A stretch of 64,000 nucleotides of DNA from Micromonospora echinospora (GTDB taxonomy: Bacteria; Actinomycetota; Actinomycetes; Mycobacteriales; Micromonosporaceae): positions 5,037,001 through 5,101,000 of the forward strand of contig NZ_LT607413.1 in NCBI RefSeq assembly GCF_900091495.1. Reading direction: 5' to 3'. The translations under genes and the position numbers were made by a program. This document shows positions 1 through 64,000 of the stretch, one piece after another. Below the pieces are notes generated by a model. It saw only the letters and a list, made by a program, of their open reading frames with translations. It did no database searches and was not told the origin of the DNA. The first letter of the stretch is position 1, and every line of letters starts with the position of its first letter.

Positions 1-501
1 CTGGTGCGATCCGGTGGCCACGTGGGCCTGCCCCTGCCAGACGCCGAAGCCGGGTGGTTCGAGTTCGACCAGCACCGTGCCGGACGGCCGCAGCAGCGAC
101 CGGCACCGCTGCAGCAGCGCGACCGGATCGCCCCCGATGCCGATGTTCCCGTCGAGCAGCAGCGTGTGTGCCCACCGCCCCTCCGCCGGCAGTGTGCCGA
201 ACAGGTCGGCCTGCACGGCGACCGCGCCTCGCGCCCGGGTCGACGCCACCGCCCGTGCCGACACGTCCACCCCCACCGCGCTCAGTCCGGCCCTGGCCAG
301 CGCCACGGACATCCGGCCCGGACCGCACCCCAGGTCGAGGGTGGGACCGGCGCAGCGGGCGACCACCGCCGCGTCCGCCAGCCCGGCCGCCCGATGCCAC
401 CGGTCCACCGGCAGTCGTCGGCGGGGCCCGTCCGCAGGAACCAGCCAGTGCACGGCCCCGGGCCGGTCGTGGAGCGTGGAGGCGAAACCGTCCCCGGTCA
501 C
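1..501 (-). CDS. Class I SAM-dependent methyltransferase (partial, runs off the left edge)
   Basis: Only the N-terminal 167 codons are in the window. The start is a GTG whose first bases overlap the stop of the upstream glycosyltransferase (GTGA), which implies translational coupling. The protein reads as a class I methyltransferase: the glycine-rich SAM-binding motif I (LDLGCGPGRMSVAL) lies near residues 45-58, followed by an acidic residue ending strand 2 (VGVDVS) and a GNIGIGGDP stretch. It is the third gene of a tightly overlapping operon with two glycosyltransferases, so its substrate may be a lipid- or sugar-linked envelope precursor. The exact substrate cannot be told from sequence. 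Confidence 0.85.
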   Translation of the reverse strand, partial: MTGDGFASTLHDRPGAVHWLVPADGPRRRLPVDRWHRAAGLADAAVVARCAGPTLDLGCGPGRMSVALARAGLSAVGVDVSARAVASTRARGAVAVQADLFGTLPAEGRWAHTLLLDGNIGIGGDPVALLQRCRSLLRPSGTVLVELEPPGFGVWQGQAHVATGSHQ

Positions 502-1172
502 GCCCGTACCACCAAGGCGCGACGTACGGCCGCGACCTGGCGGGCGAACCGGCCGTCCGGGGCCGCCGCCGCCACGACCCGCGCGTCGGACCAGTCGTCC
601 ACGTCCCGCAGCGGGGGCAGCGGCACGGCGCGCAGCCCGCGGCCGGCCAGCGCGGACCAGGTCGACCGGCCCGTCTCCGGGGTCGACATCGGCACCCCGC
701 GCAGCACCGCCGCCTGGCGGGGGTCGCGTAGCCCCAACGCCCACCAGCCACCGTCGTCGGCGGGCCCGAGCACCGCGTCCGCGTTCGCCAACCGGCGTAC
801 GGCGGCGGCCAGCCGCGTCGGGGTCAGTTGCGGGGTGTCCATCCCGATCTGCACCACCCGACGGTCCGGGAACGCCTCGGCCACGTCGAGATGGGCGTGC
901 GCGAGTCGGTCGGCGAGATCCGTGCCCCGCTGCGGCAGGACCGACCAGGTGGCCAGGGCGGCGGTGAGCTCGGCGCCGTCCTCGGCGTCTGCCAGGTTTC
1001 CGGACAACGCCAGCACGGGTGTCACCCCCGGCGTGTCCCGGACGGCGTCCAGGGTGTCGCGCAGCGCGGCGGCGGCCAGCCGGGCGGCCTGGCGGGGAGT
1101 CGCCGGCGGGCATAGCCGGGTCTTGACCATGCCGGGCACGGGTGCCTTCGCCACCACCAGCAGAACCGTCAT
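498..1172 (-). CDS. TIGR04282/DUF2064 family glycosyltransferase
   Basis: This 224-residue protein begins MTVLLVVAKAPVPGMVKTRL, the hallmark N-terminus of the TIGR04282 (DUF2064) family, a GT-A-like nucleotidyl/glycosyl transferase group related in fold to CofC. The central MDTPQL and LGPADDGGWWALGL segments are the family's nucleotide-sugar/metal-binding motifs. Length is normal for the family. Its ATG overlaps the stop of the upstream GT2 gene by 4 bp, and its own stop overlaps the methyltransferase start, so the three form one translationally coupled unit. The family is annotated in arsenosugar synthesis in some bacteria, but that role is not supported here; the acceptor is unknown. Confidence 0.85.
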   Translation of the reverse strand: MTVLLVVAKAPVPGMVKTRLCPPATPRQAARLAAAALRDTLDAVRDTPGVTPVLALSGNLADAEDGAELTAALATWSVLPQRGTDLADRLAHAHLDVAEAFPDRRVVQIGMDTPQLTPTRLAAAVRRLANADAVLGPADDGGWWALGLRDPRQAAVLRGVPMSTPETGRSTWSALAGRGLRAVPLPPLRDVDDWSDARVVAAAAPDGRFARQVAAVRRALVVRA

Positions 1173-1843
1173 CGGGGCTCCCGCATGTCGCGCAACACGG
1201 CGGCGAAGTCCCGGGTGGCCCGGAGGGTGCCCCGCACGGAGCCGGAGACCTTGGAACGGGTGCCGGCGGCGCGCGGGGCGTAGGTGACGTCGAGCTCACG
1301 AATGCGCCAGTCCGCCGCAGCGGCCCGGATCACCAGCTCGAGGGGGTAGCCGAAGGCCCGGTCGGTGACGCCGAGAGCGAGCAGCGCCTCCCGCCGGGCC
1401 ACCCGGATCGGGCTGAGGTCGCGCAGCGGCACGCCCCGCCGCCGCAGCAGCGTGGTGACCAGCGCCGTGCCCACCCGGGCGTGCCAGGGCCAGACCCCGA
1501 CACGGACCGGTCGGCGGCGGCCGACCGCCAGATCAGCCAGCCCGTCGGCGACCGGGGCCACCAGGGCGGGTAGCTCTCGGGGAGCGAAGGACCCGTCGGC
1601 GTCCAGCACGCAGACCAGCTCGGTGTCGGCAGCCTCGATGCCGGCGTGCACGGCCGCGCCGTACCCCCGCCGTGGTTCGTGTATCACCCGCGCGCCGTGC
1701 CGGGCGGCCACCTCGGGCGAGCCGTCGCGGGACCCGTTGTCCACGACGATCGCCCGATATCCGGGCGGCAGCGCGGTCAGCACAGCGGGCAGGGCGGCGG
1801 CCTCGTCCAGGCACGGCAGCACCACGTCGATCGGTGTCGGCAT
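1169..1843 (-). CDS. Family 2 glycosyltransferase
   Basis: The 224-residue protein starts MPTPIDVVLPCLDEAAALP, a typical GT2 (DPM1/DPG_synthase-like) N-terminus, with IVVDNGSRDGS (nucleotide-binding aspartates) and VCVLDADGSF (DxD-type metal site) following. I chose the ATG at 1843 because the domain begins there; 51 further codons are open upstream but look non-coding. No C-terminal membrane helices are visible, so it is a soluble or peripheral enzyme. It heads the operon with the TIGR04282 protein and the methyltransferase and is divergent from a polytopic membrane protein 145 bp away. It probably transfers a sugar to a polyprenyl or other lipid carrier, which is inference. Confidence 0.85.
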   Translation of the reverse strand: MPTPIDVVLPCLDEAAALPAVLTALPPGYRAIVVDNGSRDGSPEVAARHGARVIHEPRRGYGAAVHAGIEAADTELVCVLDADGSFAPRELPALVAPVADGLADLAVGRRRPVRVGVWPWHARVGTALVTTLLRRRGVPLRDLSPIRVARREALLALGVTDRAFGYPLELVIRAAAADWRIRELDVTYAPRAAGTRSKVSGSVRGTLRATRDFAAVLRDMREPR

Positions 1844-1988
1844 ACCGCCGACGCTAGGGCCGCCCAGGGCGGCCCGTGCCGGATTCGACCTCACGGAACG
1901 CCTACCGGACGGACACTTCTTACCGTCCTGTGACGTGCCGACGACTCGGCTGACGGGGCGCGGACGAAGACCGTACCGTCCGGTCGAC

Positions 1989-3464
1989 ATGAGCACCGGT
2001 GTGACACCTCTCCGCGCGCCCGGCTCCGACCGCAGCCCGAGCCGCTACCGGGGCGACCTGGTCGTGCTGGGCGTCGAGGGGGCCCTGCTGGTCGTCGCCG
2101 TGACGGTGGGCGCGGTGCTCAACCGCGCGGGGGTGGGTCTGTACGCCGACGCCGCGCCGCTCTACGCCACCTGGAGGCCGCACCTCGGGTGGGGAACGCC
2201 GGTGGCGCTGGCAGTCGCGGTCGCCGTGGTCGGACCCGGAACGCGGTGGGCCCGGACCGCCCGATGGGGCCCTCTGCTCGGCGTCGGCTACCTGGCGGCG
2301 GTCGGCTGGACACTCGCTCTGGCGCTGGTCGACGGCTGGTCGGTGGGACTGACGAGGCGGCTGACCCCGCAGGCGGAGTACCTGCACGAGGTGCCCGGGG
2401 TGACGGACGTCCGGCGGATGCTGGCCGGATTCGCCGATCGGATCTTGGACTTCCAGCCCGACTCGTGGTCCACCCACACCGCCGGCCACCCACCGGGTGC
2501 CCTGCTGGTGTTCGTCGGGCTGGACCGGGTCGGCCTGGGCGGTGGCACGGCGGCGGCGCTGGCCTGCGTCCTGGTCGGGGCAAGCGTCGCGGTGTCCGTG
2601 CCGATCACCGTGCGGGCCCTGGGCGCCGGCGAGGCCGCCCGGGCGGTGCTGCCGTTCCTGGTGCTGCTGCCCGGAGCGGTCTGGGTGGGTGCCTCGGGCG
2701 ACGGTCTCTTCACCGGCGTGACGGCCGCCGGTCTCGCGCTGCTGGCCGCGCGGGGACCCGTGACCGTGGTGGCCGGCGGCCTGCTGCTCGGCTTCGCGCT
2801 GTACCTGTCCTACGGCTTCGTGCTGCTCGCGCCCCTGGCCCTCGTCGTGCTGGCACTGCGCCCCGGACGGCGGGGCGTCGCGCTGCTCGCCGGGGCGACC
2901 GGAGTGGCCACGGTGGTGGCGGCGTTCACCGTCGCCGGCTTCCACTGGTGGCAGGGGTACGACCGGGTGGTCGAGCGCTACTACCAGGGTTGGGCGGCCG
3001 ACCGTCCCTACGGCTACTGGGTCTGGGCCAACCTGGCAGCCCTGCTCCTCTCCGCCGGGCCGGTGGTCGGGCCGGCACTGCGCCGCACCCTGCACTCGGC
3101 CCGGAGCGCCTGGCGGGCGGGAGCCGGACCGGCGGAGCCGACCGCACCGGCACCGCCGGTCGGCGGCTCGGGACCGGTCGGCGGTCCGCTGGTGCGCGAC
3201 CTCGTTCGTCACCGCCGGCTCGCGCTCGTTCCTCGGATCGAGGCGCTCGGACCGACCGTTCTGCTACCCGCCGCCGCGGCACTGGCGGTGGCTGCCGCCG
3301 ACCTGTCGGGCATGAGCAAGGCCGAGGTGGAGCGGATCTGGCTTCCGTTCGTGGTCTGGCTGCTGGTCGCCGCGCATCTGCCTGTCCCGGCTCGCCGCTG
3401 GTGGCTGGCCGGGCAGGCCCTTACCGCCCTCGCCGTCAATCACCTGCTGTTCACCGTCTCGTGA
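1989..3464 (+). CDS. Polytopic integral membrane protein, function unknown
   Basis: A 491-residue protein with about ten hydrophobic segments. I place the start at ATG 1989 (MSTGVTPLRAPG), because the reading frame upstream lies antisense to the GT2 gene. The composition and the charged loop after the second helix (residues about 110-165, ending in HTAGHPPGALLVFVGLDRVGL) resemble GT-C type membrane glycosyltransferases and related actinobacterial proteins of unknown function. The HPPG motif in a periplasmic-type loop is typical of that group. It is divergent from the glycosyltransferase operon, which fits a role in lipid-linked sugar transfer, but no substrate can be assigned. A TACCGT -10-like hexamer 9 bp before the ATG would allow a leaderless transcript. 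Confidence 0.7.
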   Translation: MSTGVTPLRAPGSDRSPSRYRGDLVVLGVEGALLVVAVTVGAVLNRAGVGLYADAAPLYATWRPHLGWGTPVALAVAVAVVGPGTRWARTARWGPLLGVGYLAAVGWTLALALVDGWSVGLTRRLTPQAEYLHEVPGVTDVRRMLAGFADRILDFQPDSWSTHTAGHPPGALLVFVGLDRVGLGGGTAAALACVLVGASVAVSVPITVRALGAGEAARAVLPFLVLLPGAVWVGASGDGLFTGVTAAGLALLAARGPVTVVAGGLLLGFALYLSYGFVLLAPLALVVLALRPGRRGVALLAGATGVATVVAAFTVAGFHWWQGYDRVVERYYQGWAADRPYGYWVWANLAALLLSAGPVVGPALRRTLHSARSAWRAGAGPAEPTAPAPPVGGSGPVGGPLVRDLVRHRRLALVPRIEALGPTVLLPAAAALAVAAADLSGMSKAEVERIWLPFVVWLLVAAHLPVPARRWWLAGQALTALAVNHLLFTVS

Positions 3465-3511
3465 GACGGCGCGATCCGGCTTCCGGGCCGCCGGTGGGCG
3501 GCCAGGGCCGC

Positions 3512-4570
3512 TCAGGCCGACACGGCGGCGGTCTCCCGCAGCGGGTCGGTGGCGAAGGCGGTCACCCCGTCGACGAAGCCGACCTGGGCCGTGTACCCGA
3601 GCAACTCGCGCGCGCGGGCCGGATCGGCGACCACGTGCCGCACGTCGGCGGTCCGGGTTCCGCCGACCACCACCGGCGCCGGCCCGCCCATCGCCGCCGC
3701 CAGCGCGGTGGCCAGGTCGCCGACGGTGTGCGGTTGACCGGAGCAGACGTTCACCGGTACCAGACCGTCCGGAGCCGGCGCGGTCAGCGCCAGCACGTTC
3801 GCGCGCGCCACGTCGGTGACATGCACGAAGTCGCGTCGCTGCCGGCCGTCCTCGTAGACCCGGGGCGGCCGGCCGTCGGCCAGCGCCGACCGGAAGATCG
3901 ACGCGACCCCGGCGTACGGGGTGTCGCGGGGCATCCGGGGGCCGTAGACGTTGTGGTAGCGCAGCGCCCACACCCCCGCCCCGGTCTGCCGGCTCCACGC
4001 GGCGGCCAGATGTTCCTGGGCCAGCTTGCTGGCCGCGTACGTGCTGCGGGGCTCCAGCGGGGCGTCCTCCGGCACGAGCGCGTCGGTGAGGACGCCGGCG
4101 CACACTCCACAGGTGGGGTCGTACCGGCCGGCGGCCAGATCGGCCTGGCGACGTGGTGCCGGTCGGACGATTCCGTGCCGGGCACATGTGTAGCGGCCCT
4201 CACCGTAGACCACCATGGAACTGGCCAACACCAGACGAGACACGCCGGCCCGGTGCATCGCGGCGAGCAGCACCGCCGTGCCGTAGTCGTTGTGGCTGAC
4301 GTAGTCGGGGGCGTCCGACGGGTCCAGCCCGTGCCCGACCATCGCCGCCTGGTGGCAGACGGCATCGATCCCGGTCAGCAGATCGTCCAGCAGCCCCGGA
4401 TCGCGGACGTCGCCGATGACCGGATCGTGCCGGCGAAACCACTCGGGCACGCTCCCGTGCGTCTGCGGCAACAGCGCGTCCAGGCAGACCACCCGGTGCC
4501 CCTCCGCCACGAGCAGGTCCGCGACCTGCGATCCGATGAACCCGGCGGCGCCGGTGACGAGTACCCGCAT
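3512..4570 (-). CDS. NAD-dependent sugar-nucleotide epimerase with a Cys-rich insertion (dTDP-L-rhamnose 4-epimerase-like)
   Basis: The 352-residue protein is an extended short-chain dehydrogenase. The NAD-binding motif TGAAGFIGSQ is at residues 7-16 and the catalytic STYAASK (YxxxK) lies near residue 185. Between them is an insertion with a CARHG motif followed, about 20 residues on, by CGVC, which could bind a metal. The same kind of insertion occurs in dTDP-L-rhamnose 4-epimerase-type enzymes, from family knowledge. I used the ATG at 4570 because the Rossmann strand starts directly there. The gene is divergent from the molybdopterin oxidoreductase. It likely interconverts a nucleotide sugar for the neighbouring glycosyltransferases; the exact sugar is not determined. 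Confidence 0.8.
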   Translation of the reverse strand: MRVLVTGAAGFIGSQVADLLVAEGHRVVCLDALLPQTHGSVPEWFRRHDPVIGDVRDPGLLDDLLTGIDAVCHQAAMVGHGLDPSDAPDYVSHNDYGTAVLLAAMHRAGVSRLVLASSMVVYGEGRYTCARHGIVRPAPRRQADLAAGRYDPTCGVCAGVLTDALVPEDAPLEPRSTYAASKLAQEHLAAAWSRQTGAGVWALRYHNVYGPRMPRDTPYAGVASIFRSALADGRPPRVYEDGRQRRDFVHVTDVARANVLALTAPAPDGLVPVNVCSGQPHTVGDLATALAAAMGGPAPVVVGGTRTADVRHVVADPARARELLGYTAQVGFVDGVTAFATDPLRETAAVSA

Positions 4571-4753
4571 TCCCGTCACGGTAGGACAGACCGACGGCCA
4601 CGGGTGCCGGTTCGGCTCGGACGTCGGCAACTCGTGGCAACCGGACGGTACGCCCCGGGTAATGCCACAAAGCCCGCCCGCGACCGGCGCTGACGGCTAG
4701 CGTCCTGAACCAGAGCCCGTCGCGTCCGGTCGACGCCCTCACGTGGAGGATCC

Positions 4754-6163
4754 GTGCCAGCCGACCCGCCGTCCCACGAGCCCGCCGGGGGAGCCGACCG
4801 TGGTGAGCCGAGACGCACGTCCGACACCTCCGGCCGGTCGGCCGAGACAGCCGGCGCGCCGGTGTACGCCTACCCGGCGCGGCTGTGGCGCGCGCTGGAC
4901 CGGCACCGCCCGCCGGGGGCCGCCGCCACCGCCGACGCCTGGCGCAGCCCGGTACGCGGCCCGTGGTTGACCTCCGTGCTCGGCGTCGTCCTGCTCGCCA
5001 CGCTACCGCTGGTGATCGTCACCGGTCTGCTGGACTGGATCGCGTACGGTCCTCGGCTCGGCCAGGCCCTCCCCACCGACGTGGGCTGGCTGCGTCCCCC
5101 CGTCTTCGACTGGCCGACCCGCCCCGCCTGGCTGTTCCGGGTCACCCAGGGCCTGCACGTGACGCTCGGCATCATGCTGGTCCCGGTGGTGGTGGCGAAG
5201 CTCTGGTCGGTGGTGCCCAAGCTGTTCGACTGGCCGCCGGCCCGTTCGGTGGCCCAGGTGCTCGAACGGCTGTCGCTGCTGCTGTTGGTGGGCGGGATCC
5301 TCTTCGAGATGGTCACCGGCCTGCTCAACATCCAGTACGCGTACCTGTTCGGGTTCGACTTCTACACCGCGCACTGGTACGGCGCCTGGGTCTTCACCGC
5401 CGCCCTGGTCACGCACGTGGCGATCAAGCTTCCTCGGATGATCTCCGCGCTGCGTGGTCCGAACATGGCGCGTACCCCGGTGGGGGAGACCACGCCGGAG
5501 CCGGCGGATCCGGACGGGCTGGTCTCCCGACGGCCCGGCCCGACGACGATGAGCCGGCGTGGTGTCCTCGCCCTGACCGGGAGCGGCGTGTTGCTGCTGG
5601 CGGCGCTGACCGTCGGGCAGACCCTGGACGGAGTGCTGCGCCGGACCGCGCTGCTGCTGCCCCGGGGCCGGCAGCCCGGCGAAGGACCGAACGGGTTCCC
5701 GGTGAACCGGACCGCCGCCGCGGCCGGTGTGCGACCCGCCGACACCGGGGCCGGGTGGCGGCTGACGGTGCGCGGCGGCGACCGTACGGTGGAGGTGGAC
5801 CGTGGCGGCCTGCTCGCGATGACGCAGCACACCGCGGACCTGCCGATCGCCTGCGTGGAGGGCTGGTCGACGGAGCAGACCTGGACCGGGGTACGGCTAC
5901 GGGACCTCGCCGCTCTGGTCGGCGCACCCGAGCGCGCCCTGGCGAGGGTCGAGTCGCTGGAACGGGCCGGGTTGTTCCGTCAGGCCCGGTTGCACGCCGA
6001 CCAGGTCCGCCACCCCGACTCGCTGCTCGCCCTGCGGGTCAACGGGGTCGATCTCTCAACCGATCACGGCTACCCCGCGCGGGTCATCGTCCCGGCGCTG
6101 CCCGGTGTGCACTGCACGAAGTGGGTCCGGAGCATCACCTTCGAGGAACGGCCCGATGACTGA
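4754..6163 (+). CDS. Membrane-anchored molybdopterin-dependent oxidoreductase (sulfite-oxidase fold) fused to a cytochrome b-like domain
   Basis: A 469-residue protein starting at GTG 4754, with GGAGG 4-5 bp upstream. The N-terminal half carries four membrane helices (about residues 75-240) with histidines in helices 2 and 4 (LHVTLGIM, HWYGAWVF...THVAIK) that could hold heme as in cytochrome b561-type subunits. A fifth helix (about 270-295) precedes a C-terminal domain (about 310-469) of the sulfite oxidase molybdopterin superfamily; LPIACVEGWS supplies the conserved Cys that ligates molybdenum, and GVHCTKWV is the family's C-terminal motif. Electrons could thus pass between the quinone pool and an exported Mo centre. 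The stop overlaps the next gene by 8 bp. The substrate is unknown. Confidence 0.85.
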   Translation: MPADPPSHEPAGGADRGEPRRTSDTSGRSAETAGAPVYAYPARLWRALDRHRPPGAAATADAWRSPVRGPWLTSVLGVVLLATLPLVIVTGLLDWIAYGPRLGQALPTDVGWLRPPVFDWPTRPAWLFRVTQGLHVTLGIMLVPVVVAKLWSVVPKLFDWPPARSVAQVLERLSLLLLVGGILFEMVTGLLNIQYAYLFGFDFYTAHWYGAWVFTAALVTHVAIKLPRMISALRGPNMARTPVGETTPEPADPDGLVSRRPGPTTMSRRGVLALTGSGVLLLAALTVGQTLDGVLRRTALLLPRGRQPGEGPNGFPVNRTAAAAGVRPADTGAGWRLTVRGGDRTVEVDRGGLLAMTQHTADLPIACVEGWSTEQTWTGVRLRDLAALVGAPERALARVESLERAGLFRQARLHADQVRHPDSLLALRVNGVDLSTDHGYPARVIVPALPGVHCTKWVRSITFEERPDD

Positions 6164-6632
6164 GTTCCGGCGTGGCTACGGTGCCGCGCCCTGGCACCTG
6201 TTGCTCCTGCTCGGCTGCTTCGCGGTGACCGGCTGGATCGCGTTGCGGCTGTCCGGGGAGCCGGCTGCGGGCCGGATGCTGCTCTGGTTCCTCGGTGCGG
6301 TCGTCGTCCACGATCTGTTCCTGTTCCCGGTCTACGCGCTGGCCGACCGGATGCTTCGCGCCGCGATGGGACGTCCGGACCGCCGCTCGGCGCTGAACCA
6401 CGTGCGGGTGCCCGCGCTCGCCTCCGGGTTGCTCCTGCTCGTCTACCTTCCCGGCATCCTCGGACTCGGCGGGGACACGTACACGGACGCGAGCGGCCTG
6501 ACCCCGCAGCCGCTGCTGACCCGCTGGCTGGCGGTCAGCGCGGTGATCTTCGCCGTCAGCGCGATGCTCTACGCGCTGCGGCGGCGTCGTCTACGCCGGG
6601 ATGCGGGGTCCCGTCCCGTAACGCGGCGTTGA
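6156..6632 (+). CDS. Small membrane protein, likely partner of the molybdopterin oxidoreductase
   Basis: A 158-residue protein starting MTEFRRGYGAAPWHLLLLLG, chosen because this ATG lies 8 bp inside the preceding gene, a typical coupled start. Four hydrophobic stretches (about 12-30, 38-62, 82-104, 122-145) indicate a four-helix membrane protein; the C-terminus is Arg-rich and cytoplasmic. No named domain is recognised. Its coupling to the oxidoreductase suggests an accessory or quinone-interaction subunit, which is inference. Its last 77 bp overlap, tail to tail, the 3' end of the racemase gene on the other strand. Confidence 0.75.
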   Translation: MTEFRRGYGAAPWHLLLLLGCFAVTGWIALRLSGEPAAGRMLLWFLGAVVVHDLFLFPVYALADRMLRAAMGRPDRRSALNHVRVPALASGLLLLVYLPGILGLGGDTYTDASGLTPQPLLTRWLAVSAVIFAVSAMLYALRRRRLRRDAGSRPVTRR

Positions 6633-7302
6633 CGGCGGCTTCGACGTGCAGTCGAGAGGTCGGGAAGACGGGAACGGGGCTGTCGTCACCTGAGATCAGC
6701 AGTTCGATCTCGGTGCAACCCAGGATGACGCCCTGTGCGCCGGATTCGACGAGGCGCTCGATGACCTTCTGATAGGTCTGCCGGGACGTCTCGCGGACGT
6801 CGCCGAGGCACAGCTCGTCGTAGATGATGCGGTGCACCTCGGCGCGGTCGTCCGGTTCGGGGACGATCACACGCAGGCCGTGGCGGGTGAGCCGGTCGCG
6901 GTAGAAGTCCTGTTCCATGGTGAAGGCGGTGCCGAGCAGTCCCACGGTGTGCAGGCCGGCGGCGGTGACCGCCTCGGCGGTCGTGTCGGCCAGGTGCAGC
7001 AGCGGAATGCTGACGGCGGCCTGGATCTGGTCGGCGACCTTGTGCATGGTGTTCGTGCACAGCAGCAACAGGTCGGCGCCAGCGTCCTGCACCGCGGCGG
7101 CGGCCTGGCCGAGCAGGCGACCCGCCTGTTCCCACTCCCCAGCGCTCTGAAGGCTCTCGATGTCGGCGAAGTCGACGGAGTACAGCACGCACCGTGCCGA
7201 GTGCAGGCCGCCGAGGCGGTCACGGACCAGTTCGTTGACCAGCCGGTAGTAGTGGGCGCTGGACTCCCAGCTCATTCCGCCCAGCATCCCAATCGTCAGC
7301 AT
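6556..7302 (-). CDS. Aspartate/glutamate racemase family protein
   Basis: The 248-residue protein begins MLTIGMLGGMSWESSAHYYR, the diagnostic N-terminus of the cofactor-independent Asp/Glu racemase family (YgeA branch). The two catalytic cysteines are visible: Cys82 in LLLLCTNTMHK and Cys196 in GVILGCTEIELL. Length is normal for the family. It interconverts amino-acid enantiomers by two-base chemistry; YgeA relatives act on a broad range of amino acids, so D-aspartate or D-glutamate supply is only one possibility. The 3' end overlaps the convergent membrane-protein gene, so a terminator cannot sit between them. Confidence 0.9.
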   Translation of the reverse strand: MLTIGMLGGMSWESSAHYYRLVNELVRDRLGGLHSARCVLYSVDFADIESLQSAGEWEQAGRLLGQAAAAVQDAGADLLLLCTNTMHKVADQIQAAVSIPLLHLADTTAEAVTAAGLHTVGLLGTAFTMEQDFYRDRLTRHGLRVIVPEPDDRAEVHRIIYDELCLGDVRETSRQTYQKVIERLVESGAQGVILGCTEIELLISGDDSPVPVFPTSRLHVEAAVNAALRDGTPHPGVDDAAAARRASR

Positions 7303-7397
7303 GGCTCTTTCCTACCATCGGCGGTTCGGGCGTCCATGCTCGGCCTCTCCGGGTGATGACGTGCTCGCGGCCGGCGCTCAGGCTCCTGGAGAACCGG

Positions 7398-8594
7398 TCA
7401 GAAGTAGTCGAGCAGGTGGGCCGGGCCACCGACCGCGAGCAGGTCGAGGACTCGGGGATCGGCGCCCGGGCCGGGTCGCAGCTGACCGGCCTGGACGAGG
7501 CTCTCGGCGTTGGTGGCGCCGGCATAGAGCTGGGCGAAGCCGAGCACGCTCAGGTGCAGTGCCGGTTCGCCGGTGGACCGGGACAGCTCGCCCGCGCCGT
7601 CGGCGACCTCCAGCCGCCAGGCGCCGGTGTTCCATTCGGCGAGGTCGTCGTCGAGGGTGAACTCGACGCTGCCGCGCGCGTACGACGGCCAGCCGCGCTC
7701 CCGGACGGCCCGGGTCACCTCCACGGGCCGGTGCATCCAGGGCTGCTGGCGGTGTTCCCGGAGCGTCTCCAAGGGCAGCTGGGCGGTGACCGCGTCGCCG
7801 TCGAGCAGGCGCATCCGCAGGGTGGGGGCGACGCTGCGCCAGCTGGCGAGGACGCCGACGAGTTCCCGGGCCGCGTCGGGGGTGGTGGCGAGGACGTCGT
7901 AGACCGTCAGCACGGAATCCGGGCCGTAGCCGCGCCCTCGGTCCCAGCTGACGTAGCCGACCAGGTCGCCGTCGTGTTCGACGAGAGTGACGCCGTCGGA
8001 GGGCAGGTCGGTGGTGGCGCCGAGGTGGTCGAACAGTTCGCCGCGGCGGGTGAGAAGTCCCCGGCGGTGACGGGCGACGCGCTCGTAGAGGTCGGCGACG
8101 GCCGGCATGTCCTCGGCGGTGGCGGCGCGGACGGTCAGGTGCGGAGCGGGCCGGTACCGGGGAAGGTCGGCGGTGACCAGGTCGACGGTGCGTAGCGTGC
8201 CCGCGACCTCCCAGCCGCAGGCCCGGTAGGGGCCGATGATGGTGGGAAACAGTGCGCTGACGGCGGCCCCTCGCTCGCGGGCGCCGCGCAGTAGGGCGGC
8301 GAGCAGGGCGCGGGCGACGCCGCGGCCACGCGCCTCGGGAGCGACGGCGACGCCGGCGACGTCGGCGGCGGACACGGTTCGGCCGGACCACCACTGTTCG
8401 TGGTGCAGGTCGACGGCCTTGCCGAGGAGACGTCCGGCCGAGTCGAACGCCCCGTAGCGGGTCGTGCCGGGCGTGGCCGGGCCGGCGGCGTCCGGCGGGG
8501 GTTGCGGGTCGTAGCCGAAGGCTTGCGCGCCCAGGGCCCAGGTGGTGGGGATGTCGTCGGGGGTGAGCTCGCGAACGGCGACGGTGGGCTGCAC
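7398..8594 (-). CDS. eis: Eis-type GNAT N-acetyltransferase
   Basis: A 398-residue protein matching the Eis (enhanced intracellular survival) family in length and layout: N-terminal GNAT domain with the acetyl-CoA loop VAPEARGRGVARAL (about residues 80-93), a second degenerate GNAT domain, and an SCP2-like C-terminal domain. It ends LLDYF; in Eis enzymes the C-terminal Phe carboxylate is the catalytic base, and that residue is preserved. The start is GTG 8594 (VQPTVAVRELTPDD), since the GNAT fold begins there and upstream codons are repetitive Pro/Arg. Family members acetylate aminoglycosides at several amines or other polyamine-like substrates. The gene stands alone. Confidence 0.88.
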   Translation of the reverse strand: MQPTVAVRELTPDDIPTTWALGAQAFGYDPQPPPDAAGPATPGTTRYGAFDSAGRLLGKAVDLHHEQWWSGRTVSAADVAGVAVAPEARGRGVARALLAALLRGARERGAAVSALFPTIIGPYRACGWEVAGTLRTVDLVTADLPRYRPAPHLTVRAATAEDMPAVADLYERVARHRRGLLTRRGELFDHLGATTDLPSDGVTLVEHDGDLVGYVSWDRGRGYGPDSVLTVYDVLATTPDAARELVGVLASWRSVAPTLRMRLLDGDAVTAQLPLETLREHRQQPWMHRPVEVTRAVRERGWPSYARGSVEFTLDDDLAEWNTGAWRLEVADGAGELSRSTGEPALHLSVLGFAQLYAGATNAESLVQAGQLRPGPGADPRVLDLLAVGGPAHLLDYF

Positions 8595-8797
8595 CAGCCG
8601 ACGATAGCCACTGCTCAGCCGGCGTCGAATCGATTTTTCCGCGGCCGTGACGGTTCCGGCGAGGAGCCTCACGGCCGAGTCGGACAAGCAGTCCGCTGGC
8701 GCTCGGTGAGAGAGCGTCGGATCGGTGCCGGTGGTAGTCGGTTGCGGGTGCTGTCGGGCTGCTTCATGATCTGGTTCATGTGTGATGTGAAGGGCGG

Positions 8798-10672
8798 TTG
8801 CCGCCCCGTTCGATGAGCAGGCCAGCGCCGATGGGTGGATCGGCTGATCTGGCCTGGTTGGATGACGCACTCCTCGCAGGTGATGTGAGCAGGTATGGCC
8901 CTGCGCGGTCGAGGGTGTTCGAGGCCTTTGAGTCGGACCGCGGCGGCGCGGTGGTACGGCGTCTGCTCGCCCGCGCTGTCGATACTTCTCCTGATCTCCG
9001 ACTGGTGGTTCTGCGGCTCCTTGGTGACCTGTGTCCGCAGGCGGATACCTGGCCTGCTGCGGCTGACGTCGCGGTGGGTGCCCTCGGTGACCCCGATGAC
9101 CGTGTTCGGCGTGCGGCGGCCCGGCTGTTCGTGGCGGCGGCGGGCCCGGAGGAGGCGGCCGGTGTGCTCTTCGGATCGTCCGACCCGGTGGCGCGCACGG
9201 CGTTGGCGGAGGCGTTGTGGCCGCCGCTGCTTCAGTTTGGTGACCGTGGCAACCAGTGGGCCGAGACGGTCGGGCGGATGCGGCGCGACGAGCTCCCAGC
9301 GGTGCGTTTCCTCGGGGCCTGCTCGGCCCTGTTGAGTGCCGACCCGCCTGATTGGCCGATGCTGGACGCCGCGGTTCGTGCTGACCTGGTGCCGGCTGCC
9401 GAAGCGCTCGGCGGGGTGGGCGGCCGGATCTCGTGGCGGGCCGGTGAACGATGGGCGATCGCCCTCCGCCGCAGGGATCGAGAGCAGGACGCCTATGCGA
9501 CGGTCGCGCAGTTGGTTCGCGCAGGCGAGGGTGAACTGGCTCGTCAGGCGGGCCTGGGAATCGCGGGAGAGGCGATGTGGACCTGGCGGGCTGCCCCGGC
9601 CCGGCTGGCGCCGGTGCTGTCTGCCGTGCTCGCGGAGCCGGCCTCGGCGGTGTGTACCTCGGCTGTCGGTGTGGTGTGCGCGTCGCTGACCGCCACCCGG
9701 CTGGTCGCCGACCAGCTCGCGGAGATGGTGGTCGAGTCGAGAGTGTCGGCGACGGTCGCGACGGCCTTGGGCTGCGTGGGGGATGCTCGCGCGGTTCCGG
9801 AGTTGCTGCGTCTGTTGCGCGGCGGGCAACCGCATCCCCGGCTCGGTGAGGCGCTCGCCGCAGTAGCGCTGGCGGTGTCCGACCCGACAAGCCTGGTCGC
9901 GACCGCCCAGCACGTGCTGGCGGAGCACCAGGGGTCCTGCCACCAGGGGCAGGACTGGCACAGCTCTCCGGCGCTCGTGGCCGTGCGCTGTCTGTCAGCG
10001 CTCGGTCCGGACGCGGCGGTCGCAGTGCCCGACCTGACTGCCGTACTCGCCGAGGCGATGGAGCGTGGTGCCCTGGCCGAGGGGCGGCTGGTGGTCTCTG
10101 CGCTCGAAGAGATCGGTGCGGCAGCCGCGCCGGCGGTACCGCTCCTGCGCCAGTTCGCCGTCTCGAACGATGCCGCCGCGGATCTCGCCGTTCGCGCGTT
10201 GCTCAGGATCACCGGGAACCGCCGCATCGCGGACGACCACCTTGATTCCCGGCCTGAAGAGCTGCGCCGTTGTCGTATCGCCCCCGACCTGTTCGACTGG
10301 CTGGTCCAGCACGGCGGCCTCACCGATCGGCAGGTCCGCCAACTGAACCATTTGTTCACCCCGCCAGGTCTGATGCAGGCCAGGGTCGCGATCGCGTACT
10401 GGCGGCAGCACGGCCCGCCGGCCGTTCCGGCCCTCCTCGGCACGCTTCCCCAGTACCTCGACGACGAAGCGTACGCACGACCGGCCATGGAAGCCCTCGC
10501 CGCGATGGGCCCACACGCACAGCCGGTCATCCCCGCGCTCGACCGGCTGATCGCCTCCCGGCACCGCACGGCGGTGTACCTGGGCGACTTCGACGCCGAG
10601 ATGCGCGCCGACGAACAACATCTGCAGCTCGCCCTGACGACCCGCGCCCAGATCATCGCCAGCCTCAGCTGA
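8798..10672 (+). CDS. HEAT-repeat protein of unknown function
   Basis: A protein of about 624 residues made of tandem amphipathic helix pairs rich in Ala, Leu and Val (for example VVRRLLARAVDTSPDLRLVVLRLLGDL and AVPELLRLLRGGQPHPRLGEALAAVAL), the pattern of HEAT/armadillo-like scaffolds. No catalytic motif is evident. The start is uncertain: TTG 8798 follows GAAGGGCGG closely, while ATG 8813 and ATG 8831 are in frame; the first helix needs only the last of these. It is followed 70 bp later by an unrecognised protein with its own AGGAGG site, so the two may be co-transcribed. HEAT proteins generally mediate protein-protein contacts; nothing here shows the partner. Confidence 0.75.
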   Translation: MPPRSMSRPAPMGGSADLAWLDDALLAGDVSRYGPARSRVFEAFESDRGGAVVRRLLARAVDTSPDLRLVVLRLLGDLCPQADTWPAAADVAVGALGDPDDRVRRAAARLFVAAAGPEEAAGVLFGSSDPVARTALAEALWPPLLQFGDRGNQWAETVGRMRRDELPAVRFLGACSALLSADPPDWPMLDAAVRADLVPAAEALGGVGGRISWRAGERWAIALRRRDREQDAYATVAQLVRAGEGELARQAGLGIAGEAMWTWRAAPARLAPVLSAVLAEPASAVCTSAVGVVCASLTATRLVADQLAEMVVESRVSATVATALGCVGDARAVPELLRLLRGGQPHPRLGEALAAVALAVSDPTSLVATAQHVLAEHQGSCHQGQDWHSSPALVAVRCLSALGPDAAVAVPDLTAVLAEAMERGALAEGRLVVSALEEIGAAAAPAVPLLRQFAVSNDAAADLAVRALLRITGNRRIADDHLDSRPEELRRCRIAPDLFDWLVQHGGLTDRQVRQLNHLFTPPGLMQARVAIAYWRQHGPPAVPALLGTLPQYLDDEAYARPAMEALAAMGPHAQPVIPALDRLIASRHRTAVYLGDFDAEMRADEQHLQLALTTRAQIIASLS

Positions 10673-10742
10673 CCGGCTACCGCCACAACCGCGAGCTGCC
10701 CGTGCACGCCGACCGACACCGAGCAACCAGGAGGACAACCCC

Positions 10743-11678
10743 GTGCCCAAGACCAGACATGAGCATGACCAGGAGAGCCTGCGCCGGCGGCTGGAGGTCC
10801 TCCGGCTCGGCGTCTCGCCGCTGCGCCGCGCCGGCTACCTGATCCCCGATCGGACCGACCCGCAATGGGAGCGGACACCCGAGACGGTCGGTGTCGGCCC
10901 GGACAATCGGGCCTTCGCCGTCTGGGCCAGCAGGGAGCAACCGCATCGGCGTCTGATCACCGTGCACGACGGCAGCCGACAGCCGGTTCGGTCGGTATCA
11001 CTCGACGGGTGCATCCAGCCCTGGTTCGTGCAGCCCCTACCCGGCGACTCGATCCTGCTCGTCCGTTCACGCAACGGCGCTGGCACCAACGCGGAGGTAT
11101 GGACCCCCGACGGACGACGTGTACACCAGGGTGACCTGGGCGACGCAATCGGACACGTGCTGACCACCCCTGCCGGGGCGATCTGGGTCGGCTACTTCGA
11201 CGAAGCCATGTCTGGCAACGGCCCCCAGACACACGGCCTGGCCCGCTTCACCGCAGACCTCGAACCAGACTGGCTCTATCCGCAGCGACCGGCAATGCCG
11301 GAGATCTTCGACTGCTACGCCCTCAACCTGGCCGCCGAAACAGCATGGACCTGTGCCTACACCCAGTTCCACCTCGTCTCCGTCACTGGCGACACGCCCA
11401 CCGACCACGGCTCGGCCCCCTACCGCAGCGCGTACGCCCTACTGACCGACGGCACCAGTGGCGCATTCGTCAGCGGCCACGGACCCGAGTACGACCTGGT
11501 GACTCCGTTCCAGATCGATGCCGCCGCGGTGACACCCGCCGGTGAACCGACCCGGCTCGTCCTGCCCGACGGCATGGAGGTACGCAGGGCTCGTACCTTC
11601 TGCCGCGGCCCGGAACTCCACGTCATCCTCGGAACATCCTGGTACCGCACCGACCTTGGACTTCTCGGTCAGCGGTAG
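10743..11678 (+). CDS. Hypothetical protein, possible beta-propeller-like repeats
   Basis: A 311-residue protein beginning at GTG 10743 with a perfect AGGAGG 8 bp upstream. I do not recognise the family. The sequence is a succession of short beta strands with repeated turns (VWTPDGRRVHQGDLGDAIGH, RFTADLEPDWLYPQ, LPDGMEVRRARTF), suggesting a WD40/SMP-30-like propeller or similar all-beta fold. It lacks a signal peptide and is probably cytosolic. It sits directly after the HEAT-repeat gene on the same strand and is convergent with the MFS exporter. Confidence 0.6.
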   Translation: MPKTRHEHDQESLRRRLEVLRLGVSPLRRAGYLIPDRTDPQWERTPETVGVGPDNRAFAVWASREQPHRRLITVHDGSRQPVRSVSLDGCIQPWFVQPLPGDSILLVRSRNGAGTNAEVWTPDGRRVHQGDLGDAIGHVLTTPAGAIWVGYFDEAMSGNGPQTHGLARFTADLEPDWLYPQRPAMPEIFDCYALNLAAETAWTCAYTQFHLVSVTGDTPTDHGSAPYRSAYALLTDGTSGAFVSGHGPEYDLVTPFQIDAAAVTPAGEPTRLVLPDGMEVRRARTFCRGPELHVILGTSWYRTDLGLLGQR

Positions 11679-11911
11679 GCTGCCGTCGCCCCAGCCCAGG
11701 AGTTACAGGACGTCCCTCAGGGCGTAGACCAGCCCAGCGACCGGCAGAACGCGATGGCGCAAGCCTGGTGGCGGTGGCGCACGCGTCGTGCGGGGCGCGG
11801 CCGAGTACATCTCGGCCCAGGCGGTCTCGTTCGCGGCGAGCACCGAAGGCCGACTGTTCGACCGCGCCCCGTGCCTGCGAGGTGTCGTCCGGCCCGTCGG
11901 GTCCGCTCCGG

Positions 11912-13207
11912 TCACGTCGCCTGCGTGGCCGTCCTGGGCAGCTCGCGCGTTGTCCGCAGCGGAGACAGCAGCGCGGGGAGGAAGGCGACGGTCATCCCGG
12001 CTGCGCCGATCCACAGCACCGCGGGCGCGCCGAGCAGGCCACCGAGCGTGCCGCCGAGCAGCCCGGCGATCGGCATGCCGCCCCACTGGACGAAGCGGAC
12101 GGTGGCGCTCATCCGGCCGAGCAGCCGGTCGGGCGTGGCGGCCTGCTGCAGGCCCACCTGACCGATCAGGCGGACCACGCCGCCGGCGGAGACCAGAGCC
12201 AGCCCGGCCACGGCGAGCCAGAGCGGCCAGCCGCTCCGGGTCGCCGGCATCAGGGCAGCTGCCGGTGCTGTGCACAACGGGGCCAGCCAGACGGCCGGGC
12301 CGGCGCCGATCCCGGCGATCACGCGACGGGCCAGCAGCGCGCCGGTGAACCCGCCGCCGGCCATCACGGACAGCACCAGGCCGATGCCGAACGAGCCCAG
12401 GCCAAGATGCCGGGAGAGGAACACCAACAGCATCGTCTGGTACGTGACGAGGAAGAGGCTGAAGACACCGTCGGTTAGCAGCATCGGCCGCAGCAGCGGA
12501 TGGCCGAGCACGAATCGCAGTCCCTCCGCGACCTCGCGCGACAGGTGCCGGGCGGCGCCCGACGGTGGCCGCGCCTCCGGTGTCCGGATCCGCAGCACGC
12601 CCAGGGCGGACAGCAGCATCCCGGCAGAACTCGCGACCAGCGTCAGCGGTGCCCCCAACCAGCCCACCAGCGGCCCGGCCACCCCGGGGCCGCTGATGCT
12701 GACAGCGGAGCGGGCTGCGGCGATCTTCGCGTTGCCCTCGACCAGGTGCTCGCGGGCGACCAGCGCCGGCAGGTAGCTGGTGTAGCTGACGTCGAACAAC
12801 ACGGTCAGCAGGCCGTGGGCCAGCGCGACCGCGAACAGCAGCCAGATGGTCAACGCGTCCGCCCACCAGGCCACCGGTACGAGCAGCAGCAGCGCCGCCC
12901 GCAGCAGATCCGTGTAGACCATGACCGGGCGCTTGCGCCAACGGTCGATCCACGCCCCCGCCGGCAGCCCGATCAGCAGCGACCCGGCCGTGGTCATCGC
13001 GGTCAGCACCCCGACCTCGAACTCGTCCGCGTCCAGCCAGACGATCGCCACCAGCGGCAGCGCGAGAAACACGAAGCGATCGGCGAGTTGACCAGCCACG
13101 GTGGCGCCGAAGAAGCGACGGAAATCAGGCTCGCGAAGCAGGCCGAGACCGGATCGTCGAGGAACCTCTCCCTGAATTCTCCGCGCCGGCACACCGGTTT
13201 CTACCAT
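11912..13207 (-). CDS. Major facilitator superfamily exporter
   Basis: A 431-residue, 12-helix protein of the MFS_3 type (enterobactin/drug exporter-like). Near the N-terminus, LREPDFRRFFGATVAGQLAD is the usual entry into helix 1, and PAGAWIDRWRKRPVM is the loop 2-3 signature (GxxxDRxxRR-like) of MFS drug/proton antiporters. ATG 13207 is used, though no strong ribosome site precedes it; helix 1 would also be intact from a start about 14 residues later. The gene stands alone, with no adjacent regulator. Substrate unknown; a drug or siderophore is typical for relatives. Confidence 0.85.
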   Translation of the reverse strand: MVETGVPARRIQGEVPRRSGLGLLREPDFRRFFGATVAGQLADRFVFLALPLVAIVWLDADEFEVGVLTAMTTAGSLLIGLPAGAWIDRWRKRPVMVYTDLLRAALLLLVPVAWWADALTIWLLFAVALAHGLLTVLFDVSYTSYLPALVAREHLVEGNAKIAAARSAVSISGPGVAGPLVGWLGAPLTLVASSAGMLLSALGVLRIRTPEARPPSGAARHLSREVAEGLRFVLGHPLLRPMLLTDGVFSLFLVTYQTMLLVFLSRHLGLGSFGIGLVLSVMAGGGFTGALLARRVIAGIGAGPAVWLAPLCTAPAAALMPATRSGWPLWLAVAGLALVSAGGVVRLIGQVGLQQAATPDRLLGRMSATVRFVQWGGMPIAGLLGGTLGGLLGAPAVLWIGAAGMTVAFLPALLSPLRTTRELPRTATQAT

Positions 13208-13400
13208 ACGGAGCCACGCCTGACTTCCTCTGTGGACGCGAGCGGTCTACCGGCCGCCACAGCGTGGTGATCTGCTGGCTCGTGAGCGCGGTGCGTGATC
13301 GCTCCGAGGTCGAGCCCGTCGTCCTCGGTGGCCCCCGGCCACCGGTGGTCGCCCGCCCTCGGGTGCTCGTCACAGGGCGGGCACCCGAGGACGGAGGAGG

Positions 13401-13430
13401 CCGGGCCGGACTGCGGTGAGCCCGGCCCGG
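13401..13430 (-). terminator. Candidate terminator for the GH19 chitinase gene
   Basis: A 9-bp GC-rich stem (CCGGGCCGG at 13401-13409 pairing with 13422-13430) with a 12-nt loop lies 13 bp past the chitinase stop codon. No U-run follows, as is usual in high-GC actinobacteria. A second hairpin (CCTCGGGTGC at 13357-13366 with 13381-13390) follows 20 bp on. Confidence 0.55.
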
Positions 13431-13442
13431 AGAAGCGGTGGA

Positions 13443-14519
13443 TCAGCAGTAGAGGTTGGCTCCGGCCGGCACGCCGAGCATGCCGACGAACTGCTGGTAT
13501 TTGGTGACGCGGCTCTGCACCTGACCGGGGTTCCCGCCGTTGCATTCGATTGAGCCGTTGATACTGCGGATGGTCTCGCCGAACCCGGCCCCGGTGACCA
13601 TCGCGTTGTGGGCGGTCATGGTGCCGGGCCCGTTCTGGGTCATCCAGTACCAGATGGCGGTCTTCCAGGCCACGGCAGCGTCGTTCTGCACCAGCCAGGG
13701 GTTGGTCAGCAGGGGCAGCCCGAGGGCGTTGCCGGCGGCGTTGTAGTTGAAGTTCCAGCTCAGCTGGATCGGCCCGCGCCCGTAGTAGGCGGCCTGCCCG
13801 GCGGGGCAGCCGTAGGGTTGGCCGGCGTCGCAGTAGTGCGGGTAGTTCCCGGTGTTCTGCTCCACGATGTGGACGAGTCCGCCGGTCTCGTGGTGCACGT
13901 TCGCCAGGAAGGCCGCCGCCTCCTGCCGCTGGACCGTGGCGCTCCCGGTCCTGGTGAACGCCGGGTAGGCGCTGAGGGCGGCGACGAGGCCGGAGTACGT
14001 GTAGAAGGGGTTCCGGCTCGGGAACATCTGGTTGAACTGCCCCTCGGTGACCACGAAGCCGCCGGTACCGGGGGGCGGGGTGGTGGGCGGCTGGCCGCTA
14101 CAGGTGTACGGCTCCCAGTACCAGGTGCTGATGATGGGGTCGTACCCGGGATTGTCGTGCTCGGCGATGTAGTACAGCCCGTTGGTGTACCGCACGATGC
14201 TGCCGGCGGGGTACCAGGTGCCGGCGACCCAGTTCGGGTGGTTGCAGGTTCCTCCCGGCGGTGGCGTGGTGCCGCCGTCGCAGGCGCCGAGGTCCTGCCA
14301 GACGCCGGTGGTGCCCGGGGGAGCCTCGTTCTGGGTCCACCACTTCGCCTGGTAGTTGCGCCTGTTGTGGGAGACCTGGTCCCCTTGCCAGTAGACGGCC
14401 GACGACTGCCACGACGCCGCGCAGGCGGCTGCCGACGCAGGGGTCGACGGGATGATCACCATGAGCCCACCGGCGACAACCAGTGCCGCGAGCGCGATCA
14501 TGGCGCGCAGTCTGGACAT
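13443..14519 (-). CDS. Secreted GH19 chitinase with two chitin-binding modules
   Basis: A 358-residue secreted enzyme. Residues 1-31 form a Sec signal peptide ending ASA. Two small aromatic-rich modules follow: one at about 33-80 (WQGDQVSHNRRNYQAKWWTQ, CBM5/12 type) and one at about 92-140, each closed by paired Cys and joined by Thr/Pro-rich linkers. The GH19 domain spans about 155-358; HHETGG carries the acid Glu211 and VEQN the base Glu220, nine residues apart as in Streptomyces ChiC. GH19 enzymes endo-cleave chitin with inversion. The start at 14519 has AGGAAGGAG just upstream. It complements the GH18 chitinase at 59.4 kb and the NgcEFG importer. Confidence 0.93.
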   Translation of the reverse strand: MSRLRAMIALAALVVAGGLMVIIPSTPASAAACAASWQSSAVYWQGDQVSHNRRNYQAKWWTQNEAPPGTTGVWQDLGACDGGTTPPPGGTCNHPNWVAGTWYPAGSIVRYTNGLYYIAEHDNPGYDPIISTWYWEPYTCSGQPPTTPPPGTGGFVVTEGQFNQMFPSRNPFYTYSGLVAALSAYPAFTRTGSATVQRQEAAAFLANVHHETGGLVHIVEQNTGNYPHYCDAGQPYGCPAGQAAYYGRGPIQLSWNFNYNAAGNALGLPLLTNPWLVQNDAAVAWKTAIWYWMTQNGPGTMTAHNAMVTGAGFGETIRSINGSIECNGGNPGQVQSRVTKYQQFVGMLGVPAGANLYC

Positions 14520-14591
14520 GCGGTCACTCCTTCCTGGGGTCAGCGGGCCGACGAGAGGGCCACACATCGATAGGAATGACTGTAACATGTT

Positions 14592-14609
14592 CTGTTCACA
14601 AACTTTACT
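14592..14609. promoter_or_regulatory. AT-rich element upstream of the GH19 chitinase, shared with the GH18 upstream region
   Basis: CTGTT-N8-TTACT lies 73 bp upstream of the chitinase start within an unusually AT-rich island. The same half-sites with the same 8-nt spacing occur at 59413-59430 before the GH18 chitinase. A regulator-binding or promoter role is inference. Confidence 0.3.
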
Positions 14610-14634
14610 ATTCATGTTCCGCTCCGGCGGAGCG

Positions 14635-15270
14635 TCAGCCGACGATGACGACGTCGAGACGGCGTGGGCCGTGCACACCCTCGATGCGGTGCAGTTCGAT
14701 GTCGCTGGTGGCGCTCGGACCGCTGACGAAGGTGAGCGGCCGCGTCGGGTCCAGCCGGGCCAACGCCTCGGGGACGAGGCCGACGACCTGGGCGGCGTCG
14801 ACCACGCAGACGTGGTGATCGGGGATAAGCGACAGGATCCGCCGGCCCTGGCCCGGGCCCGCGTTCAGGACGAGGGTTCCGGTGTCGGCGATCGCGACGG
14901 CGCAGCCGGTGACGACGGCGTCGGCGGTGTCGAGGTCGCCGACGGCCAGCGGCGGCTGGTCGGCGAGCACGGCCGCCTCTGCTGTCGTCGCCCGCCAGCG
15001 GGTCAGCCACTCCGGTGGTGTCCCGGCGGGGACGACGAGCCGTCGTACGCCGTCGAGGGCGTCGGCGACGGCCGTCCCCACCTCGTCGGCGCCGCACCGG
15101 CGTACCCCGGCGTGGTAGTCGCGGAGCCGATCGGCGAACTGGTCGAGCAGTTCGGGATGGCCCGGGGAACGGGTGTCCGCCCGCCGGTAGCCGCGCGGCA
15201 CCTCGACCCCACCGACCTGGTCCGTCGTCGCCCGCCGGATGCGGTCGAGGATGCGCTCGCGGGCGTTCAC
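14635..15270 (-). CDS. lutC: LutC-type lactate utilisation protein (LUD domain)
   Basis: A 211-residue protein with the LUD domain fold, including VTGCAVAIADTGTLVL (the conserved TG/T loop) and LIPDHHVCVV, ending FVSGPSATSDIELHRIEGVHGPR, which is the family's C-terminal signature. The GTG start at 15270 has AGGAG 7 bp upstream and overlaps the lutB stop by 4 bp. LutABC is the iron-sulfur L-lactate oxidation complex characterised in Bacillus subtilis; LutC is its small subunit without clusters. It is the last gene of the lutABC operon here. Confidence 0.92.
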   Translation of the reverse strand: MNARERILDRIRRATTDQVGGVEVPRGYRRADTRSPGHPELLDQFADRLRDYHAGVRRCGADEVGTAVADALDGVRRLVVPAGTPPEWLTRWRATTAEAAVLADQPPLAVGDLDTADAVVTGCAVAIADTGTLVLNAGPGQGRRILSLIPDHHVCVVDAAQVVGLVPEALARLDPTRPLTFVSGPSATSDIELHRIEGVHGPRRLDVVIVG

Positions 15271-16835
15271 GGCGTACTCCTGTCGTCTGGGGCGGACCGG
15301 CTTCCGTCGTCCGGGGCGGACGGGCTCCCATCGTCCGGGCCGGACCGGGCCCACCATTCGCGGAACGTCTGTGCCGGTGGCGCGGGCAGGTCCCGGCTCC
15401 GGGTCCAGGCCGCGCCCGGTCCGGGCAGCCGGCGGATCCGGGGACGCGGATCCCCTCGGCGACTCTGCCACCGGGCCAGGAGCCGGCCGGCTCGACTGAG
15501 CCGCTGGGCGAGCGCGAGCCGACGGGGGTCGCGCAGGATCCACGCCAGCGCGCCGAGTCCGGCCGCCTCGGCCGACGGCGGTCGCCCGGGCCCGCGCCGG
15601 GCGTCGGTCGCCCGGGACCGCAGATGGACCAGCATGCTCGGGATGTCGATGCGGACCGGACAGGCGTCGAAGCAGGCCCCGCAGAGCGACGACGCGAACG
15701 GCAGCGAGGCGTTCGGGTCGCCACTGCCCGTGATGCCGGTCAGTTGCGGGGAGAGCACGGCCCCGATCGGTCCGGGATAGACCGACCCGTACGCGTGACC
15801 GCCGACCCGCTCGTACACGGGGCAGACGTTCAGGCAGGCCGAACAGCGGATGCAGTGCAGGGCGGCGCGGCCCTGCGGGTCCGCGAGGACCCCCGTCCGG
15901 CCGTTGTCGAGCAGGACCACGTGGACCCGCTGCGGTCCGTCGCCGGGCGTCACCCCGGTCCACATCGAGGTGTACGGGTTCATCCGCTCGCCGGTGCTGG
16001 ACCGGGGGAGCAGTTGGAGGAACACCTCCAGGTCCCGCCAGGTCGGCACGAGCTTCTCGATGCCCACGACGGTGATGAGGGTTTCCGGCAGTGTGAGGCA
16101 CATCCGCCCGTTGCCCTCGGACTCCACCACCGACAGGGTGCCGGTCTCGGCGACGGCAAAGTTCGCCCCGGAGACCGCGACCCGGGCCCGCAGGAACGTG
16201 CTGCGCAGATGCCGGCGGGCCGCCTCGGCCAGGGCGGCCGGGTCGTCGGTGAGCGCCGGATCGGCGTCGGGCATCTCCCGCAGGAAGATGTCCCGGATCT
16301 CCCGACGGTTGCGGTGGATGGCCGGGACCAGGATATGGCTGCCCTCGTCCCGGCCCAGCTGGACGATCAGCTCGGCGAGGTCGGTCTCCACCGCCCGTAC
16401 GCCCGCTTCGGCCAGCGCGTCGTTGAGGCGGATCTCCTGGGTGACCATGGACTTGACCTTGACGACCTCGTCGGCGCCGGTCTCCCGGACCAGTTCGGTG
16501 ACGATCCGGCAGGCTTCCTCGGCGTCCGCCGCCCAGTGCACGGTGGCGCCCCGGGCGGTGGCGGCGGACTCGAACCTGGTCAGCAGTTCCGGCAGCCGGG
16601 CCAGGACGTCGGCCTTGATGGCGCTGCCGGCGAGCCGCAGTTCCTCCCAGTCCGGGACCTCGGCGACGACCGTGCGCCGCTTCTCCCGGATGGTGGCCGT
16701 GGCGTTGCCGAGATTGCGGCGCAGCTGCGTGTCGCGCAGCGCCCGTGCCGCGGCGGCCGGGAACGGCTGGTCGCCGCGGAGCCGGGAGCCGGGGGCGCCG
16801 GTCGGTGGGCCGGGCATGCCGAGGAACGTCCTCAT
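15267..16835 (-). CDS. lutB: LutB-type iron-sulfur lactate oxidation subunit
   Basis: A 522-residue protein combining an N-terminal LUD domain (about 70-300; note VAETGTLSVVESEGNGRM) with a ferredoxin-like domain carrying two 4Fe-4S motifs: CIRCSACLNVCP (about residue 330) and CGACFDACP (about 385). The ATG at 16835 overlaps the lutA stop by 4 bp. The extreme C-terminus is odd: an eight-residue acidic/Ser-Pro unit (PDDGSPSA, PDDGSRSA, PDDRSTP) is repeated almost three times from a 24-bp DNA repeat near 15285-15355. The protein passes lactate electrons toward the respiratory chain, probably with LutA and LutC at the membrane surface. Confidence 0.93.
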   Translation of the reverse strand: MRTFLGMPGPPTGAPGSRLRGDQPFPAAAARALRDTQLRRNLGNATATIREKRRTVVAEVPDWEELRLAGSAIKADVLARLPELLTRFESAATARGATVHWAADAEEACRIVTELVRETGADEVVKVKSMVTQEIRLNDALAEAGVRAVETDLAELIVQLGRDEGSHILVPAIHRNRREIRDIFLREMPDADPALTDDPAALAEAARRHLRSTFLRARVAVSGANFAVAETGTLSVVESEGNGRMCLTLPETLITVVGIEKLVPTWRDLEVFLQLLPRSSTGERMNPYTSMWTGVTPGDGPQRVHVVLLDNGRTGVLADPQGRAALHCIRCSACLNVCPVYERVGGHAYGSVYPGPIGAVLSPQLTGITGSGDPNASLPFASSLCGACFDACPVRIDIPSMLVHLRSRATDARRGPGRPPSAEAAGLGALAWILRDPRRLALAQRLSRAGRLLARWQSRRGDPRPRIRRLPGPGAAWTRSRDLPAPPAQTFREWWARSGPDDGSPSAPDDGSRSAPDDRSTP

Positions 16836-17581
16836 CGGGTGGCCTCCGTAGCCAGGATCTCCGCCAGGTGTACCGCCCGGATCTCGCCGCGCGGCGTCGA
16901 GGTGGTCAGCCGGGTCAGGCCGCCACCGATGTGCAGCAGGCACGACGCGTCGCCGGCGGTGACCACCCGTGCGCCGGTCGACCGGATGTGCCGCAGCTTG
17001 TCGGCCAGCATGGCCGCTGAGGTGTCGGCGTTCTTCAGCGCGAACGTGCCGCCGAAGCCGCAGCACTCCTCGGCCCCGGGCAGTTCGACGAGGTCGATGT
17101 CGCGCACCTGGCGCAGCAGCCGCAGCGGCCGGTCCGCCACCCGGGTCATCCGGAGCGAGTGGCAGGTCGGGTGGTACGTGACCCGGTGCGGGTAGCTCGC
17201 GCCGACGTCGGTGACGCGGAGGACGTCGACCAGCAGTTCGCTCAGCTCGTACGTCCGCGCGGCGACGGCCCGGGCCCGGGCGGCCAGTTCGGTGTCGCCC
17301 GCGGCCTGCGCCACCGCCGCGTGCTGGTGCCGGATCGACCCGGTGCAGGAACCGGACGGTACGACCACCGCCTCGGCGTCCTCGAACGTCTCGACGTGAC
17401 GGCGGACCAGGGGGAGTGCCTGGCGCGGGTATCCGGAGTTGACGTGCATCTGCCCGCAGCAGGTCTGCGCCGGGTCGAAGGTCACCTGATGGCCGAGGCG
17501 GCGCAGCAACCGGACGGTGGCGACGCCGACCTGTGGAGCGATGGTGTCGGCCAGGCAGGTTACGAAGAGGGCGATGCGCAC
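16832..17581 (-). CDS. lutA: LutA-type Fe-S oxidoreductase (two CCG domains)
   Basis: A 249-residue protein with two cysteine-rich (CCG) domains: TCCGQMHVNSGY near residue 42 and ECCGFGGTFALKN near residue 175, the paired motifs that bind a cluster in LutA/GlcF/HdrB-type subunits. Length is standard. It is the first gene of lutABC, and its start codon lies 6 bp from a palindromic GntR-type operator shared with the divergent regulator, so lactate-responsive repression is likely. Confidence 0.93.
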   Translation of the reverse strand: MRIALFVTCLADTIAPQVGVATVRLLRRLGHQVTFDPAQTCCGQMHVNSGYPRQALPLVRRHVETFEDAEAVVVPSGSCTGSIRHQHAAVAQAAGDTELAARARAVAARTYELSELLVDVLRVTDVGASYPHRVTYHPTCHSLRMTRVADRPLRLLRQVRDIDLVELPGAEECCGFGGTFALKNADTSAAMLADKLRHIRSTGARVVTAGDASCLLHIGGGLTRLTTSTPRGEIRAVHLAEILATEATR

Positions 17582-17586
17582 GGCCT

Positions 17587-17603
17587 AAATGGTCAGGCCA
17601 TTT
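17587..17603. promoter_or_regulatory. FadR/GntR-type operator between lutA and its regulator
   Basis: AAATGG-TCAGG-CCATTT is a perfect 6-bp inverted repeat with a 5-nt spacer, containing the TGGTC...CCA core expected for FadR-subfamily GntR regulators such as LldR. It lies 6 bp upstream of the lutA start and 40 bp upstream of the regulator start, so it could control both directions. Confidence 0.7.
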
Positions 17604-17630
17604 CGGTCGTGGTGCAAGCCCTCGAATGTC

Positions 17631-17636
17631 TAGACT
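17631..17636 (+). promoter_or_regulatory. -10 hexamer implying a leaderless transcript for the lut regulator
   Basis: TAGACT is followed by six bases and then the GTG start at 17643, the spacing seen in leaderless actinobacterial mRNAs. There is no Shine-Dalgarno sequence before the GTG, which agrees. Confidence 0.5.
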
Positions 17637-17642
17637 CGCGCC

Positions 17643-18368
17643 GTGACGCCGGAGCAGCTCTTCTCGCCGGTCGTGGGTGCCCGCCCCCACGAGGCGATCC
17701 TCGACCAGGTCGAGCGGCTGCTCAGCGCCGGCCTGATCCGCCCCGGCGACCGGCTGCCCAGTGAACGTGTCCTCGCCGAGCGGCTCGGCGTCAGCCGTCC
17801 CACCGTCCGGGAGGCGATGCGGACCCTGGAGGCGCTCGGCGTCGTCCTTCCCACGCAGACCGTCGGGCGGGGCAGCGCCGCGGTGGTCGCCGGCCGGGCC
17901 GACGCCGCCCTCGGGGCGGTGCTGCGCCTCGCCATCGCCACCAGCGGCCTGTCGGTACCGGACATCGTCGACACCCGGGTCCTGCTCGAGCGGCACGCGG
18001 TGTCCCGCCTGGCCCGCGCGCCCGAACCCCGGCTCGACGCGGCCGAGGCGCTGCTGCGGGAGATGGACGACGCCGGGCTGACCCCCGAGCGGTTCCACGC
18101 CGCCGACGTGCGGTTCCACATCGCGCTCGCCGACGCGGCCGGCAACCGCGCGGTGGCCCTGATGATGTCGTCGCTACGGCATGCGATCGAGGGGTACGTG
18201 TTGGACCTGGTCGGCGGACTGGACGACTGGCCAACCGTGTGCCGGCGGTTGCGGGTCGAGCACCGGGGCATCCTGGCCGCTGTCGTCGACCGCGACGCGG
18301 ACGAGGCGGCCCGGCGGGTCGAGGAGCACATCCGTGCCTTCCACGACGTCGCCACCGGAGTCCGCTGA
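17643..18368 (+). CDS. FadR/GntR-family transcriptional regulator of the lut operon
   Basis: A 241-residue regulator. The N-terminal winged helix-turn-helix (about 18-80) contains GDRLPSERVLAERLGVSRPTVREAMRTLEALG, the standard GntR recognition region. The C-terminal FCD domain (about 95-235) has the helical ligand pocket with metal-binding candidates Asp, His and His (ADVRFHIALADAAGN, and RRLRVEHRGILAAV). It is divergent from lutABC and shares a palindromic operator with it. By analogy with LutR and LldR it should repress lutABC until L-lactate binds; the ligand is inferred from context. Confidence 0.88.
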   Translation: MTPEQLFSPVVGARPHEAILDQVERLLSAGLIRPGDRLPSERVLAERLGVSRPTVREAMRTLEALGVVLPTQTVGRGSAAVVAGRADAALGAVLRLAIATSGLSVPDIVDTRVLLERHAVSRLARAPEPRLDAAEALLREMDDAGLTPERFHAADVRFHIALADAAGNRAVALMMSSLRHAIEGYVLDLVGGLDDWPTVCRRLRVEHRGILAAVVDRDADEAARRVEEHIRAFHDVATGVR

Positions 18369-18482
18369 GCTCCGGGCTCCGGTGCGACAGGCGCCGCCGG
18401 CCGGCTGAATCCGCTGGTACGGGAAGCGCCTGACGAACGGCCGCAGTGTGGCGCCGACCTGCTGGCGGTGCGTCTCGATGCC

Positions 18483-18511
18483 TTGACAGTCGCCGTAACA
18501 CGGTTGATACT
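18483..18511 (+). promoter_or_regulatory. Sigma-70-type promoter of the CUT1/GH43/GH42 operon
   Basis: TTGACA (18483-18488), a 17-nt spacer and GATACT (18506-18511) form a near-consensus housekeeping promoter, uncommon in such a GC-rich genome. The LacI-type operator begins exactly 11 nt after the -10, so it would cover the transcription start. Confidence 0.8.
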
Positions 18512-18522
18512 TCCAGGCTAAG

Positions 18523-18534
18523 TGAAACGATTCA
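18523..18534. promoter_or_regulatory. LacI-family operator, TGAAACGATTCA
   Basis: This 12-bp near-palindrome differs at one position from the perfect TGAAACGTTTCA before rhaM at 30311. It has the central CG typical of LacI-family operators and is placed 11 nt downstream of the -10 box, the same distance as at the rhaM promoter. It should bind the LacI-family regulator encoded at 30561-31598. Confidence 0.75.
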
Positions 18535-18580
18535 TAAAGTCGTGGAAATCACCGAGCGACGCTGACGAGCAGGGGAAACC

Positions 18581-19546
18581 GTGGACATGGCCGAGGTGGT
18601 GAGACCGTCCTCCGCACCCCCACCGGAACAGCCGCCGGACGGCGAGGCGGACCGGAGAACCCGGCGGACGCCGCGCCGAGGCGGGCGGCGGGCACATGGC
18701 GCGGTCGCCGTTCTCCTCCTGCCCTTCGTCGTGCTCTTCCTGCTCTTCTACCTTGCGCCGATCGGATACGCGCTCTACCAGTCCTTCTTCAAGGTGCAAC
18801 GCGACGGGACGTTCGGTCGCCCGGAAACCGTCTTCGGTGGCTTCGAGCAGTACGTCAGGGTCTTCGAGAACGAGGCGTTCCGGGAGAGCGTCGGCCGGGT
18901 GCTGCTGTTCGGGATCGTCCAGGTGCCGCTGATGCTGGGACTGGCCCTGCTCTTCGCCCTGCTGCTCGATTCTGGCCTGCTGCCGTTGAAGCGTTTCTTC
19001 CGGCTCGCCTACTTCACGCCGTACGCGGTGCCCGGGGTCATCGCGGCGATCATCTGGGGATTCCTCTACTCGCCCGCGCTGTCGCCGTTCAGTTGGGTCA
19101 CCGAACGCGTGCCGTTCATGTCCGGGTCGCTGGTCCTGTGGTCGCTGGCGAACATCACCACCTGGATGTTCACCGGCTACAACATGTTGATCATTTATGC
19201 GGCTCTCAAGGCGGTGCCCCAGGAGTTGTACGAGGCCGCCAGGCTGGACGGGGCCGGCGACATCCGGATCGCGCTCTCCATCAAGGTGCCCATGGTGCGT
19301 CCGGCGTTGGCACTCACCGGCGTCTTCTCCATCATTGGAACGCTACAACTCTTCACCGAACCCCAGGTCTTCCGGTCCCTGACCACTGCCGTCACCGGCA
19401 GCTACACGCCCAACCTGGTCGTCTACAGCACCTCGGTGATACCGAACTTCAACCTCGCCGCCGCGTTCTCGGTCGTCCTGGCACTGGCCACGTTCGCGTT
19501 GTCGTTCATCTTCCTCCGGATCACCCAGAGGGGGTCGTCGCTGTGA
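18581..19546 (+). CDS. CUT1 sugar ABC transporter permease (first subunit)
   Basis: A 321-residue permease with a 45-residue polar N-terminal tail, six membrane helices and the EAA loop (QELYEAARLDGAGDIRIALSIKVPMV, about 230-255) that docks the ATPase. It resembles MalF/LacF-type subunits. GTG 18581 is preceded by AGGGGA; the in-frame ATG 6 bp later is an alternative. It is the first gene after the LacI-controlled promoter, and its last bases overlap the start of the partner permease (GTGA). No ATPase gene lies in the operon, so an MsiK-like shared ATPase is expected. Confidence 0.9.
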   Translation: MDMAEVVRPSSAPPPEQPPDGEADRRTRRTPRRGGRRAHGAVAVLLLPFVVLFLLFYLAPIGYALYQSFFKVQRDGTFGRPETVFGGFEQYVRVFENEAFRESVGRVLLFGIVQVPLMLGLALLFALLLDSGLLPLKRFFRLAYFTPYAVPGVIAAIIWGFLYSPALSPFSWVTERVPFMSGSLVLWSLANITTWMFTGYNMLIIYAALKAVPQELYEAARLDGAGDIRIALSIKVPMVRPALALTGVFSIIGTLQLFTEPQVFRSLTTAVTGSYTPNLVVYSTSVIPNFNLAAAFSVVLALATFALSFIFLRITQRGSSL

Positions 19547-20430
19547 CCGTGACCGGACGGACCCCGGTGCCCGCCGAGAAACGGGGCGTGACCATCCCGT
19601 ACTCCCGAAAGCTGCTGCCGCTGCTGGTCATGGTGGTCTTCGTCGGCTACATGCTCGCGCCGTTGTGGTGGCTCCTGATCGCGGCCAGCAAGAACCGCGC
19701 CGACCTGACCTCGACCAACCCGTTGTGGTTCGCCGACTTCGACCTCCTCGACAATCTGCGCGACCTGTTCACCTTCCAGGACGGACTGTTCGTCCGCTGG
19801 ATCCTCAACAGCGTCCTCTACGCCGGAGTCGGCGCGCTCGGCGCGACCGTCATCGCCGGGATGGCCGGTTACGCCCTGGCGAAGTTCGAGTTCCCCGGTC
19901 GGGAGGTCGTCTTCAACGTGGTGCTGGGCGGCGTGCTGCTGCCCGCCACCACGCTCGCCCTTCCCCTGTTCCTCCTGCTGAGTCAGGCCGGCATGGCCGA
20001 CACCCTCTGGGCGGTGCTGCTGCCCAGCCTGGTCAGCCCCTTCGGCGTCTACCTCAGCCGGGTGTACGCGGCCAGCAGCGTTCCCGACGAACTGCTCGAA
20101 GCCGCCCGCGTCGACGGAACCGGCGAGGTGCGCGCGTTCTTCCGGGTGGCGGCGCCGCTCATGACGCCCGGCCTGGTCACCGTGTTCCTGTTCCAGTTCG
20201 TGCAGATCTGGAACAACTTCTTCCTGCCCCTGATCATGCTGCGGGACGAGTCACTCTTCCCGGTCACGCTCGGTCTCTTCGCCTGGAACAGCCAGGCGAC
20301 CCAACAGGCGCCGGAACTGCGCACGCTGGTGATCGTCGGCGCCGCGGTCTCGGTTGTTCCCCTGATCATCGCATTTCTCTCCCTGCAACGGTTCTGGCGG
20401 TCCGGACTGACCACGGGCGGAGTGAAGTAA
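19543..20430 (+). CDS. CUT1 sugar ABC transporter permease (second subunit)
   Basis: A 295-residue MalG-type permease with six helices and the EAA loop (DELLEAARVDGTGEVRAFFRVAAPLMTPG). The GTG start at 19543 overlaps the stop of the preceding permease by 4 bp, giving equal subunit translation. It ends with the typical SGLTTGGVK tail of this family. It pairs with the upstream permease to form the pore for the sugar bound by the lipoprotein encoded next. Confidence 0.92.
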   Translation: MTVTGRTPVPAEKRGVTIPYSRKLLPLLVMVVFVGYMLAPLWWLLIAASKNRADLTSTNPLWFADFDLLDNLRDLFTFQDGLFVRWILNSVLYAGVGALGATVIAGMAGYALAKFEFPGREVVFNVVLGGVLLPATTLALPLFLLLSQAGMADTLWAVLLPSLVSPFGVYLSRVYAASSVPDELLEAARVDGTGEVRAFFRVAAPLMTPGLVTVFLFQFVQIWNNFFLPLIMLRDESLFPVTLGLFAWNSQATQQAPELRTLVIVGAAVSVVPLIIAFLSLQRFWRSGLTTGGVK

Positions 20431-20494
20431 CACGCCCTGACCGCCGGCCTGGACAGGTATCCCACCCCCGAACGAAAGAAAAGAGGGTTCAATC

Positions 20495-21823
20495 GTGGAT
20501 CGCTGGATGAGGCGCGGCGCCGTGGGTGGCGCGCTGGCGGTGGTGCTCGCCGTCGCCGGCTGCGGGGGCGGCGACGAGCCGGACGACGCGGCACAGGCGT
20601 GCGCGCCCGCCGGCAAGCCCGTCACGCTGGAGTACTACTCCTGGGTGCCGGGAATGGACAAGGTAATCGACATCTGGAACGCCAAGAACCCCGACATCCA
20701 GGTCAAGTTCGTCACCGGCCCGGCCGGGCCCGACGGGGCGTACCAGAACTTCTTCAACGGCATCAAGGCCGGTAACGCGCCGGATCTCGCCCAGGTCGAG
20801 TACGACTCGCTGGCGAGTTTCCGGCTCCAGGACGGCCTGGTCAACCTGGCCGACTGCGAGGGCGTACCGGAGGTCAAGGACAAGTTCGTCCCCTGGACCT
20901 GGCAGCAGGTCTCCTTCGGTGAGGCCGACGCGGTCTACGCGGTGCCGCAGGACATCGGTCCGATCGGCATGTACTACCGCGCCGACCTCTTCCAGGCCGC
21001 CGGGCTCAAACCGCCGACCACCTGGGAGGAGTACTACGCGGCGGCGAAGGTGATCCGCACCAAGGGCGGCCACATCCACCACTTCGCCTCCGGCGACGTC
21101 AACTGGTTCCTCGGCCAGATCTGGCAGGCCGGCGGACGCTGGTTCTCCGTCGACGGCGACCAGTGGACCGTGAACCTGACCGGGCCCGAGTCGCAGCAGG
21201 TCGCCAACTACTGGCAGCGGATGCTGGACGAGGAACTGGCCCGGCCGATGGCGGGCTGGTCCGACGAGTGGTGGAACGCGATGGACTCCGGTCAGATCTG
21301 GACCTGGGTCAGCCCGTACTGGGCCAACGCCCTGCTGTCCCAGAACGCCCCGAAGACCAGCGACAAGTGGGCGGTCACCTACATGCCGCAGTGGACCGCC
21401 GGCCAGCGGGCCGCCGGCAACTGGGGTGGATCCACCACCGCCGTGTTGCGTTCCGCCGAACACCCCTTCGAGGCGGCCAAGTTCGCGACCTGGCTGAACA
21501 GCGACCCCGAGGCCCTGAAGGCGCTCAACGAGAACGGCGGCCTCTACCCGGCGACGGTCGAGGGCCAGCGGATGCCGGCGCTGGCGAAGCCCCTGCCGTA
21601 CTTCGGCGGCCAGGACATTTCTGGCATCTTCGCCGAGGCGGCCGGAAACGTGAACGCGGACTTCCCCTGGGGCCCGACCATGACGCAGACCTACAGCGAC
21701 GTCCGGGACGGCTTCGCCGGTGCCGTCGAAGGCAAGGGCAACCTGAACTCCGCCCTCGAATCCGCCCAGAAGTCCACCGTCGACGCGCTGAAGTCGCAGT
21801 CGATCCCCGTCGCCGGCGGCTGA
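20495..21823 (+). CDS. Sugar-binding lipoprotein of the CUT1 transporter
   Basis: A 442-residue extracellular solute-binding protein. The signal peptide ends in lipobox VAGC (Cys24), so it is lipid-anchored outside the membrane. The mature part is a family 1 sugar-binding protein, rich in Trp and Tyr (WVPGMDKVIDIWNAKNP, DEWWNAMDSGQIWTWVSPYWAN) as needed for stacking on oligosaccharides. GTG 20495 is the start, after a GAAAGAAAAGAGGG purine-rich site. Together with the adjacent GH43 and GH42 enzymes and the rhamnose regulon it probably imports a plant cell-wall oligosaccharide; the precise ligand is inference. Confidence 0.9.
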   Translation: MDRWMRRGAVGGALAVVLAVAGCGGGDEPDDAAQACAPAGKPVTLEYYSWVPGMDKVIDIWNAKNPDIQVKFVTGPAGPDGAYQNFFNGIKAGNAPDLAQVEYDSLASFRLQDGLVNLADCEGVPEVKDKFVPWTWQQVSFGEADAVYAVPQDIGPIGMYYRADLFQAAGLKPPTTWEEYYAAAKVIRTKGGHIHHFASGDVNWFLGQIWQAGGRWFSVDGDQWTVNLTGPESQQVANYWQRMLDEELARPMAGWSDEWWNAMDSGQIWTWVSPYWANALLSQNAPKTSDKWAVTYMPQWTAGQRAAGNWGGSTTAVLRSAEHPFEAAKFATWLNSDPEALKALNENGGLYPATVEGQRMPALAKPLPYFGGQDISGIFAEAAGNVNADFPWGPTMTQTYSDVRDGFAGAVEGKGNLNSALESAQKSTVDALKSQSIPVAGG

Positions 21824-21884
21824 CCGGACCTCCCGACCTGGTTCGTCAACCCGCCAGCACGGTTCCCGAAGGAGACCCGAATTG

Positions 21885-23084
21885 ATGTCGTTGAAACGCC
21901 TCCTCCACGGCCGGTTCCGCCGGCACGTGGCGGTCGCCCTGACCATCACCGTCGTCGCCGCCGGCGTGGCCGGCTCCGCCAACGCCGGCCCCACCCGCAA
22001 GACGAACCACGTCGCGGGCACGATGGGCGCCAAGGTCGCCGACAGCCTGCCCTGCGCGGCCACCCAGCAGCTGCGGGACATCCGCATCCACGACCCGTTC
22101 ATCATGCCCGACCCGGTCAGCGGCATCTACTACCTCTACCAGGGCACCACGGTCCGCCGGAGCATCGACCTGAAGAACTGGTGCGCGCCGGAGACGGTGT
22201 TCACCAACCCGCAGGGGTCCTGGGCGAACGCGGCACACGGCACGTGGGCGCCAGAGGCCTGGTACTACAACGGCAAGTACTACTGGTTCGCCACCCTGCA
22301 CAACCGCAACCGGGTGCTGGCCACCGCCTCGACCAACGGGCAGCACTGCGGTGACTGCGGTCAGGTCTGGCAGAACCAGCACTGGCGCGGCACGGTCATC
22401 GCTGCCGCCGACTCGCCGATGGGGCCGTTCGAGCTGCTCAACCTCGACTCGCCGGTCGCCCCGTCGAGCCACATGACGCTCGACGGAACCCTCTACGTCG
22501 ACCCCGACGGGCAGCCGTGGATGGTCTACGCCCACGAGTGGGTCCAGAAGATCGACGGCACGATCGAGGCCATCCGGCTGGAGCGCGACGGTGCGGGCAA
22601 CCTGACCGGCCGTGGACAGGGCGACCCGATCTACCTGTTCAAGGGCTCGGACGCCCCCTGGTACTACCAGGAGGGCATGGTCAACGCGGGGCAGCTGCCG
22701 CCGTACGTCACCGACGGTCCCTCGTTCTACCGCACCAACAGCAACGAACTGCTGATGTTCTGGACCAGCTACCGCAAGCACAACAACGAGTACGTGGTGA
22801 CGTTGGCCCGCTCCACGTCCGGCGACCTCAAGGGTCCCTGGACCCAGGAGGACGTGGTGGTCACCGAGAACAAGGGGCACTCGATGCTCTTCCGCACCTT
22901 CGCCGACAAGCAGAACCCGCACGGCACGATCATGATGTCGCTGCACAACAACATGAACGGCGGCAGCGTCATGCGGACCGAGCTGTACGAGATGCGGGAG
23001 ACCGGACGCAGCCTCGTGGTGGAGAAGCAGCGGACCGACCTCGACGGCGACCCCGTGTCGCACTGGGTCTGGCCGCGGCCGTGA
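21885..23084 (+). CDS. Secreted GH43-family glycoside hydrolase
   Basis: A 399-residue exported enzyme with a signal peptide ending near SANA (residues 1-34). The five-bladed propeller motifs are in order: RIHDPFIMPD (general base Asp70), GTWAPEAW (about 119-126), LDGTLYVDPDG (pKa-modulating Asp200) and VTDGPSFY (acid position, about 275-282). The last motif has Asp277-Gly where many GH43 enzymes have Glu-Gly/Ala-Pro; this TDGP variant occurs in some GH43 subfamilies. ATG 21885 follows GGAG by about 10 bp. It likely trims arabinose or galactose side chains outside the cell before uptake by the upstream transporter. Confidence 0.85.
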   Translation: MSLKRLLHGRFRRHVAVALTITVVAAGVAGSANAGPTRKTNHVAGTMGAKVADSLPCAATQQLRDIRIHDPFIMPDPVSGIYYLYQGTTVRRSIDLKNWCAPETVFTNPQGSWANAAHGTWAPEAWYYNGKYYWFATLHNRNRVLATASTNGQHCGDCGQVWQNQHWRGTVIAAADSPMGPFELLNLDSPVAPSSHMTLDGTLYVDPDGQPWMVYAHEWVQKIDGTIEAIRLERDGAGNLTGRGQGDPIYLFKGSDAPWYYQEGMVNAGQLPPYVTDGPSFYRTNSNELLMFWTSYRKHNNEYVVTLARSTSGDLKGPWTQEDVVVTENKGHSMLFRTFADKQNPHGTIMMSLHNNMNGGSVMRTELYEMRETGRSLVVEKQRTDLDGDPVSHWVWPRP

Positions 23085-23200
23085 CGCCACACCGCACCGG
23101 CGGGTGACCGGACACCCGCGATCGACAGCCGGCCCGGACCGGGAGTGCCATGACGGCGCACCCGGTCCGGGCCGGCGGCTGGTTCAACGGAGGAGCGAGC

Positions 23201-25213
23201 ATGACCCGATGGATCGAGTGGCCGACCGAACCCGGCCGACCACGGATGGGCTACGGCGCCGACTACAACCCGGACCAGTGGCCGCGCGAGGTGTGGGACG
23301 ACGACGTCGCCGCCATGCGCGAAGCCGGGGTCAACATCGTCTCGCTGGCGATCTTCTCGTGGTCGCGGATCCAACCCGCGCCGCACGAGTGGGACTTCGC
23401 CTGGCTCGACGAGGTGATGGACCTGCTGCACGACAACGGCATCGCCGTCGACCTCGCCACCGCCACCGCGTCGCCGCCGCCGTGGCTGACCGCCCGGCAT
23501 CCGGAGATCCTGCCGGTCAACCAACGCGGCGAGACGGTGTGGCCCGGCGCCCGGCAGCACTGGCGACCGACCTCACCGGTGTTCCGGGAACACGCCCTGC
23601 GGCTGGTCGACGCCCTGGCCCGCCGGTACGCCGACCACCCGGCGCTCGTCGCCTGGCACGTGTCGAACGAACTCGGCTGCCACAACGCGTACGACTACTC
23701 CGACGACGCGGCCCGCGCGTTCCGGGACTGGCTGCGCGACCGGTACGGCACCCTCGACCGGCTCAACCACGCCTGGGGTACGGCGTTCTGGTCGCAGCGG
23801 TACGGCGACTGGAACCACGTCCTGCCGCCCCGGCTGGCCGCCGCCCACCCCAACCCGACCCAGCAGCTGGACTTCCGGCGGTTCTCCTCCGACGCCCTGC
23901 TCGACCACCTGCGCGCCGAACGGGACCTGCTGCGCGCGCTGACCCCCGGCGTGCCGGTGACGACCAACTTCATGGTCACCGGTCAGGTGGACGCCCTCGA
24001 CTACGCCGCATGGGCCGACGAGGTCGACTTCGTCGCCAACGACCACTACCGGCGTCCCGGCCCGCAGAGCTTCGAGGAGCTGTCCTTCTCGGCCAACCTG
24101 ACCGGCAACCTCGCCCGCGGTCGCCCCTGGTTCCTCATGGAACACTCCACCAGCGCCGTCAACTGGCAGCCGGTCAACCTGGCCAAGCGGCCCGGCGAAC
24201 TCGCCCGCGACTCGCTCACCCACGTCGCGCACGGCGCCGACGCGGTCTGCTTCTTCCAGTGGCGGCAGTCCGTGGCCGGCGCGGAGAAGTACCACTCCGC
24301 GATGCTGCCCCAGGCGGGCCGGGACAGCGACGTGTTCCGGGCCGTCACCGCGCTCGGCCGTACGCTGGCCGACCTCGCCCCGGTCGTCGGATCGGCCCGG
24401 CGGCCGGCCCGGGTGGCCATCCTCCAGGACTGGGACTCGTGGTGGGGCAGTGGGCTGGACTCGCACCCCACCAGCCGGCTCGACTACCGGCAGGAGGCCC
24501 TCGACTGGTACACCGCCCTGCTCGACACCGGCACCCGGGCGGACGTCGTACCCGTCGACCACGACCTCGACCGGTACGACCTGGTGATCGCCCCGGTGCT
24601 GTACGTCGTACCGGCGGGGCTGGCCGCCCGCCTCCGGGCGTACGTCGAGGGCGGCGGGCACCTCGTCACCACGTACTTCTCCGGGATCGTCGACGAGAAC
24701 GACCACCTCTGGCCGGGTGCCTTCCCGGGCGCCCTGCGGGACCTGCTCGGGCTCCGTGTCCAGGAGTTCGGTCCGCTGCTCGACGACACCACGGTGACCC
24801 TGTCCGACGGCAGCGCAGCCGCCCTGTGGACCGACCACGTCGACGTCGTCGACCCGGCCGTCGAGGTGCTGGTCAGCTACGTCGACGGGGAACAGGCCGG
24901 CCGGCCCGCGATCACCCGCCGGGAGGTCGGATCCGGTTCGGCGACCTACGTGTCGACCCGCCTCGGCGTGGCCGGTCTGCGCCGACTCCTCGCCCTGCTG
25001 CTCGCCCGCGTCGGTCTGCGGGGCGAGGTGGCCGAGCTGGCCGGACGGGTCGAACTGGCGGTGCGCACCGACGGCGTCCACGATTTCTGGTTCCTGGTCA
25101 ACCGGACCGACGAGGACGTCGTCACCGGCATCGAGGGGGAGGTGCTCGTCGGTACCGGCGGGACGCCGACGGTACCCGCCCGTGGCGTGCTGGTGCTGCG
25201 CCGCCCGGCGTGA
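23201..25213 (+). CDS. GH42 beta-galactosidase, intracellular
   Basis: A 670-residue enzyme without signal peptide. MGYGADYNPDQWP is the family's N-terminal signature. The acid/base Glu157 lies in HVSNELGCHN and the nucleophile Glu314 in FLMEHSTSAVNW; a trimerisation domain (about 400-610) and a short beta-sandwich tail follow, as in bacterial GH42. ATG 23201 is preferred over the in-frame ATG 51 bp upstream because GGAGGAG sits 5 bp before it. GH42 enzymes release galactose from short beta-1,4/1,3/1,6-galacto-oligosaccharides, suggesting the imported sugar contains beta-galactose. Confidence 0.93.
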   Translation: MTRWIEWPTEPGRPRMGYGADYNPDQWPREVWDDDVAAMREAGVNIVSLAIFSWSRIQPAPHEWDFAWLDEVMDLLHDNGIAVDLATATASPPPWLTARHPEILPVNQRGETVWPGARQHWRPTSPVFREHALRLVDALARRYADHPALVAWHVSNELGCHNAYDYSDDAARAFRDWLRDRYGTLDRLNHAWGTAFWSQRYGDWNHVLPPRLAAAHPNPTQQLDFRRFSSDALLDHLRAERDLLRALTPGVPVTTNFMVTGQVDALDYAAWADEVDFVANDHYRRPGPQSFEELSFSANLTGNLARGRPWFLMEHSTSAVNWQPVNLAKRPGELARDSLTHVAHGADAVCFFQWRQSVAGAEKYHSAMLPQAGRDSDVFRAVTALGRTLADLAPVVGSARRPARVAILQDWDSWWGSGLDSHPTSRLDYRQEALDWYTALLDTGTRADVVPVDHDLDRYDLVIAPVLYVVPAGLAARLRAYVEGGGHLVTTYFSGIVDENDHLWPGAFPGALRDLLGLRVQEFGPLLDDTTVTLSDGSAAALWTDHVDVVDPAVEVLVSYVDGEQAGRPAITRREVGSGSATYVSTRLGVAGLRRLLALLLARVGLRGEVAELAGRVELAVRTDGVHDFWFLVNRTDEDVVTGIEGEVLVGTGGTPTVPARGVLVLRRPA

Positions 25214-25218
25214 CCCCG

Positions 25219-25252
25219 GCGGCGCCCGGCCTCGGGAGGGGCCGGGCGCCGC
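25219..25252. terminator. Bidirectional hairpin between GH42 and rhaB
   Basis: A perfect 13-bp stem (GCGGCGCCCGGCC at 25219-25231 pairing with 25240-25252) and 8-nt loop lies 5 bp after each of two convergent genes, so it can end both transcripts. Confidence 0.75.
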
Positions 25253-25257
25253 AGTCG

Positions 25258-26742
25258 TCAGGCGGTCAGCCGCCGCTCGGCCGCCGCCCAGGCCGCCTCG
25301 TGCCCCCGCGGCTCGTACCGCACCACGCCCTGGGTCCTGGCCACCAGCGAGCGCAGCTCGGCCAGGCCGCCGCTGACCGCACCGACCGCGCGTGCCTGCA
25401 CCAGCACGTTGCCCAGCGCCGTCGCCTCCACCGGCCCGGCCAGCACCGGCAGCCCGCAGGCGTCGGCGGTCAGCTGGCAGAGCAGGCCGTTGCGGGCGCC
25501 GCCGCCGACGACGTGGACGACGTCGACGTCCCGCCCGGAGAGCTCCCGTGCCTGGCGGGCGGTGCGCCGGTAGGCCAGCGCGAGACTGTCCAGGATGCAG
25601 CGGGTGACCTCCGCCGGGGTACCCGGGACGGGCTGCCCGGTGCGCCGACAGGCGTCGGCGATGCGGGCCGGCATGTCGCCCGGCGGCAGGAACACCGGAT
25701 CGTCGCAGTCGACGACCGCCGCGAACGGGGTGACCTCGGCGGCGGCGGCCAGCAGCGCCGCGAGGTCCGGCCGATCCCCGGCCGCCGCCCAGCCCCGCAT
25801 CGCCTCCTGCAACAGCCACAGCCCCATGACGTTGCGCAGGTAGCGGACCGTGCCGTCCACACCGGACTCGTTGGTGAAGTTGGCCAACCGGCTCTCCTCG
25901 GTCAGCACCGGCCGGTCCAGTTCCACCCCCACCAGGGACCACGTGCCGCAGGAGACGTAGAGGAACCGGTCGTCGCGGGCGGGCACCCCGACGACGGCGG
26001 AGGCGGTGTCGTGGGATCCCACCACCGTGACCGGGACCGCCCGGTCCGCCCCGACCTGTCGGGTCACCGCCGGCAGCAGCGCCCCGCCGGGCTCGCCCGG
26101 TTCCCGCAGGCGGGGGAGCAGCCCACCGGGGAGCCCCAACCGCTCGACGAGGTCGAGTGCCCAGCCACGCCGACGGACGTCGAGCAGCTGGGTGGTGGAG
26201 GCGTTGGTGATCTCGGCCCCGACCTCACCGGTGAGCCAGTACGACAGCAGGTCCGGGATGGGCAGCATCGTGCGGGCCGCGTCCAGCAGCCCCGCCCGCT
26301 GGGCCGCGACCAGCTGGTAGACGGTGTTGAACGGCAGCGCCTGGATCCCCGTGACGTCGTACAGGTGGTCGGCGCCGAGCCGCGCCGACACCTGCGCCAG
26401 CACCCCGTCGGTACGCCGGTCCCGGTAGTGCACCGGGTCGCCGAGCAGGCGACCGTCCCCGTCGAGCAGGCCGAAGTCGCACCCCCACGAGTCGATGCCG
26501 ACGCTGGCCAGGTCCGGATGGTCGGCCAGCGTCGCGCGCAGGCCGGCGAGCACCTCCGCGTACAGGCCCAGGGTGTTCCAGTGCAGGGTGCCGCGCACCT
26601 CGACCGGCTCGTTGCCGAACCGGTGGACGGCGGTGAGGTCGAGGTCGTCGGGGCCGACCCGACCGGCCATGACCCGGCCACCGGAGGCGCCCAGGTCGAC
26701 GGCCGCCACGACGGCGGGCCGCCCACCGGCCAGCCGGGTCAA
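25258..26742 (-). CDS. rhaB: L-rhamnulose kinase, FGGY family
   Basis: A 494-residue FGGY kinase: phosphate-1 loop VAAVDLGASGGRVMAG at the N-terminus, VGIDSWGCDFGLLD (rhamnulokinase-type, Trp-Gly-x-Asp), YVSCGTWSLVG (phosphate-2) and VHVVGGGARNGLLCQ (adenosine motif). It phosphorylates L-rhamnulose at O1 for the aldolase encoded upstream. The start appears to be TTG 26742, overlapping the TGA of the aldolase gene (TTGA); a later in-frame GTG would cut into the first strand. It is the last gene of the rhamnose operon and is closed by a hairpin. Confidence 0.93.
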   Translation of the reverse strand: MTRLAGGRPAVVAAVDLGASGGRVMAGRVGPDDLDLTAVHRFGNEPVEVRGTLHWNTLGLYAEVLAGLRATLADHPDLASVGIDSWGCDFGLLDGDGRLLGDPVHYRDRRTDGVLAQVSARLGADHLYDVTGIQALPFNTVYQLVAAQRAGLLDAARTMLPIPDLLSYWLTGEVGAEITNASTTQLLDVRRRGWALDLVERLGLPGGLLPRLREPGEPGGALLPAVTRQVGADRAVPVTVVGSHDTASAVVGVPARDDRFLYVSCGTWSLVGVELDRPVLTEESRLANFTNESGVDGTVRYLRNVMGLWLLQEAMRGWAAAGDRPDLAALLAAAAEVTPFAAVVDCDDPVFLPPGDMPARIADACRRTGQPVPGTPAEVTRCILDSLALAYRRTARQARELSGRDVDVVHVVGGGARNGLLCQLTADACGLPVLAGPVEATALGNVLVQARAVGAVSGGLAELRSLVARTQGVVRYEPRGHEAAWAAAERRLTA

Positions 26743-28769
26743 CGGAGGAAGGCGGCGGCTACGCCGGCGTCGACCGGCACGTGCAGCCCGGTGGTGTGCG
26801 ACAGTTCCCCGCCGGTCAGGACGAAGACGGCGTTGGCCACGTGCTCCGGCAGGACCTCGCGCTTCAGCAGCGTGCGCTGCGCGTAGAAGGCACCCAGCTC
26901 GGCCTCGGGTACGCCGTACACCGCCGCCCGCTGCGCGCCCCAGCCGCCGGCGAAGATGCCGGAACCGCGTACGACGCCGTCGGGGTTGACCCCGTTGACC
27001 CGGACGCCGTGGGCTCCCAGTTCGGCGGCGAGCAGCCGCACCTGGTGCGCCTGGTCCGCCTTCGCCGCCCCGTACGCCACGTTGTTCGGCCCGGCGAAGA
27101 GCGAGTTCTTGCTGGAGATGTAGACGATGTCGCCCCCCATGCCCTGGGCGACCAGGATCCGGGCGGCCTCGCGGGAGACCAGGAAGGAGCCCTTGGCCAT
27201 CACGTCGTGCTGGAGGTCCCAGTCCTGCTCGGTGGTCTCCAGCAACGGCTTGGAGATCGACAGCCCGGCGTTGTTGACGACCAGGTCCACCCCGCCGAAC
27301 GCGAGGACTGCCTCGCGCAGCGCGGCGGCGACCGCCTCGGCGTCGGTGACGTCGACCTCGACGGCGACCGCCACGTCCGCGTCGCCGATCTCCTGCGCGA
27401 CCGTCCGGGCGGCACCGGCGTCCCGGTCGGCGACCACGACGCAGGCGCCCTCGGCTGCGAGCCGGTGGGCGGTCGCCCGGCCGATCCCGGACCCGCCGCC
27501 GGTGACGAAAGCGATCCGGGTCGCGAGCGGCTTCGGCCGGGGCATCCGGCGCAGCTTCGCCTCCTCCAGGGCCCAGTATTCGATCCGGAACTTCTCGGCC
27601 TCGTCGATCGGCGCGTACGCCGACACCGCCTCCGCCCCGCGCATCACGTTGATCGCGTTGACGTAGAACTCGCCGGCGACCCGGGCGGTCTGCTTGTTGG
27701 CGCCGTAGCTGAACATGCCGATCCCGGGCACGAGCACGATCGCCGGGTCGGCGCCGCGCATCGGCGGCGACCCGGCGTCGGCGTACCGCTCGTAGTAGTC
27801 GCGGTAGGCGCGGCGGTACTCCTCGTGCAGTTCCCGCAGGCGAGCGACCACGGCGTCCAACGGGGCGTCCGGCGGCAGGTCCAGCACCATCGGCCGCACC
27901 TTCGTGCGCAGGAAGTGGTCGGGGCACGAGGTGCCGAGGGCGGCGAGCCGGGGGTGCTCGGCCCGGGAGACGAAGTCCAGGACGGTGTCGCTGTCGGTGA
28001 AGTGGCCGACCTGGGGCCGGTCGGTGGAGGCCAGGCCCCGGAGCACCGGCGCGAGCGCCGCCGCCCGCGCCCGCCGCTGGGGCCCGGGCAGCGGTTCGTA
28101 TCCGGGGATCGGCGCGCCGAACGGCTCGGGTCGTCCGTGGGTGGACAGGAAGTCGGCGGCCGACCGGATGATCTCCAGCGAGCGTGCCTCGCACTCCTCG
28201 CTGGTGGCTCCCCACGCGGTGATGCCGTGCCCGCCGAGAACCACCCCGATCGCCTGCGGATTGCCCCGGGCGATGGCGGCGATGTCGAGCCCGAGCTGGA
28301 ATCCGGGACGCCGCCACGGCACCCACACGACACGGTCGCCGAAGATCTTCCTGGTCAGCTCCGGCCCGTCGGCGGCGGTCGCGATCGCGATGCCGGAGTC
28401 CGGATGCAGGTGGTCGACGTGCGCCGCGTCGACCAGGCCGTGCATCGCCGTGTCGATCGACGGCGCCGCCCCACCCCGCCCGTGCAGGCAGTAGTCGAAC
28501 GCGGCGACCATCTCGTCCTCGCGCTCGACGCCGGGATAGCCGTTGACGAGCGCGCGCAGCCGGTCCAGCCGGAGGACCGCCAGTCCGGCCGGCGTGAGCG
28601 TGCCGAGGTCGCCGCCGGAGCCCTTCACCCACACCAGGTCGACCGGCTCGCCGGTGACCGGGTCGGCGGCCCGCCCCTTGGCGGAGGTGTTGCCGCCGGC
28701 GTAGTTGGTGTTGCGCGGATCGGCTCCGAGCCGGTTCGACCGCGTGACCAGATCATCCACCGTGGACAT
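26739..28769 (-). CDS. Bifunctional rhamnulose-1-phosphate aldolase / L-lactaldehyde (short-chain) dehydrogenase
   Basis: A 676-residue fusion. Residues 1 to about 400 form a class II aldolase/adducin domain with the zinc-binding His pair (HVDHLHPDSGIAIA) and LGGHGITAWG. Residues about 415-676 form a short-chain dehydrogenase: VTGGGSGIGRATAHRLA (NAD loop), NNAGLS, YISSKNS and YGAAKAD (YxxxK). The aldolase splits rhamnulose-1-phosphate into DHAP and L-lactaldehyde, which the SDR half would oxidise or reduce. I took ATG 28769, just past the rhaI stop and preceded by GGGGGG, rather than ATG 28784, which overlaps rhaI. Confidence 0.92.
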   Translation of the reverse strand: MSTVDDLVTRSNRLGADPRNTNYAGGNTSAKGRAADPVTGEPVDLVWVKGSGGDLGTLTPAGLAVLRLDRLRALVNGYPGVEREDEMVAAFDYCLHGRGGAAPSIDTAMHGLVDAAHVDHLHPDSGIAIATAADGPELTRKIFGDRVVWVPWRRPGFQLGLDIAAIARGNPQAIGVVLGGHGITAWGATSEECEARSLEIIRSAADFLSTHGRPEPFGAPIPGYEPLPGPQRRARAAALAPVLRGLASTDRPQVGHFTDSDTVLDFVSRAEHPRLAALGTSCPDHFLRTKVRPMVLDLPPDAPLDAVVARLRELHEEYRRAYRDYYERYADAGSPPMRGADPAIVLVPGIGMFSYGANKQTARVAGEFYVNAINVMRGAEAVSAYAPIDEAEKFRIEYWALEEAKLRRMPRPKPLATRIAFVTGGGSGIGRATAHRLAAEGACVVVADRDAGAARTVAQEIGDADVAVAVEVDVTDAEAVAAALREAVLAFGGVDLVVNNAGLSISKPLLETTEQDWDLQHDVMAKGSFLVSREAARILVAQGMGGDIVYISSKNSLFAGPNNVAYGAAKADQAHQVRLLAAELGAHGVRVNGVNPDGVVRGSGIFAGGWGAQRAAVYGVPEAELGAFYAQRTLLKREVLPEHVANAVFVLTGGELSHTTGLHVPVDAGVAAAFLR

Positions 28770-28771
28770 GT

Positions 28772-29953
28772 TCAGGCCCCCCATCCCGCCTGCTCGCCGC
28801 CGACCCGCTCGGCGCTGACCCTCTCCAGATAGCCCGACCGCCGGTAGGCCCCCACCGGGTCCGGGTCCAGACCCATGTCGGCGCGCAGGTCGCGCAGGAG
28901 CGGGCGCACGTCGGTGTGGTAGGCGTCCATCAGTACGGCGTTGGCCTCGAGCACGTCACCGGAGCGTTGCGCCGCGGCGAGCGCTTCGACGTCGACCAGG
29001 AGCGCCTTCGCCGTCGCCTCCTGGACGTTGAGCACCGAACGGATGACCGCCTCGACCTTCGGCTCGATGTTGTGGCACTGGTCGAGCATGAAGGCGATGC
29101 CGTACTCCGGCCGCAACGCGTCCGCCTGCACGATCTCGTGCATGATGCGGAACAGCTCGAACGGGTTGGCGGCGCCGGCCATCAGGTCGTCGTCGGCGTA
29201 GAACCGCGAGTTGAAGTCGAATCCGCCGAGCCGACCGGCCCGCAGCAGGAACGCGACGATGAACTCGACGTTGGTGCCCGGCGCGTGGTGTCCCGTGTCG
29301 ATCACCACCTGGGCCCGCTCGCCCAGTTCCAGGCAGTGCGCGTAGGCCGTTCCCCAGTCGGGTACGTCGGTCGTGTAGAAGGCCGGCTCGAACAGCTTGT
29401 ACTCCAGCAGCAGGCGCTGGTCGCCGGCGAGCCGCCCGTACGACTCACGCAACGCCGCCGCGAGCCGGTCCTGCCGCTGCCGGATGTTGTCCTGGCCGGG
29501 ATAGTTGGTGCCGTCGGAGAACCACAGTTTGAGGTCGCGTGATCCGGTCGCGTCCATGACGTCGACGCATTCGAGCAGGTGGCCGATCGCCTTGCGGCGC
29601 ACCTCGCGGTCCGGGTTGGTGACCGAGCCGAGCCGGTAGTCGTCGTCCTGGAAGACGTTGGCGTTGACGGTGCCGAGCGCGACCCCCTGCTCCGTGGCGT
29701 ACGCCGCCAGGGCCGCGTAGTCGTCGACCCGGTCCCACGGGATGTGCAGCGCCACGGTCGGTGCCACGCCGGTGAAGCGGTGCACCGTGGCCGCGTCGGC
29801 GATCTTCTCGTACGGGTCGCGGGGCACGCCCTCCTGCCGGAAGACCTTGAACCGGGTTCCGGAGTTGCCGTAGGCCCAGGACGGCGTCTCGATCCGTTGT
29901 CCGCGTAGGGCGGACATGACCCGGGTACGCGTGGCGGGGGCGATGTCGGTCAT
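28772..29953 (-). CDS. rhaI: L-rhamnose isomerase (actinobacterial RhaI type)
   Basis: A 393-residue TIM-barrel sugar isomerase of the xylose-isomerase-like type. The metal and substrate residues appear as LKLWFSDGTNYPGQD, LLLEYKLFEPAFY (Glu), VVIDTGHHAPGTN (Asp, His) and GGFDFNSRFYADDDL (Asp). It converts L-rhamnose to L-rhamnulose. The ATG at 29953 overlaps the rhaM stop (ATGA); an in-frame ATG 15 bp upstream also has a GGAGG site but would overlap rhaM more. It is the second gene of the operon. Confidence 0.93.
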   Translation of the reverse strand: MTDIAPATRTRVMSALRGQRIETPSWAYGNSGTRFKVFRQEGVPRDPYEKIADAATVHRFTGVAPTVALHIPWDRVDDYAALAAYATEQGVALGTVNANVFQDDDYRLGSVTNPDREVRRKAIGHLLECVDVMDATGSRDLKLWFSDGTNYPGQDNIRQRQDRLAAALRESYGRLAGDQRLLLEYKLFEPAFYTTDVPDWGTAYAHCLELGERAQVVIDTGHHAPGTNVEFIVAFLLRAGRLGGFDFNSRFYADDDLMAGAANPFELFRIMHEIVQADALRPEYGIAFMLDQCHNIEPKVEAVIRSVLNVQEATAKALLVDVEALAAAQRSGDVLEANAVLMDAYHTDVRPLLRDLRADMGLDPDPVGAYRRSGYLERVSAERVGGEQAGWGA

Positions 29954-30291
29954 GCTCGGCCTTCCCATTGGTCCTCCAGGTGGAACACCTCGTCGAGGAC
30001 GAGGAAGCCGCGGTCCGGCCGCCCGTCCGGCAGGTCGACGAAGAACGGCGCCATCTCCGCCTGCCAGCGGGCGTTGACCTCGGTGCGCTCCATCGCGGCG
30101 ACCGCCGCGTCGAGGTCGTCGGTCACGAAGTAGCCGACGAGCAGCCCGTCGTCGCGCAGGAACAACGAGTAGTCCTGCCAGCCCGCCGCCCTGAGCGCCG
30201 CCAGCATCTCCGGCCAGACGGCGGCGTGGCGGTGCCGGTACTCCGCCAGCCGGCCGGTCCTCACCTGGAGGGTGAAGCAGATCCTGCCCAT
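29950..30291 (-). CDS. rhaM: L-rhamnose mutarotase
   Basis: A 113-residue single-domain dimeric alpha/beta barrel protein of the RhaM (DUF718) family: MGRICFTLQVRTGRLAEYRHRHAAVWPEML, with the catalytic His in YRHRH and the DYSLFLRDDGLLVGYF strand, matching E. coli RhaM in length and motif order. It speeds anomer exchange so that rhamnose isomerase gets its preferred anomer. The ATG at 30291 has GGAAGG 6 bp upstream. It is the first gene of the rhamnose operon, 19 bp downstream of a perfect LacI-type operator. Confidence 0.93.
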   Translation of the reverse strand: MGRICFTLQVRTGRLAEYRHRHAAVWPEMLAALRAAGWQDYSLFLRDDGLLVGYFVTDDLDAAVAAMERTEVNARWQAEMAPFFVDLPDGRPDRGFLVLDEVFHLEDQWEGRA

Positions 30292-30310
30292 GCCGCACCT
30301 TCCACTGCTG

Positions 30311-30322
30311 TGAAACGTTTCA
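30311..30322. promoter_or_regulatory. LacI-family operator, TGAAACGTTTCA (perfect palindrome)
   Basis: A perfect 12-bp palindrome positioned 11 nt downstream of the rhaM -10 box. A one-mismatch copy sits at the same place in the promoter at 18.5 kb, and a poorer copy at 31666 before the lacI-type gene. Binding would block transcription initiation of the rhamnose operon. Confidence 0.8.
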
Positions 30323-30333
30323 TGGTTGGGCAA

Positions 30334-30362
30334 AGAATATGTGGCCAGACTTGCCGGGTCAA
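30334..30362 (-). promoter_or_regulatory. Sigma-70-type promoter of the rhamnose operon
   Basis: On the minus strand TTGACC (30362-30357), a 17-nt spacer and TATTCT (30339-30334) form a near-consensus promoter, followed after 11 nt by the operator. Confidence 0.78.
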
Positions 30363-30560
30363 GAACTCCGCACCTCACCCCGTTGTCGCTACGGATCGGA
30401 ACTGCGGAGTGGCCGTTCGTGCCGAAAGCCCCCGCCGGGCAGCCGCCGTTGACGGTGGGTGTCCGGTGCGCGTACCGGGAGTGCGGCCGGGGCGCCCGGC
30501 TGAAATGAACGCGGCGCTGCCCGGTGGTGGCGGTGGCCGTGCGGGAGGGAAGACCGGCCG

Positions 30561-31598
30561 TCAGGCCCGGCCGCGTCGTTTCCGGTCGCGGGCGCTGGAC
30601 GCCCGGATCACCAGCTCCGGCTGGAACACGACGTGCCGGTGGCTGTGTTTCGCGTTGTCGACCGACTCTTCCAGGAGCAACTGGGCGGCGGTGCGGCCGA
30701 GCTGCTCGCGGGGCTGGCGGACGGAACTCAGCGGAACCGCGGCGGCGGCGGCGAACTCGATGTCGTCGTAGCCCACCAGCGCGATGTCGTCGGGCACCTG
30801 CACGCCGTGCGTGGTGAGCCCCTGCAGGACGCCGAGCGCCAGCAGGTCGTTGGCGCAGATGACCGCCGTCGGCCGCCGGTCCGCCGGCAGTGCCACGAGA
30901 GCGTCCGCGGCCTGACGTCCGGCCGCGACCGAGAGGGTCGGCGTCGGATGGATGTCGAGATGCACCTTGTCGTCACGTTCGGTGAGCGCGGCGGCGGCGC
31001 CCGCGTGGCGGTCGGAGACCTGGCGGATGTTCATCGGGCCGCCGACGAAGATGATGCGTTTGTGGCCGTTGTCGGCCAGGTGGTCGGCGGCCAGCCGGCC
31101 GCCGACGATGTCGTCCACCGCCACCGAGCACCGACTCGGACGACCGGAACCGCGATCGACGAGCACCACGGGAATCCCGTGGTCGACCAGCGCGTCCAGG
31201 CGGGCGTGGTGCCCGTCGGAGACGGGGGTGATGAGCAACCCCTGGACGCGCTGTTCTTCGAGCATGTCCAGGTGACGGGTTTCACGGCTGACGTCCTCGC
31301 CGCTGTTGCAGACCACCAGCATCCCGCCGGCTTCCTCGATGACGGCCTCGGCTCCCCGTACCACGTCGGTGAAGAACGGGTTGGAGATGTCGAGGACGAC
31401 GATGGCGACGGTGCGGCTACGGCCGGCCCGCAACTGCCGGGCCGAGTCGTTGCGCACGTAACCGAGCGTCGCGATGGAGTCGAGTACCCGCTGGCGGGTC
31501 GCCGGCGAGACCAGGTCCGGCCGGTTGAGCACGTTGCTGACCGTTCCCAGTGACACACCGGCGTGCTGCGCGACCTGCTTGATGTTGGCGGATGCCAT
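30561..31598 (-). CDS. LacI-family transcriptional regulator of the rhamnose/GH regulon
   Basis: A 345-residue LacI-type repressor. The N-terminal headpiece reads IKQVAQHAGVSLGTVSNVLNRPDLVSPATRQRV, with the hinge LGYVRNDSARQLRAGRS, followed by a periplasmic-binding-protein-like effector domain (about 65-335) with ICANDLLALGVLQGL and VGYDDIEFAAAAAVPLSSVRQP. I chose ATG 31598, preceded by GAGGGG; the ATG 21 bp upstream has no ribosome site. It lies beside the rhamnose operon and a degenerate operator copy lies upstream of it, suggesting autoregulation. The effector is probably rhamnose or a pathway intermediate, inferred from context. Confidence 0.9.
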   Translation of the reverse strand: MASANIKQVAQHAGVSLGTVSNVLNRPDLVSPATRQRVLDSIATLGYVRNDSARQLRAGRSRTVAIVVLDISNPFFTDVVRGAEAVIEEAGGMLVVCNSGEDVSRETRHLDMLEEQRVQGLLITPVSDGHHARLDALVDHGIPVVLVDRGSGRPSRCSVAVDDIVGGRLAADHLADNGHKRIIFVGGPMNIRQVSDRHAGAAAALTERDDKVHLDIHPTPTLSVAAGRQAADALVALPADRRPTAVICANDLLALGVLQGLTTHGVQVPDDIALVGYDDIEFAAAAAVPLSSVRQPREQLGRTAAQLLLEESVDNAKHSHRHVVFQPELVIRASSARDRKRRGRA

Positions 31599-31665
31599 CT
31601 TCCCCTCAACTATCGACATTGACCCGGCATGTTCAGCCCCGAGGCCGACATGAGCATCCGATGGA

Positions 31666-31677
31666 TGAAACGTACCA
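31666..31677. promoter_or_regulatory. Degenerate LacI-type operator upstream of the regulator gene
   Basis: TGAAACGTACCA matches the TGAAACGTTTCA operator in its first eight bases and the final two. It lies 68 bp upstream of the regulator start, a place suited to weak autoregulation. Confidence 0.4.
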
Positions 31678-31825
31678 GCAGAAGGAGCAGTAAAGCAGGT
31701 TGCCGCGGGCTTGGTCGGAACCGGGGAGCGTCAGCCGCTCCGGCGTGTCGAGGGTCGGCAGGGCCCCGGTGGCCGTCCCGGCGGTCCGGCCCAGATTGTC
31801 GGAGGCGGGTGGGAAGATCATCGCC

Positions 31826-32500
31826 GTGACTGGATGGATCTACAACGACCGCCCCGAGGGCGTGCGGTTCCTGGCCGAGCGGATCACGGAACCGGGCCGC
31901 ACGGCAATCGAGAACGAGATCTGGGACTGGATCGTGCGCGGTGAGGACGACGCCGACGAGTTCGTGGAGTTCTTCGACGTCGACGAGCAGCGGCACGGTG
32001 CCACCGACGAGGAACTCCGGGTGGCGTACGAGAAGGCGTTGGCTGCCCGGCGGGAGCAGCAGCGCGGCTGGGGTGAGGTGCGGAGCAACCTCACCCGCGC
32101 CTTCGACGAACTCACTGAGCTCGGTGTGGTGGCCAGGGAGAACTTCACCTGCTGCGGCACCTGCGCGGCTGCGGAGATCCACGACGAGCGGGACGGCTCC
32201 CGACACTGGCACGGATATCTCTGGTACCACCAGCAGGACACGGAGTCGCTCGTCGCGAGCGAGGACGGCGAGGTCTACCTCGGCTACGGCGTCTACCCGC
32301 CGGCGGACTTCGACGAGGACGCCTACGCGGCCCTGTCGGAGGCCGAACAGCAGGCCCGCTACCAGGCCGACCTGGAGCGGTTCCTGGACGAGGTAGCCTT
32401 CCCGGTGCTGCACAGGCACGGCATGCGGGTGGAGTGGAACCGCAAGCAGTCCCGGCGGATCCGGGTCACCGGTGCCCACTGGTACGCGCCCCTGACCTGA
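31826..32500 (+). CDS. DUF6891-like hypothetical protein
   Basis: A 224-residue acidic cytosolic protein starting at GTG 31826 (VTGWIYNDRPEG), with GGGAAG about 10 bp upstream. It contains a NFTCCGTCAAAEI motif, whose three Cys could bind metal or act in redox, and WHGYLWYHQQDTESLV. I recall this architecture from actinobacterial proteins labelled DUF6891, without known function. It ends one base before the NgcG stop on the opposite strand, so the two genes are convergent with no space for a terminator. Confidence 0.65.
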   Translation: MTGWIYNDRPEGVRFLAERITEPGRTAIENEIWDWIVRGEDDADEFVEFFDVDEQRHGATDEELRVAYEKALAARREQQRGWGEVRSNLTRAFDELTELGVVARENFTCCGTCAAAEIHDERDGSRHWHGYLWYHQQDTESLVASEDGEVYLGYGVYPPADFDEDAYAALSEAEQQARYQADLERFLDEVAFPVLHRHGMRVEWNRKQSRRIRVTGAHWYAPLT

Positions 32501-33403
32501 CTACTTGAGCTGGCCGGCGGTCAGGCCCGACTGGACCTGGCGCTGGAAGGCCACGTACACCAGCAGCACTGGCACCACGGCGATGGTGAGGCCCGCGAAG
32601 AGCTGCGCGTAGTCGCCCGCGTAGCCCTGGCTGACCGACAGCGCGGCCAGGCCCTGGGCCAGCATCCACTTCGAGTCGTCGCCCTGGAGCAGCACCTGCG
32701 GCAGCAGGAACTGGTTCCAGTGGCTGAGGAAGTTGAAGATGGCGACGCTGATCATCCCGGGGCGGGCCATCGGCAGCATCACCCGGAAGAACAGCCGGAA
32801 GTGTCCGCAGCCGTCGACCAGCGCCGCCTCCGCCACCGACGTCGGCAGGGTGCGGAAGAACGCGGTGAGGAAGAAGACCGTGAACGGCAGCGAGTACGCG
32901 GCGTAGACCAGGACCAGTCCGGTCCAGGTGCCGAACAGACCGGCGTTGCGCACGACGAAGAACAACGGCACCAGGGCCAGGAAGACCGGGAACATCAGAC
33001 CGCCGACGAACAGGTAGTAGGCGAGCTGACGGCCCCGGAACTCGTACCGGGCGAAGACGTACGCGGCGGTGGCGCCCATCAGCATGGTGAGGGCGACCGA
33101 GCCGGTGACGACGATCGCGCTGTTGAGGAAGTACTGGCCGATGTGCGCGGTGGTCCACGCCCGGACCCAGTTGTCGAGGCGCAGTTCGCCGGGCAGGCCC
33201 CACGGGTCGGCCAGGATCTCCGCGTTGCTCTTGAACGAGCTGAGGAACATCCACAGCAGCGGCAGCACGGTCAGCGCGCTCCAGAGCAGCAGGAAGCCGT
33301 GCGAGAGAGCGTTCACCACGCCCAGGTCGCGGCGGACCGTCCGGTCGGTACCAGTGCGACCCCGGTCGGAGGCGACGTCGGTGGTCTTGTCCAGGGTCGT
33401 CAT
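32501..33403 (-). CDS. ngcG: GlcNAc/chitobiose ABC transporter permease NgcG-type
   Basis: A 300-residue MalG-type permease with six helices and the EAA loop (TSVAEAALVDGCGHFRLFFRVMLPMARPG), ending SGLTAGQLK. Its ATG overlaps the stop of the partner permease (ATGA). The name is assigned by the adjacent NgcE-type binding protein; the permease alone would only be called a CUT1 subunit. It imports N-acetylglucosamine or diacetylchitobiose released by chitinases such as those at 13.4 and 59.4 kb. No ATPase gene follows. Confidence 0.85.
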   Translation of the reverse strand: MTTLDKTTDVASDRGRTGTDRTVRRDLGVVNALSHGFLLLWSALTVLPLLWMFLSSFKSNAEILADPWGLPGELRLDNWVRAWTTAHIGQYFLNSAIVVTGSVALTMLMGATAAYVFARYEFRGRQLAYYLFVGGLMFPVFLALVPLFFVVRNAGLFGTWTGLVLVYAAYSLPFTVFFLTAFFRTLPTSVAEAALVDGCGHFRLFFRVMLPMARPGMISVAIFNFLSHWNQFLLPQVLLQGDDSKWMLAQGLAALSVSQGYAGDYAQLFAGLTIAVVPVLLVYVAFQRQVQSGLTAGQLK

Positions 33404-34308
33404 GACAACTCGATCCGTTCCCGCCGGCCGACCCGCAGCGCCAGCACGGCCACCGACAGGGTCAGGAAGAACATCACCACACCGATCGCCGAGGCGTAGC
33501 CGAACTTGGTCTCGCTGCCGAACGCGGTGTCGTACAACCGGACGCCGATGACGTCGGAGGAGAAGTTGGGGCCGCCGTTGGTCATCAGCTGCACCAGGAT
33601 GAAGCCGTCCAGCGCGGCGATGGCCAGGTAGATCCAGGCGACCTGCACGGTGTCCCAGAGCAGCGGGATGGTGATCCGGCGCAGCGTCGTCCAGCGCGAC
33701 GCGCCGTCGAGCAGCACCGCCTCGTAGATCTCCCGGGGGATCGCCGACATGGCGGCGCCGAAGAGCACCACGTAGAACCCGACGTTGGCCCAGATCATCA
33801 CCGCCAGCACGCACCAGAAGGCGGTCCGCGGGTCGCCGAGCCAGGCCGGCGCGGGCAGCCCGACCGCGCGCAGGATGCCGTTGAGCAGCCCGGCGTTGGG
33901 CTGGTAGACCTCCTTCCACAGCGCCGCGATGATCACCACCGAGAGCACCTGCGGGAAGAAGTAGACGGTGCGGTAGAGCGCGCTGCCGCGTACCCCGGTG
34001 ACCCCGGCCCGGCCCCGGCGTCCGCCCATGCTGAGCATGGTGGCGAAGAACAGGCCGAGCGCGATGGTCAGCACCGGCACCAGGGCGAGCAGGACCGCGT
34101 TGTTCTTCAACGCGTTCCAGACGTAGTCGTCGTGCCACAGGGCCCGGAAGTTGGCCAGGCCCACCGGGTTGGCCTCGGCCGAGTAGCCCAGCCAGTCGGT
34201 GGTGGAGATCTGGAACGCCTGTAGGTAGGGCGAGACGACGAAGACGACGTACAGCAGCAGCGGCGGCACCAGGAAGGTGACGATCAGCGGGTACTTGCCG
34301 TGTTTCAC
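33400..34308 (-). CDS. ngcF: GlcNAc/chitobiose ABC transporter permease NgcF-type
   Basis: A 302-residue MalF-type permease: MKHGKYPLIVTFLVPPLLLYVVFVVSP begins helix 1 and the EAA loop is REIYEAVLLDGASRWTTLRRITIPLLWD. It lies downstream of ngcE, separated by a 15-bp perfect hairpin, and is coupled by a 4-bp overlap to ngcG. Together the two permeases form the channel of the NgcEFG importer described in Streptomyces olivaceoviridis. Confidence 0.85.
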   Translation of the reverse strand: MKHGKYPLIVTFLVPPLLLYVVFVVSPYLQAFQISTTDWLGYSAEANPVGLANFRALWHDDYVWNALKNNAVLLALVPVLTIALGLFFATMLSMGGRRGRAGVTGVRGSALYRTVYFFPQVLSVVIIAALWKEVYQPNAGLLNGILRAVGLPAPAWLGDPRTAFWCVLAVMIWANVGFYVVLFGAAMSAIPREIYEAVLLDGASRWTTLRRITIPLLWDTVQVAWIYLAIAALDGFILVQLMTNGGPNFSSDVIGVRLYDTAFGSETKFGYASAIGVVMFFLTLSVAVLALRVGRRERIELS

Positions 34309-34327
34309 AAGGGCCTACTCTCCGACG

Positions 34328-34360
34328 GCGGCCGGGCGGGGCGCTGCCCCGCCCGGCCGC
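34328..34360 (-). terminator. Intercistronic hairpin between ngcE and ngcF
   Basis: A perfect 15-bp GC stem (34328-34342 with 34346-34360) with a 3-nt loop lies 5 bp after the ngcE stop. In binding-protein operons such hairpins usually act as partial terminators or RNA stabilisers, giving more binding protein than permease. A similar hairpin follows the binding protein gene at 55.9 kb. Confidence 0.7.
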
Positions 34361-34365
34361 AGGTG

Positions 34366-35781
34366 TCACGCCGCCCGCTTGTACTTCTTGATCGAGCTGT
34401 CCTGGGCGATCGAGTCGGCGCCCTTCTGGCACTGGTCCAGGAACTCCGCCGGGCCGATGCGCCCGCTGAAGAACTCGCCGCACGCGGCGTCGACCAGGTT
34501 GCGCTCCAACTTCCGGTAGTAGTTGTTGTAGACCCAGTTGAAACCGTTGGTCCCGGAGGTCTCCAGCGCCTTGACCACGGAGGTGAGACCGAACGGCAGC
34601 TCCACGCCCTCGGTGGCTCCGGCCACCACGGTCAGGCTGGAGACCTTCTTCGTGAAGTCCTGGGCGCCCTTCTTCGACAGCATGGTCCGGAAGTAGTCCA
34701 GGCCCCCCGCCACGTTCTTCGCCTTGGCCGGCACCATGAACGGCTCGCCGGCGGTGCCGCGGATCGCGTCGAAGGGCAGCTTGTCGCCGCTGCCGAGGCT
34801 CGGGGTCGGCGCCACGGTCATGTTGAACCCGGGCGGCGTGACCGACTTCTGCTCGCTCTCCAGCCAGGAGCCGCAGGAGATGAACGCGGCCTTGCCCTGG
34901 CACCACGCGGTCTGCGACTGCACGTGGTCCAGCCCCGGCGAGCCGTCGAGGATGTACTTGTCCTTGACGATCTGGTGCCAGGCGTCGGCGGCGGCCTTCA
35001 TCGCGTCGGACTTCCAGGCGTTGGGCTCCAGGTTGTCGATCGCGGTGGCCACGGAGGGGCCGCCGAACTTGATCGCCGTGGAGATCACCGGCCAGCTCAT
35101 GTAGCGGGGGTGCTTGCCCGCGTACGTCCAGGGAGCGATGCCCGCGGCCTTGATCTTCTTGCACAGGGCGATGTGGTCGTCCCAGGTCTTCGCGTACTCC
35201 CAGCCGCGGTCGGCGAAGAGCTTGGTGGAGTGCCAGATGCCGTAGACGGTGTAGGTGTAGTTCATCACCAGGAACCGGCCGTCGTACGAGCCGACCTCCA
35301 CCGCGCCCGGCAGCAGCGTCTCCTTGACGGTCTTGCCGGGAATGTCGAGGCTCGGGGCCGAGAGCAGTTCGCCGAGGTCGGCGAGGGCGTTCTGGGAGAC
35401 CAGGCCGTTGAAGTCGATCTGGCCGGCGCCGGAGTTGTTGACCACGTCCGGCGGGGTGCCGTCGACGAAGCGTGGCTGGAGGGTCTTGCTGATCTCCTGG
35501 GTGGCCGTGTGCTTGATCGTCGCCTTCGGGTACCGCTCGGTGTACATGGCCTCGTGGGCCTTGGCGTAGTCCTCGCCGAACCCGCCGTTGAAGATCACGA
35601 CCTCCAGCGGGGCGTCCTCCTTGACGCCCAGCGGGTTCTGCTCGCTCTTGGTGCCCTGGTACGTCTTGGTGTCGCCCTCGTCGCCACCGCCGGAGGTGGC
35701 GCAGCCGGCGAGCAGGCCGGCGGCGGGGGTGGCCAGCAGGCCGGCGGCGGCGCTGCGCCGCAGGATGTCACGCCTGTTCAT
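34366..35781 (-). CDS. ngcE: N-acetylglucosamine/diacetylchitobiose-binding lipoprotein NgcE
   Basis: A 471-residue solute-binding lipoprotein. MNRRDILRRSAAAGLLATPA is a twin-arginine-like signal with lipobox LAGC (Cys27). The mature protein matches NgcE (TIGR03851-type) in order of motifs: NPLGVKEDAPLEVVIFNGGFG, DYAKAHEAMYTERYP, TLQPRFVDGTPPDVVNNSG and NYTYTVYGIWHS. It captures GlcNAc and chitobiose for NgcFG. ATG 35781 is preceded by GAGGAGAGAG. Upstream at 35866-35891 is an AT-rich inverted repeat likely to be its operator. Confidence 0.9.
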   Translation of the reverse strand: MNRRDILRRSAAAGLLATPAAGLLAGCATSGGGDEGDTKTYQGTKSEQNPLGVKEDAPLEVVIFNGGFGEDYAKAHEAMYTERYPKATIKHTATQEISKTLQPRFVDGTPPDVVNNSGAGQIDFNGLVSQNALADLGELLSAPSLDIPGKTVKETLLPGAVEVGSYDGRFLVMNYTYTVYGIWHSTKLFADRGWEYAKTWDDHIALCKKIKAAGIAPWTYAGKHPRYMSWPVISTAIKFGGPSVATAIDNLEPNAWKSDAMKAAADAWHQIVKDKYILDGSPGLDHVQSQTAWCQGKAAFISCGSWLESEQKSVTPPGFNMTVAPTPSLGSGDKLPFDAIRGTAGEPFMVPAKAKNVAGGLDYFRTMLSKKGAQDFTKKVSSLTVVAGATEGVELPFGLTSVVKALETSGTNGFNWVYNNYYRKLERNLVDAACGEFFSGRIGPAEFLDQCQKGADSIAQDSSIKKYKRAA

Positions 35782-35865
35782 GCTCTCTCCTCGAATCGGT
35801 ACGGGTGGCCGCCGACGTTGGGGGATGACGGCCACCGCGCGAGGGGCGGGGGAGTCGTCGCTAGT

Positions 35866-35891
35866 CTTCAATTCATCGAAAGTTACTGAAG
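35866..35891. promoter_or_regulatory. Candidate operator upstream of ngcE
   Basis: CTTCA...TGAAG (5-bp arms, 16-nt centre containing CGAAAGTTAC) forms an imperfect palindrome about 85 bp upstream of ngcE in an AT-rich island. It does not match the DasR consensus as I know it. Its right part, TTACTGAAG, recurs upstream of the GH18 chitinase (59426-59434). Confidence 0.4.
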
Positions 35892-36192
35892 AATTTCTAC
35901 GGCAGGACCGCGCCGACTTCAAGCCCCACGGCCCCGGCGTTGTTCCTTCGTGTCCTTGGCTTGGTCATGCGGTTTGGCCGCCGTCGACGGCGAAGGCGTC
36001 GACGTGGCCGTGTGTCGATCCGGGCAGCGCGGTCCGGGCCAGGAGTGCGCGCAGACCGCACCACTGTGCACGCAGCCGTAAGGACACCCACACGCCACGG
36101 CGCGCATCCTCATGGGGACGGACAGTGAACGCGCCGTGCGGGTCGGCCTGGCCGGCACCATACGGCACATCCTGAGAGGAGCGGGATTTCGC
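35892..36192. other. Non-coding stretch between ngcE promoter region and the I36-like gene
   Basis: No convincing gene is seen. The only structure noted is a small inverted repeat around 35988-36005 (GCCGTCGACGGC-like). It should hold the promoter for the following secreted protein; AGGAG at 36176-36180 is a possible ribosome site. Confidence 0.5.
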
Positions 36193-36723
36193 ATGCCACA
36201 ACCATGGAGAGGTCCTTCCCGGAGGCACACCGGCGGAACTGGGCGGTCGCGCCCCCGCATGACGGCCATCGTCGCTGCCCTGGTCGTGCTGGTCTCGGTG
36301 TTCTCGATGAGCACGCCGACGGCACAGGCCGCAGAAGCGACGCGCGCGGGGGCTTCGAGTGCGGCCGACGTCCGGGCGACGGCCTGGACACCGGTGGTCA
36401 GTCCCTTCTACACCGACCTTGAAAGGCGCTTCCCGAATGTGGACACGGAACAGCGGAACCTCCTCATCGACCTTTGCCCGAGCAAGCGTCTGTGCGTTGC
36501 TGCCGGCGAGGGTAACGGTCTGCACACCGTGTACTACCTCTACTACTGCACCGAGCGATCGCTCACCAACTTCATCGGCGACGGTTCTGCCAAGAACGCC
36601 CAGACCGACAGCGCCACAGCCCACCTGCTGAACCAGAATCGGGTGATCCGCGTGTCCCTCGAGCCCGACCCCGATCCGGTACGCATCGACTGGGACCCGA
36701 TCTACTACATCGATCCCTGCTGA
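36193..36723 (+). CDS. Small secreted protein, peptidase inhibitor I36-like
   Basis: A 176-residue exported protein. A basic N-terminus and hydrophobic stretch (MTAIVAALVVLVSVFS) end in AQAAEA, a signal peptidase site near residue 51. The mature part has a Cys-stabilised all-beta pattern: LCPSKRLCVAAGEGNG, VYYLYYCTERSLTNFIGDGSAKNAQTDSATA and a C-terminal Cys. This order (LC-x-A, YLYxC-x2-SLxN, GDGS-x-xNxQT) resembles the beta/gamma-crystallin-like peptidase inhibitor I36 group of small actinobacterial proteins. Start choice is uncertain: ATG 36193 has AGGAG 12 bp upstream, ATG 36259 would also give a signal peptide. The target is unknown. Confidence 0.6.
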   Translation: MPQPWRGPSRRHTGGTGRSRPRMTAIVAALVVLVSVFSMSTPTAQAAEATRAGASSAADVRATAWTPVVSPFYTDLERRFPNVDTEQRNLLIDLCPSKRLCVAAGEGNGLHTVYYLYYCTERSLTNFIGDGSAKNAQTDSATAHLLNQNRVIRVSLEPDPDPVRIDWDPIYYIDPC

Positions 36724-37136
36724 CGAGACCACCTGGAGCCGGTTCGCAGGTCGAGCCGCCCGGCGGCGTCGATGGCGAGCCCGACGATCAGCCCTGGGAC
36801 GATCGGGGGAGGGCTGACCACGGGGCTCGTGCTCGGCCCGCCACCCGGGCTGGCTGGCGACATTCGGCTGTCCAGAGCAACGTCGGCGAGCCACATTCCG
36901 ACAAGGCAACATTGCCTGACCCGGTGCCAGCGTGAACAATCCGAGGTCGAAGCCATGTCGTGGTGACCGTGGGACAGGGTTGGCGGTCCCGATGCTCAGC
37001 GGCGTAGCCGAGGGAGCGCAGGGGGCGGGCGTGCTCCGCGGTCACCTCGTCGGGACGTGACGTCACGCTGGGTTGCCGGCTAGCGTCAGTTCCCGACGGA
37101 CGATGTGGACGGGCTCGGGAAAGGACTCGGAGACAG
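36724..37136. other. Non-coding stretch upstream of the DUF574 methyltransferase
   Basis: No gene is supported on either strand. A TAGCGT hexamer at 37081-37086, about 50 bp before the next start, could be its -10 box; the same GGCTAGCGT sequence occurs before the molybdopterin oxidoreductase gene at 4695-4703. Nothing else stands out. Confidence 0.5.
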
Positions 37137-37952
37137 GTGACCACGGATCGCTCAGGCCAGTCGGACGGCATCGACACCTCCGTCCCCACTGCTGCCGGGA
37201 TGTACGACTACTACCTGGGTGGCAGGGACAACTTCGCAGCCGATCGCCGGGCCGCGAACAAGGTGCTCGCAGCGGCTCCCGAGGTGATCCTCATGGCCCG
37301 GGAGAACCGTGCGTTCATCCAACGGGCCGTGCGATTCCTCGCCCGGGAGGCGGGCATCCGCCAGTTCCTCGACATCGGCAGTGGCCTGCCGACCCAGGGC
37401 AACGTCCACGAGATCGCCCAGGCCGAGGCGCCGGACGCACGCGTGGTCTACGTCGACAACGATCCGAAGGTGCTGGCCCGCTCGCGCCTTCTGACCACCG
37501 AGGCCAAGACCACGAGCGTGATCACGGCGGACCTGCGCGACCCGGATGCCATCCTCGACCACCCCGAGACCCGGGCGCTGATCGACTTCGACCAGCCGAT
37601 GGCCATTCTGCTGGTGGCCGTCCTGCACTTCATCGACGACGAGACCGACCCGTACGCGATCGTCGCCCGTCTCCGCGACGCGATGGCGCCGGGCAGCTAC
37701 CTCGTCGTCAACCACGCCACCGCCGACCCCAGGCCGGACAACGCCGGGGGCGCCAAGGAGGTCTACCGGAACACCAGGTATCCGGCCACCCACCGCTCGC
37801 GCGAGCAGATCGAACGCTTCTTCGACGGCGTGCACCTCCTCGACCCCGGCCTGGTGTTCGTTCCCGCCTGGCGGCCCGACACCGAAACCGACATCACGCC
37901 GGAAGAGGTCTGGATTCTCGGCGGCGTGGGCCGGAAGCCGACGGTGGACTGA
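37137..37952 (+). CDS. DUF574 family SAM-dependent methyltransferase
   Basis: A 271-residue member of the actinobacterial S-adenosyl methyltransferase family PF04672 (DUF574). The family opening SVPTAAGMYDYYLGGRDNFAADR and the SAM motif FLDIGSGLPTQGNVHEIAQ (about 78-96) are both present, as are VVYVDNDPKVLARS and LHFIDDETDPYAIV. GTG 37137 has GGAG 4 bp upstream. Most organisms in this phylum encode many paralogues, and the substrates are unknown. It appears monocistronic. Confidence 0.9.
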   Translation: MTTDRSGQSDGIDTSVPTAAGMYDYYLGGRDNFAADRRAANKVLAAAPEVILMARENRAFIQRAVRFLAREAGIRQFLDIGSGLPTQGNVHEIAQAEAPDARVVYVDNDPKVLARSRLLTTEAKTTSVITADLRDPDAILDHPETRALIDFDQPMAILLVAVLHFIDDETDPYAIVARLRDAMAPGSYLVVNHATADPRPDNAGGAKEVYRNTRYPATHRSREQIERFFDGVHLLDPGLVFVPAWRPDTETDITPEEVWILGGVGRKPTVD

Positions 37953-38104
37953 CCTCGATCATGCACCGATCTGACGCGGACCGCGTCGCTACGATTCGTG
38001 GAGACGCTCAGGGGAGCGCCAGGCGCTGCTGGTGGTCGGCGCCGAGGAGCCGCGGTCGAGAGCCGACCTGGGCCACCCGGCGTGCGTGAGGGGCGGCTCG
38101 GTCG

Positions 38105-38364
38105 TCACCTGCCGGCCCGGCCTTCGGGGCGGGCGTACTTGTTGCGGAACTTCTCGACCCGGCCGGCGGTGTCGAGCAGGCGCTGCTTGCCGGTCCAGAA
38201 GGGATGACTCGCGGAGGAGATCTGGACGTCGATGACCGGGTAGGTGTTGCCGTCGGTCCACTCGATCGTCTGGTCGCTGGTGGCGGTGGATCGGGTGAGG
38301 AAGGCGAAGTCGGCACCCTTGTCGCGGTAGACGACGGGTCGGTACTCGGGGTGGATGCCGGGCT

Positions 38365-38368
<4 letters not shown>
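38105..38368 (-). CDS. rpmE2: Ribosomal protein L31 type B (zinc-independent)
   Basis: An 87-residue L31: [29 protein letters not shown], ending [29 protein letters not shown]. The four-Cys zinc site of type A L31 is absent, which identifies the type B paralogue that replaces zinc-bound L31 under zinc starvation. Its ATG overlaps the stop of the upstream Rv0106-like gene (ATGA), so it shares that gene's Zur-controlled promoter. Confidence 0.95.
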
Positions 38369-39699
<1,331 letters not shown>

Positions 39700-39716
39700 G
39701 ATCCTTCCGGCTTTGT

Positions 39717-39733
39717 TGGAAACGATTGTCATT
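39717..39733. promoter_or_regulatory. Zur-like box upstream of the Rv0106-like gene
   Basis: TGGAAACGATTGTCATT resembles the actinobacterial Zur palindrome (TGAAAACGATTTTCAT type) and lies 18 bp upstream of the start, directly before zinc-starvation genes. The match is recognised by eye, not scored. Confidence 0.75.
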
Positions 39734-39833
39734 CTAGGCGGGCTGAGGCCGAATGGGCCAGTGGTGGTCCGGAGTGACGGCCGGCGGGGGCGCCCGGGGT
39801 CGGTGTACTCGGGTCGAACGGGTGATGTAAAAC

Positions 39834-39850
39834 TGAAAATCGTTACCGTT
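39834..39850. promoter_or_regulatory. Zur-like box upstream of the L28-L33-S14 operon
   Basis: TGAAAATCGTTACCGTT keeps the left half of the Zur palindrome well and the right half poorly, and lies 31 bp upstream of the L28 start. With the box at 39717 it gives separate sites for the two divergent operons. Confidence 0.7.
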
Positions 39851-39880
39851 AATGTGGTGACCTGAGCAAGGAGCCTCACT

Positions 39881-40117
39881 GTGTCCAGACGTTGTGACGT
39901 CACCGGCGCGCAGCCGAGTTTCGGCAACGCCGTGTCCCACTCCCACCGGCGCACCCGGCGCCGCTGGAACCCGAACCTGCAGAACCACCGCTACTGGCTG
40001 CCGTCGGAGCGGCGGTGGGTCAGCCTCACCCTCACCGCGAAGGCACTGAAGACCGTGGACCGCAAGGGCATCGAGAAGGTGGTCGCCGAGCTGCGCGGCC
40101 GGGGGGTGAAGGTCTGA
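39881..40117 (+). CDS. rpmB2: Ribosomal protein L28, zinc-independent paralogue
   Basis: A 78-residue L28: [34 protein letters not shown], with the universal SHSHRRT and RWNPN motifs. The paired Cys ligands of zinc-binding L28 are missing (only Cys5 remains). GTG 39881 is the start, after AAGGAG. Its stop overlaps the next start (TGATG). It should substitute for the zinc-containing L28 when zinc is short. Confidence 0.95.
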
Positions 40118-40284
40118 TGGCCCGCCAGACCGACGTGCGCCCGATCGTGCGGCTGCGCAGCACCGCCGGCACCGGCTACACGTACGTGACCCGCAAGAAC
40201 CGCCGTAACGACCCGGACCGACTGGTGCTGCGCAAGTACGACCCGGTCGTGCACCGGCACGTCGAGTTCCGCGAGGCGCGTTGA
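40117..40284 (+). CDS. rpmG2: Ribosomal protein L33, zinc-independent paralogue
   Basis: A 55-residue L33 ([36 protein letters not shown]) with the YVTRKNRRN core and no cysteines, so it is the zinc-free form. Start and stop both overlap the flanking genes by one base (TGATG), forming a tight operon with L28 and S14. Confidence 0.95.
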
Positions 40285-40589
40285 TGGCACGCCGGAGCCT
40301 GGGCAACCGGCAGGCCCGTCGCGAGGACCTGGTGGCCCGGCACGCCGGGACGCGTACCGCGCTGAAACGGTCGATCAGCCATATGGACACCGGGCCGGAC
40401 GTACGCGCCGAGATGGTCCGCCGGCTCAGTCGGCTGCCGCGGGACTCGAGCCCGGTGCGGCTGCGCAACCGGGACCAGATCGACGGTCGCCCGCGTGGCG
40501 TGCTGACCCGGTTCGGGCTGTCCCGGGTCCGGTTCCGCGAGCTGGCCCTGCGGGGCGAGCTGCCCGGGGTCCGCAAGGCCTCGTGGTGA
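40284..40589 (+). CDS. rpsN2: Ribosomal protein S14, zinc-independent long form
   Basis: A 101-residue S14 ([22 protein letters not shown] ... [41 protein letters not shown]). It is the long, C-minus type lacking the CxxC-CxxC zinc ribbon of short S14. ATG 40284 overlaps the L33 stop. It ends the L28-L33-S14 operon; a remnant of a metal ABC ATPase follows. Confidence 0.96.
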
Positions 40590-40703
40590 CGTCGGTGACG
40601 GCCGTACGTTCACGGGCCACCGCTCCGATGGGCGACCGGGGCGTCACCCTGACCCGCCTCGGCATACGCGGACCGGGAACCCTGACGACGCGGAGGGGCA
40701 ACC

Positions 40704-40868
40704 GTGAGAGCGCTGGAGATCGACCGGTTCGACGTGGGCCTCGGCGGCCGGCCGGTGCTGCGGGACGGGCGGCTGGACCTCGACCGGGGTGAACTGGTGG
40801 GACTGCTCGGTCCCAACGGCGCCGCGAAGACCACCTGCGCGCCGTCGTGGCGTTGCCCACGACACGGC
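40704..40868 (+). pseudogene. Truncated, frameshifted ABC transporter ATPase (znuC-like remnant)
   Basis: After a GGAGGGG site, GTG 40704 opens a frame reading as the start of a metal-type ABC ATPase up to a Walker A loop, GLLGPNGAAKTT, in which the usual GAGKTT has Gly to Ala. Directly after it, near 40840, the frame shifts: the expected continuation (LRAVVALP) is found in another frame, consistent with a small deletion. Homology ends within 30 bp, right at the stop codon of the convergent FAD protein gene. The signature and Walker B motifs are missing. Its position after the Zur-controlled ribosomal genes suggests the original was a zinc uptake ATPase. Confidence 0.75.
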
Positions 40869-42911
40869 CTACTGACCAGACGGTGGCGACGTCCGGGCGG
40901 AGGTGGCGGCATCCGCCGCCACCCGCAGGGCGCTACGGGCCACGCGGTCGGTCTCCCGCAGCATCGTGGCGTCGGTGCCCGGCATCGGACTGATGACCGT
41001 GTCGCCCATGACCTCGTCGAGGGGGATGCCGGCGACGTGGAGCGCGGCGTCGCGCGTGCCGTCGGGGTGGACCAGTAGCCCCGTCCGGGGGTCGACGTCG
41101 AATCCTCGGGTGAGGTGCGGACGTCCGTCCCGTCCGCTCACGCTGAACGGACGCATGCGGCCCGCCACCGCGAGCGAGTGGGTCAGCGGGTCGGCGCTGG
41201 CCCTGACGTCGTGCGCGTGCATCCAGGCGTCGACGAGCACGGGAGCGGTGACGGCGGAGCCGGCGACGGCGGGCGACTCGGCGCGGAAGAGGCCGAGCTC
41301 GGCGTCGGCGACGACGTGCGCCGCGGGCCCGACGAACCTGACGAGACCGGCGTCCACGAGAGCCAGCAACTGCCGGCTGCGAAAGGCCGGTGGACCGCTG
41401 CCGACCATGCCGCCGAACGCCTGGAGGGTGCGGAATCCGTTCGCGCGCGACTCGGCGTCGAAGCCGCCGAACGTTCCGATGACGTTCGCCGGCTTCCGCG
41501 CCGCGCTGATCGACCACAGCCCGGCCTTGATAGCGCTGTCCCGTCCCTTCGCCGACTCGGCCAGGTCCTCGGTCAGGTAGTCGGCGACCCGGGCGGTGAA
41601 CGTCTCGGGATCGGGGAACGGTCCGCAGACCGGTGACATCGCCGCCGGCAGGTCGAACCGGTCCGTGGCGTCCGGGACGTGTGGCGCTATCGCGGCGTCG
41701 AGCGCCGACGGCAGGCCGTCGGCGGTGTCGATCGCCGCGAGGACCGTGGCCAGTGGGGCAGCGAACGCTTCGGGGCGCACGCGGTGCAGGGTCTCGTAGT
41801 AGTCGACGAACGCGTCCTTGACGATGAGCGGCCACAGCTGGCGGTCGAAGTCGATGGGGCGTGGGACCGTGGACCAGTCGACCGACCGCAGGTGACGCTG
41901 CGGCGCCGAGGGCGGCAGTGAGCCGTAGAGCGACTTCGCCCGGTACGGGACGCCCCGGTGGGAGGTGACGTGCATCCGTGGCTCGCGGCCCGACGGTTCG
42001 TAGCGCACGCCCGCCCGCGTCCGTGAGTCGTCGACGAACCGTCCACCACGGCCGACTGTCAGCAGCGTCATCGCGTCGAAGAAGCCCATCCCGAGCCCCC
42101 GTACGATCGCGGTCGCCCCATCCGGAACATCCCCGAGGGTCTGGTCGATCGGGTTGTCGGGGCGTACCCACGTCATCTCGGGATGCCTGGCCAGCGCCGC
42201 CAGGAAGCCGTGCTCCTCGTCGGTGTGGGCGCGCGGCAGCCACCCGGGCGCGGCCACGACGGCGTCGCACGCGAGCACCGTACCGGTGCTGAGTTCGACG
42301 AGTTGGCGTCCGCTGTCCTCGTGCACGGCGACGGCTCGCGCCAGGTGGGTGGTGACCGTGACGCGTTCCGGCATGGTGTGCAGCGCCCGCTCGAAGCACC
42401 AGCGGAGGTACTCGCCGTAGAGCGGTCGACTCGGATGGGACGCGACCGTGATCGCCTCCAACTCGTCGCGGTAGTCGTCGACGAAGCCCGGCCGGACGGT
42501 GGTGGAGGCGAACGCGGCGCGGTGGGCCGGATCGATGTCCGCCACCTGGACCGCAGACGACGGCGACGGGTAGGCGGCATCGAGCGCGAGCCGGCACCAC
42601 TCGAACAGCGTGGGCCCGGGTACGACCGGGCCGGCCATCGTCACGCTGTCGTCGGTGAAGAGTGTCACCGCCCCCGCGAGGGTGTTCATGCACATCTGAC
42701 GGGTCTGGTCGGTACGCCAGATACGACCCGCGCCGAGCTGTGTGTCGTCGATGACATGTATGTCGAGATGGTCGATCTCGGGGAAGTCCGCGAGGTTGGC
42801 GGCGATCCGTTCGAGCAGCGACACCCCTCGGGGGCCTGCGCCGACGAGCGCGACGGTGGGGCGGGCGGGGCAAGCTGTCCATAGTGGACGAATGTCTATG
42901 AACCGGGTCAC
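40869..42911 (-). CDS. Large FAD/NAD(P)-binding protein (PF13454-type)
   Basis: A 680-residue flavoprotein. The dinucleotide-binding motif VALVGAGPRGVSLLERIAA is near residue 20, with DTQLGAGRIWRTDQTRQMCMNT after it, and AIVRGLGMGFFDAMTLLT near residue 268 as a second nucleotide loop. This is the PF13454 (FAD-NAD(P)-binding) architecture, related to flavin N-hydroxylases but lacking their full motif set. GTG 42911 is used; no good ribosome site is visible. It is divergent from a MetNIQ-type transporter, and such pairings are recurrent in actinobacteria, so it probably acts on the imported compound. The reaction is unknown. Confidence 0.8.
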   Translation of the reverse strand: MTRFIDIRPLWTACPARPTVALVGAGPRGVSLLERIAANLADFPEIDHLDIHVIDDTQLGAGRIWRTDQTRQMCMNTLAGAVTLFTDDSVTMAGPVVPGPTLFEWCRLALDAAYPSPSSAVQVADIDPAHRAAFASTTVRPGFVDDYRDELEAITVASHPSRPLYGEYLRWCFERALHTMPERVTVTTHLARAVAVHEDSGRQLVELSTGTVLACDAVVAAPGWLPRAHTDEEHGFLAALARHPEMTWVRPDNPIDQTLGDVPDGATAIVRGLGMGFFDAMTLLTVGRGGRFVDDSRTRAGVRYEPSGREPRMHVTSHRGVPYRAKSLYGSLPPSAPQRHLRSVDWSTVPRPIDFDRQLWPLIVKDAFVDYYETLHRVRPEAFAAPLATVLAAIDTADGLPSALDAAIAPHVPDATDRFDLPAAMSPVCGPFPDPETFTARVADYLTEDLAESAKGRDSAIKAGLWSISAARKPANVIGTFGGFDAESRANGFRTLQAFGGMVGSGPPAFRSRQLLALVDAGLVRFVGPAAHVVADAELGLFRAESPAVAGSAVTAPVLVDAWMHAHDVRASADPLTHSLAVAGRMRPFSVSGRDGRPHLTRGFDVDPRTGLLVHPDGTRDAALHVAGIPLDEVMGDTVISPMPGTDATMLRETDRVARSALRVAADAATSARTSPPSGQ

Positions 42912-43241
42912 AGGTATACCCTACTTCGCCGCTGGGTTTAGTATGGTTCCGGCATGGTGAAGTTGCTGGTCATCCGGCATCCGCGAGCAGGATAGCGGCG
43001 TGACGCCGACGGGACGGAGAGCGTGACCCCCTCCGGGACGTCGGGCGCTTGCGGCGAGGACATGGCCCACCGTCGGTCCGGCGGTTGACCTTCCTCGCCG
43101 ATTCCGAGCGACGAGCACACGGTGTCGGTGGCGATGGGCCGCACGGGGCTTGCCGCGGCGATCGCCACACCGACGCGCGGTCGCCTGCCCTTTCCCGAAT
43201 GGTGTCGAGGTTCAAACGAGCGTGCAGGAAGGGTGGCGGCG
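42912..43241. other. Divergent regulatory region between the flavoprotein and the MetN-type gene, with a possible leaderless mini-ORF
   Basis: The region holds a TAGTAT -10-like hexamer (42939-42944), nine bases before ATG 42954. That ATG opens a 13-codon frame (MVKLLVIRHPRAG, stop at 42995), arranged like a leaderless leader peptide. A palindromic TATACC lies at 42915-42920, facing the flavoprotein gene. I see no SAM riboswitch pattern. The ribosome site for the MetN-type gene is AGGAAGGG at 43226-43233. Confidence 0.4.
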
Positions 43242-44204
43242 GTGATCGAGTTCCGTGACCTGAGGAAATCATACGGCGATCACGTCGTGCTCGACGGGAT
43301 CAACCTGCGCATCGACCAGCGGGAGATCTTCGGTCTGGTCGGCGTGAGCGGCGCGGGGAAGTCCACGCTGCTGCGGTGCATCAACCGGCTCGAAGGGATC
43401 GACAGTGGCAGCCTCATCGTCGACGGCACGGACGTACGCGCCATCGGCGACCGGGACCTGCCGGCGTTCCGCCGCCGGATCGGCATGGTGTTCCAGCAGT
43501 TCTCCCTGATGGAACGCAGAAACGTCTACGACAACGTGTACTTCCCCCTCAAGTGCCAGGGCGTGCGCCGGGCGGCGGCCGACCGCAAGGTGCGTGATCT
43601 TCTCGACCTCGTCGGACTCGGCGAGAAGCTCAAGGCGTTGCCCCGGGAGTTGAGCGGCGGGCAGAAGCAGCGGGTGGCCATCGCGCGGGCCCTGGTGAAC
43701 GATCCGACGATCCTGCTGTGCGACGAGGCCACCTCCGCGCTCGACCCGAACATCACCGAGGCGGTCCTCGACCTGCTCAGGCGCATCAACGCCGAGCTCG
43801 GCCTCACGATCGTCGTGGTGACCCACGAGGTGGCGGTCATGAAGTCCGTGTGCACCCGGATGGGCCTGCTCGGCAATGGCCGCCTGCGCGCCGAGGGGGA
43901 CGTCGAGCACTTCTTCCTGGAGAAGCCGGAGCTGCTGGGGGACTTCATCCGGGACGCGGGCCGTCGCCCGGACGTCGCTCCCGGCACCTCGCTGGTCCGG
44001 GTCGTCCAGCGGGAAGCGGCGGGATCCAGTCTGCTGTCGCAGCTCGCCATCCGCACCGGCGTGCCGTTCGAGATCTCGTGGGGCGGGCTCGACCGCTACC
44101 GGGACCGCGTCTCGGGATCGTTCCTGCTGCACGTGGCAGACGCCGACCTCCGCGCGGTGTGCGACGGCCTGACCGCTCTCGGTGCCGACTGGACGGAGAT
44201 CTGA
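43242..44204 (+). CDS. MetN-type ABC transporter ATPase with NIL domain
   Basis: A 320-residue ATPase. Walker A is GVSGAGKST (about 37-45), the Q-loop VFQQFSLM, signature LSGGQKQRVAIARAL (about 138-152) and Walker B ILLCDEATSALDP. A C-terminal NIL domain (about 245-320) is the regulatory module that binds the transported amino acid in MetN. GTG 43242 has AGGAAGGG 8 bp upstream; 40 more codons are open upstream without support. It forms an operon with a MetI permease and an NlpA/MetQ lipoprotein. Methionine is one possible substrate, but the flavoprotein and amidohydrolase nearby point to a modified sulfur amino acid. Confidence 0.9.
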   Translation: MIEFRDLRKSYGDHVVLDGINLRIDQREIFGLVGVSGAGKSTLLRCINRLEGIDSGSLIVDGTDVRAIGDRDLPAFRRRIGMVFQQFSLMERRNVYDNVYFPLKCQGVRRAAADRKVRDLLDLVGLGEKLKALPRELSGGQKQRVAIARALVNDPTILLCDEATSALDPNITEAVLDLLRRINAELGLTIVVVTHEVAVMKSVCTRMGLLGNGRLRAEGDVEHFFLEKPELLGDFIRDAGRRPDVAPGTSLVRVVQREAAGSSLLSQLAIRTGVPFEISWGGLDRYRDRVSGSFLLHVADADLRAVCDGLTALGADWTEI

Positions 44205-44866
44205 TGTACCAGTACGAGTTCTCCGAGCTGTTCGAGCGGATCATCCTGCCCGGGCTGCTCGACACCATCACCATGCTGCTCGGCTCGTTCGTCACGTGCA
44301 CCCTCGTGGGGTTCACGCTCGCCCTGGTGCTCGTGACGACCGACACGCACGGGCTTCGACCCAACCGGACGGTCCACGAGATCGTGAGCACCGTCATCAG
44401 CATGCTGCGGTCGGTGCCCTTCATCATCCTCGCCATCTCGATCATCCCGCTCACCCGCCTGGTGGTCGGCACGTCGATCGGCGTGTGGGCGGCGGTCTTC
44501 GCCATCACCTTCGCGGGCAGCCCGCTGATCGCACGACTCCTCGAAAGCGCCTTCAAGGAGGTCAATCCGAGCCTCGTCGAGGCGGCACGTTCCTTCGGCG
44601 CGAGCGACTGGCAGATCACCTTCCGGGTCATCGTCACCGAGTCGGTGCCGGCGATCGTCTCGCAGATGACGCTCGGCGTGATCTCGCTGCTCGGCTTCAC
44701 CGCGGTGGCCGGCACGATCGGCGCGGGCGGCCTGGGCGCCGTCGCCCTGACCTACGGCTACCAGAACTTCAACGACCAGATCATGTACGGCACCGTCGCG
44801 ATCCTGGTCGTCATGGTGATCGGCATCCAACTCGGCGGAAACGCCCTCTACCGCAGACTCCGGTGA
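44204..44866 (+). CDS. MetI-type ABC transporter permease
   Basis: A 220-residue permease with five hydrophobic segments and the EAA-like loop NPSLVEAARSFGASDWQITFRVIVTESVP, followed by GTIGAGGLGAVALTYGYQ, the hallmark C-terminal motif of MetI. Its ATG overlaps the stop of the ATPase gene by one base (TGATG). Length is typical. Confidence 0.93.
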   Translation: MYQYEFSELFERIILPGLLDTITMLLGSFVTCTLVGFTLALVLVTTDTHGLRPNRTVHEIVSTVISMLRSVPFIILAISIIPLTRLVVGTSIGVWAAVFAITFAGSPLIARLLESAFKEVNPSLVEAARSFGASDWQITFRVIVTESVPAIVSQMTLGVISLLGFTAVAGTIGAGGLGAVALTYGYQNFNDQIMYGTVAILVVMVIGIQLGGNALYRRLR

Positions 44867-44908
44867 CCCCAACCCCAAGATCCGCCCAGCACGAAAGGCA
44901 ACACCCCC

Positions 44909-45724
44909 ATGAGAAATCCCCTCAGGAGAGCGATCCCGCTGCTTGTCGTCGCCCTCGCCGTCTCCGTCGGCGCCTGCTCGTCCGGCTCCGCCGCCGAAGG
45001 TGATGGCAAAACGGTCACGATCGGCGTGCTCGCCCGCGAGGAGCCCGACCTGAACTTCGTGGCCGAGCATCTGGCCAAGCAGGGCTACACGATGAAGGTC
45101 CAGGTGTTCGACGACAACATCGCCATGAACCGGGCCACCGAGGACGGCAGCATCGACGCCAACTTCTTCCAGAACGCCAACTACCTCAAGAGCTACCAGG
45201 AGAGCAACGGGTCGTCGCTCGTCACGTACGGCCCCTGGCTGCAGACCACGGCCGTGCAGTTCGTCTCGAGCAAGCACGCCTCGGCCGACGCGCTCCCGAA
45301 CGGCGCGCGCATCGGCATCGCCAACGACTCCGCCAACCGCGCCCGGGAACTCCAACTCCTCGCCGCCAACGGCCTCATCGAGCTCGCGAAGGGCGTGGAG
45401 GTGCCCACGATCCTCGACGTCACCGCCAACCCGAAGAACCTCCGCTGGGTCGAGGTCAACCCGCGCAGCAAGGCCGCGGCCTTCCCCGACCTGGACGCGA
45501 TGACCGCTCCGTCGATCACCGTGCACCTGATGAAGGACCCTTCGATCAAGGCGCTCTACGAGGAGACGCCGGAGGTCTACGGCAGGTACGGAGGCACGCT
45601 CTGGGTCGTCCGGAAGGGCTACGAGAACACCGCCTGGCTCGACGCGGCGACCAAGTTCATGCAGTCCACGGACTACAAGACCTGGATCGCGAACACCTAC
45701 CAGGGCCTCAAGAAGACGCCCTGA
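44909..45724 (+). CDS. MetQ/NlpA-type substrate-binding lipoprotein
   Basis: A 271-residue lipoprotein; signal peptide with lipobox VGAC (Cys23). The NlpA/MetQ features TIGVLAREEPDLNFVAEHLAKQGYTMKVQVFDDNIAMNRA, DANFFQNANYLKSY and IGIANDSANRARELQLLAANGLI are in order. MetQ usually reads DANYFQH; here the corresponding site is DANFFQN, hinting at altered specificity. It delivers the ligand to the MetN/MetI-type pair upstream. ATG 44909 follows CGAAAGGC. Confidence 0.92.
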   Translation: MRNPLRRAIPLLVVALAVSVGACSSGSAAEGDGKTVTIGVLAREEPDLNFVAEHLAKQGYTMKVQVFDDNIAMNRATEDGSIDANFFQNANYLKSYQESNGSSLVTYGPWLQTTAVQFVSSKHASADALPNGARIGIANDSANRARELQLLAANGLIELAKGVEVPTILDVTANPKNLRWVEVNPRSKAAAFPDLDAMTAPSITVHLMKDPSIKALYEETPEVYGRYGGTLWVVRKGYENTAWLDAATKFMQSTDYKTWIANTYQGLKKTP

Positions 45725-45769
45725 GTCCTCGCCAGCCCATCGCACCACGACCCCAGGAAGGGAAACCCC

Positions 45770-46129
45770 ATGGTCAGCGTCGTCGGCATGACCGATCTCC
45801 CGCTCGACAAGGTCGACCTCCCCACGTTCGTCGACGACATCGGGCGTGCGGCGCACACCGCCTTCGCGTTGCCCCCGCACATGCGCAGCGTCTACCTCGT
45901 GCCGCTGCCACCCGAGAACTGCACGGTGAAGGACGGCTACGAGATCACGTTCTTCCTGTACACCGCGCCCGACAAGAGCGTGGAACTCAAGCGCCGGATG
46001 GTGAAGGCGCTGCACGACGTCGTCCAGGCCACCGACTGGGGCGACACCGTCAAGGTGGTGGTCATCATCAAGGAGCATGCCGCCGAGAACGTCGGAGTCG
46101 GCGGAGTCCTCCGCCTCGACATGACCTGA
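45770..46129 (+). CDS. Small protein, possibly tautomerase-like
   Basis: A 119-residue cytosolic protein, ATG 45770 with AGGAAGGGAAA upstream. I do not recognise a certain family. The alternation of strands and two helices (RRMVKALHDVVQATDW, KVVVIIKEHAAENVGVGG) resembles the 4-oxalocrotonate tautomerase/MIF superfamily, but the catalytic N-terminal proline expected after Met removal is absent (MVSVVG), so this is weak. It is the fourth gene of the MetNIQ-type operon and precedes a strong hairpin. Confidence 0.5.
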   Translation: MVSVVGMTDLPLDKVDLPTFVDDIGRAAHTAFALPPHMRSVYLVPLPPENCTVKDGYEITFFLYTAPDKSVELKRRMVKALHDVVQATDWGDTVKVVVIIKEHAAENVGVGGVLRLDMT

Positions 46130-46159
46130 CACCGGCCGACGGAGCCGTCGCCGAGTAGC

Positions 46160-46224
46160 GGCGGCCGTCAGCCGGGCGCCGCGGGTGAGCCGCCGCCGCG
46201 CCACCGGCCCGACTGACGGCCGCC
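46160..46224 (+). terminator. Strong hairpin terminator after the MetNIQ-type operon
   Basis: An 18-bp stem with one mismatch (46160-46177 pairing with 46207-46224) encloses a GC-rich loop. It lies 30 bp after the small protein gene and 37 bp before the aldo/keto reductase, so the latter probably has a separate or read-through transcript. Confidence 0.7.
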
Positions 46225-46261
46225 CGTCCCGTGGATCGAGTGAGTTCGAGGAGAACAACGC

Positions 46262-47256
<995 letters not shown>

Positions 47257-47260
<4 letters not shown>

Positions 47261-48501
47261 ACCGGGCGGGTGCGGCGGGTGCCGCCCTGAGCCGGCTCTG
47301 GAACGGGAGCCGGCTGGCGGCGTCGCTGTCCGTCTACCGCCACCTGCACGCCCATCCCGAACTGTCCGGACAGGAGCACCGGACCGCCGAGTTCGTCGAG
47401 GCGCGACTCGCCGACCTGGGCGTCGAGACGTTCCGGTGCGGCGGTACGGGCGTCGTCGGCGTCCTGCGCAACGGTGTGGGACCGGTCGTGGCCTACCGCG
47501 CGGATCTCGACGGGCTGCCGATCCGGGAGGAGTCGGGCGTGCCCTACGCGAGCACCGACCAGGGCCACCTGCCGGACGGATCGGTGTCCGGGGTGATGCA
47601 TGCCTGCGGCCACGACCTCCACACGACGGTCGCGCTCGCGGCTGCCGGCGTGCTGGCCGAGAACCGGGCCGCCTGGGCCGGCACCGTCGTCTGGATCTTC
47701 CAGCCGGCCGAGGAGACGGCCGCGGGGGCGGCGGCGATGGTCGAGGACGGGCTGTGGGAGAAGGCCCCGCGGCCCGAGGCGGTGCTGGCGCAGCACGTGA
47801 CATCCCTGCCGAGCGACCAGGTGCGGATCGGCGTCGGGAACGTCATGAACCTCGGCGACTCGTGGCGCGTGCGCCTGCGCGGACGCGGCGCGCACGGGGC
47901 CCGCCCGCACGAGTCCATCGACCCGATCGTGCTCGGCGCCCATCTCGTCACCCGCCTGCAGACCGTCGTCTCCCGGCAGGTGGAACCCGGGTCCCCGGCC
48001 GTGCTCACCGTCGGCACCTTCCACGCCGGCACCAAGGAGAACATCATCCCCGACGAGGCAATCCTCTCGCTCAACATCCGCACGCCGGATGCCGAGACGC
48101 GGGAGACCGTGCTTTCCGCCGTCCGCCGCGTGATCGCCGCCGAGGCGAGCGCGAGCGGCGCGCCCGAGCCGAGGATCGAGGAGATCAGCCGCTTCCCCCG
48201 GTGCTTCAACGCGCCGGAGCAGACCGCTGAGGTGGCGGCGGCCCTCGACGCCGTCTTCGGGCCGGACAACGTCGCGCGCGATCTGCGGGCGACCGGCAGC
48301 GAGGACGTGGGTTGGCTCGCCGACGCGATCGGTGTGCCGCTCGTCTTCTGGATGTTCGGCGCGTACCGCCCCGGCCGGGACCCCGGCGACATGCCCTCGA
48401 ACCACACGCCGCACTTCGCCCCGGACCCCGGGTACGCGATCCCCGCCGGGGTGCGCGCCGCGCTCGCGGCTCTCGGCACCCGACTCGACGTCCCGTCCTA
48501 G
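47257..48501 (+). CDS. M20 family amidohydrolase/aminoacylase
   Basis: A 414-residue M20D-type metallohydrolase. HLHAHPELSGQE near the N-terminus, the metal-binding MHACGHDLHTTVAL (about 115) and QPAEETAAGAAAM (catalytic Glu-Glu) are all present, as is the dimerisation-domain motif GRGAHGARPHESIDPI with a conserved His. Such enzymes remove N-acyl groups from amino acids or hydrolyse their conjugates. GTG 47257 overlaps the aldo/keto reductase stop. With a MetNIQ-type importer nearby it could deacylate an imported N-acyl amino acid, which is inference. Confidence 0.9.
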
Positions 48502-48568
48502 CGTCCTGAGTCCCTGATCCGTCTGCCGTACGTGGCGAGGGCGAGCGCACTCTGCGACACCGGCCGAA

Positions 48569-49504
48569 TCATGCGGGTCGTGGTTCCTTGCGCGCGTCGA
48601 TGGTGTTGTACGGGACGCCGGCGGTCTCGGTCATGAACTGCAGCAGTGTCTGAGCCGGGAGCGACAGACGGCGTTGCCGTGGCCACCACACCCGGACGTC
48701 CCGAACGGCGTCGGGATGATCGATGTCGCGGACATGCAGGTTGTCGGTGCGGGACACGTCCATGGCCAGTTGGGTGGTGACCCCGACACCAAGGCCGGCG
48801 CCGACCAGCGCGACGAGTGACTGCGGGTTGCTCACCTGATACACCAGCGGGGGCGGCTGCCGGAGCGAGAACCAGAGAGGGTGGGTCTGGAGGCCGTCCG
48901 TGTCGTACCGGCCGGTCATGATGAGCGGATGCTTGAGGAGCTGGGCGGGGGCCAGCGGCTCAGCAGATCTGGCCAGTGGGTGGTGCGCGGGCGTCACCAC
49001 CTTGAACTTCTCCCGCCACATCGGGTGGCTGCGAAAGACCGTGTCCGACAGTGGCGGCGTCGTCTGGCGGAGGAACAGCTGGACGTCGCCCTGGATCGCC
49101 GCGTCGTGGAGGTGGGCGCCGCCCAGCTCGACCAGCCGGACCCGGATCATCGGATACACCGCCCGGAAGGCTTTCAACAGCTCGGGGACGTAGCCGGCCG
49201 TCGCGCTCGGGTAGGTGCCCAGGCGTACCTCCCCCCGCCTGCGCCCGACCGACTCGCTGACGTTGCCTCGGGCCGACTCGATCTCCCCGAGGATCGCATG
49301 GGCGTGGACCAGCAGCGCGCGACCCCGGTCGGTGAGGCCGATGGGACGACGGCCGCGGTCGAAGAGCGCCACGCCGAACTCCTTCTCGAGCGCGGCGATC
49401 TGGGCGCTCACGGTGGGCTGGGACACGCCCAGCTCCACGGCGGCTGCGGCGAACCCGCGCCGGTCCGCCACCGCTACGAAGGTCTCCAGCCAGCGAGTTT
49501 CCAC
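48569..49504 (-). CDS. LysR-family transcriptional regulator
   Basis: A 311-residue LysR regulator with N-terminal winged helix (WLETFVAVADRRGFAAAAVELGVSQPTVSAQIAALEKEFGVALFDR) and a periplasmic-binding-like effector domain (about 90-300). GTG 49504 was chosen because AGGAGG lies 6 bp upstream and the family starts there. It is divergent from the sugar-acid operon at 49659, and a 7-bp perfect inverted repeat lies between them. LysR proteins usually activate the divergent operon on binding a pathway intermediate, so this protein is the likely switch of that operon. Confidence 0.92.
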   Translation of the reverse strand: METRWLETFVAVADRRGFAAAAVELGVSQPTVSAQIAALEKEFGVALFDRGRRPIGLTDRGRALLVHAHAILGEIESARGNVSESVGRRRGEVRLGTYPSATAGYVPELLKAFRAVYPMIRVRLVELGGAHLHDAAIQGDVQLFLRQTTPPLSDTVFRSHPMWREKFKVVTPAHHPLARSAEPLAPAQLLKHPLIMTGRYDTDGLQTHPLWFSLRQPPPLVYQVSNPQSLVALVGAGLGVGVTTQLAMDVSRTDNLHVRDIDHPDAVRDVRVWWPRQRRLSLPAQTLLQFMTETAGVPYNTIDARKEPRPA

Positions 49505-49534
49505 CCGTGTCCTCCTGTGCGGTTGTTTCATCAG

Positions 49535-49554
49535 GATTTCCTATAGAGGAAATC
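49535..49554. promoter_or_regulatory. Candidate LysR operator
   Basis: GATTTCC-N6-GGAAATC is a perfect inverted repeat in the LysR/enolase-superfamily intergenic region. It contains the ATTTCC...GGAAAT dyad of the T-N11-A type expected for LysR sites and lies 31 bp from the LysR start. Confidence 0.7.
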
Positions 49555-49658
49555 AATGTTACTGGCGATTGCTATTCGGCCTGGCCAGGCCCGTCTTACG
49601 TTGGCCGCGATCGACGAGCGCGGCAAGGCGCTCGCAGAGCCGACGAGGACCAATCCGC

Positions 49659-50789
49659 ATGCCTGTCATCACCCGGATCGAGGTCGCCACCGCCGTCGTG
49701 CCCCTACCACGGGTCACGGGCATCGCGCGACGGACGATCACCAATCGTGAGTACACGCTCGTCCGGATCACCGCCGACGACGGCGTGACCGGAATCGGGT
49801 TCTGCTACCCCGGACACAGCGGGGCCAACATCGCCACGCTGGCGGTGCGCGACCTGCTGGCCCCCGTCCTGTTGGGCCGGGACGCCGACCTCATCGAGGG
49901 TGCCTGGCAGGCGATGTACCAGGAGGCCCTGCTCCACGGTCGGGTGGGTTCGGTCGTCCGTGGCCTGTCCGCCCTCGACATCGCGCTGTGGGACCGCAGT
50001 GCCCGCGCTGCCGCCATGCCTCTGCACAAGTACCTGGGTGGCCACTCCGACGAGGTCCCGGCATACGCCTCCGGCGGCTACTACCTCGACGGAAAGGGTG
50101 TCGACGGGCTCGCGGCGGAGCTTCAGGGCTACCAGGACCTCGGTTTCTCCGCCTTCAAGATCAAGGTCGGGCGGGTCGGGGTCGAGGAGGACCGGGCTCG
50201 GATCGCCGCGGCACGAGAGGTCGTCGGCCCCGAGGGGGTGCTGATGCTCGACGCCAACAACGCGTGGAGTGACCTGCCGAGTGCCGTCCGCGCGTTGCGT
50301 CGCTGGGAGGAGTTCGACCCCTACTTCATCGAGGAGCCGTTCGGGCCCGACGACATCGAGAACCACGCGCGGCTGGCGAAGGCGACGTCGATCACCGTCG
50401 CCACCGGCGAGATCGAGGCCGGACGCTGGCGGGCGAAGAGCCTTCTGGACGCCGAGGCCGCGGTGATCCTCCAGTGCGACGCGGCCGTCTGCGGTGGCCT
50501 GAGCGAACTGCGGAAGATCGCCGACCTGGCCAGCGCCTACGGGGCGTCGCTCGCCCCGCACTGGTTCCACGACCTGCACGCGCCGATGGTGGGCGCGTTT
50601 CCGGCCGCGACCTTCGTCGAGTACTTCGTCGGTAACGACATCCACAACATCGGCGCGCTGCTCGATCGTCAGCTCGACGTCGCCGGCGGTGTCATCCGAC
50701 TGCACCAGACACCAGGGCTGGGGTTCGGCTTTTCCGAGGAGGCCCTCGACCGCTACCTGGTCGGTCCGTGGGAGGTCGTGGAGAAATGA
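49659..50789 (+). CDS. Enolase-superfamily dehydratase/racemase (mandelate racemase/muconate lactonizing group)
   Basis: A 376-residue enolase-superfamily enzyme of the mandelate racemase subgroup. The active-site set is complete: Lys167-x-Lys169 (FKIKVG), metal ligands Asp198 (LDAN), Glu225 (IEEP) and Glu251 (TGEIE), and the Asp274/His301 dyad (QCDAAVCGG, APHWFHDLHA). That Lys and His-Asp pair on opposite faces is the layout of sugar-acid dehydratases and mandelate racemase. ATG 49659 follows CGAGGA. It heads an operon with an aldehyde dehydrogenase, DUF2090 aldolase, FGGY kinase and sugar importer, so an acid-sugar dehydratase is the best guess. Confidence 0.88.
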   Translation: MPVITRIEVATAVVPLPRVTGIARRTITNREYTLVRITADDGVTGIGFCYPGHSGANIATLAVRDLLAPVLLGRDADLIEGAWQAMYQEALLHGRVGSVVRGLSALDIALWDRSARAAAMPLHKYLGGHSDEVPAYASGGYYLDGKGVDGLAAELQGYQDLGFSAFKIKVGRVGVEEDRARIAAAREVVGPEGVLMLDANNAWSDLPSAVRALRRWEEFDPYFIEEPFGPDDIENHARLAKATSITVATGEIEAGRWRAKSLLDAEAAVILQCDAAVCGGLSELRKIADLASAYGASLAPHWFHDLHAPMVGAFPAATFVEYFVGNDIHNIGALLDRQLDVAGGVIRLHQTPGLGFGFSEEALDRYLVGPWEVVEK

Positions 50790-52279
50790 GCGACACCAGC
50801 ACCGGGAAGGCCACCGTGACCACCAGCGCCCTGACCCTGCGCAACCTCGTGAACGGGACGTACGTCGAGGGCGCGGCCGGCACGGACGTGTCGACGAACC
50901 CGGCGGACTCCGCCGACGTCGTCGCGGTCGTGCCCCGGATGTCCGCGGCCGAGGCCCGGTCGGCCGTCGACGCCGCCGCCGCGGCGTTGCCGGCCTGGCG
51001 GGACACGCCGAGCGTGCTACGGGGCAAGCACCTGTTCGCCGTCGCCGCGCTCATCCGGGAGCGGGCCGACCAGTTCCGGGACACGATCTGCCGCGAGATG
51101 GGCAAGACCACCGCCGAGGCGACGATCGAGGTCGAGCGCAGTGCCGAACTGGTGGAGTTCTTCGCCGGCGTCGGTCGTCTCCCGCACGGTGACGTCGTGC
51201 CGGACCGCCGCCCCGGTGTCGTGACCACGACCCGACACGAGCCCATTGGTGTCGTCCTCGCCATCACCCCGTGGAACGACCCGCTGATGGTGCCGGTCCG
51301 CAAGGCCGCGCCCGCGCTGATCCGGGGCAACACCGTGGTGCTCAAGCCCAGCCCGGACACGCCCGCCGTGGCGTTGCTCCTCGCCCAGGTGATGCAGGAC
51401 GCCGGACTGCCCGCCGGGACCTTCAACACGGTCACCGGCGACGTGGCGGAGATCGGCGACACCCTGGTCCGCGACCCCCGGATCGCGGGGATCACGTTCA
51501 CCGGCTCCACCGCGACCGGCCGCCACCTCGGCCAGGCGATCGCGGGCACCGGCACCCGGCTGCAGACGGAGATGGGCGGCAAGAACGCGGCGGTGATCAT
51601 GGCCGACGCCGACGTCACCCGGGCGCTCGAGGTGCTGCTGCCGTCGATCTTCGGCCAGACCGGTCAGCGGTGCACCGCGGTGAGCCGTCTCCTCGTCCAC
51701 CGGGACCGCTACGACGAGGTCGTGGAGCAGATCGTCGCCCGCGCCGGCGCGGTCGCCGTCGGACCGGCCGCCGACGCGGCGACGACCATGGGCCCGGTGG
51801 TGAACCAGCGCCAGCTCGACAAGGTCCTCACCATGATCGGCACCGCCCGCGAGCAGGGCGCGGTCATCGCCGCCGGCGGAGAGCGACTCATCGACGGCGC
51901 GGCGGCCCGTGGCTGCTTCGTCCGGCCCACCGTCGTCACGGGGGTCAGCGCCGACATGCGGATCTGGACCGACGAGGTGTTCGGTCCGGTCGTCGCGGTC
52001 ATGCCGTTCGACGACCTGGACGAAGCGATCGGCATCGCCAACGAGACGACATACGGACTGGCGTCGGGCATCTTCACGAACGACCTGGCCGCAGCGGAGG
52101 CGTTCGTCCGTGGCATGGAGACCGGCCAGGTCGTCGTCAACCTCGCCCCCAGCGGCTGGGACGTGCACCAGGCGTTCGGCGGGTTCAAGGAGTCCGGTTC
52201 CGCGTTCAAGGAGCACGGTCTGGACGGGCTCGCCTTCTACACCCGCGTCAAGACCGTCGCCGTGTCGGCCACCCCTTGA
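50786..52279 (+). CDS. NAD(P)-dependent aldehyde dehydrogenase (semialdehyde dehydrogenase-like)
   Basis: A 497-residue ALDH. Asn164 (ITPWND), Glu262 (QTEMGGKN) and nucleophile Cys296 (GQTGQRCTAVSR) form the catalytic set; FTGSTATGRHLG is the cofactor loop. The sequence is closest in feel to alpha-ketoglutaric semialdehyde dehydrogenases of pentonate/hexarate pathways. ATG 50786 overlaps the stop of the enolase-superfamily gene (ATGA). In this operon it would oxidise a sugar-derived aldehyde, either a keto-acid semialdehyde or the aldehyde released by the aldolase next to it. Confidence 0.92.
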   Translation: MSDTSTGKATVTTSALTLRNLVNGTYVEGAAGTDVSTNPADSADVVAVVPRMSAAEARSAVDAAAAALPAWRDTPSVLRGKHLFAVAALIRERADQFRDTICREMGKTTAEATIEVERSAELVEFFAGVGRLPHGDVVPDRRPGVVTTTRHEPIGVVLAITPWNDPLMVPVRKAAPALIRGNTVVLKPSPDTPAVALLLAQVMQDAGLPAGTFNTVTGDVAEIGDTLVRDPRIAGITFTGSTATGRHLGQAIAGTGTRLQTEMGGKNAAVIMADADVTRALEVLLPSIFGQTGQRCTAVSRLLVHRDRYDEVVEQIVARAGAVAVGPAADAATTMGPVVNQRQLDKVLTMIGTAREQGAVIAAGGERLIDGAAARGCFVRPTVVTGVSADMRIWTDEVFGPVVAVMPFDDLDEAIGIANETTYGLASGIFTNDLAAAEAFVRGMETGQVVVNLAPSGWDVHQAFGGFKESGSAFKEHGLDGLAFYTRVKTVAVSATP

Positions 52280-52295
52280 GAATCGGAGCTACCCG

Positions 52296-53201
52296 ATGAG
52301 CACGTTGTACATGCTTGCCTTCGACCACCGTGCCTCGCTGACGAAGATGTTCGGCGAGCACGGGGGCACCTACCAGGGGCGGCCGGTCGACTACTCCGCG
52401 CTCAAGCGCGTCATCTGGGAGTCGTTGCCGCTGGCGATCGAGGCACGCGGGCTGCAACGGTCGACCCTCGGCGTCCTCGTCGACGAGGAGTACGGTGCCG
52501 ATGTCGCCCGGGAGGTCGCCGGAGCGGGTCTCGTGCTGGCCATGCCGGCCGAGCGCAGCCTGCAACGGGTCTTCGAACTCGAGTACGGCGACCAGTTCGA
52601 CGTACACATCGAGGCGTTCGACCCGGACCACGTGAAGGTGCTCGCCATCGCCGACGAGACGCTGCCGGCCGACCTGCTGGCCGTCTCGATGTCCCGGCTC
52701 CGGCAGCTCTCGGAGTGGGTGTCCCCACGGCGTCAGCGGCTGATGCTGGAGCTCCTCGTGCTCCCTTCCGCCGCGCAGTTGGAGCGGATCGGCGGCGACC
52801 GGGAGAGGTTCGACACCGAGCTTCGCCCGCAGATCATGGTGGACACGATCCGTGCCTACCAGCAGGCTGGCATCGAAGCGGACATCTGGAAGGTCGAGGG
52901 CCTCGCCACCGTAGACCAGTACCAGGCGGTTGCCGCACAGGCGCGGGCGGACGGCCGCGACGACGTCGAGTGCATCGTTCTCGGCCGTGGTGCCGACGAC
53001 GAGCAGATCCTGCGCTGGCTGCACGCTGCCGGGCAGGCCGACGGCTTCACCGGCTTCGCGATCGGCCGCAGCACGTGGGCACCGAGCCTGAAGGGGCTGA
53101 TGACCGGCCGACTCGACCCGGAGCAGGCCCGCGCGGAGATCGCCGGCCGATTCGTGTCGTACGTCGACACCTTCGAGGGCAGGACCGGGGACCTCCCATG
53201 A
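52296..53201 (+). CDS. DUF2090 family aldolase (IolC C-terminal/LacD-like)
   Basis: A 301-residue TIM-barrel protein: LYMLAFDHRASLTKMFG at the N-terminus is the DUF2090 signature, found as the C-terminal half of fused IolC proteins and distantly like tagatose-bisphosphate aldolases. GVLVDEEYGADVAR, MLELLVLP and IWKVEGL (a likely Schiff-base Lys) are further motifs. In inositol catabolism the related domain splits 5-dehydro-2-deoxyphosphogluconate; here the kinase gene that follows, overlapping by 4 bp (ATGA), would supply the phosphorylated substrate. ATG 52296 follows CGGAGC. No other inositol genes are seen. Confidence 0.8.
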   Translation: MSTLYMLAFDHRASLTKMFGEHGGTYQGRPVDYSALKRVIWESLPLAIEARGLQRSTLGVLVDEEYGADVAREVAGAGLVLAMPAERSLQRVFELEYGDQFDVHIEAFDPDHVKVLAIADETLPADLLAVSMSRLRQLSEWVSPRRQRLMLELLVLPSAAQLERIGGDRERFDTELRPQIMVDTIRAYQQAGIEADIWKVEGLATVDQYQAVAAQARADGRDDVECIVLGRGADDEQILRWLHAAGQADGFTGFAIGRSTWAPSLKGLMTGRLDPEQARAEIAGRFVSYVDTFEGRTGDLP

Positions 53202-54649
53202 CCAGAGCCGCCGACGAGCTCTATCTCGGCGTCGACGTCGGCACGACGTACACGAAGATCCAGATCGTGGACCCCGACGGGAACACCGTCGCGCTGAGTT
53301 CTCGAGCCACCCCCTGGGAGCGTACGGCGGGGGTCACGATCCTCACCCCGGCCCGACTGCTCGACGAGGTACTCCAGCACCTCGAAGCGGTGCTGGACGA
53401 CCACCCGGCGGGCCGGGTGGTCGGCATCGGCCTCACCGGGTTCGGCGAGACCGGCGTGCCACTGGGAGCGCGGGGCGACGTCCTGGCCCCCGGCCTGCCC
53501 TGGTACGACGTGCACGGCGCCGACGAACTCGACCGGCTCGCCGTCACGCTCGGCTTGGAGGCGTTCACCGGCAGCAGCGGCCTGCCGGTGAACCTCAAGC
53601 CGTCGCTGTTCAAGTTCGCCTGGTTGGCCGAGCGGTACACCCCGCTGTCGCAGTGGGTCCGGTGGCTCAGCATCCAGGAGTGGCTGGCGTTCCAGTTGAC
53701 CGGAACGATCGCCGGCGAGGCGTCGCTGGCCAGCCGCACCGGACTGCTCGACGTCGTCTCCGGCCGCCAGTCGGAGGAGACCAGCATCTGGGCGGGCGTG
53801 CCGCCGACCCTGCTGCCCGACCGGGTGGGGGCGGGAACCTCGATCGGCCGGGTGACGACCGGGCCGGCCAGGATCCACGGCGCGCACGTCACCATCGCCG
53901 GCCTCGACCACCTCGTGGCCGCGGTCGGGCTGGGCGCCCTCGACGACGCCGATCTCGTCGACTCGTGTGGCACCGGCGAGGCGATCATCCGGCACCTTCC
54001 CGAGCGCCCGTGGAACGCGCTCAACCTGGTGGATGCCGTGAACCGCGAGCTCTCCGTCGGCCGGGACGTGTTCCCCGGACGGCTGCAGGCCATGGCCAGC
54101 GTGCGCAGCGGGATCGGCATGGGACGGTTCCTGAAGCTCATGGGGATCCAGCGCGACGAGTTGCCGGCGCTGGACGCGGCGGCACTCGCCGTGGTTCCTC
54201 GGGTCGACGGGCCCCGCGTCTCGAACGTCTGGCTCGACCAGGCCCAGCTCACCAACATCGACTACGAACCGGACCGGGCGGAGGTGTGGCGAGCCGTCAT
54301 CGAGGCGGTGCAGGAACGCGCCGCCTACCTGGTCCACCAACTCGACGTCGTGGCGGGGATCCCCGCACGGCGACGCATCATGACCGGCGGCGGGTTGACC
54401 AGCCGCGCGGTCCGCGAGATCAAGCGCCGTTATCTCGGCGACTACGAACTGCCGGACATCTCCGAGGCCACGAGCCTCGGTGCCGCGCACTTCGCCCGGA
54501 TGGCCGCCGGGGCCGTCCCCCCGATCCGGATCACCGGACCATCGTCCGACTCGGCAGTCGACACCGCCCCCGACCACCCCCACCGTGCGCCCGTCGACCC
54601 TGCCGATCACCTCGCCAGCGTGCCTGGCGGCAGAGAAGATCAGAGGTAA
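53198..54649 (+). CDS. FGGY-family carbohydrate kinase
   Basis: A 483-residue sugar kinase: LGVDVGTTYTKIQIVD (phosphate-1), GIGLTGFGETGVPLG, VDSCGTGEAIIRH (phosphate-2) and RRIMTGGGLTSRAVREIK (adenosine motif). It does not match gluconate, xylulose, glycerol or rhamnulose kinases closely in its substrate loops (TPWER, PWYDVHGAD), so the sugar is open. The C-terminal 35 residues are a Pro/Asp-rich tail (about 445-483) beyond the usual fold. ATG 53198 overlaps the aldolase stop. It likely phosphorylates the keto-deoxy sugar acid or polyol-derived ketose for the DUF2090 aldolase. Confidence 0.88.
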   Translation: MTRAADELYLGVDVGTTYTKIQIVDPDGNTVALSSRATPWERTAGVTILTPARLLDEVLQHLEAVLDDHPAGRVVGIGLTGFGETGVPLGARGDVLAPGLPWYDVHGADELDRLAVTLGLEAFTGSSGLPVNLKPSLFKFAWLAERYTPLSQWVRWLSIQEWLAFQLTGTIAGEASLASRTGLLDVVSGRQSEETSIWAGVPPTLLPDRVGAGTSIGRVTTGPARIHGAHVTIAGLDHLVAAVGLGALDDADLVDSCGTGEAIIRHLPERPWNALNLVDAVNRELSVGRDVFPGRLQAMASVRSGIGMGRFLKLMGIQRDELPALDAAALAVVPRVDGPRVSNVWLDQAQLTNIDYEPDRAEVWRAVIEAVQERAAYLVHQLDVVAGIPARRRIMTGGGLTSRAVREIKRRYLGDYELPDISEATSLGAAHFARMAAGAVPPIRITGPSSDSAVDTAPDHPHRAPVDPADHLASVPGGREDQR

Positions 54650-54652
54650 GGC

Positions 54653-55885
54653 ATGCGACACCACCGACTCGGCGTCAGCATCTGCGCCGTCACCGCACTC
54701 GCCCTCCTCGCTGGCTGCGGCGGCTCCGCCGGCAGCGACAGCGACGGCCCGGAGACCATCACCTTCGCCGCGTCGATGCTCGGTGAGCCGACGCGCGGCC
54801 CGCAGCTGACGGCCCTGCTGGAGAAGTTCAACGCCAGTCAGGACGACTACGTCATCGAACCGGTCTCCATCCCGTTCGCGTCCTTCGGCACGACCATCTT
54901 CACGCAGCTCGGCCAGGGCAAGGGCCCCGACGTGATCGCGTTCGACCAGATGAACATCTACGAGGCCGCCGACGCGAAACTGATCCGTCCGCTGGACGAC
55001 GTCGTGAAGGGCATCGACCTCACCGCGGCCTCCGAGTCGCTCAAGATGGACGACCACCAGTGGGGCGTCCCGCTCGACGTCTCCAACTACGCGCTCATCT
55101 ACAACCCCGACCTCGTCAAGCAGCCGCCGACGACGTTCGAGGAGTTCAAGAAGGTCGCCCGGGAGCAGACCACGGCGGGCCGGTTCGGGTTTGCGTTCCG
55201 GACCACCCAGGCCGAGGAGGCCGGTGTCTGGTACGACCTGAGCAACTTCGTCTACGGCGCGGGCGGCGCGTGGAGCGACGACGCCGGCAACCCCACGATC
55301 AACAGTCCGCAGACGGTCGCCGGGGTCAAGGCGTTCGCCGAGGTCTACCAGGCCGGCGTCATCCCGAAGGGCTCGACCGCCGCCGACTACCGCCGGATGT
55401 TCGCCACCGGCAAGGTTGCGATGATGATCGACAACGGCGGGATCCCGACCGTGCTCCGGGGCACCAACCCGGACATCCCGATCGCCGCCGCGCCGGCGCC
55501 CTTCCCGACGCGGAGCATCGGCCAGGTGATGGCCGCCATCGGCATCAACGCCAACACCAAGCACCCCGAGGCGGCCGAAGCGTTCGTTCGCTGGTTCCTC
55601 GGGAAGGAGGCGCAGACGACCGTCCAGGGCTTCCTCGGCGGAAGCCTCGTCGCCACCGGTGTGGAACGGACCACGGAGGAGCTCGCCAAGTCGCCGTTCG
55701 TCACGGTGTTCGACGCGCAGAGCGACCACGCGCGCTCGTTCATCCCGACCGGGCTCGAGGTCGAGACGCCGCGGATCCGCTCCGCGGTGGTGCAGGCGGT
55801 ACTCAACGCGCTGCAGTCAGGCGGCGACATCCAGCAGGCACTCGACGGAGCGCAGGACAAGGCCAAGCAGATCGCCGGCGAATAG
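54653..55885 (+). CDS. Sugar-binding lipoprotein of the sugar-acid operon transporter
   Basis: A 410-residue CUT1 solute-binding protein with lipobox LAGC (Cys20). The mature part is a family 1 fold (TFAASMLGEPTRGPQLTALLEKFNAS, GQGKGPDVIAFDQMNIYEAADAKLI, VPLDVSNYALIYNPDLV). It has fewer aromatic residues than the oligosaccharide binders at 20.5 and 34.4 kb, which fits a smaller ligand. It starts 3 bp after the kinase stop, with AGAGGTAAGG as ribosome site. A hairpin at 55898-55921 separates it from the permeases. Confidence 0.9.
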   Translation: MRHHRLGVSICAVTALALLAGCGGSAGSDSDGPETITFAASMLGEPTRGPQLTALLEKFNASQDDYVIEPVSIPFASFGTTIFTQLGQGKGPDVIAFDQMNIYEAADAKLIRPLDDVVKGIDLTAASESLKMDDHQWGVPLDVSNYALIYNPDLVKQPPTTFEEFKKVAREQTTAGRFGFAFRTTQAEEAGVWYDLSNFVYGAGGAWSDDAGNPTINSPQTVAGVKAFAEVYQAGVIPKGSTAADYRRMFATGKVAMMIDNGGIPTVLRGTNPDIPIAAAPAPFPTRSIGQVMAAIGINANTKHPEAAEAFVRWFLGKEAQTTVQGFLGGSLVATGVERTTEELAKSPFVTVFDAQSDHARSFIPTGLEVETPRIRSAVVQAVLNALQSGGDIQQALDGAQDKAKQIAGE

Positions 55886-55897
55886 CAGCCCAGGGGA

Positions 55898-55921
55898 GGG
55901 GCGGCGCCCCCGCGCCGCCCC
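55898..55921 (+). terminator. Intercistronic hairpin after the binding-protein gene
   Basis: A 10-bp perfect stem (GGGGCGGCGC at 55898-55907 with 55912-55921) and CCCC loop, extendable through a bulge by GGGGA/TCCCC, lies 12 bp past the binding-protein stop. As between ngcE and ngcF, it probably lowers permease expression relative to binding protein. Confidence 0.65.
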
Positions 55922-55991
55922 CACTCCCCGCCCCCGTCCCGCCGGTCCACCCCCGGGCCTACGCCCGTTCCCCCGACGAAACGAGTCACAC

Positions 55992-56942
55992 ATGTCCGTA
56001 CTCGACGTGACATCGACGCGCCGCCGCCAGCGTGTCGGCGGGCCGAAACCGGCACCGCGACGACGGCCGGGTGAGCGTCTGCTGCCCTATCTCCTCGCGG
56101 CGCCGGCCGTCATCTACCTCGTGGCGTTCCAGGGCATCCCGTTCCTCCAGCAGGTCGTGCTGAGCTTCTCCGACACGAGCCTGCTCAACCCCACCAGCAT
56201 CGACCTGATCGGCCTGGACAACTACCGCGATGTCTTCGCCGACCCCGGGTTCCTCGACGCCGTTCGCGTGACGATCGTGTACGTCGTCGCCTGCGTCGCC
56301 GGAACGATGCTCCTCGGCCTCGGCACGGCGCTCCTGATGAACCGTAAGTTCAAGGGCCGCGGCCTCGCGCGATCACTGCTGATCATCCCTTGGGCGGCGC
56401 CGGCCGTCGCCGTCGCGCTCGTCATGGCGTGGATCTTCAACCCCCAGTACGGTGTGGCGAACGACGCCCTCGGCGGCGTCGGCCTCGCGCCCAGCGACGG
56501 GCAGTGGCTCGACAGCACGTCCCGAGCCCTGGGCACGATCCTCTTCATCACGATCTGGCAGCTGTTCCCCTTCACCGCCGTGATCATCCTCGCCGCGCTT
56601 CAGGCCGTTCCCGAGGAACTCCACGAGGCGGCGCTGCTCGACGGCGCCACCTGGACACAACGCTTCCGGGCCGTCACCTGGCCGGTCATCCAGCCCACGA
56701 TCTCGATCCTGGCCCTGCTCATGACCATCTGGTCGATCCGCCGCTTCGAGCTGATCTGGCTGATGACCCAGGGCGGACCGGCGGGGAGCACCAACACCCT
56801 GGTCATCGACCTCTATCGACGGGGCTTCGTCGAGCGTGAGCTCGGGCATGCGGCCGCCGTCGGGTTCGTCGGCGTCGTCATCTCGTTGGCGATCACCGTC
56901 ATCTTCTTCGTTGTCAGCAACCGAGCAGAGAAGTCGGCCTAG
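55992..56942 (+). CDS. CUT1 sugar ABC transporter permease (MalF type)
   Basis: A 316-residue permease with a basic N-terminal tail (RRRQRVGGPKPAPRRRPGERLLPYLL) and six helices. The EAA loop is EELHEAALLDGATWTQRFRAVTWPVIQPT. ATG 55992 is preceded by only a weak purine run, so translation may be modest. It ends 2 bp before the partner permease gene. No ATPase follows. Confidence 0.92.
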   Translation: MSVLDVTSTRRRQRVGGPKPAPRRRPGERLLPYLLAAPAVIYLVAFQGIPFLQQVVLSFSDTSLLNPTSIDLIGLDNYRDVFADPGFLDAVRVTIVYVVACVAGTMLLGLGTALLMNRKFKGRGLARSLLIIPWAAPAVAVALVMAWIFNPQYGVANDALGGVGLAPSDGQWLDSTSRALGTILFITIWQLFPFTAVIILAALQAVPEELHEAALLDGATWTQRFRAVTWPVIQPTISILALLMTIWSIRRFELIWLMTQGGPAGSTNTLVIDLYRRGFVERELGHAAAVGFVGVVISLAITVIFFVVSNRAEKSA

Positions 56943-56944
56943 CC

Positions 56945-57784
56945 ATGCGTCATGGAATCAAGCACCGGATGGGGCTGACCGGAGCCGTCACGATCGTGCT
57001 CGCCCTCGTCGGTCTCGCCGTGTTCCCGTTCTACTGGATGCTCGTCACCGCCACCCGTACCGACGACGAGCTGTTCGGCGACCGACCGCCCCTGTTGCCA
57101 GACCTGTCGGGGTTGAGCACGTTCGCCGACGTGTTCAGCGACACGACCATCGTCGGCTGGCTCACCAACAGCGCCATGATCGCCGCTGGGACGACGCTCC
57201 TGACGATGATCCTGGCCGTGCCGATCGCCTACGCGATGTCCCGGTTCAGCTTCCGCGGCAAGGTGCTCGTCGGCATCGGACTCCTGGTGACCCAGATGCT
57301 CCCCGAGGCGGTGCTCGTCGTGCCGCTGTTGTCCGTGTTCAAGACGCTCGATCTGCTGGACAGCCGCAGCGGGCTCGTACTCGGCAACACCGCCTTCGTG
57401 CTGCCGGTCGTGACCTGGATCCTCAAGAACGCCATCGACACCGTGCCACGCGACCTCGACAACGCGGCCAAAATCGACGGCTGCTCACCGGTCAGCACCC
57501 TGTGGCGGGTGATCGTTCCCATCGTGGCGCCCACCATGGCAGCCGGAGCTGTCATCGCGTTCTTCCACGGCTGGAACGAGTACATCTTCGCGGTGAGCTT
57601 CCTCACCGACCCCGGACTCCAGCCGATGTCCGTGGGACTCGCCGGATTCATCGGGGAGATCAGCACACCGGTCCAGACCGTCATGTCCGTCGGAATGATC
57701 TACACGCTGCCCGCCGTGGCTCTCTACCTGCTCCTGCAGCGTTACATCGTGTCGGGCATGGCCGCTGGAAGCGTCAAGGGCTGA
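56945..57784 (+). CDS. CUT1 sugar ABC transporter permease (MalG type)
   Basis: A 279-residue permease: MALVGLAVFPFYWMLVTATRT-like helix 1 region, EAA loop RDLDNAAKIDGCSPVSTLWRVIVPIVAPT, and the typical end IVSGMAAGSVKG. It is the last gene of the eight-gene operon that begins with the enolase-superfamily enzyme. Its start lies 2 bp after the preceding stop. Confidence 0.93.
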   Translation: MRHGIKHRMGLTGAVTIVLALVGLAVFPFYWMLVTATRTDDELFGDRPPLLPDLSGLSTFADVFSDTTIVGWLTNSAMIAAGTTLLTMILAVPIAYAMSRFSFRGKVLVGIGLLVTQMLPEAVLVVPLLSVFKTLDLLDSRSGLVLGNTAFVLPVVTWILKNAIDTVPRDLDNAAKIDGCSPVSTLWRVIVPIVAPTMAAGAVIAFFHGWNEYIFAVSFLTDPGLQPMSVGLAGFIGEISTPVQTVMSVGMIYTLPAVALYLLLQRYIVSGMAAGSVKG

Positions 57785-58043
57785 TGGCGCGCCGGCCCGC
57801 ACCGCCGCTGACGGGCGAGCCAACCCCAGCCCGCGGTGGCAGGGGGCACCGCGACGCCGTCGACGAGGGAACGCGGACATGGCTCGTCGACGGCTCACGG
57901 CTGCCGCGATGCGGGACGGGTCGCCGGGGTTCGGGTCCCGGACGAGGGCGGTGGCGGTGCCGAGGTTCGCGCCGGGCCGTACGAACCGGGGAAGATCGGC
58001 ACCGCCCTGACCACCCGCGACACACCTGTCGCGCAGGGGGTTG
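57785..58043. other. Gap between two convergent genes, nothing definite
   Basis: About 260 bp of high-GC sequence. Short stretches can be translated to plausible protein-like text (for example PYEPGKIGTALTTRDTPVAQGVV), but there is no start with ribosome site and no recognisable domain. It may be a decayed gene end or simple spacer. Confidence 0.4.
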
Positions 58044-59057
58044 TCAGACCGCGCGGGCCACGCAGATCCTGGCGTCGAGGCGGTGCCCGGCCTCGTAGAG
58101 CATGTAGGAGACGCCGCCGTCGGTGCCGAACGTCGGCGCCGCCACCCGACCGTTGTCGGACGCGATCGGCCGGTGGAACACTCCGAGGTGGACCTCACGG
58201 TCGAAGTTGTTGCCGACCTCGGTCAGGTACATGTTGCCGCTGTTGCCGTGGTACGCGACGTACGTGGTGCCGTTGCGCTTGAGCAGGTGCGGCGCGGAGA
58301 TGTCGGTGAGCCCGTCGCCCGACGGTGACACCAGCGGGTTCGGGTCGAACTGCCAGCCGCTCCACCCGTTCGGCGACCAGCCCCAGAAGATCTTCCGGCT
58401 GCCCCAGCTGCTGCTCCCCGCGGTGTTGCCCATGAACACCATCACGTAGCGGTTGCCCTTGCCCGCCACCGAGTGCTCGAAGACCCGCGCGTACGAGGTC
58501 TCGCTGGTGCCGGGCACCAGTCTGGTCGACAGGATCGGCGTCTCGTCGGTGAAGTGGATGCCGTCGGTCGACCGGGCGACCCGGGTCGTGTAGTTCTCGC
58601 CGTGGAAGTACAGGTAGAACTGCCGGGTCGGCGCGTCCCAGATGACGTGCGGCGACGACACGTGGCTCACCGTCGTGGTCGGCAGCTGCCGGTCGACGAT
58701 GGGGTTGTTGGGGTACTCGGTGTAGGGGCCTTCGAGCCGGTCGGCGTAGGCGAGGCAGATCCCGCCGGGCGCGTCGTGCGGGGCGTAGTAGAGGTAGTAG
58801 CGGCCGCGATAGTTACTGATCTTGTCGTAGACGCCGCGCACGCACGGGAAGATGAACTCACCGGTCGGGTTGTAGCGCAGCGGTGTGGCGAACGCGTCGC
58901 GCACGTACCGGTAGTTGGGGAATCCGGCTGGTCCGGCGAGCGCTGGCGTGGCCGTCGCGGCGAGGCCGGCGCCGGTGGTCGCGGTCGCGACACCGGCGGC
59001 CGCCGCGCCACGCAGCAGCGCGCGTCGGGAGAAGAAGCCTTCAGGGGTACGCGTCAT
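58044..59057 (-). CDS. Tat-exported five-bladed beta-propeller protein (GH43/GH32-like)
   Basis: A 337-residue exported protein. The N-terminus FFSRRALLRGAAAAGVATATT is a twin-arginine signal ending ALA (about residue 41). The rest has the repeated strand/turn pattern of GH43/GH32-like propellers: GRYYLYYAPHDAPGG, HVIWDAPTRQFYLYFHGEN, ARSTDGIHFTDETP, TDISAPHLLKRNGTTYVAYHG. The classic GH43 base motif (HDP) is not evident, so enzymatic activity is uncertain. It is convergent with the sugar-acid operon, and its upstream region has an AT-rich palindrome (59226-59237). It may act on the polymer whose product that operon takes up. Confidence 0.7.
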   Translation of the reverse strand: MTRTPEGFFSRRALLRGAAAAGVATATTGAGLAATATPALAGPAGFPNYRYVRDAFATPLRYNPTGEFIFPCVRGVYDKISNYRGRYYLYYAPHDAPGGICLAYADRLEGPYTEYPNNPIVDRQLPTTTVSHVSSPHVIWDAPTRQFYLYFHGENYTTRVARSTDGIHFTDETPILSTRLVPGTSETSYARVFEHSVAGKGNRYVMVFMGNTAGSSSWGSRKIFWGWSPNGWSGWQFDPNPLVSPSGDGLTDISAPHLLKRNGTTYVAYHGNSGNMYLTEVGNNFDREVHLGVFHRPIASDNGRVAAPTFGTDGGVSYMLYEAGHRLDARICVARAV

Positions 59058-59448
59058 CGCGATCCCTCCATTCGTGAGGCGAGCCGACGGGTGGCAGGGG
59101 AGCGGGCCGGCCGCGACGGGCGGGTGTCACTCGACCTCGCCGAGTGACCGGACGGGACGGTGCTCGTCGCGGACGGTTCGTTGGTCGATGAGTCTGGTCG
59201 CGTCGCCTCCGCGGCGTCAAGATGCTAATACGAATTACCAATGGGCCTCGATGGATCGGCGACCCGGGCGCGGTGGATCGGCGGTCACCCCTTCGGCGGC
59301 GGCGACGAGTCCGTGGCCGTCGAGGAGTCGGCAGGACCCGGCGGGCGGCCGGTGCGGTACGCGCCGTCGCCCTTGCCACCGCATCTACCTCGATATATAT
59401 TCGTTAACCTAACTGTTAAGTTTCCTTACTGAAGCTGGGAGGCATCTC
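59058..59448. other. Divergent promoter region of the propeller protein and the GH18 chitinase
   Basis: No gene. Two AT-rich islands stand out in a GC-rich setting: TAATACGAATTA (59226-59237, palindromic arms TAAT/ATTA), placed for the minus-strand propeller gene, and 59390-59430 before the chitinase, with TTAAC-N6-GTTAA at 59404-59419 and CTGTT-N8-TTACT at 59413-59430. GGAGG at 59438-59442 is the chitinase ribosome site. Confidence 0.5.
59404..59430. promoter_or_regulatory. AT-rich palindromic element upstream of the GH18 chitinase
   Basis: TTAAC-CTAACT-GTTAA overlaps a CTGTT-N8-TTACT element that also occurs upstream of the GH19 chitinase. Similar AT-rich elements containing AAGTTTCCT-type cores lie before secreted hydrolase genes in other actinobacteria, from memory. 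A regulator cannot be named. Confidence 0.4.
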
Positions 59449-61800
59449 ATGCGTCGGAGGCGACTACCGCATCTCATCGCCACGAGCGTCGCCGGCCTGC
59501 TGATCGTGCCGGCGGTCGTGGCGGTGGCGGGTCAGGCGAGTTCCGCCGAGGTGGACCACGCGCAGTGCCGACCGGACGGGCTCTACCGCACGCCCGGCGT
59601 CACCGTGCCCTACTGCGACGTCTACGACACCGAGGGCCGCGAGGTCATGGGTGCCGACCACAAGCGACGGATCATCGGATACTTCACCAGCTGGCGCACC
59701 GGCAAGAACGGCGCCCCGGCGTACCTGGCGAACCAGATCCCCTGGAACAAGATCACACACATCAACTACGCCTTCGCGCACGTGGACGCGGCGAACAAGA
59801 TCTCCGTCGGCGCGCCCACCGCGCCCGACAACCCCGCCACCAACATGACCTGGCCGGGTGTGGCGGGCGCGGAGATGGACCCGCAGTACTCGTACACCGG
59901 CCACTTCAACCTGCTCAACAAGTTCAAGAAGCAGCACCCGGACGTGAAGACGCTGGTCAGCGTGGGCGGCTGGGCCGAGACCGGCGGCTATATCGACGCC
60001 GGTGGCACCCGGGTCGACGCCGGCGGCTTCTACCGGATGACCACGACCGGCAGCAACACCGTCAACACCGCCGGCATCAACACCTTCGCCGACTCGGTGG
60101 TCAGCTTCCTGCGCACGTACGGCTTCGACGGGGTGGACATCGACTACGAGTACCCGACGTCGAACAACAAGGCCGGCCACCCGCAGGACTTCGCCCAGGC
60201 CGACGCCAAGCGGGCCGGCCTGAACGCCTCCTACCAGGTGCTCATGCGGACCCTGCGGGAGAAGCTGGACGCCGCCGCGGCCGCCGACGGCAGGTACTAC
60301 ATGCTCACCATCGCCGCGCCCGCCTCCGGCTGGCTGCTGCGCGGCATGGAGTCGTACCAGACACTGCAGTACCTGGACTACGCCAACATCATGAGCTACG
60401 ACCTGCACGGGGCGTGGAACCACTTCGTCGGTCCGAACGCCGCCCTCTACGACGACGGGCAGGACGCCGAACTCGCCGCCGGTGGCGTGTACGGGGCGTA
60501 CCAGAACATCGGATACCTGAACACCGACTGGGCGTACCACTACTACCGGGGCGCGATGCAGTCCGGTCGGATCAACATCGGCGTGCCGTACTACACCCGT
60601 GGGTGGCGCGGCGTGACCGGCGGCACCAACGGACTGTGGGGCCGCGCGGCGCTGCCCGACCAGACCAAGTGTCCGGCCGGAACGGGCGGGACCATCGGAT
60701 CGACCGTCCCCTGCGGCAACGGCGCGATCGGCATCGACAACATCTGGCACGACCTGGAGAACGGCAACGAGGTGTCGGCCGGCGCCAACCCGATGTGGCA
60801 CGCGAAGAACCTCCAGGACGGGCGGAGCGGGAGCTACCTGGAGGCGTACGGGCTGACCCCGGGGACCGACCCGACCGACCAGCTCACCGGCACCTACACC
60901 CGCCACTACTCGCCCAGCCTGGTCGCCCCCTGGCTGTGGAACAGCCAGAAGCAGGTGTACCTGTCCACCGAGGACGAGCAGTCCATCGCCGCGAAGGCGG
61001 ACTACGTCGTGGCCAAGGGCATCGGCGGCATCATGATCTGGGAGCTGGCCGGGGACTACGCGTGGAACCCGCAGCGCGGCGAGTACTTCATGGGCAACAC
61101 GATGACCAACCTGATCTACGACAGGTTCCGCGCCGCCAGCCCCTACGGACAGCGGAAAGCGGGCATCACCATGCCGACGCAGACGCTGAACGTCGGGGTG
61201 ACGATGGGCGGCTTCGCGCTCGGCGACAACAACTACCCGATCAACCCCGAACTGCGCCTGACCAACAACTCGGGTACCACGATCCCGGCCGGGGCCCAGC
61301 TCGAGTTCGACTACCCCACCTCGGCTCCGGGCACGCTCGGGCAGCAGTCCGGGTGGGCGCTCTCGGTGGTGTCCACCGGGCACACCGGCAGCAACGTCGG
61401 CGGGTTGAAGGGAGACTTCCACCGGGTGCGGCTCACCGTGCCGACGGCCATCGCGCCGGGCTCGTTCGCCGAGGTCACCCTCAACTACAGTCTGCCGATC
61501 GCCGGCCCCTCGAACTTCACGCTGAGTTTCGGTGGCCAGAGCTACGCACTGGCCGCCGACCACGCCCGGGGCGCGGTCGGACCGTCGCCCACACCGACCG
61601 CGACGGTGTCGCCCTCGGTCACGCCGACCGGCGGTGACAACTGCGGCGGCCTCGCCACTTGGAACGCGACCACGAGCTACTCGGGTGGCAGCATCGTCGC
61701 GCACGAGGGCCGCCGCTACCGGGCCAAGTGGTGGACGCAGGGCGAGAACCCGGCCAACAGCGGGCAGTGGGGTCCCTGGGAGTTCCAGGGCGCCTGCTGA
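59449..61800 (+). CDS. Secreted GH18 chitinase with C-terminal chitin-binding domain
   Basis: A 783-residue secreted enzyme. Residues 1-33 form a signal peptide (ASSA site). The GH18 catalytic barrel (about 73-560) carries the DxxDxDxE motif FDGVDIDYE with Asp227, Asp230, Asp232 and proton donor Glu234; LVSVGGWAE and IMSYDLHGAW are the other family signatures. A chitobiase-like beta domain (about 575-700) is followed by a Thr/Pro linker and a CBM5/12 (about 735-783; YSGGSIVAHEGRRYRAKWWTQGENP). It degrades chitin by retaining chemistry, complementing the GH19 enzyme at 13.4 kb. A strong hairpin lies downstream. Confidence 0.95.
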   Translation: MRRRRLPHLIATSVAGLLIVPAVVAVAGQASSAEVDHAQCRPDGLYRTPGVTVPYCDVYDTEGREVMGADHKRRIIGYFTSWRTGKNGAPAYLANQIPWNKITHINYAFAHVDAANKISVGAPTAPDNPATNMTWPGVAGAEMDPQYSYTGHFNLLNKFKKQHPDVKTLVSVGGWAETGGYIDAGGTRVDAGGFYRMTTTGSNTVNTAGINTFADSVVSFLRTYGFDGVDIDYEYPTSNNKAGHPQDFAQADAKRAGLNASYQVLMRTLREKLDAAAAADGRYYMLTIAAPASGWLLRGMESYQTLQYLDYANIMSYDLHGAWNHFVGPNAALYDDGQDAELAAGGVYGAYQNIGYLNTDWAYHYYRGAMQSGRINIGVPYYTRGWRGVTGGTNGLWGRAALPDQTKCPAGTGGTIGSTVPCGNGAIGIDNIWHDLENGNEVSAGANPMWHAKNLQDGRSGSYLEAYGLTPGTDPTDQLTGTYTRHYSPSLVAPWLWNSQKQVYLSTEDEQSIAAKADYVVAKGIGGIMIWELAGDYAWNPQRGEYFMGNTMTNLIYDRFRAASPYGQRKAGITMPTQTLNVGVTMGGFALGDNNYPINPELRLTNNSGTTIPAGAQLEFDYPTSAPGTLGQQSGWALSVVSTGHTGSNVGGLKGDFHRVRLTVPTAIAPGSFAEVTLNYSLPIAGPSNFTLSFGGQSYALAADHARGAVGPSPTPTATVSPSVTPTGGDNCGGLATWNATTSYSGGSIVAHEGRRYRAKWWTQGENPANSGQWGPWEFQGAC

Positions 61801-61840
61801 CCCACGGGCGCCCGATCCTTCGGGTGGGCGCTGGCACGAC

Positions 61841-61880
61841 AAGGTGGGTGTGCCCGGTTCCGGCCGGGCGCACCCACCTT
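61841..61880. terminator. Bidirectional terminator between the GH18 chitinase and the VWA gene
   Basis: A 17-bp stem with one G-U/C-A position (61841-61857 with 61864-61880) and a 6-nt loop lies between two convergent genes. The AAGG/CCTT ends give A- and T-richer flanks usable in both directions. Confidence 0.85.
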
Positions 61881-61923
61881 CCGCTACCGGCTCCCGGACG
61901 GCCAGCGCCCGGGCTGCCTGGCG

Positions 61924-63678
61924 TCAGAAGCTACTGACCAGCTTGACGAACGCATCGTCGATCTTCGCCGGGTCGCGGGCGTCGAACGCCTTGCCGGCGG
62001 ACGCCTTGGCGATCTGGTCCAGCGTGTCGAAGTCGGACTTCTCGTCGAAGGCGATGCAGAAGATCTTGATCGGTCGGTCCGGGTCCAACGCGACATCGCG
62101 GAGCAGCCGGGCGAGATCGTTGTCCTTGTTGTACTCGTTCTGGCCGTCCGTCAGGACGACCACCGCGTTGATCCGGGACTGGTCGTAGCGGTCGAGCATG
62201 TGCCGGTGCGCCGCCCGTACGGTGGCGTACAGCGCGGTGCCACCCTCGACGTGGAGGCTGTCGATCTCCTTGGTGAGCGCCTTCTGGTCGAACGCCGACA
62301 GCCGGACCTCCTCGCTGTACGGTGACCTCGGCCGCTGTCTCGTCTCCGACGAGAACGACCAGAGGGCGACCTGGTCCTCGGAGTTCAGGAGGCCGAAGCC
62401 CTTGGCGGCGGCCCCGGTCGCCACCTGGAACCTGGTCCGGTCACCGATCTTCGCGTTCATCGAACCGGACGTGTCGACGGCCAGCAGGATGTTCGCCTTC
62501 TTGCGCAGCGTGCCCCAGCCGGCGAGGATCGCCTTGACCACGGTGGGCTCCGGCGGTTCGAAGTAGGTGAGTTCCTGGGCCCCGCGCCCGCCGACGGAGG
62601 CGGTCAGCGGCCCGGACGCCTTCCGCTCGTGGTCGCGGAACCCGTGCTGGCTGAAGCTCTGCTGCTGCGGCGGCTCCCGGAGGAACGTCAGGAAGTCGGC
62701 AGCGGCGTCACGCTGCTCCGGGCTGGCCGAGGGAAGCACCACGTACGGGTGGTCGAGGTTGAACGTGCCCTCCTTCGGATAGACCGCGACCAGCGGAACC
62801 TTCGGCTTCTTGCCCCGGGTCGGGCTCAGCTCCCCTTCGTTGTACTGGTAGACCAACTCCTCCTGCGTCACCACCGCGCTCATGTCCGTCGGGGCCGCCG
62901 TGCCGGACAGGTCCGCCTCGGCGCGGTCCCTCAGCAGATCCACGATGTCGTCGCTGTAGTGGGACACATTGGCCTCGATGCGGCGGACGAACTGGGCTAC
63001 CGCCGGATTCGCGAGGTCATGTTCGGTGAGATCGCTGGCCCGGTTGATGGCCGCGTAGTACGACGCGATCGTGGCCGCCAGGCCGGAGGTGGACTGGTGC
63101 GGGTTGACCTTGCCGAAGGTGAACCGCCCCCACTCGGGGCGACCGAAGGCGGCCCAGCCCGTGCGCCCCGACGAGCCCAGGATCTCGCCCCAGCCGAGGG
63201 GACCCTGCTGTTGGATCAGCTCACCCTTCGGCTGCGGCATGGCGATGACCAGCGGGCTGTTCGCGATCGACGGGTACTGGCCGGGGGTCTGCGCGGGACG
63301 TCCGGCGGCCTCGTCGAGCAACGTCAACTGCCCGGTCCACAGGCTGGACGTCGGCAACCACACCTGTGGTCGTGGCAGGCCGGGCTGCTTGACCTCCCAC
63401 TCGCCGGCCAGCGCGTCCGTCGCCGCACCGGAGGCGAGCCCGTGCACCGTCACGACGACGCACCCGCCGCCGACCCGGCGATCGCTCTTGTTGTAGCGTT
63501 CCGCCAGCTCGCCGAGGAGCACGTCCTTCTCGATCGACGAGCTGACCTCCAACGGCGTGCACTCGACGTCCGCCGCCGGCCGGGCGATCACGTAGGCCGC
63601 CGTGATGACCGCGAACCCGGCCACGATGGCCGCGGTGTACGGCAACCACGGCCGGGCAGTCGATCGACCTGAAACCAT
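61924..63678 (-). CDS. Membrane-anchored solute-binding-like plus von Willebrand factor A protein
   Basis: A 584-residue protein with one N-terminal membrane anchor (LPYTAAIVAGFAVITAAYVIA, about 12-32). Residues about 40-350 resemble an extracellular solute-binding fold (SBP_bac_11 type: SSSIEKDVLLGELAERYN, WLPTSSLW, SPLVIAMPQPKGE). Residues about 390-584 are a VWA domain with an intact MIDAS: DTSGSM, followed by a Thr in GGTALYATV and Asp in LTDGQNEYN. It is therefore displayed outside the membrane and binds a divalent metal for ligand contacts. ATG 63678 has GGAGG 7 bp upstream. Similar fusions are common in actinobacteria; the function is unknown. Confidence 0.85.
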   Translation of the reverse strand: MVSGRSTARPWLPYTAAIVAGFAVITAAYVIARPAADVECTPLEVSSSIEKDVLLGELAERYNKSDRRVGGGCVVVTVHGLASGAATDALAGEWEVKQPGLPRPQVWLPTSSLWTGQLTLLDEAAGRPAQTPGQYPSIANSPLVIAMPQPKGELIQQQGPLGWGEILGSSGRTGWAAFGRPEWGRFTFGKVNPHQSTSGLAATIASYYAAINRASDLTEHDLANPAVAQFVRRIEANVSHYSDDIVDLLRDRAEADLSGTAAPTDMSAVVTQEELVYQYNEGELSPTRGKKPKVPLVAVYPKEGTFNLDHPYVVLPSASPEQRDAAADFLTFLREPPQQQSFSQHGFRDHERKASGPLTASVGGRGAQELTYFEPPEPTVVKAILAGWGTLRKKANILLAVDTSGSMNAKIGDRTRFQVATGAAAKGFGLLNSEDQVALWSFSSETRQRPRSPYSEEVRLSAFDQKALTKEIDSLHVEGGTALYATVRAAHRHMLDRYDQSRINAVVVLTDGQNEYNKDNDLARLLRDVALDPDRPIKIFCIAFDEKSDFDTLDQIAKASAGKAFDARDPAKIDDAFVKLVSSF

Positions 63679-63884
63679 CTCGTTCCTCCAGGGTGTCGGC
63701 TGACGGCGTCGATACCAGCCATCAGCCATCAGCCCGGCCGCAGGTGCGGATCGACCGGATCGTATCCCGCGGATCCGGGTCCGAACCGGATCAATGGTGT
63801 CACGGCCCCGCCAGCGAGAAAGCTACTCGCCTTTCGGCGTGTCGTGGCGTCTCGCCGTCCGACGGGACGGCGGCGGCCCGGCGT

Positions 63885-63920
63885 CCGGGCGGCACCGCCC
63901 CGTGGGTCGGCGCCGCCCGG
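63885..63920 (-). terminator. Candidate terminator after the FtsX-like gene
   Basis: CCGGGCGGC (63885-63893) pairs with 63912-63920 over an 18-nt loop, 8 bp after the stop codon of the partial gene at the right edge. Confidence 0.45.
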
Positions 63921-63928
63921 TCCGCGAC

Positions 63929-64000
63929 CTACTCGGCGCGCAGCCCCTCGGCCCTGGTCAGCCGCCAGAGCAGCGGCAGAGTGGCGGCCGTGACGGCCAA
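63929..64000 (-). CDS. C-terminal end of an FtsX-like ABC transporter permease (partial)
   Basis: Only the last 23 codons are present, reading ...ATLPLLWRLTRAEGLRAE before a TAG stop. The PLLWRLTR-x-EGLR-x-E ending is typical of the C-terminus of actinobacterial FtsX-like (MacB-type) permeases. The rest of the gene lies beyond the right edge. Confidence 0.6.
   Translation of the reverse strand: MAVTAATLPLLWRLTRAEGLRAE

Follow-up and report, generated by a model that had tools for sequence, protein, structure and literature searches.

Gene content and layout

The 64 kb window (the whole stretch of DNA that was analysed) contains seven co-directional open reading frames at 49659-57784 which, together with a divergent LysR-type regulator gene, make up a cassette of eight genes: the regulator, a mandelate-racemase (MR)-type enolase-superfamily enzyme (ENO), an aldehyde dehydrogenase (ALDH) resembling alpha-ketoglutaric semialdehyde (KGSA) dehydrogenases, a stand-alone DUF2090 class I aldolase, an FGGY kinase and the components of a CUT1 importer (Table 1). 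The Pfam domains agree with the gene identities given in a preliminary description of this DNA. That description had placed an eight-gene operon within the interval of the seven reading frames; the gene set, including the divergent regulator, is borne out, while the LysR gene lies outside those limits. Translational coupling through ATGA overlaps or tiny gaps, as also described, holds for the four tightly coupled enzyme genes (4 bp overlaps for ENO/ALDH and DUF2090/FGGY, and a 16 bp gap between ALDH and DUF2090). The coordinates further give gaps of 3 bp between FGGY and the substrate-binding protein (SBP) and 2 bp between MalF and MalG, whereas the SBP-MalF junction is looser (106 bp). There is no MalK-type ATPase gene within the operon; OB_MalK has three matches elsewhere in the same genome.

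Table 1. Features of the cassette, with positions in the window
Feature	Position	Strand	Basis
LysR-type regulator, divergent from operon	48569..49531	-	Pfam HTH_1 + LysR_substrate
Inverted repeat GATTTCCT-N4-AGGAAATC, LysR-ENO intergenic, candidate regulator site (weak)	49535..49554		Position alone
ENO, mandelate-racemase-type enolase-superfamily, predicted sugar-acid dehydratase	49659..50789	+	Pfam MR_MLE_N + MR_MLE_C
ALDH, nearest 2,5-dioxovalerate/alpha-ketoglutaric semialdehyde dehydrogenases	50786..52279	+	Pfam Aldedh; NCBIfam below cut-off
DUF2090 stand-alone class I (Schiff-base) aldolase, 301 aa	52296..53201	+	Pfam DUF2090
FGGY-family carbohydrate kinase	53198..54649	+	Pfam FGGY_N + FGGY_C
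CUT1 substrate-binding lipoprotein (SBP)	54653..55885	+	Pfam SBP_bac_1
CUT1 permease, MalF type	55992..56942	+	Pfam BPD_transp_1
CUT1 permease, MalG type	56945..57784	+	Pfam BPD_transp_1
Whole cassette conserved between two Micromonospora genomes	48561..57795		blastn; ends 8 and 11 bp beyond end genes

The repeat GATTTCCT-N4-AGGAAATC might conceivably be a site for the regulator. Since it is one of four inverted repeats of at least 7 nt in 181 bases, it may also be a chance occurrence. Comparison by eye of seven intergenic regions gave no common motif beyond short A/T-rich pieces, and terminators and promoters showed no usable excess over shuffled sequences.

Conservation and limits of the cassette

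The block from LysR to MalG recurs as one 94.0% identical unit (9250 blastn columns) in a second Micromonospora genome, at locus L021. At an E threshold of 1e-10, blastn gives no other match of the window to this 19.9 kb locus, where the copy is flanked by unrelated sequence. A complete cassette is present in 2 of the 160 genomes of the genus searched, and the gene order recurs in Nitratireductor, in another Rhizobiales isolate and in Ruania. The order is identical at L021, L034, L035 and L036, with different neighbours at the last three. At all four the LysR gene is divergent from ENO (94%, 60%, 58% and 61% identical, respectively), and at L127 (51%) and L128 (49%) the same arrangement is found without the other enzymes. 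The eight genes behave as one unit, with an order beyond chance, because the block is exact at L021 between unrelated flanks and its order is kept at L034, L035 and L036. From these comparisons, the cassette is best read as portable and moving as a unit, and its exact ends would make it a clear example of an operon for catabolism that moves whole between Actinomycetes and Rhizobiales. A search of genome G298 (locus L155) revealed no empty insertion site; the left flank there runs into unrelated genes.

A GH43-like gene at 58044-59057 and genes for a chitinase, an AKR and an amidohydrolase were considered as pathway members and set aside: conservation ends at LysR on one side and MalG on the other, and in G298 the left flank is about 265 kb distant and the GH43-like gene about 52 kb.

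Properties of the enzymes and the importer

ENO belongs to the MR-type enolase superfamily, with both Pfam domains above cut-off. In this superfamily, the KxK motif, the D/E/E metal ligands and the D-H dyad have catalytic roles, and the corresponding residues (K167, K169, D198, E225/E226, E251, D274 and H301) are conserved in 28 of 28 aligned rows. SCO3480 offers a precedent for these roles (PMC9706016). In a PDB search the nearest solved chain was 2pp0, an L-talarate/galactarate dehydratase (184.5 bits), and against the model for that activity, NF047820, ENO reaches 230.6 bits (cut-off 500). Relatives with 54-57% identity lie beside pyruvate-type aldolases in all three annotated plasmid regions (DHDPS family in two, HpcH/GarL-like in one), along with IlvD/Edd dehydratases, a context that, going by these gene families, is the probable setting of 2-keto-3-deoxy acids. 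Four genomes with ENO relatives gave no DUF2090 match and weak FGGY matches in three, although empty answers here show little.

For ALDH, the residues that we take to be catalytic, E262 and C296, are conserved in all nine rows. Its best NCBIfam scores are those of the 2,5-dioxovalerate/KGSA dehydrogenases NF052305 (451.1 bits, cut-off 750) and NF042993 (447 bits, cut-off 770), so that the earlier label "semialdehyde-type" agrees with the best-scoring models, at scores far under their cut-offs.

The aldolase matches DUF2090 (PF09863) with 96.7 bits (gathering cut-off 27; 52302-53201 as queried), and a second copy is found in the same genome at 226518-227414. The DUF2090 profile retrieves LacD aldolases and 8tnf from the PDB. 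Six residues, K114, E152, K199, R12, G257 and R258, are invariant in 41 of 41 rows; K114 and E152 align with the catalytic Lys and Glu of LacD and IolC-DUF2090, K199 presumably forms the Schiff base, and we take the G257-R258 motif at the barrel end to be the DHAP-phosphate site. This conservation suggests a class I mechanism. The protein has neither the kinase fusion nor the adjoining iol genes of IolC-DUF2090, and there are no inositol genes among the 13 NCBIfam-profiled genes (of 17 called) at 43233-63645, upholding the view that it is separate from IolC; an inositol route was rejected on this gene context.

The kinase matches FGGY_N with 99.4 bits (cut-off 28.8) and FGGY_C with 28.4 bits (cut-off 27), and D237, presumably catalytic, is conserved in all 26 rows. 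It falls below the NCBIfam cut-offs for XylB, FucK, GlpK, LsrK, GntK and RhaB (best XylB, 98.6 of 380.25 bits), and its nearest solved relative is the gluconate kinase 3gbt (55.9 bits).

SBP_bac_1 in the binding protein and BPD_transp_1 in each of two MalFG-type permeases identify a CUT1 importer. Solved relatives of the SBP are distant and maltose-type (best 56.9 bits). The nearest paralogues of the importer in the genus (SBP 45-46%, MalG 55-57% identical) share an operon with an ENO gene, an ALDH-family gene and a third gene in four of four loci examined, and at L157 the third gene belongs by score to the fumarylacetoacetate-hydrolase family. In Ruania these enzymes come with another importer (SBP 24%, MalF 30%, MalG 32%), so that arguments from the transporter reach only part of the cassette family.

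Candidate routes and known systems

We tentatively favour, at somewhat less than an even chance and mostly by inference, a portable catabolic cassette that degrades a sugar acid by a modified Entner-Doudoroff-like route. The CUT1 importer would take up an aldonic acid or a compound closely derived from one. ENO, judged from its family and conserved residues, would abstract the proton alpha to the carboxylate, eliminating water to give a 2-keto-3-deoxy acid, and FGGY would phosphorylate the far hydroxyl of this acid. DUF2090 would then form a Schiff base via K199 and cleave C3-C4, possibly to pyruvate and triose phosphate. ALDH may make the acid from a free aldehyde ahead of ENO or oxidise an aldehyde product, and LysR would sense the substrate or an early intermediate.

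This route is favoured by the pyruvate-type aldolases beside the ENO relatives, the importer paralogues that occur with ENO, and the gluconate-kinase relative of FGGY. The order kinase-then-aldolase is supported by the neighbourhoods of 80 loci out of 197 FGGY relatives, 59 of which have an aldolase gene of any family within 6 kb of FGGY, and by two FGGY-aldolase (DeoC/LacD) fusions, P0170 and P0212. PfkB, which is the second kinase in the tagatose-type module, is near FGGY at 50 of the 80 loci, including both non-operon DUF2090 loci (L039 and L042); the operon loci L034-L036 (none of three) and the operon of the window lack it, and at L034-L036 ENO and ALDH are found instead, suggesting that a C1 carboxylate would make a second phosphate needless. 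The absence of PfkB is not peculiar to the operon, which weakens this argument: within 6 kb on both sides it is also missing at six of eight DhnA-type loci, one of three LacD loci and six of seven loci with no recognised aldolase, so that some relatives have neither PfkB nor ENO. The route is further weakened because ALDH has no necessary task in it, and because the LacD, YihT (both characterised) and IolC-DUF2090 (proposed; PMC9007349) aldolases yield DHAP and an aldehyde, with G257-R258 kept in the operon DUF2090. The sequence of import, dehydration, phosphorylation and retro-aldol cleavage in the preliminary description thus survives as the leading reading, while its cleavage of a keto-deoxy acid is less secure, given the DHAP chemistry of the characterised LacD and YihT aldolases and the proposed IolC-DUF2090 one, and its placing of ALDH at the end is just one of two options. 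Nothing found supports the polyol or lactone substrates that it also envisaged. Galactarate, gluconate and erythritol routes were rejected, with ENO and ALDH far under the curated models and no KdgD, GarL, HpcH or Edd gene in the cassette; in line with the earlier claim of novelty, a pathway with this gene set was not found described in the open-licence literature searched.

That a DUF2090 of the LacD superfamily exchanged DHAP chemistry for pyruvate chemistry and, together with FGGY and ENO, forms an undescribed, horizontally moving Entner-Doudoroff-type sugar-acid pathway is a possibility for which we hold less than even confidence. If so, one unassigned branch in each of four enzyme families would gain a function, DUF2090 would be more than an inositol enzyme, and the sugar-acid pathway would be self-contained, with its own importer and regulator.

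An IolC-like route is unlikely, yet it accounts for several of these features. FGGY would phosphorylate a 5-keto-hexonate beside the ketone, DUF2090 would split the product into DHAP and either malonate or tartronate semialdehyde, an aldehyde acid that ALDH would oxidise, and ENO would be a front-end epimerase or ring-opener acting on the imported acid instead of a dehydratase. For the DUF2090 part of IolC, 2-deoxy-5-keto-gluconate 6-phosphate aldolase activity has been proposed (PMC9007349). The operon DUF2090 has K114, E152, K199, R12 and G257-R258 in common with three IolC proteins, and residue 118 is non-Arg in both the operon clade and the three IolC rows and Arg in most other rows shown. 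Moreover, the top scores of ALDH are to dehydrogenases of aldehyde acids, and L030 has a DUF2090/FGGY pair beside a 40% identical ALDH and shikimate-dehydrogenase-type and cyclase-type genes. However, C2-C3 dehydration would strip the C3 hydroxyl needed for cleavage, so that ENO would need a reaction unseen in its nearest characterised relative; the score to IolC itself (NF047869) is distant, at 38.8 of 600 bits, and the cassette lacks inositol and ketogluconate genes.

We consider it improbable that ENO acts last, on an imported ketose that passes through FGGY, DUF2090 (to DHAP and an aldehyde) and ALDH (to glycerate or a tetronate) before ENO yields pyruvate or a keto acid. This route gives the four enzymes consecutive steps and keeps to the DHAP chemistry established for LacD and YihT, the 4 bp ENO/ALDH overlap recurs in the unrelated operons L022 and L031, and FGGY relatives are mostly in ketose-type contexts, beside PfkB and aldolase genes of class II or LacD type. 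Against this, FGGY would have to act beside the ketone, whereas its relatives in two-kinase loci point to the far end; ENO relatives sit among C5-C6 keto-deoxy-acid genes, and we know of no enolase-superfamily dehydratase that acts on a C3 acid.

Very improbable is an anhydro-sugar route like dauABCD, in which ALDH oxidises 3,6-anhydrogalactose or similar, ENO is a cycloisomerase, FGGY a keto-deoxy-acid kinase and DUF2090 the aldolase. The characterised Dau cluster unites these four types of reaction (PMC5698469), and the seven best PDB matches of ENO include DauB (5olc, 163.5 bits) and 5xd7, an L-anhydrogalactonate cycloisomerase. However, in a comparison that covered the DauB-type pocket, Asp87 and Trp298, the pocket residues given there as common to DauB and galactarolactone cycloisomerase, map by hand to L92 (invariant in the 28 rows) and F303 (nearly so). 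Nor does the cassette hold a recognisable agarase, carrageenase or anhydrogalactosidase, and the adjoining GH43-like gene lies outside it.

Among known systems, myo-inositol IolC-DUF2090 resembles the cassette in having DUF2090 beside a kinase, whose product it presumably uses, and in the catalytic residues kept. The IolC kinase domain is of the PfkB type; the cassette has an unfused FGGY kinase, no other iol genes, and ENO. The FGGY-PfkB-bisphosphate aldolase module of Actinobacteria and Thermomicrobia-like organisms, seen at L039, L042 and the loci with a class II aldolase and putatively for tagatose going by its gene families, shares FGGY and aldolase families with the cassette (DUF2090 at L039 and L042 is 43% identical to that of the operon), whereas the cassette lacks PfkB and adds ENO and ALDH. 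The galactarate, L-lyxonate and Weimberg-type routes are non-phosphorylating and use enolase-superfamily dehydratases; the cassette shares with them ENO, a KGSADH-like ALDH and a likely acid substrate, and has a kinase and DUF2090 in place of KdgD/KdaD-type dehydratases and HpcH/DHDPS aldolases. In Zobellia galactanivorans the Dau pathway (dauA-dauD), which acts on 3,6-anhydro-D-galactose, similarly clusters a dehydrogenase, an enolase-superfamily enzyme, a kinase and an aldolase; its kinase and aldolase appear to be of other families and its transporters are other than the ABC importer of the cassette, which lacks the DauB pocket residues and anhydrogalactosidase or sulfatase genes. Finally, L022, a second ENO-ALDH-kinase-CUT1-DUF2090 operon in the same genome, has the same enzyme classes and ENO/ALDH overlap, but its ENO, ALDH and DUF2090 are 31%, 33% and 35% identical to those of the cassette, and it carries a PFK-type kinase and two Zn-dependent alcohol dehydrogenase-like genes, with a LacD-type aldolase alongside.

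Gene layout and family scores

The table gives the genes of the cassette, which lies in a genome of 7.78 Mb assigned to Micromonospora from the names that near-identical proteins carry (M. pallida, M. echinospora). The preliminary description had claimed tight coupling of the enzyme genes, and the junctions among these four genes are indeed 4-bp overlaps or gaps of at most 16 bp; the 106-bp gap between SBP and MalF is the sole larger spacing in the seven-gene run.

Features of the cassette and a nearby gene (window positions)
Feature	Position	Strand	Remark
LysR regulator	48569-49531	minus	divergent from seven plus-strand genes
ENO, ALDH, DUF2090, FGGY, SBP, MalF, MalG (in order)	49659-57784	plus	
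Tat-signal-like secreted protein	58044-59057		GH43 match sub-threshold (23.6 bits vs 32.2); no PDB relative at E ≤ 1

All four enzymes score below the curated NCBIfam cut-offs. ENO, of the mandelate-racemase type, scores 230.6 bits as talarate/galactarate dehydratase (cut-off 500), and the scores for the aldehyde dehydrogenase (ALDH), the class I aldolase DUF2090 and the FGGY kinase are 451.1 (cut-off 750), 42.8 (184) and 98.6 bits (380.25). The closest solved relative of ENO is L-talarate/galactarate dehydratase (184.5 bits), and DauB, the cycloisomerase of the anhydrogalactose pathway, scores 163.5 bits against it.

The cassette as a unit and its spread

By blastn (E threshold 1e-10), the 64-kb window has a single match at the cassette locus of a second Micromonospora genome (L021 in G298), covering 48561-57795 at 94.0% identity and ending 8 bp past LysR and 11 bp past MalG. 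In G298, the window's left flank lies approximately 265 kb from the cassette (93% identity) and the window's GH43-like gene approximately 52 kb from it (89%). The equal divergence of cassette and backbone, together with the displaced flanks, indicates that the cassette changed neighbours and did not arrive recently between these two genomes. With cassette DNA as query, the complete cassette is present in 2 of 160 Micromonospora genomes (our own and G298), and G284 has an ENO fragment only (980 bp, 88% DNA identity). The solitary ENO ORF there (L156; G284:C546, 1667-2725) is 93% identical, lacks approximately 49 N-terminal residues and has no other cassette genes around it in 20 kb; it is likely a remnant. 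DUF2090 at 96% identity or more occurs in 2 of 300 family genomes, the remaining 14 with a match having relatives of at most 42% identity, and 5 of 394 class genomes, our own counted, have an ENO match at E ≤ 1e-100.

A 26-row FGGY alignment, run against 84,980 species genomes, found 197 relatives; three of the best 80, which were retained, hold the operon. Those of Rhizobiales isolate AFS059704 (L034) and Nitratireductor indicus (L035) have the full gene set plus one further adjoining gene, MalK-like in L035 (Pfam, for this locus only). That of Ruania rhizosphaerae (L036) has LysR, ENO (68%), ALDH (67%), DUF2090 (49%) and FGGY (46%) with an importer barely similar to that of the cassette (SBP 24%, MalF 30%, MalG 32%), which makes LysR-ENO-ALDH-DUF2090-FGGY the core and the importer exchangeable.

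Within the genus, 25 genomes carry a MalF-MalG stretch of at least 1.5 kb whose DNA is 67-69% identical to that of the cassette. The order SBP, MalF, MalG, ENO, a 397-403-aa gene and an ALDH-family gene, adjoined by an IclR-type gene, is seen in all 4 loci examined (L157-L160), with ENO 29-31% identical to ours. The L157 ENO scores 295.2 bits as galactonate dehydratase (cut-off 311), the middle gene of L157 scores as FAA_hydrolase (26.2 bits, cut-off 23.9), and both L157 and L160 border on genes of xylan type (esterase, arabinofuranosidase, GH10). The importer's relatives are weakly tied to acid sugars.

Plasmid relatives of ENO (54-57%; six records fetched, three with annotation) neighbour DHDPS-family proteins and IlvD/Edd dehydratases in Roseivivax and Paraburkholderia, and an HpcH/GarL-like aldolase, SSADH-like ALDH, IlvD/Edd and CUT1 importer in Bosea. 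Two Jiangella loci (L127 and L128) have ENO (65%) and LysR (49-51%) with an oligopeptide-type importer; the kinase-aldolase part is absent, and a search of these genomes for DUF2090 gave no match. These settings mark ENO as a mobile enzyme at the front end of keto-deoxy-acid pathways. In L127, a BNR_4 protein stands beside ENO (Pfam, for L127 only).

Our own genome (G000:C1:217000-236900; L022, 7698-19462) has another operon of these enzyme classes, which is also present at L134, L031, L032 and L033. It comprises a DeoR-type regulator, ENO (29-31% identical to the cassette), ALDH (31-34%), DUF2090 (33-35%), a kinase, an importer and genes resembling Zn-dependent dehydrogenases. The L022 kinase is of the PFK/PPi-PFK family (277.3 bits, cut-off 273), and L022 and L134 have a divergent LacD-type aldolase gene followed by a membrane protein, TauE-like by eye.

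Aldolase, kinase and a candidate route

The catalytic Lys and Glu of LacD, reported in PMC9007349, align with K114 and E152 of DUF2090. Like K199, R12 and G257-R258, these two residues do not vary among 41 relatives and are also found in three IolC proteins. K199 is presumably at the position of the LacD Schiff-base Lys. K114 is followed by AIRND-like residues in the clade of at least 49% identity (11 rows shown) and by VRYNP in most other rows, a change that suggests a substrate different from that of other DUF2090 proteins without pointing to a particular one. In the open-licence literature searched, two papers name DUF2090: PMC9007349, which proposes it as the inositol-pathway aldolase, and one on Pseudomonas extremaustralis.

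Among the best 80 of the 197 FGGY relatives, an aldolase gene lies within 6 kb of FGGY at 59 loci (class II 31, LacD-type 14, DhnA-type 11, DUF2090 5, some loci scoring for two classes) and PfkB within 6 kb at 50. Recounted at loci with 6 kb on both sides of FGGY, PfkB is present in 21/21 class II, 2/3 LacD, 2/8 DhnA and 1/4 DUF2090 loci; the three DUF2090 loci lacking it are the operon loci, and it is also absent at 6 of 7 FGGY loci without a recognised aldolase. P0170 (771 aa) and P0212 (767 aa) are fusion proteins, each with an FGGY kinase part and a DeoC/LacD aldolase part. These neighbourhoods and fusions point to a common FGGY module of kinase, second kinase and bisphosphate aldolase, which would have a tagatose-like function. 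In the operon, ENO and ALDH stand in place of the second kinase.

Five FGGY relatives (L066, L072, L100, L101 and L110) are on contigs titled Bifidobacterium breve, titles that may be wrong; most of the others listed belong to Actinobacteria and Chloroflexi of soil and water. L030 (G164:C4, 9988-17432) has DUF2090 (33%), FGGY (36%) and ALDH (40%) with a CUT2-like importer and genes of shikimate-dehydrogenase, cyclase and Zn-dehydrogenase type; it may encode a route for a carbocycle or cyclitol that shares the kinase-aldolase-ALDH end.

For the cassette we propose, at slightly below even chances, that ENO would convert an acid to a keto-deoxy acid, that FGGY would convert this to a phosphate ester, and that DUF2090 would cleave the ester to pyruvate and triose phosphate; the gene identities, the character of the cassette as a unit and the conserved residues are established, and the substrates, step order, pyruvate chemistry and place of the ALDH are what we infer. 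DHAP-releasing routes for DUF2090 are serious rivals, because DHAP is a product of the LacD and YihT aldolases and of IolC-DUF2090 in its proposed role. Within the pyruvate-releasing route, FGGY may instead act before ENO, as in a gluconokinase-like order.

According to PMC11219438, what becomes of L-KDGal in bacteria has yet to be resolved. The preliminary description knew of no pathway with this enzyme set, and the open-licence literature searched likewise yielded no paper with it; the combination is apparently undescribed. The cassette is a real, conserved and mobile combination of known enzyme families, of interest as a pathway to solve and not as a new kind of system.
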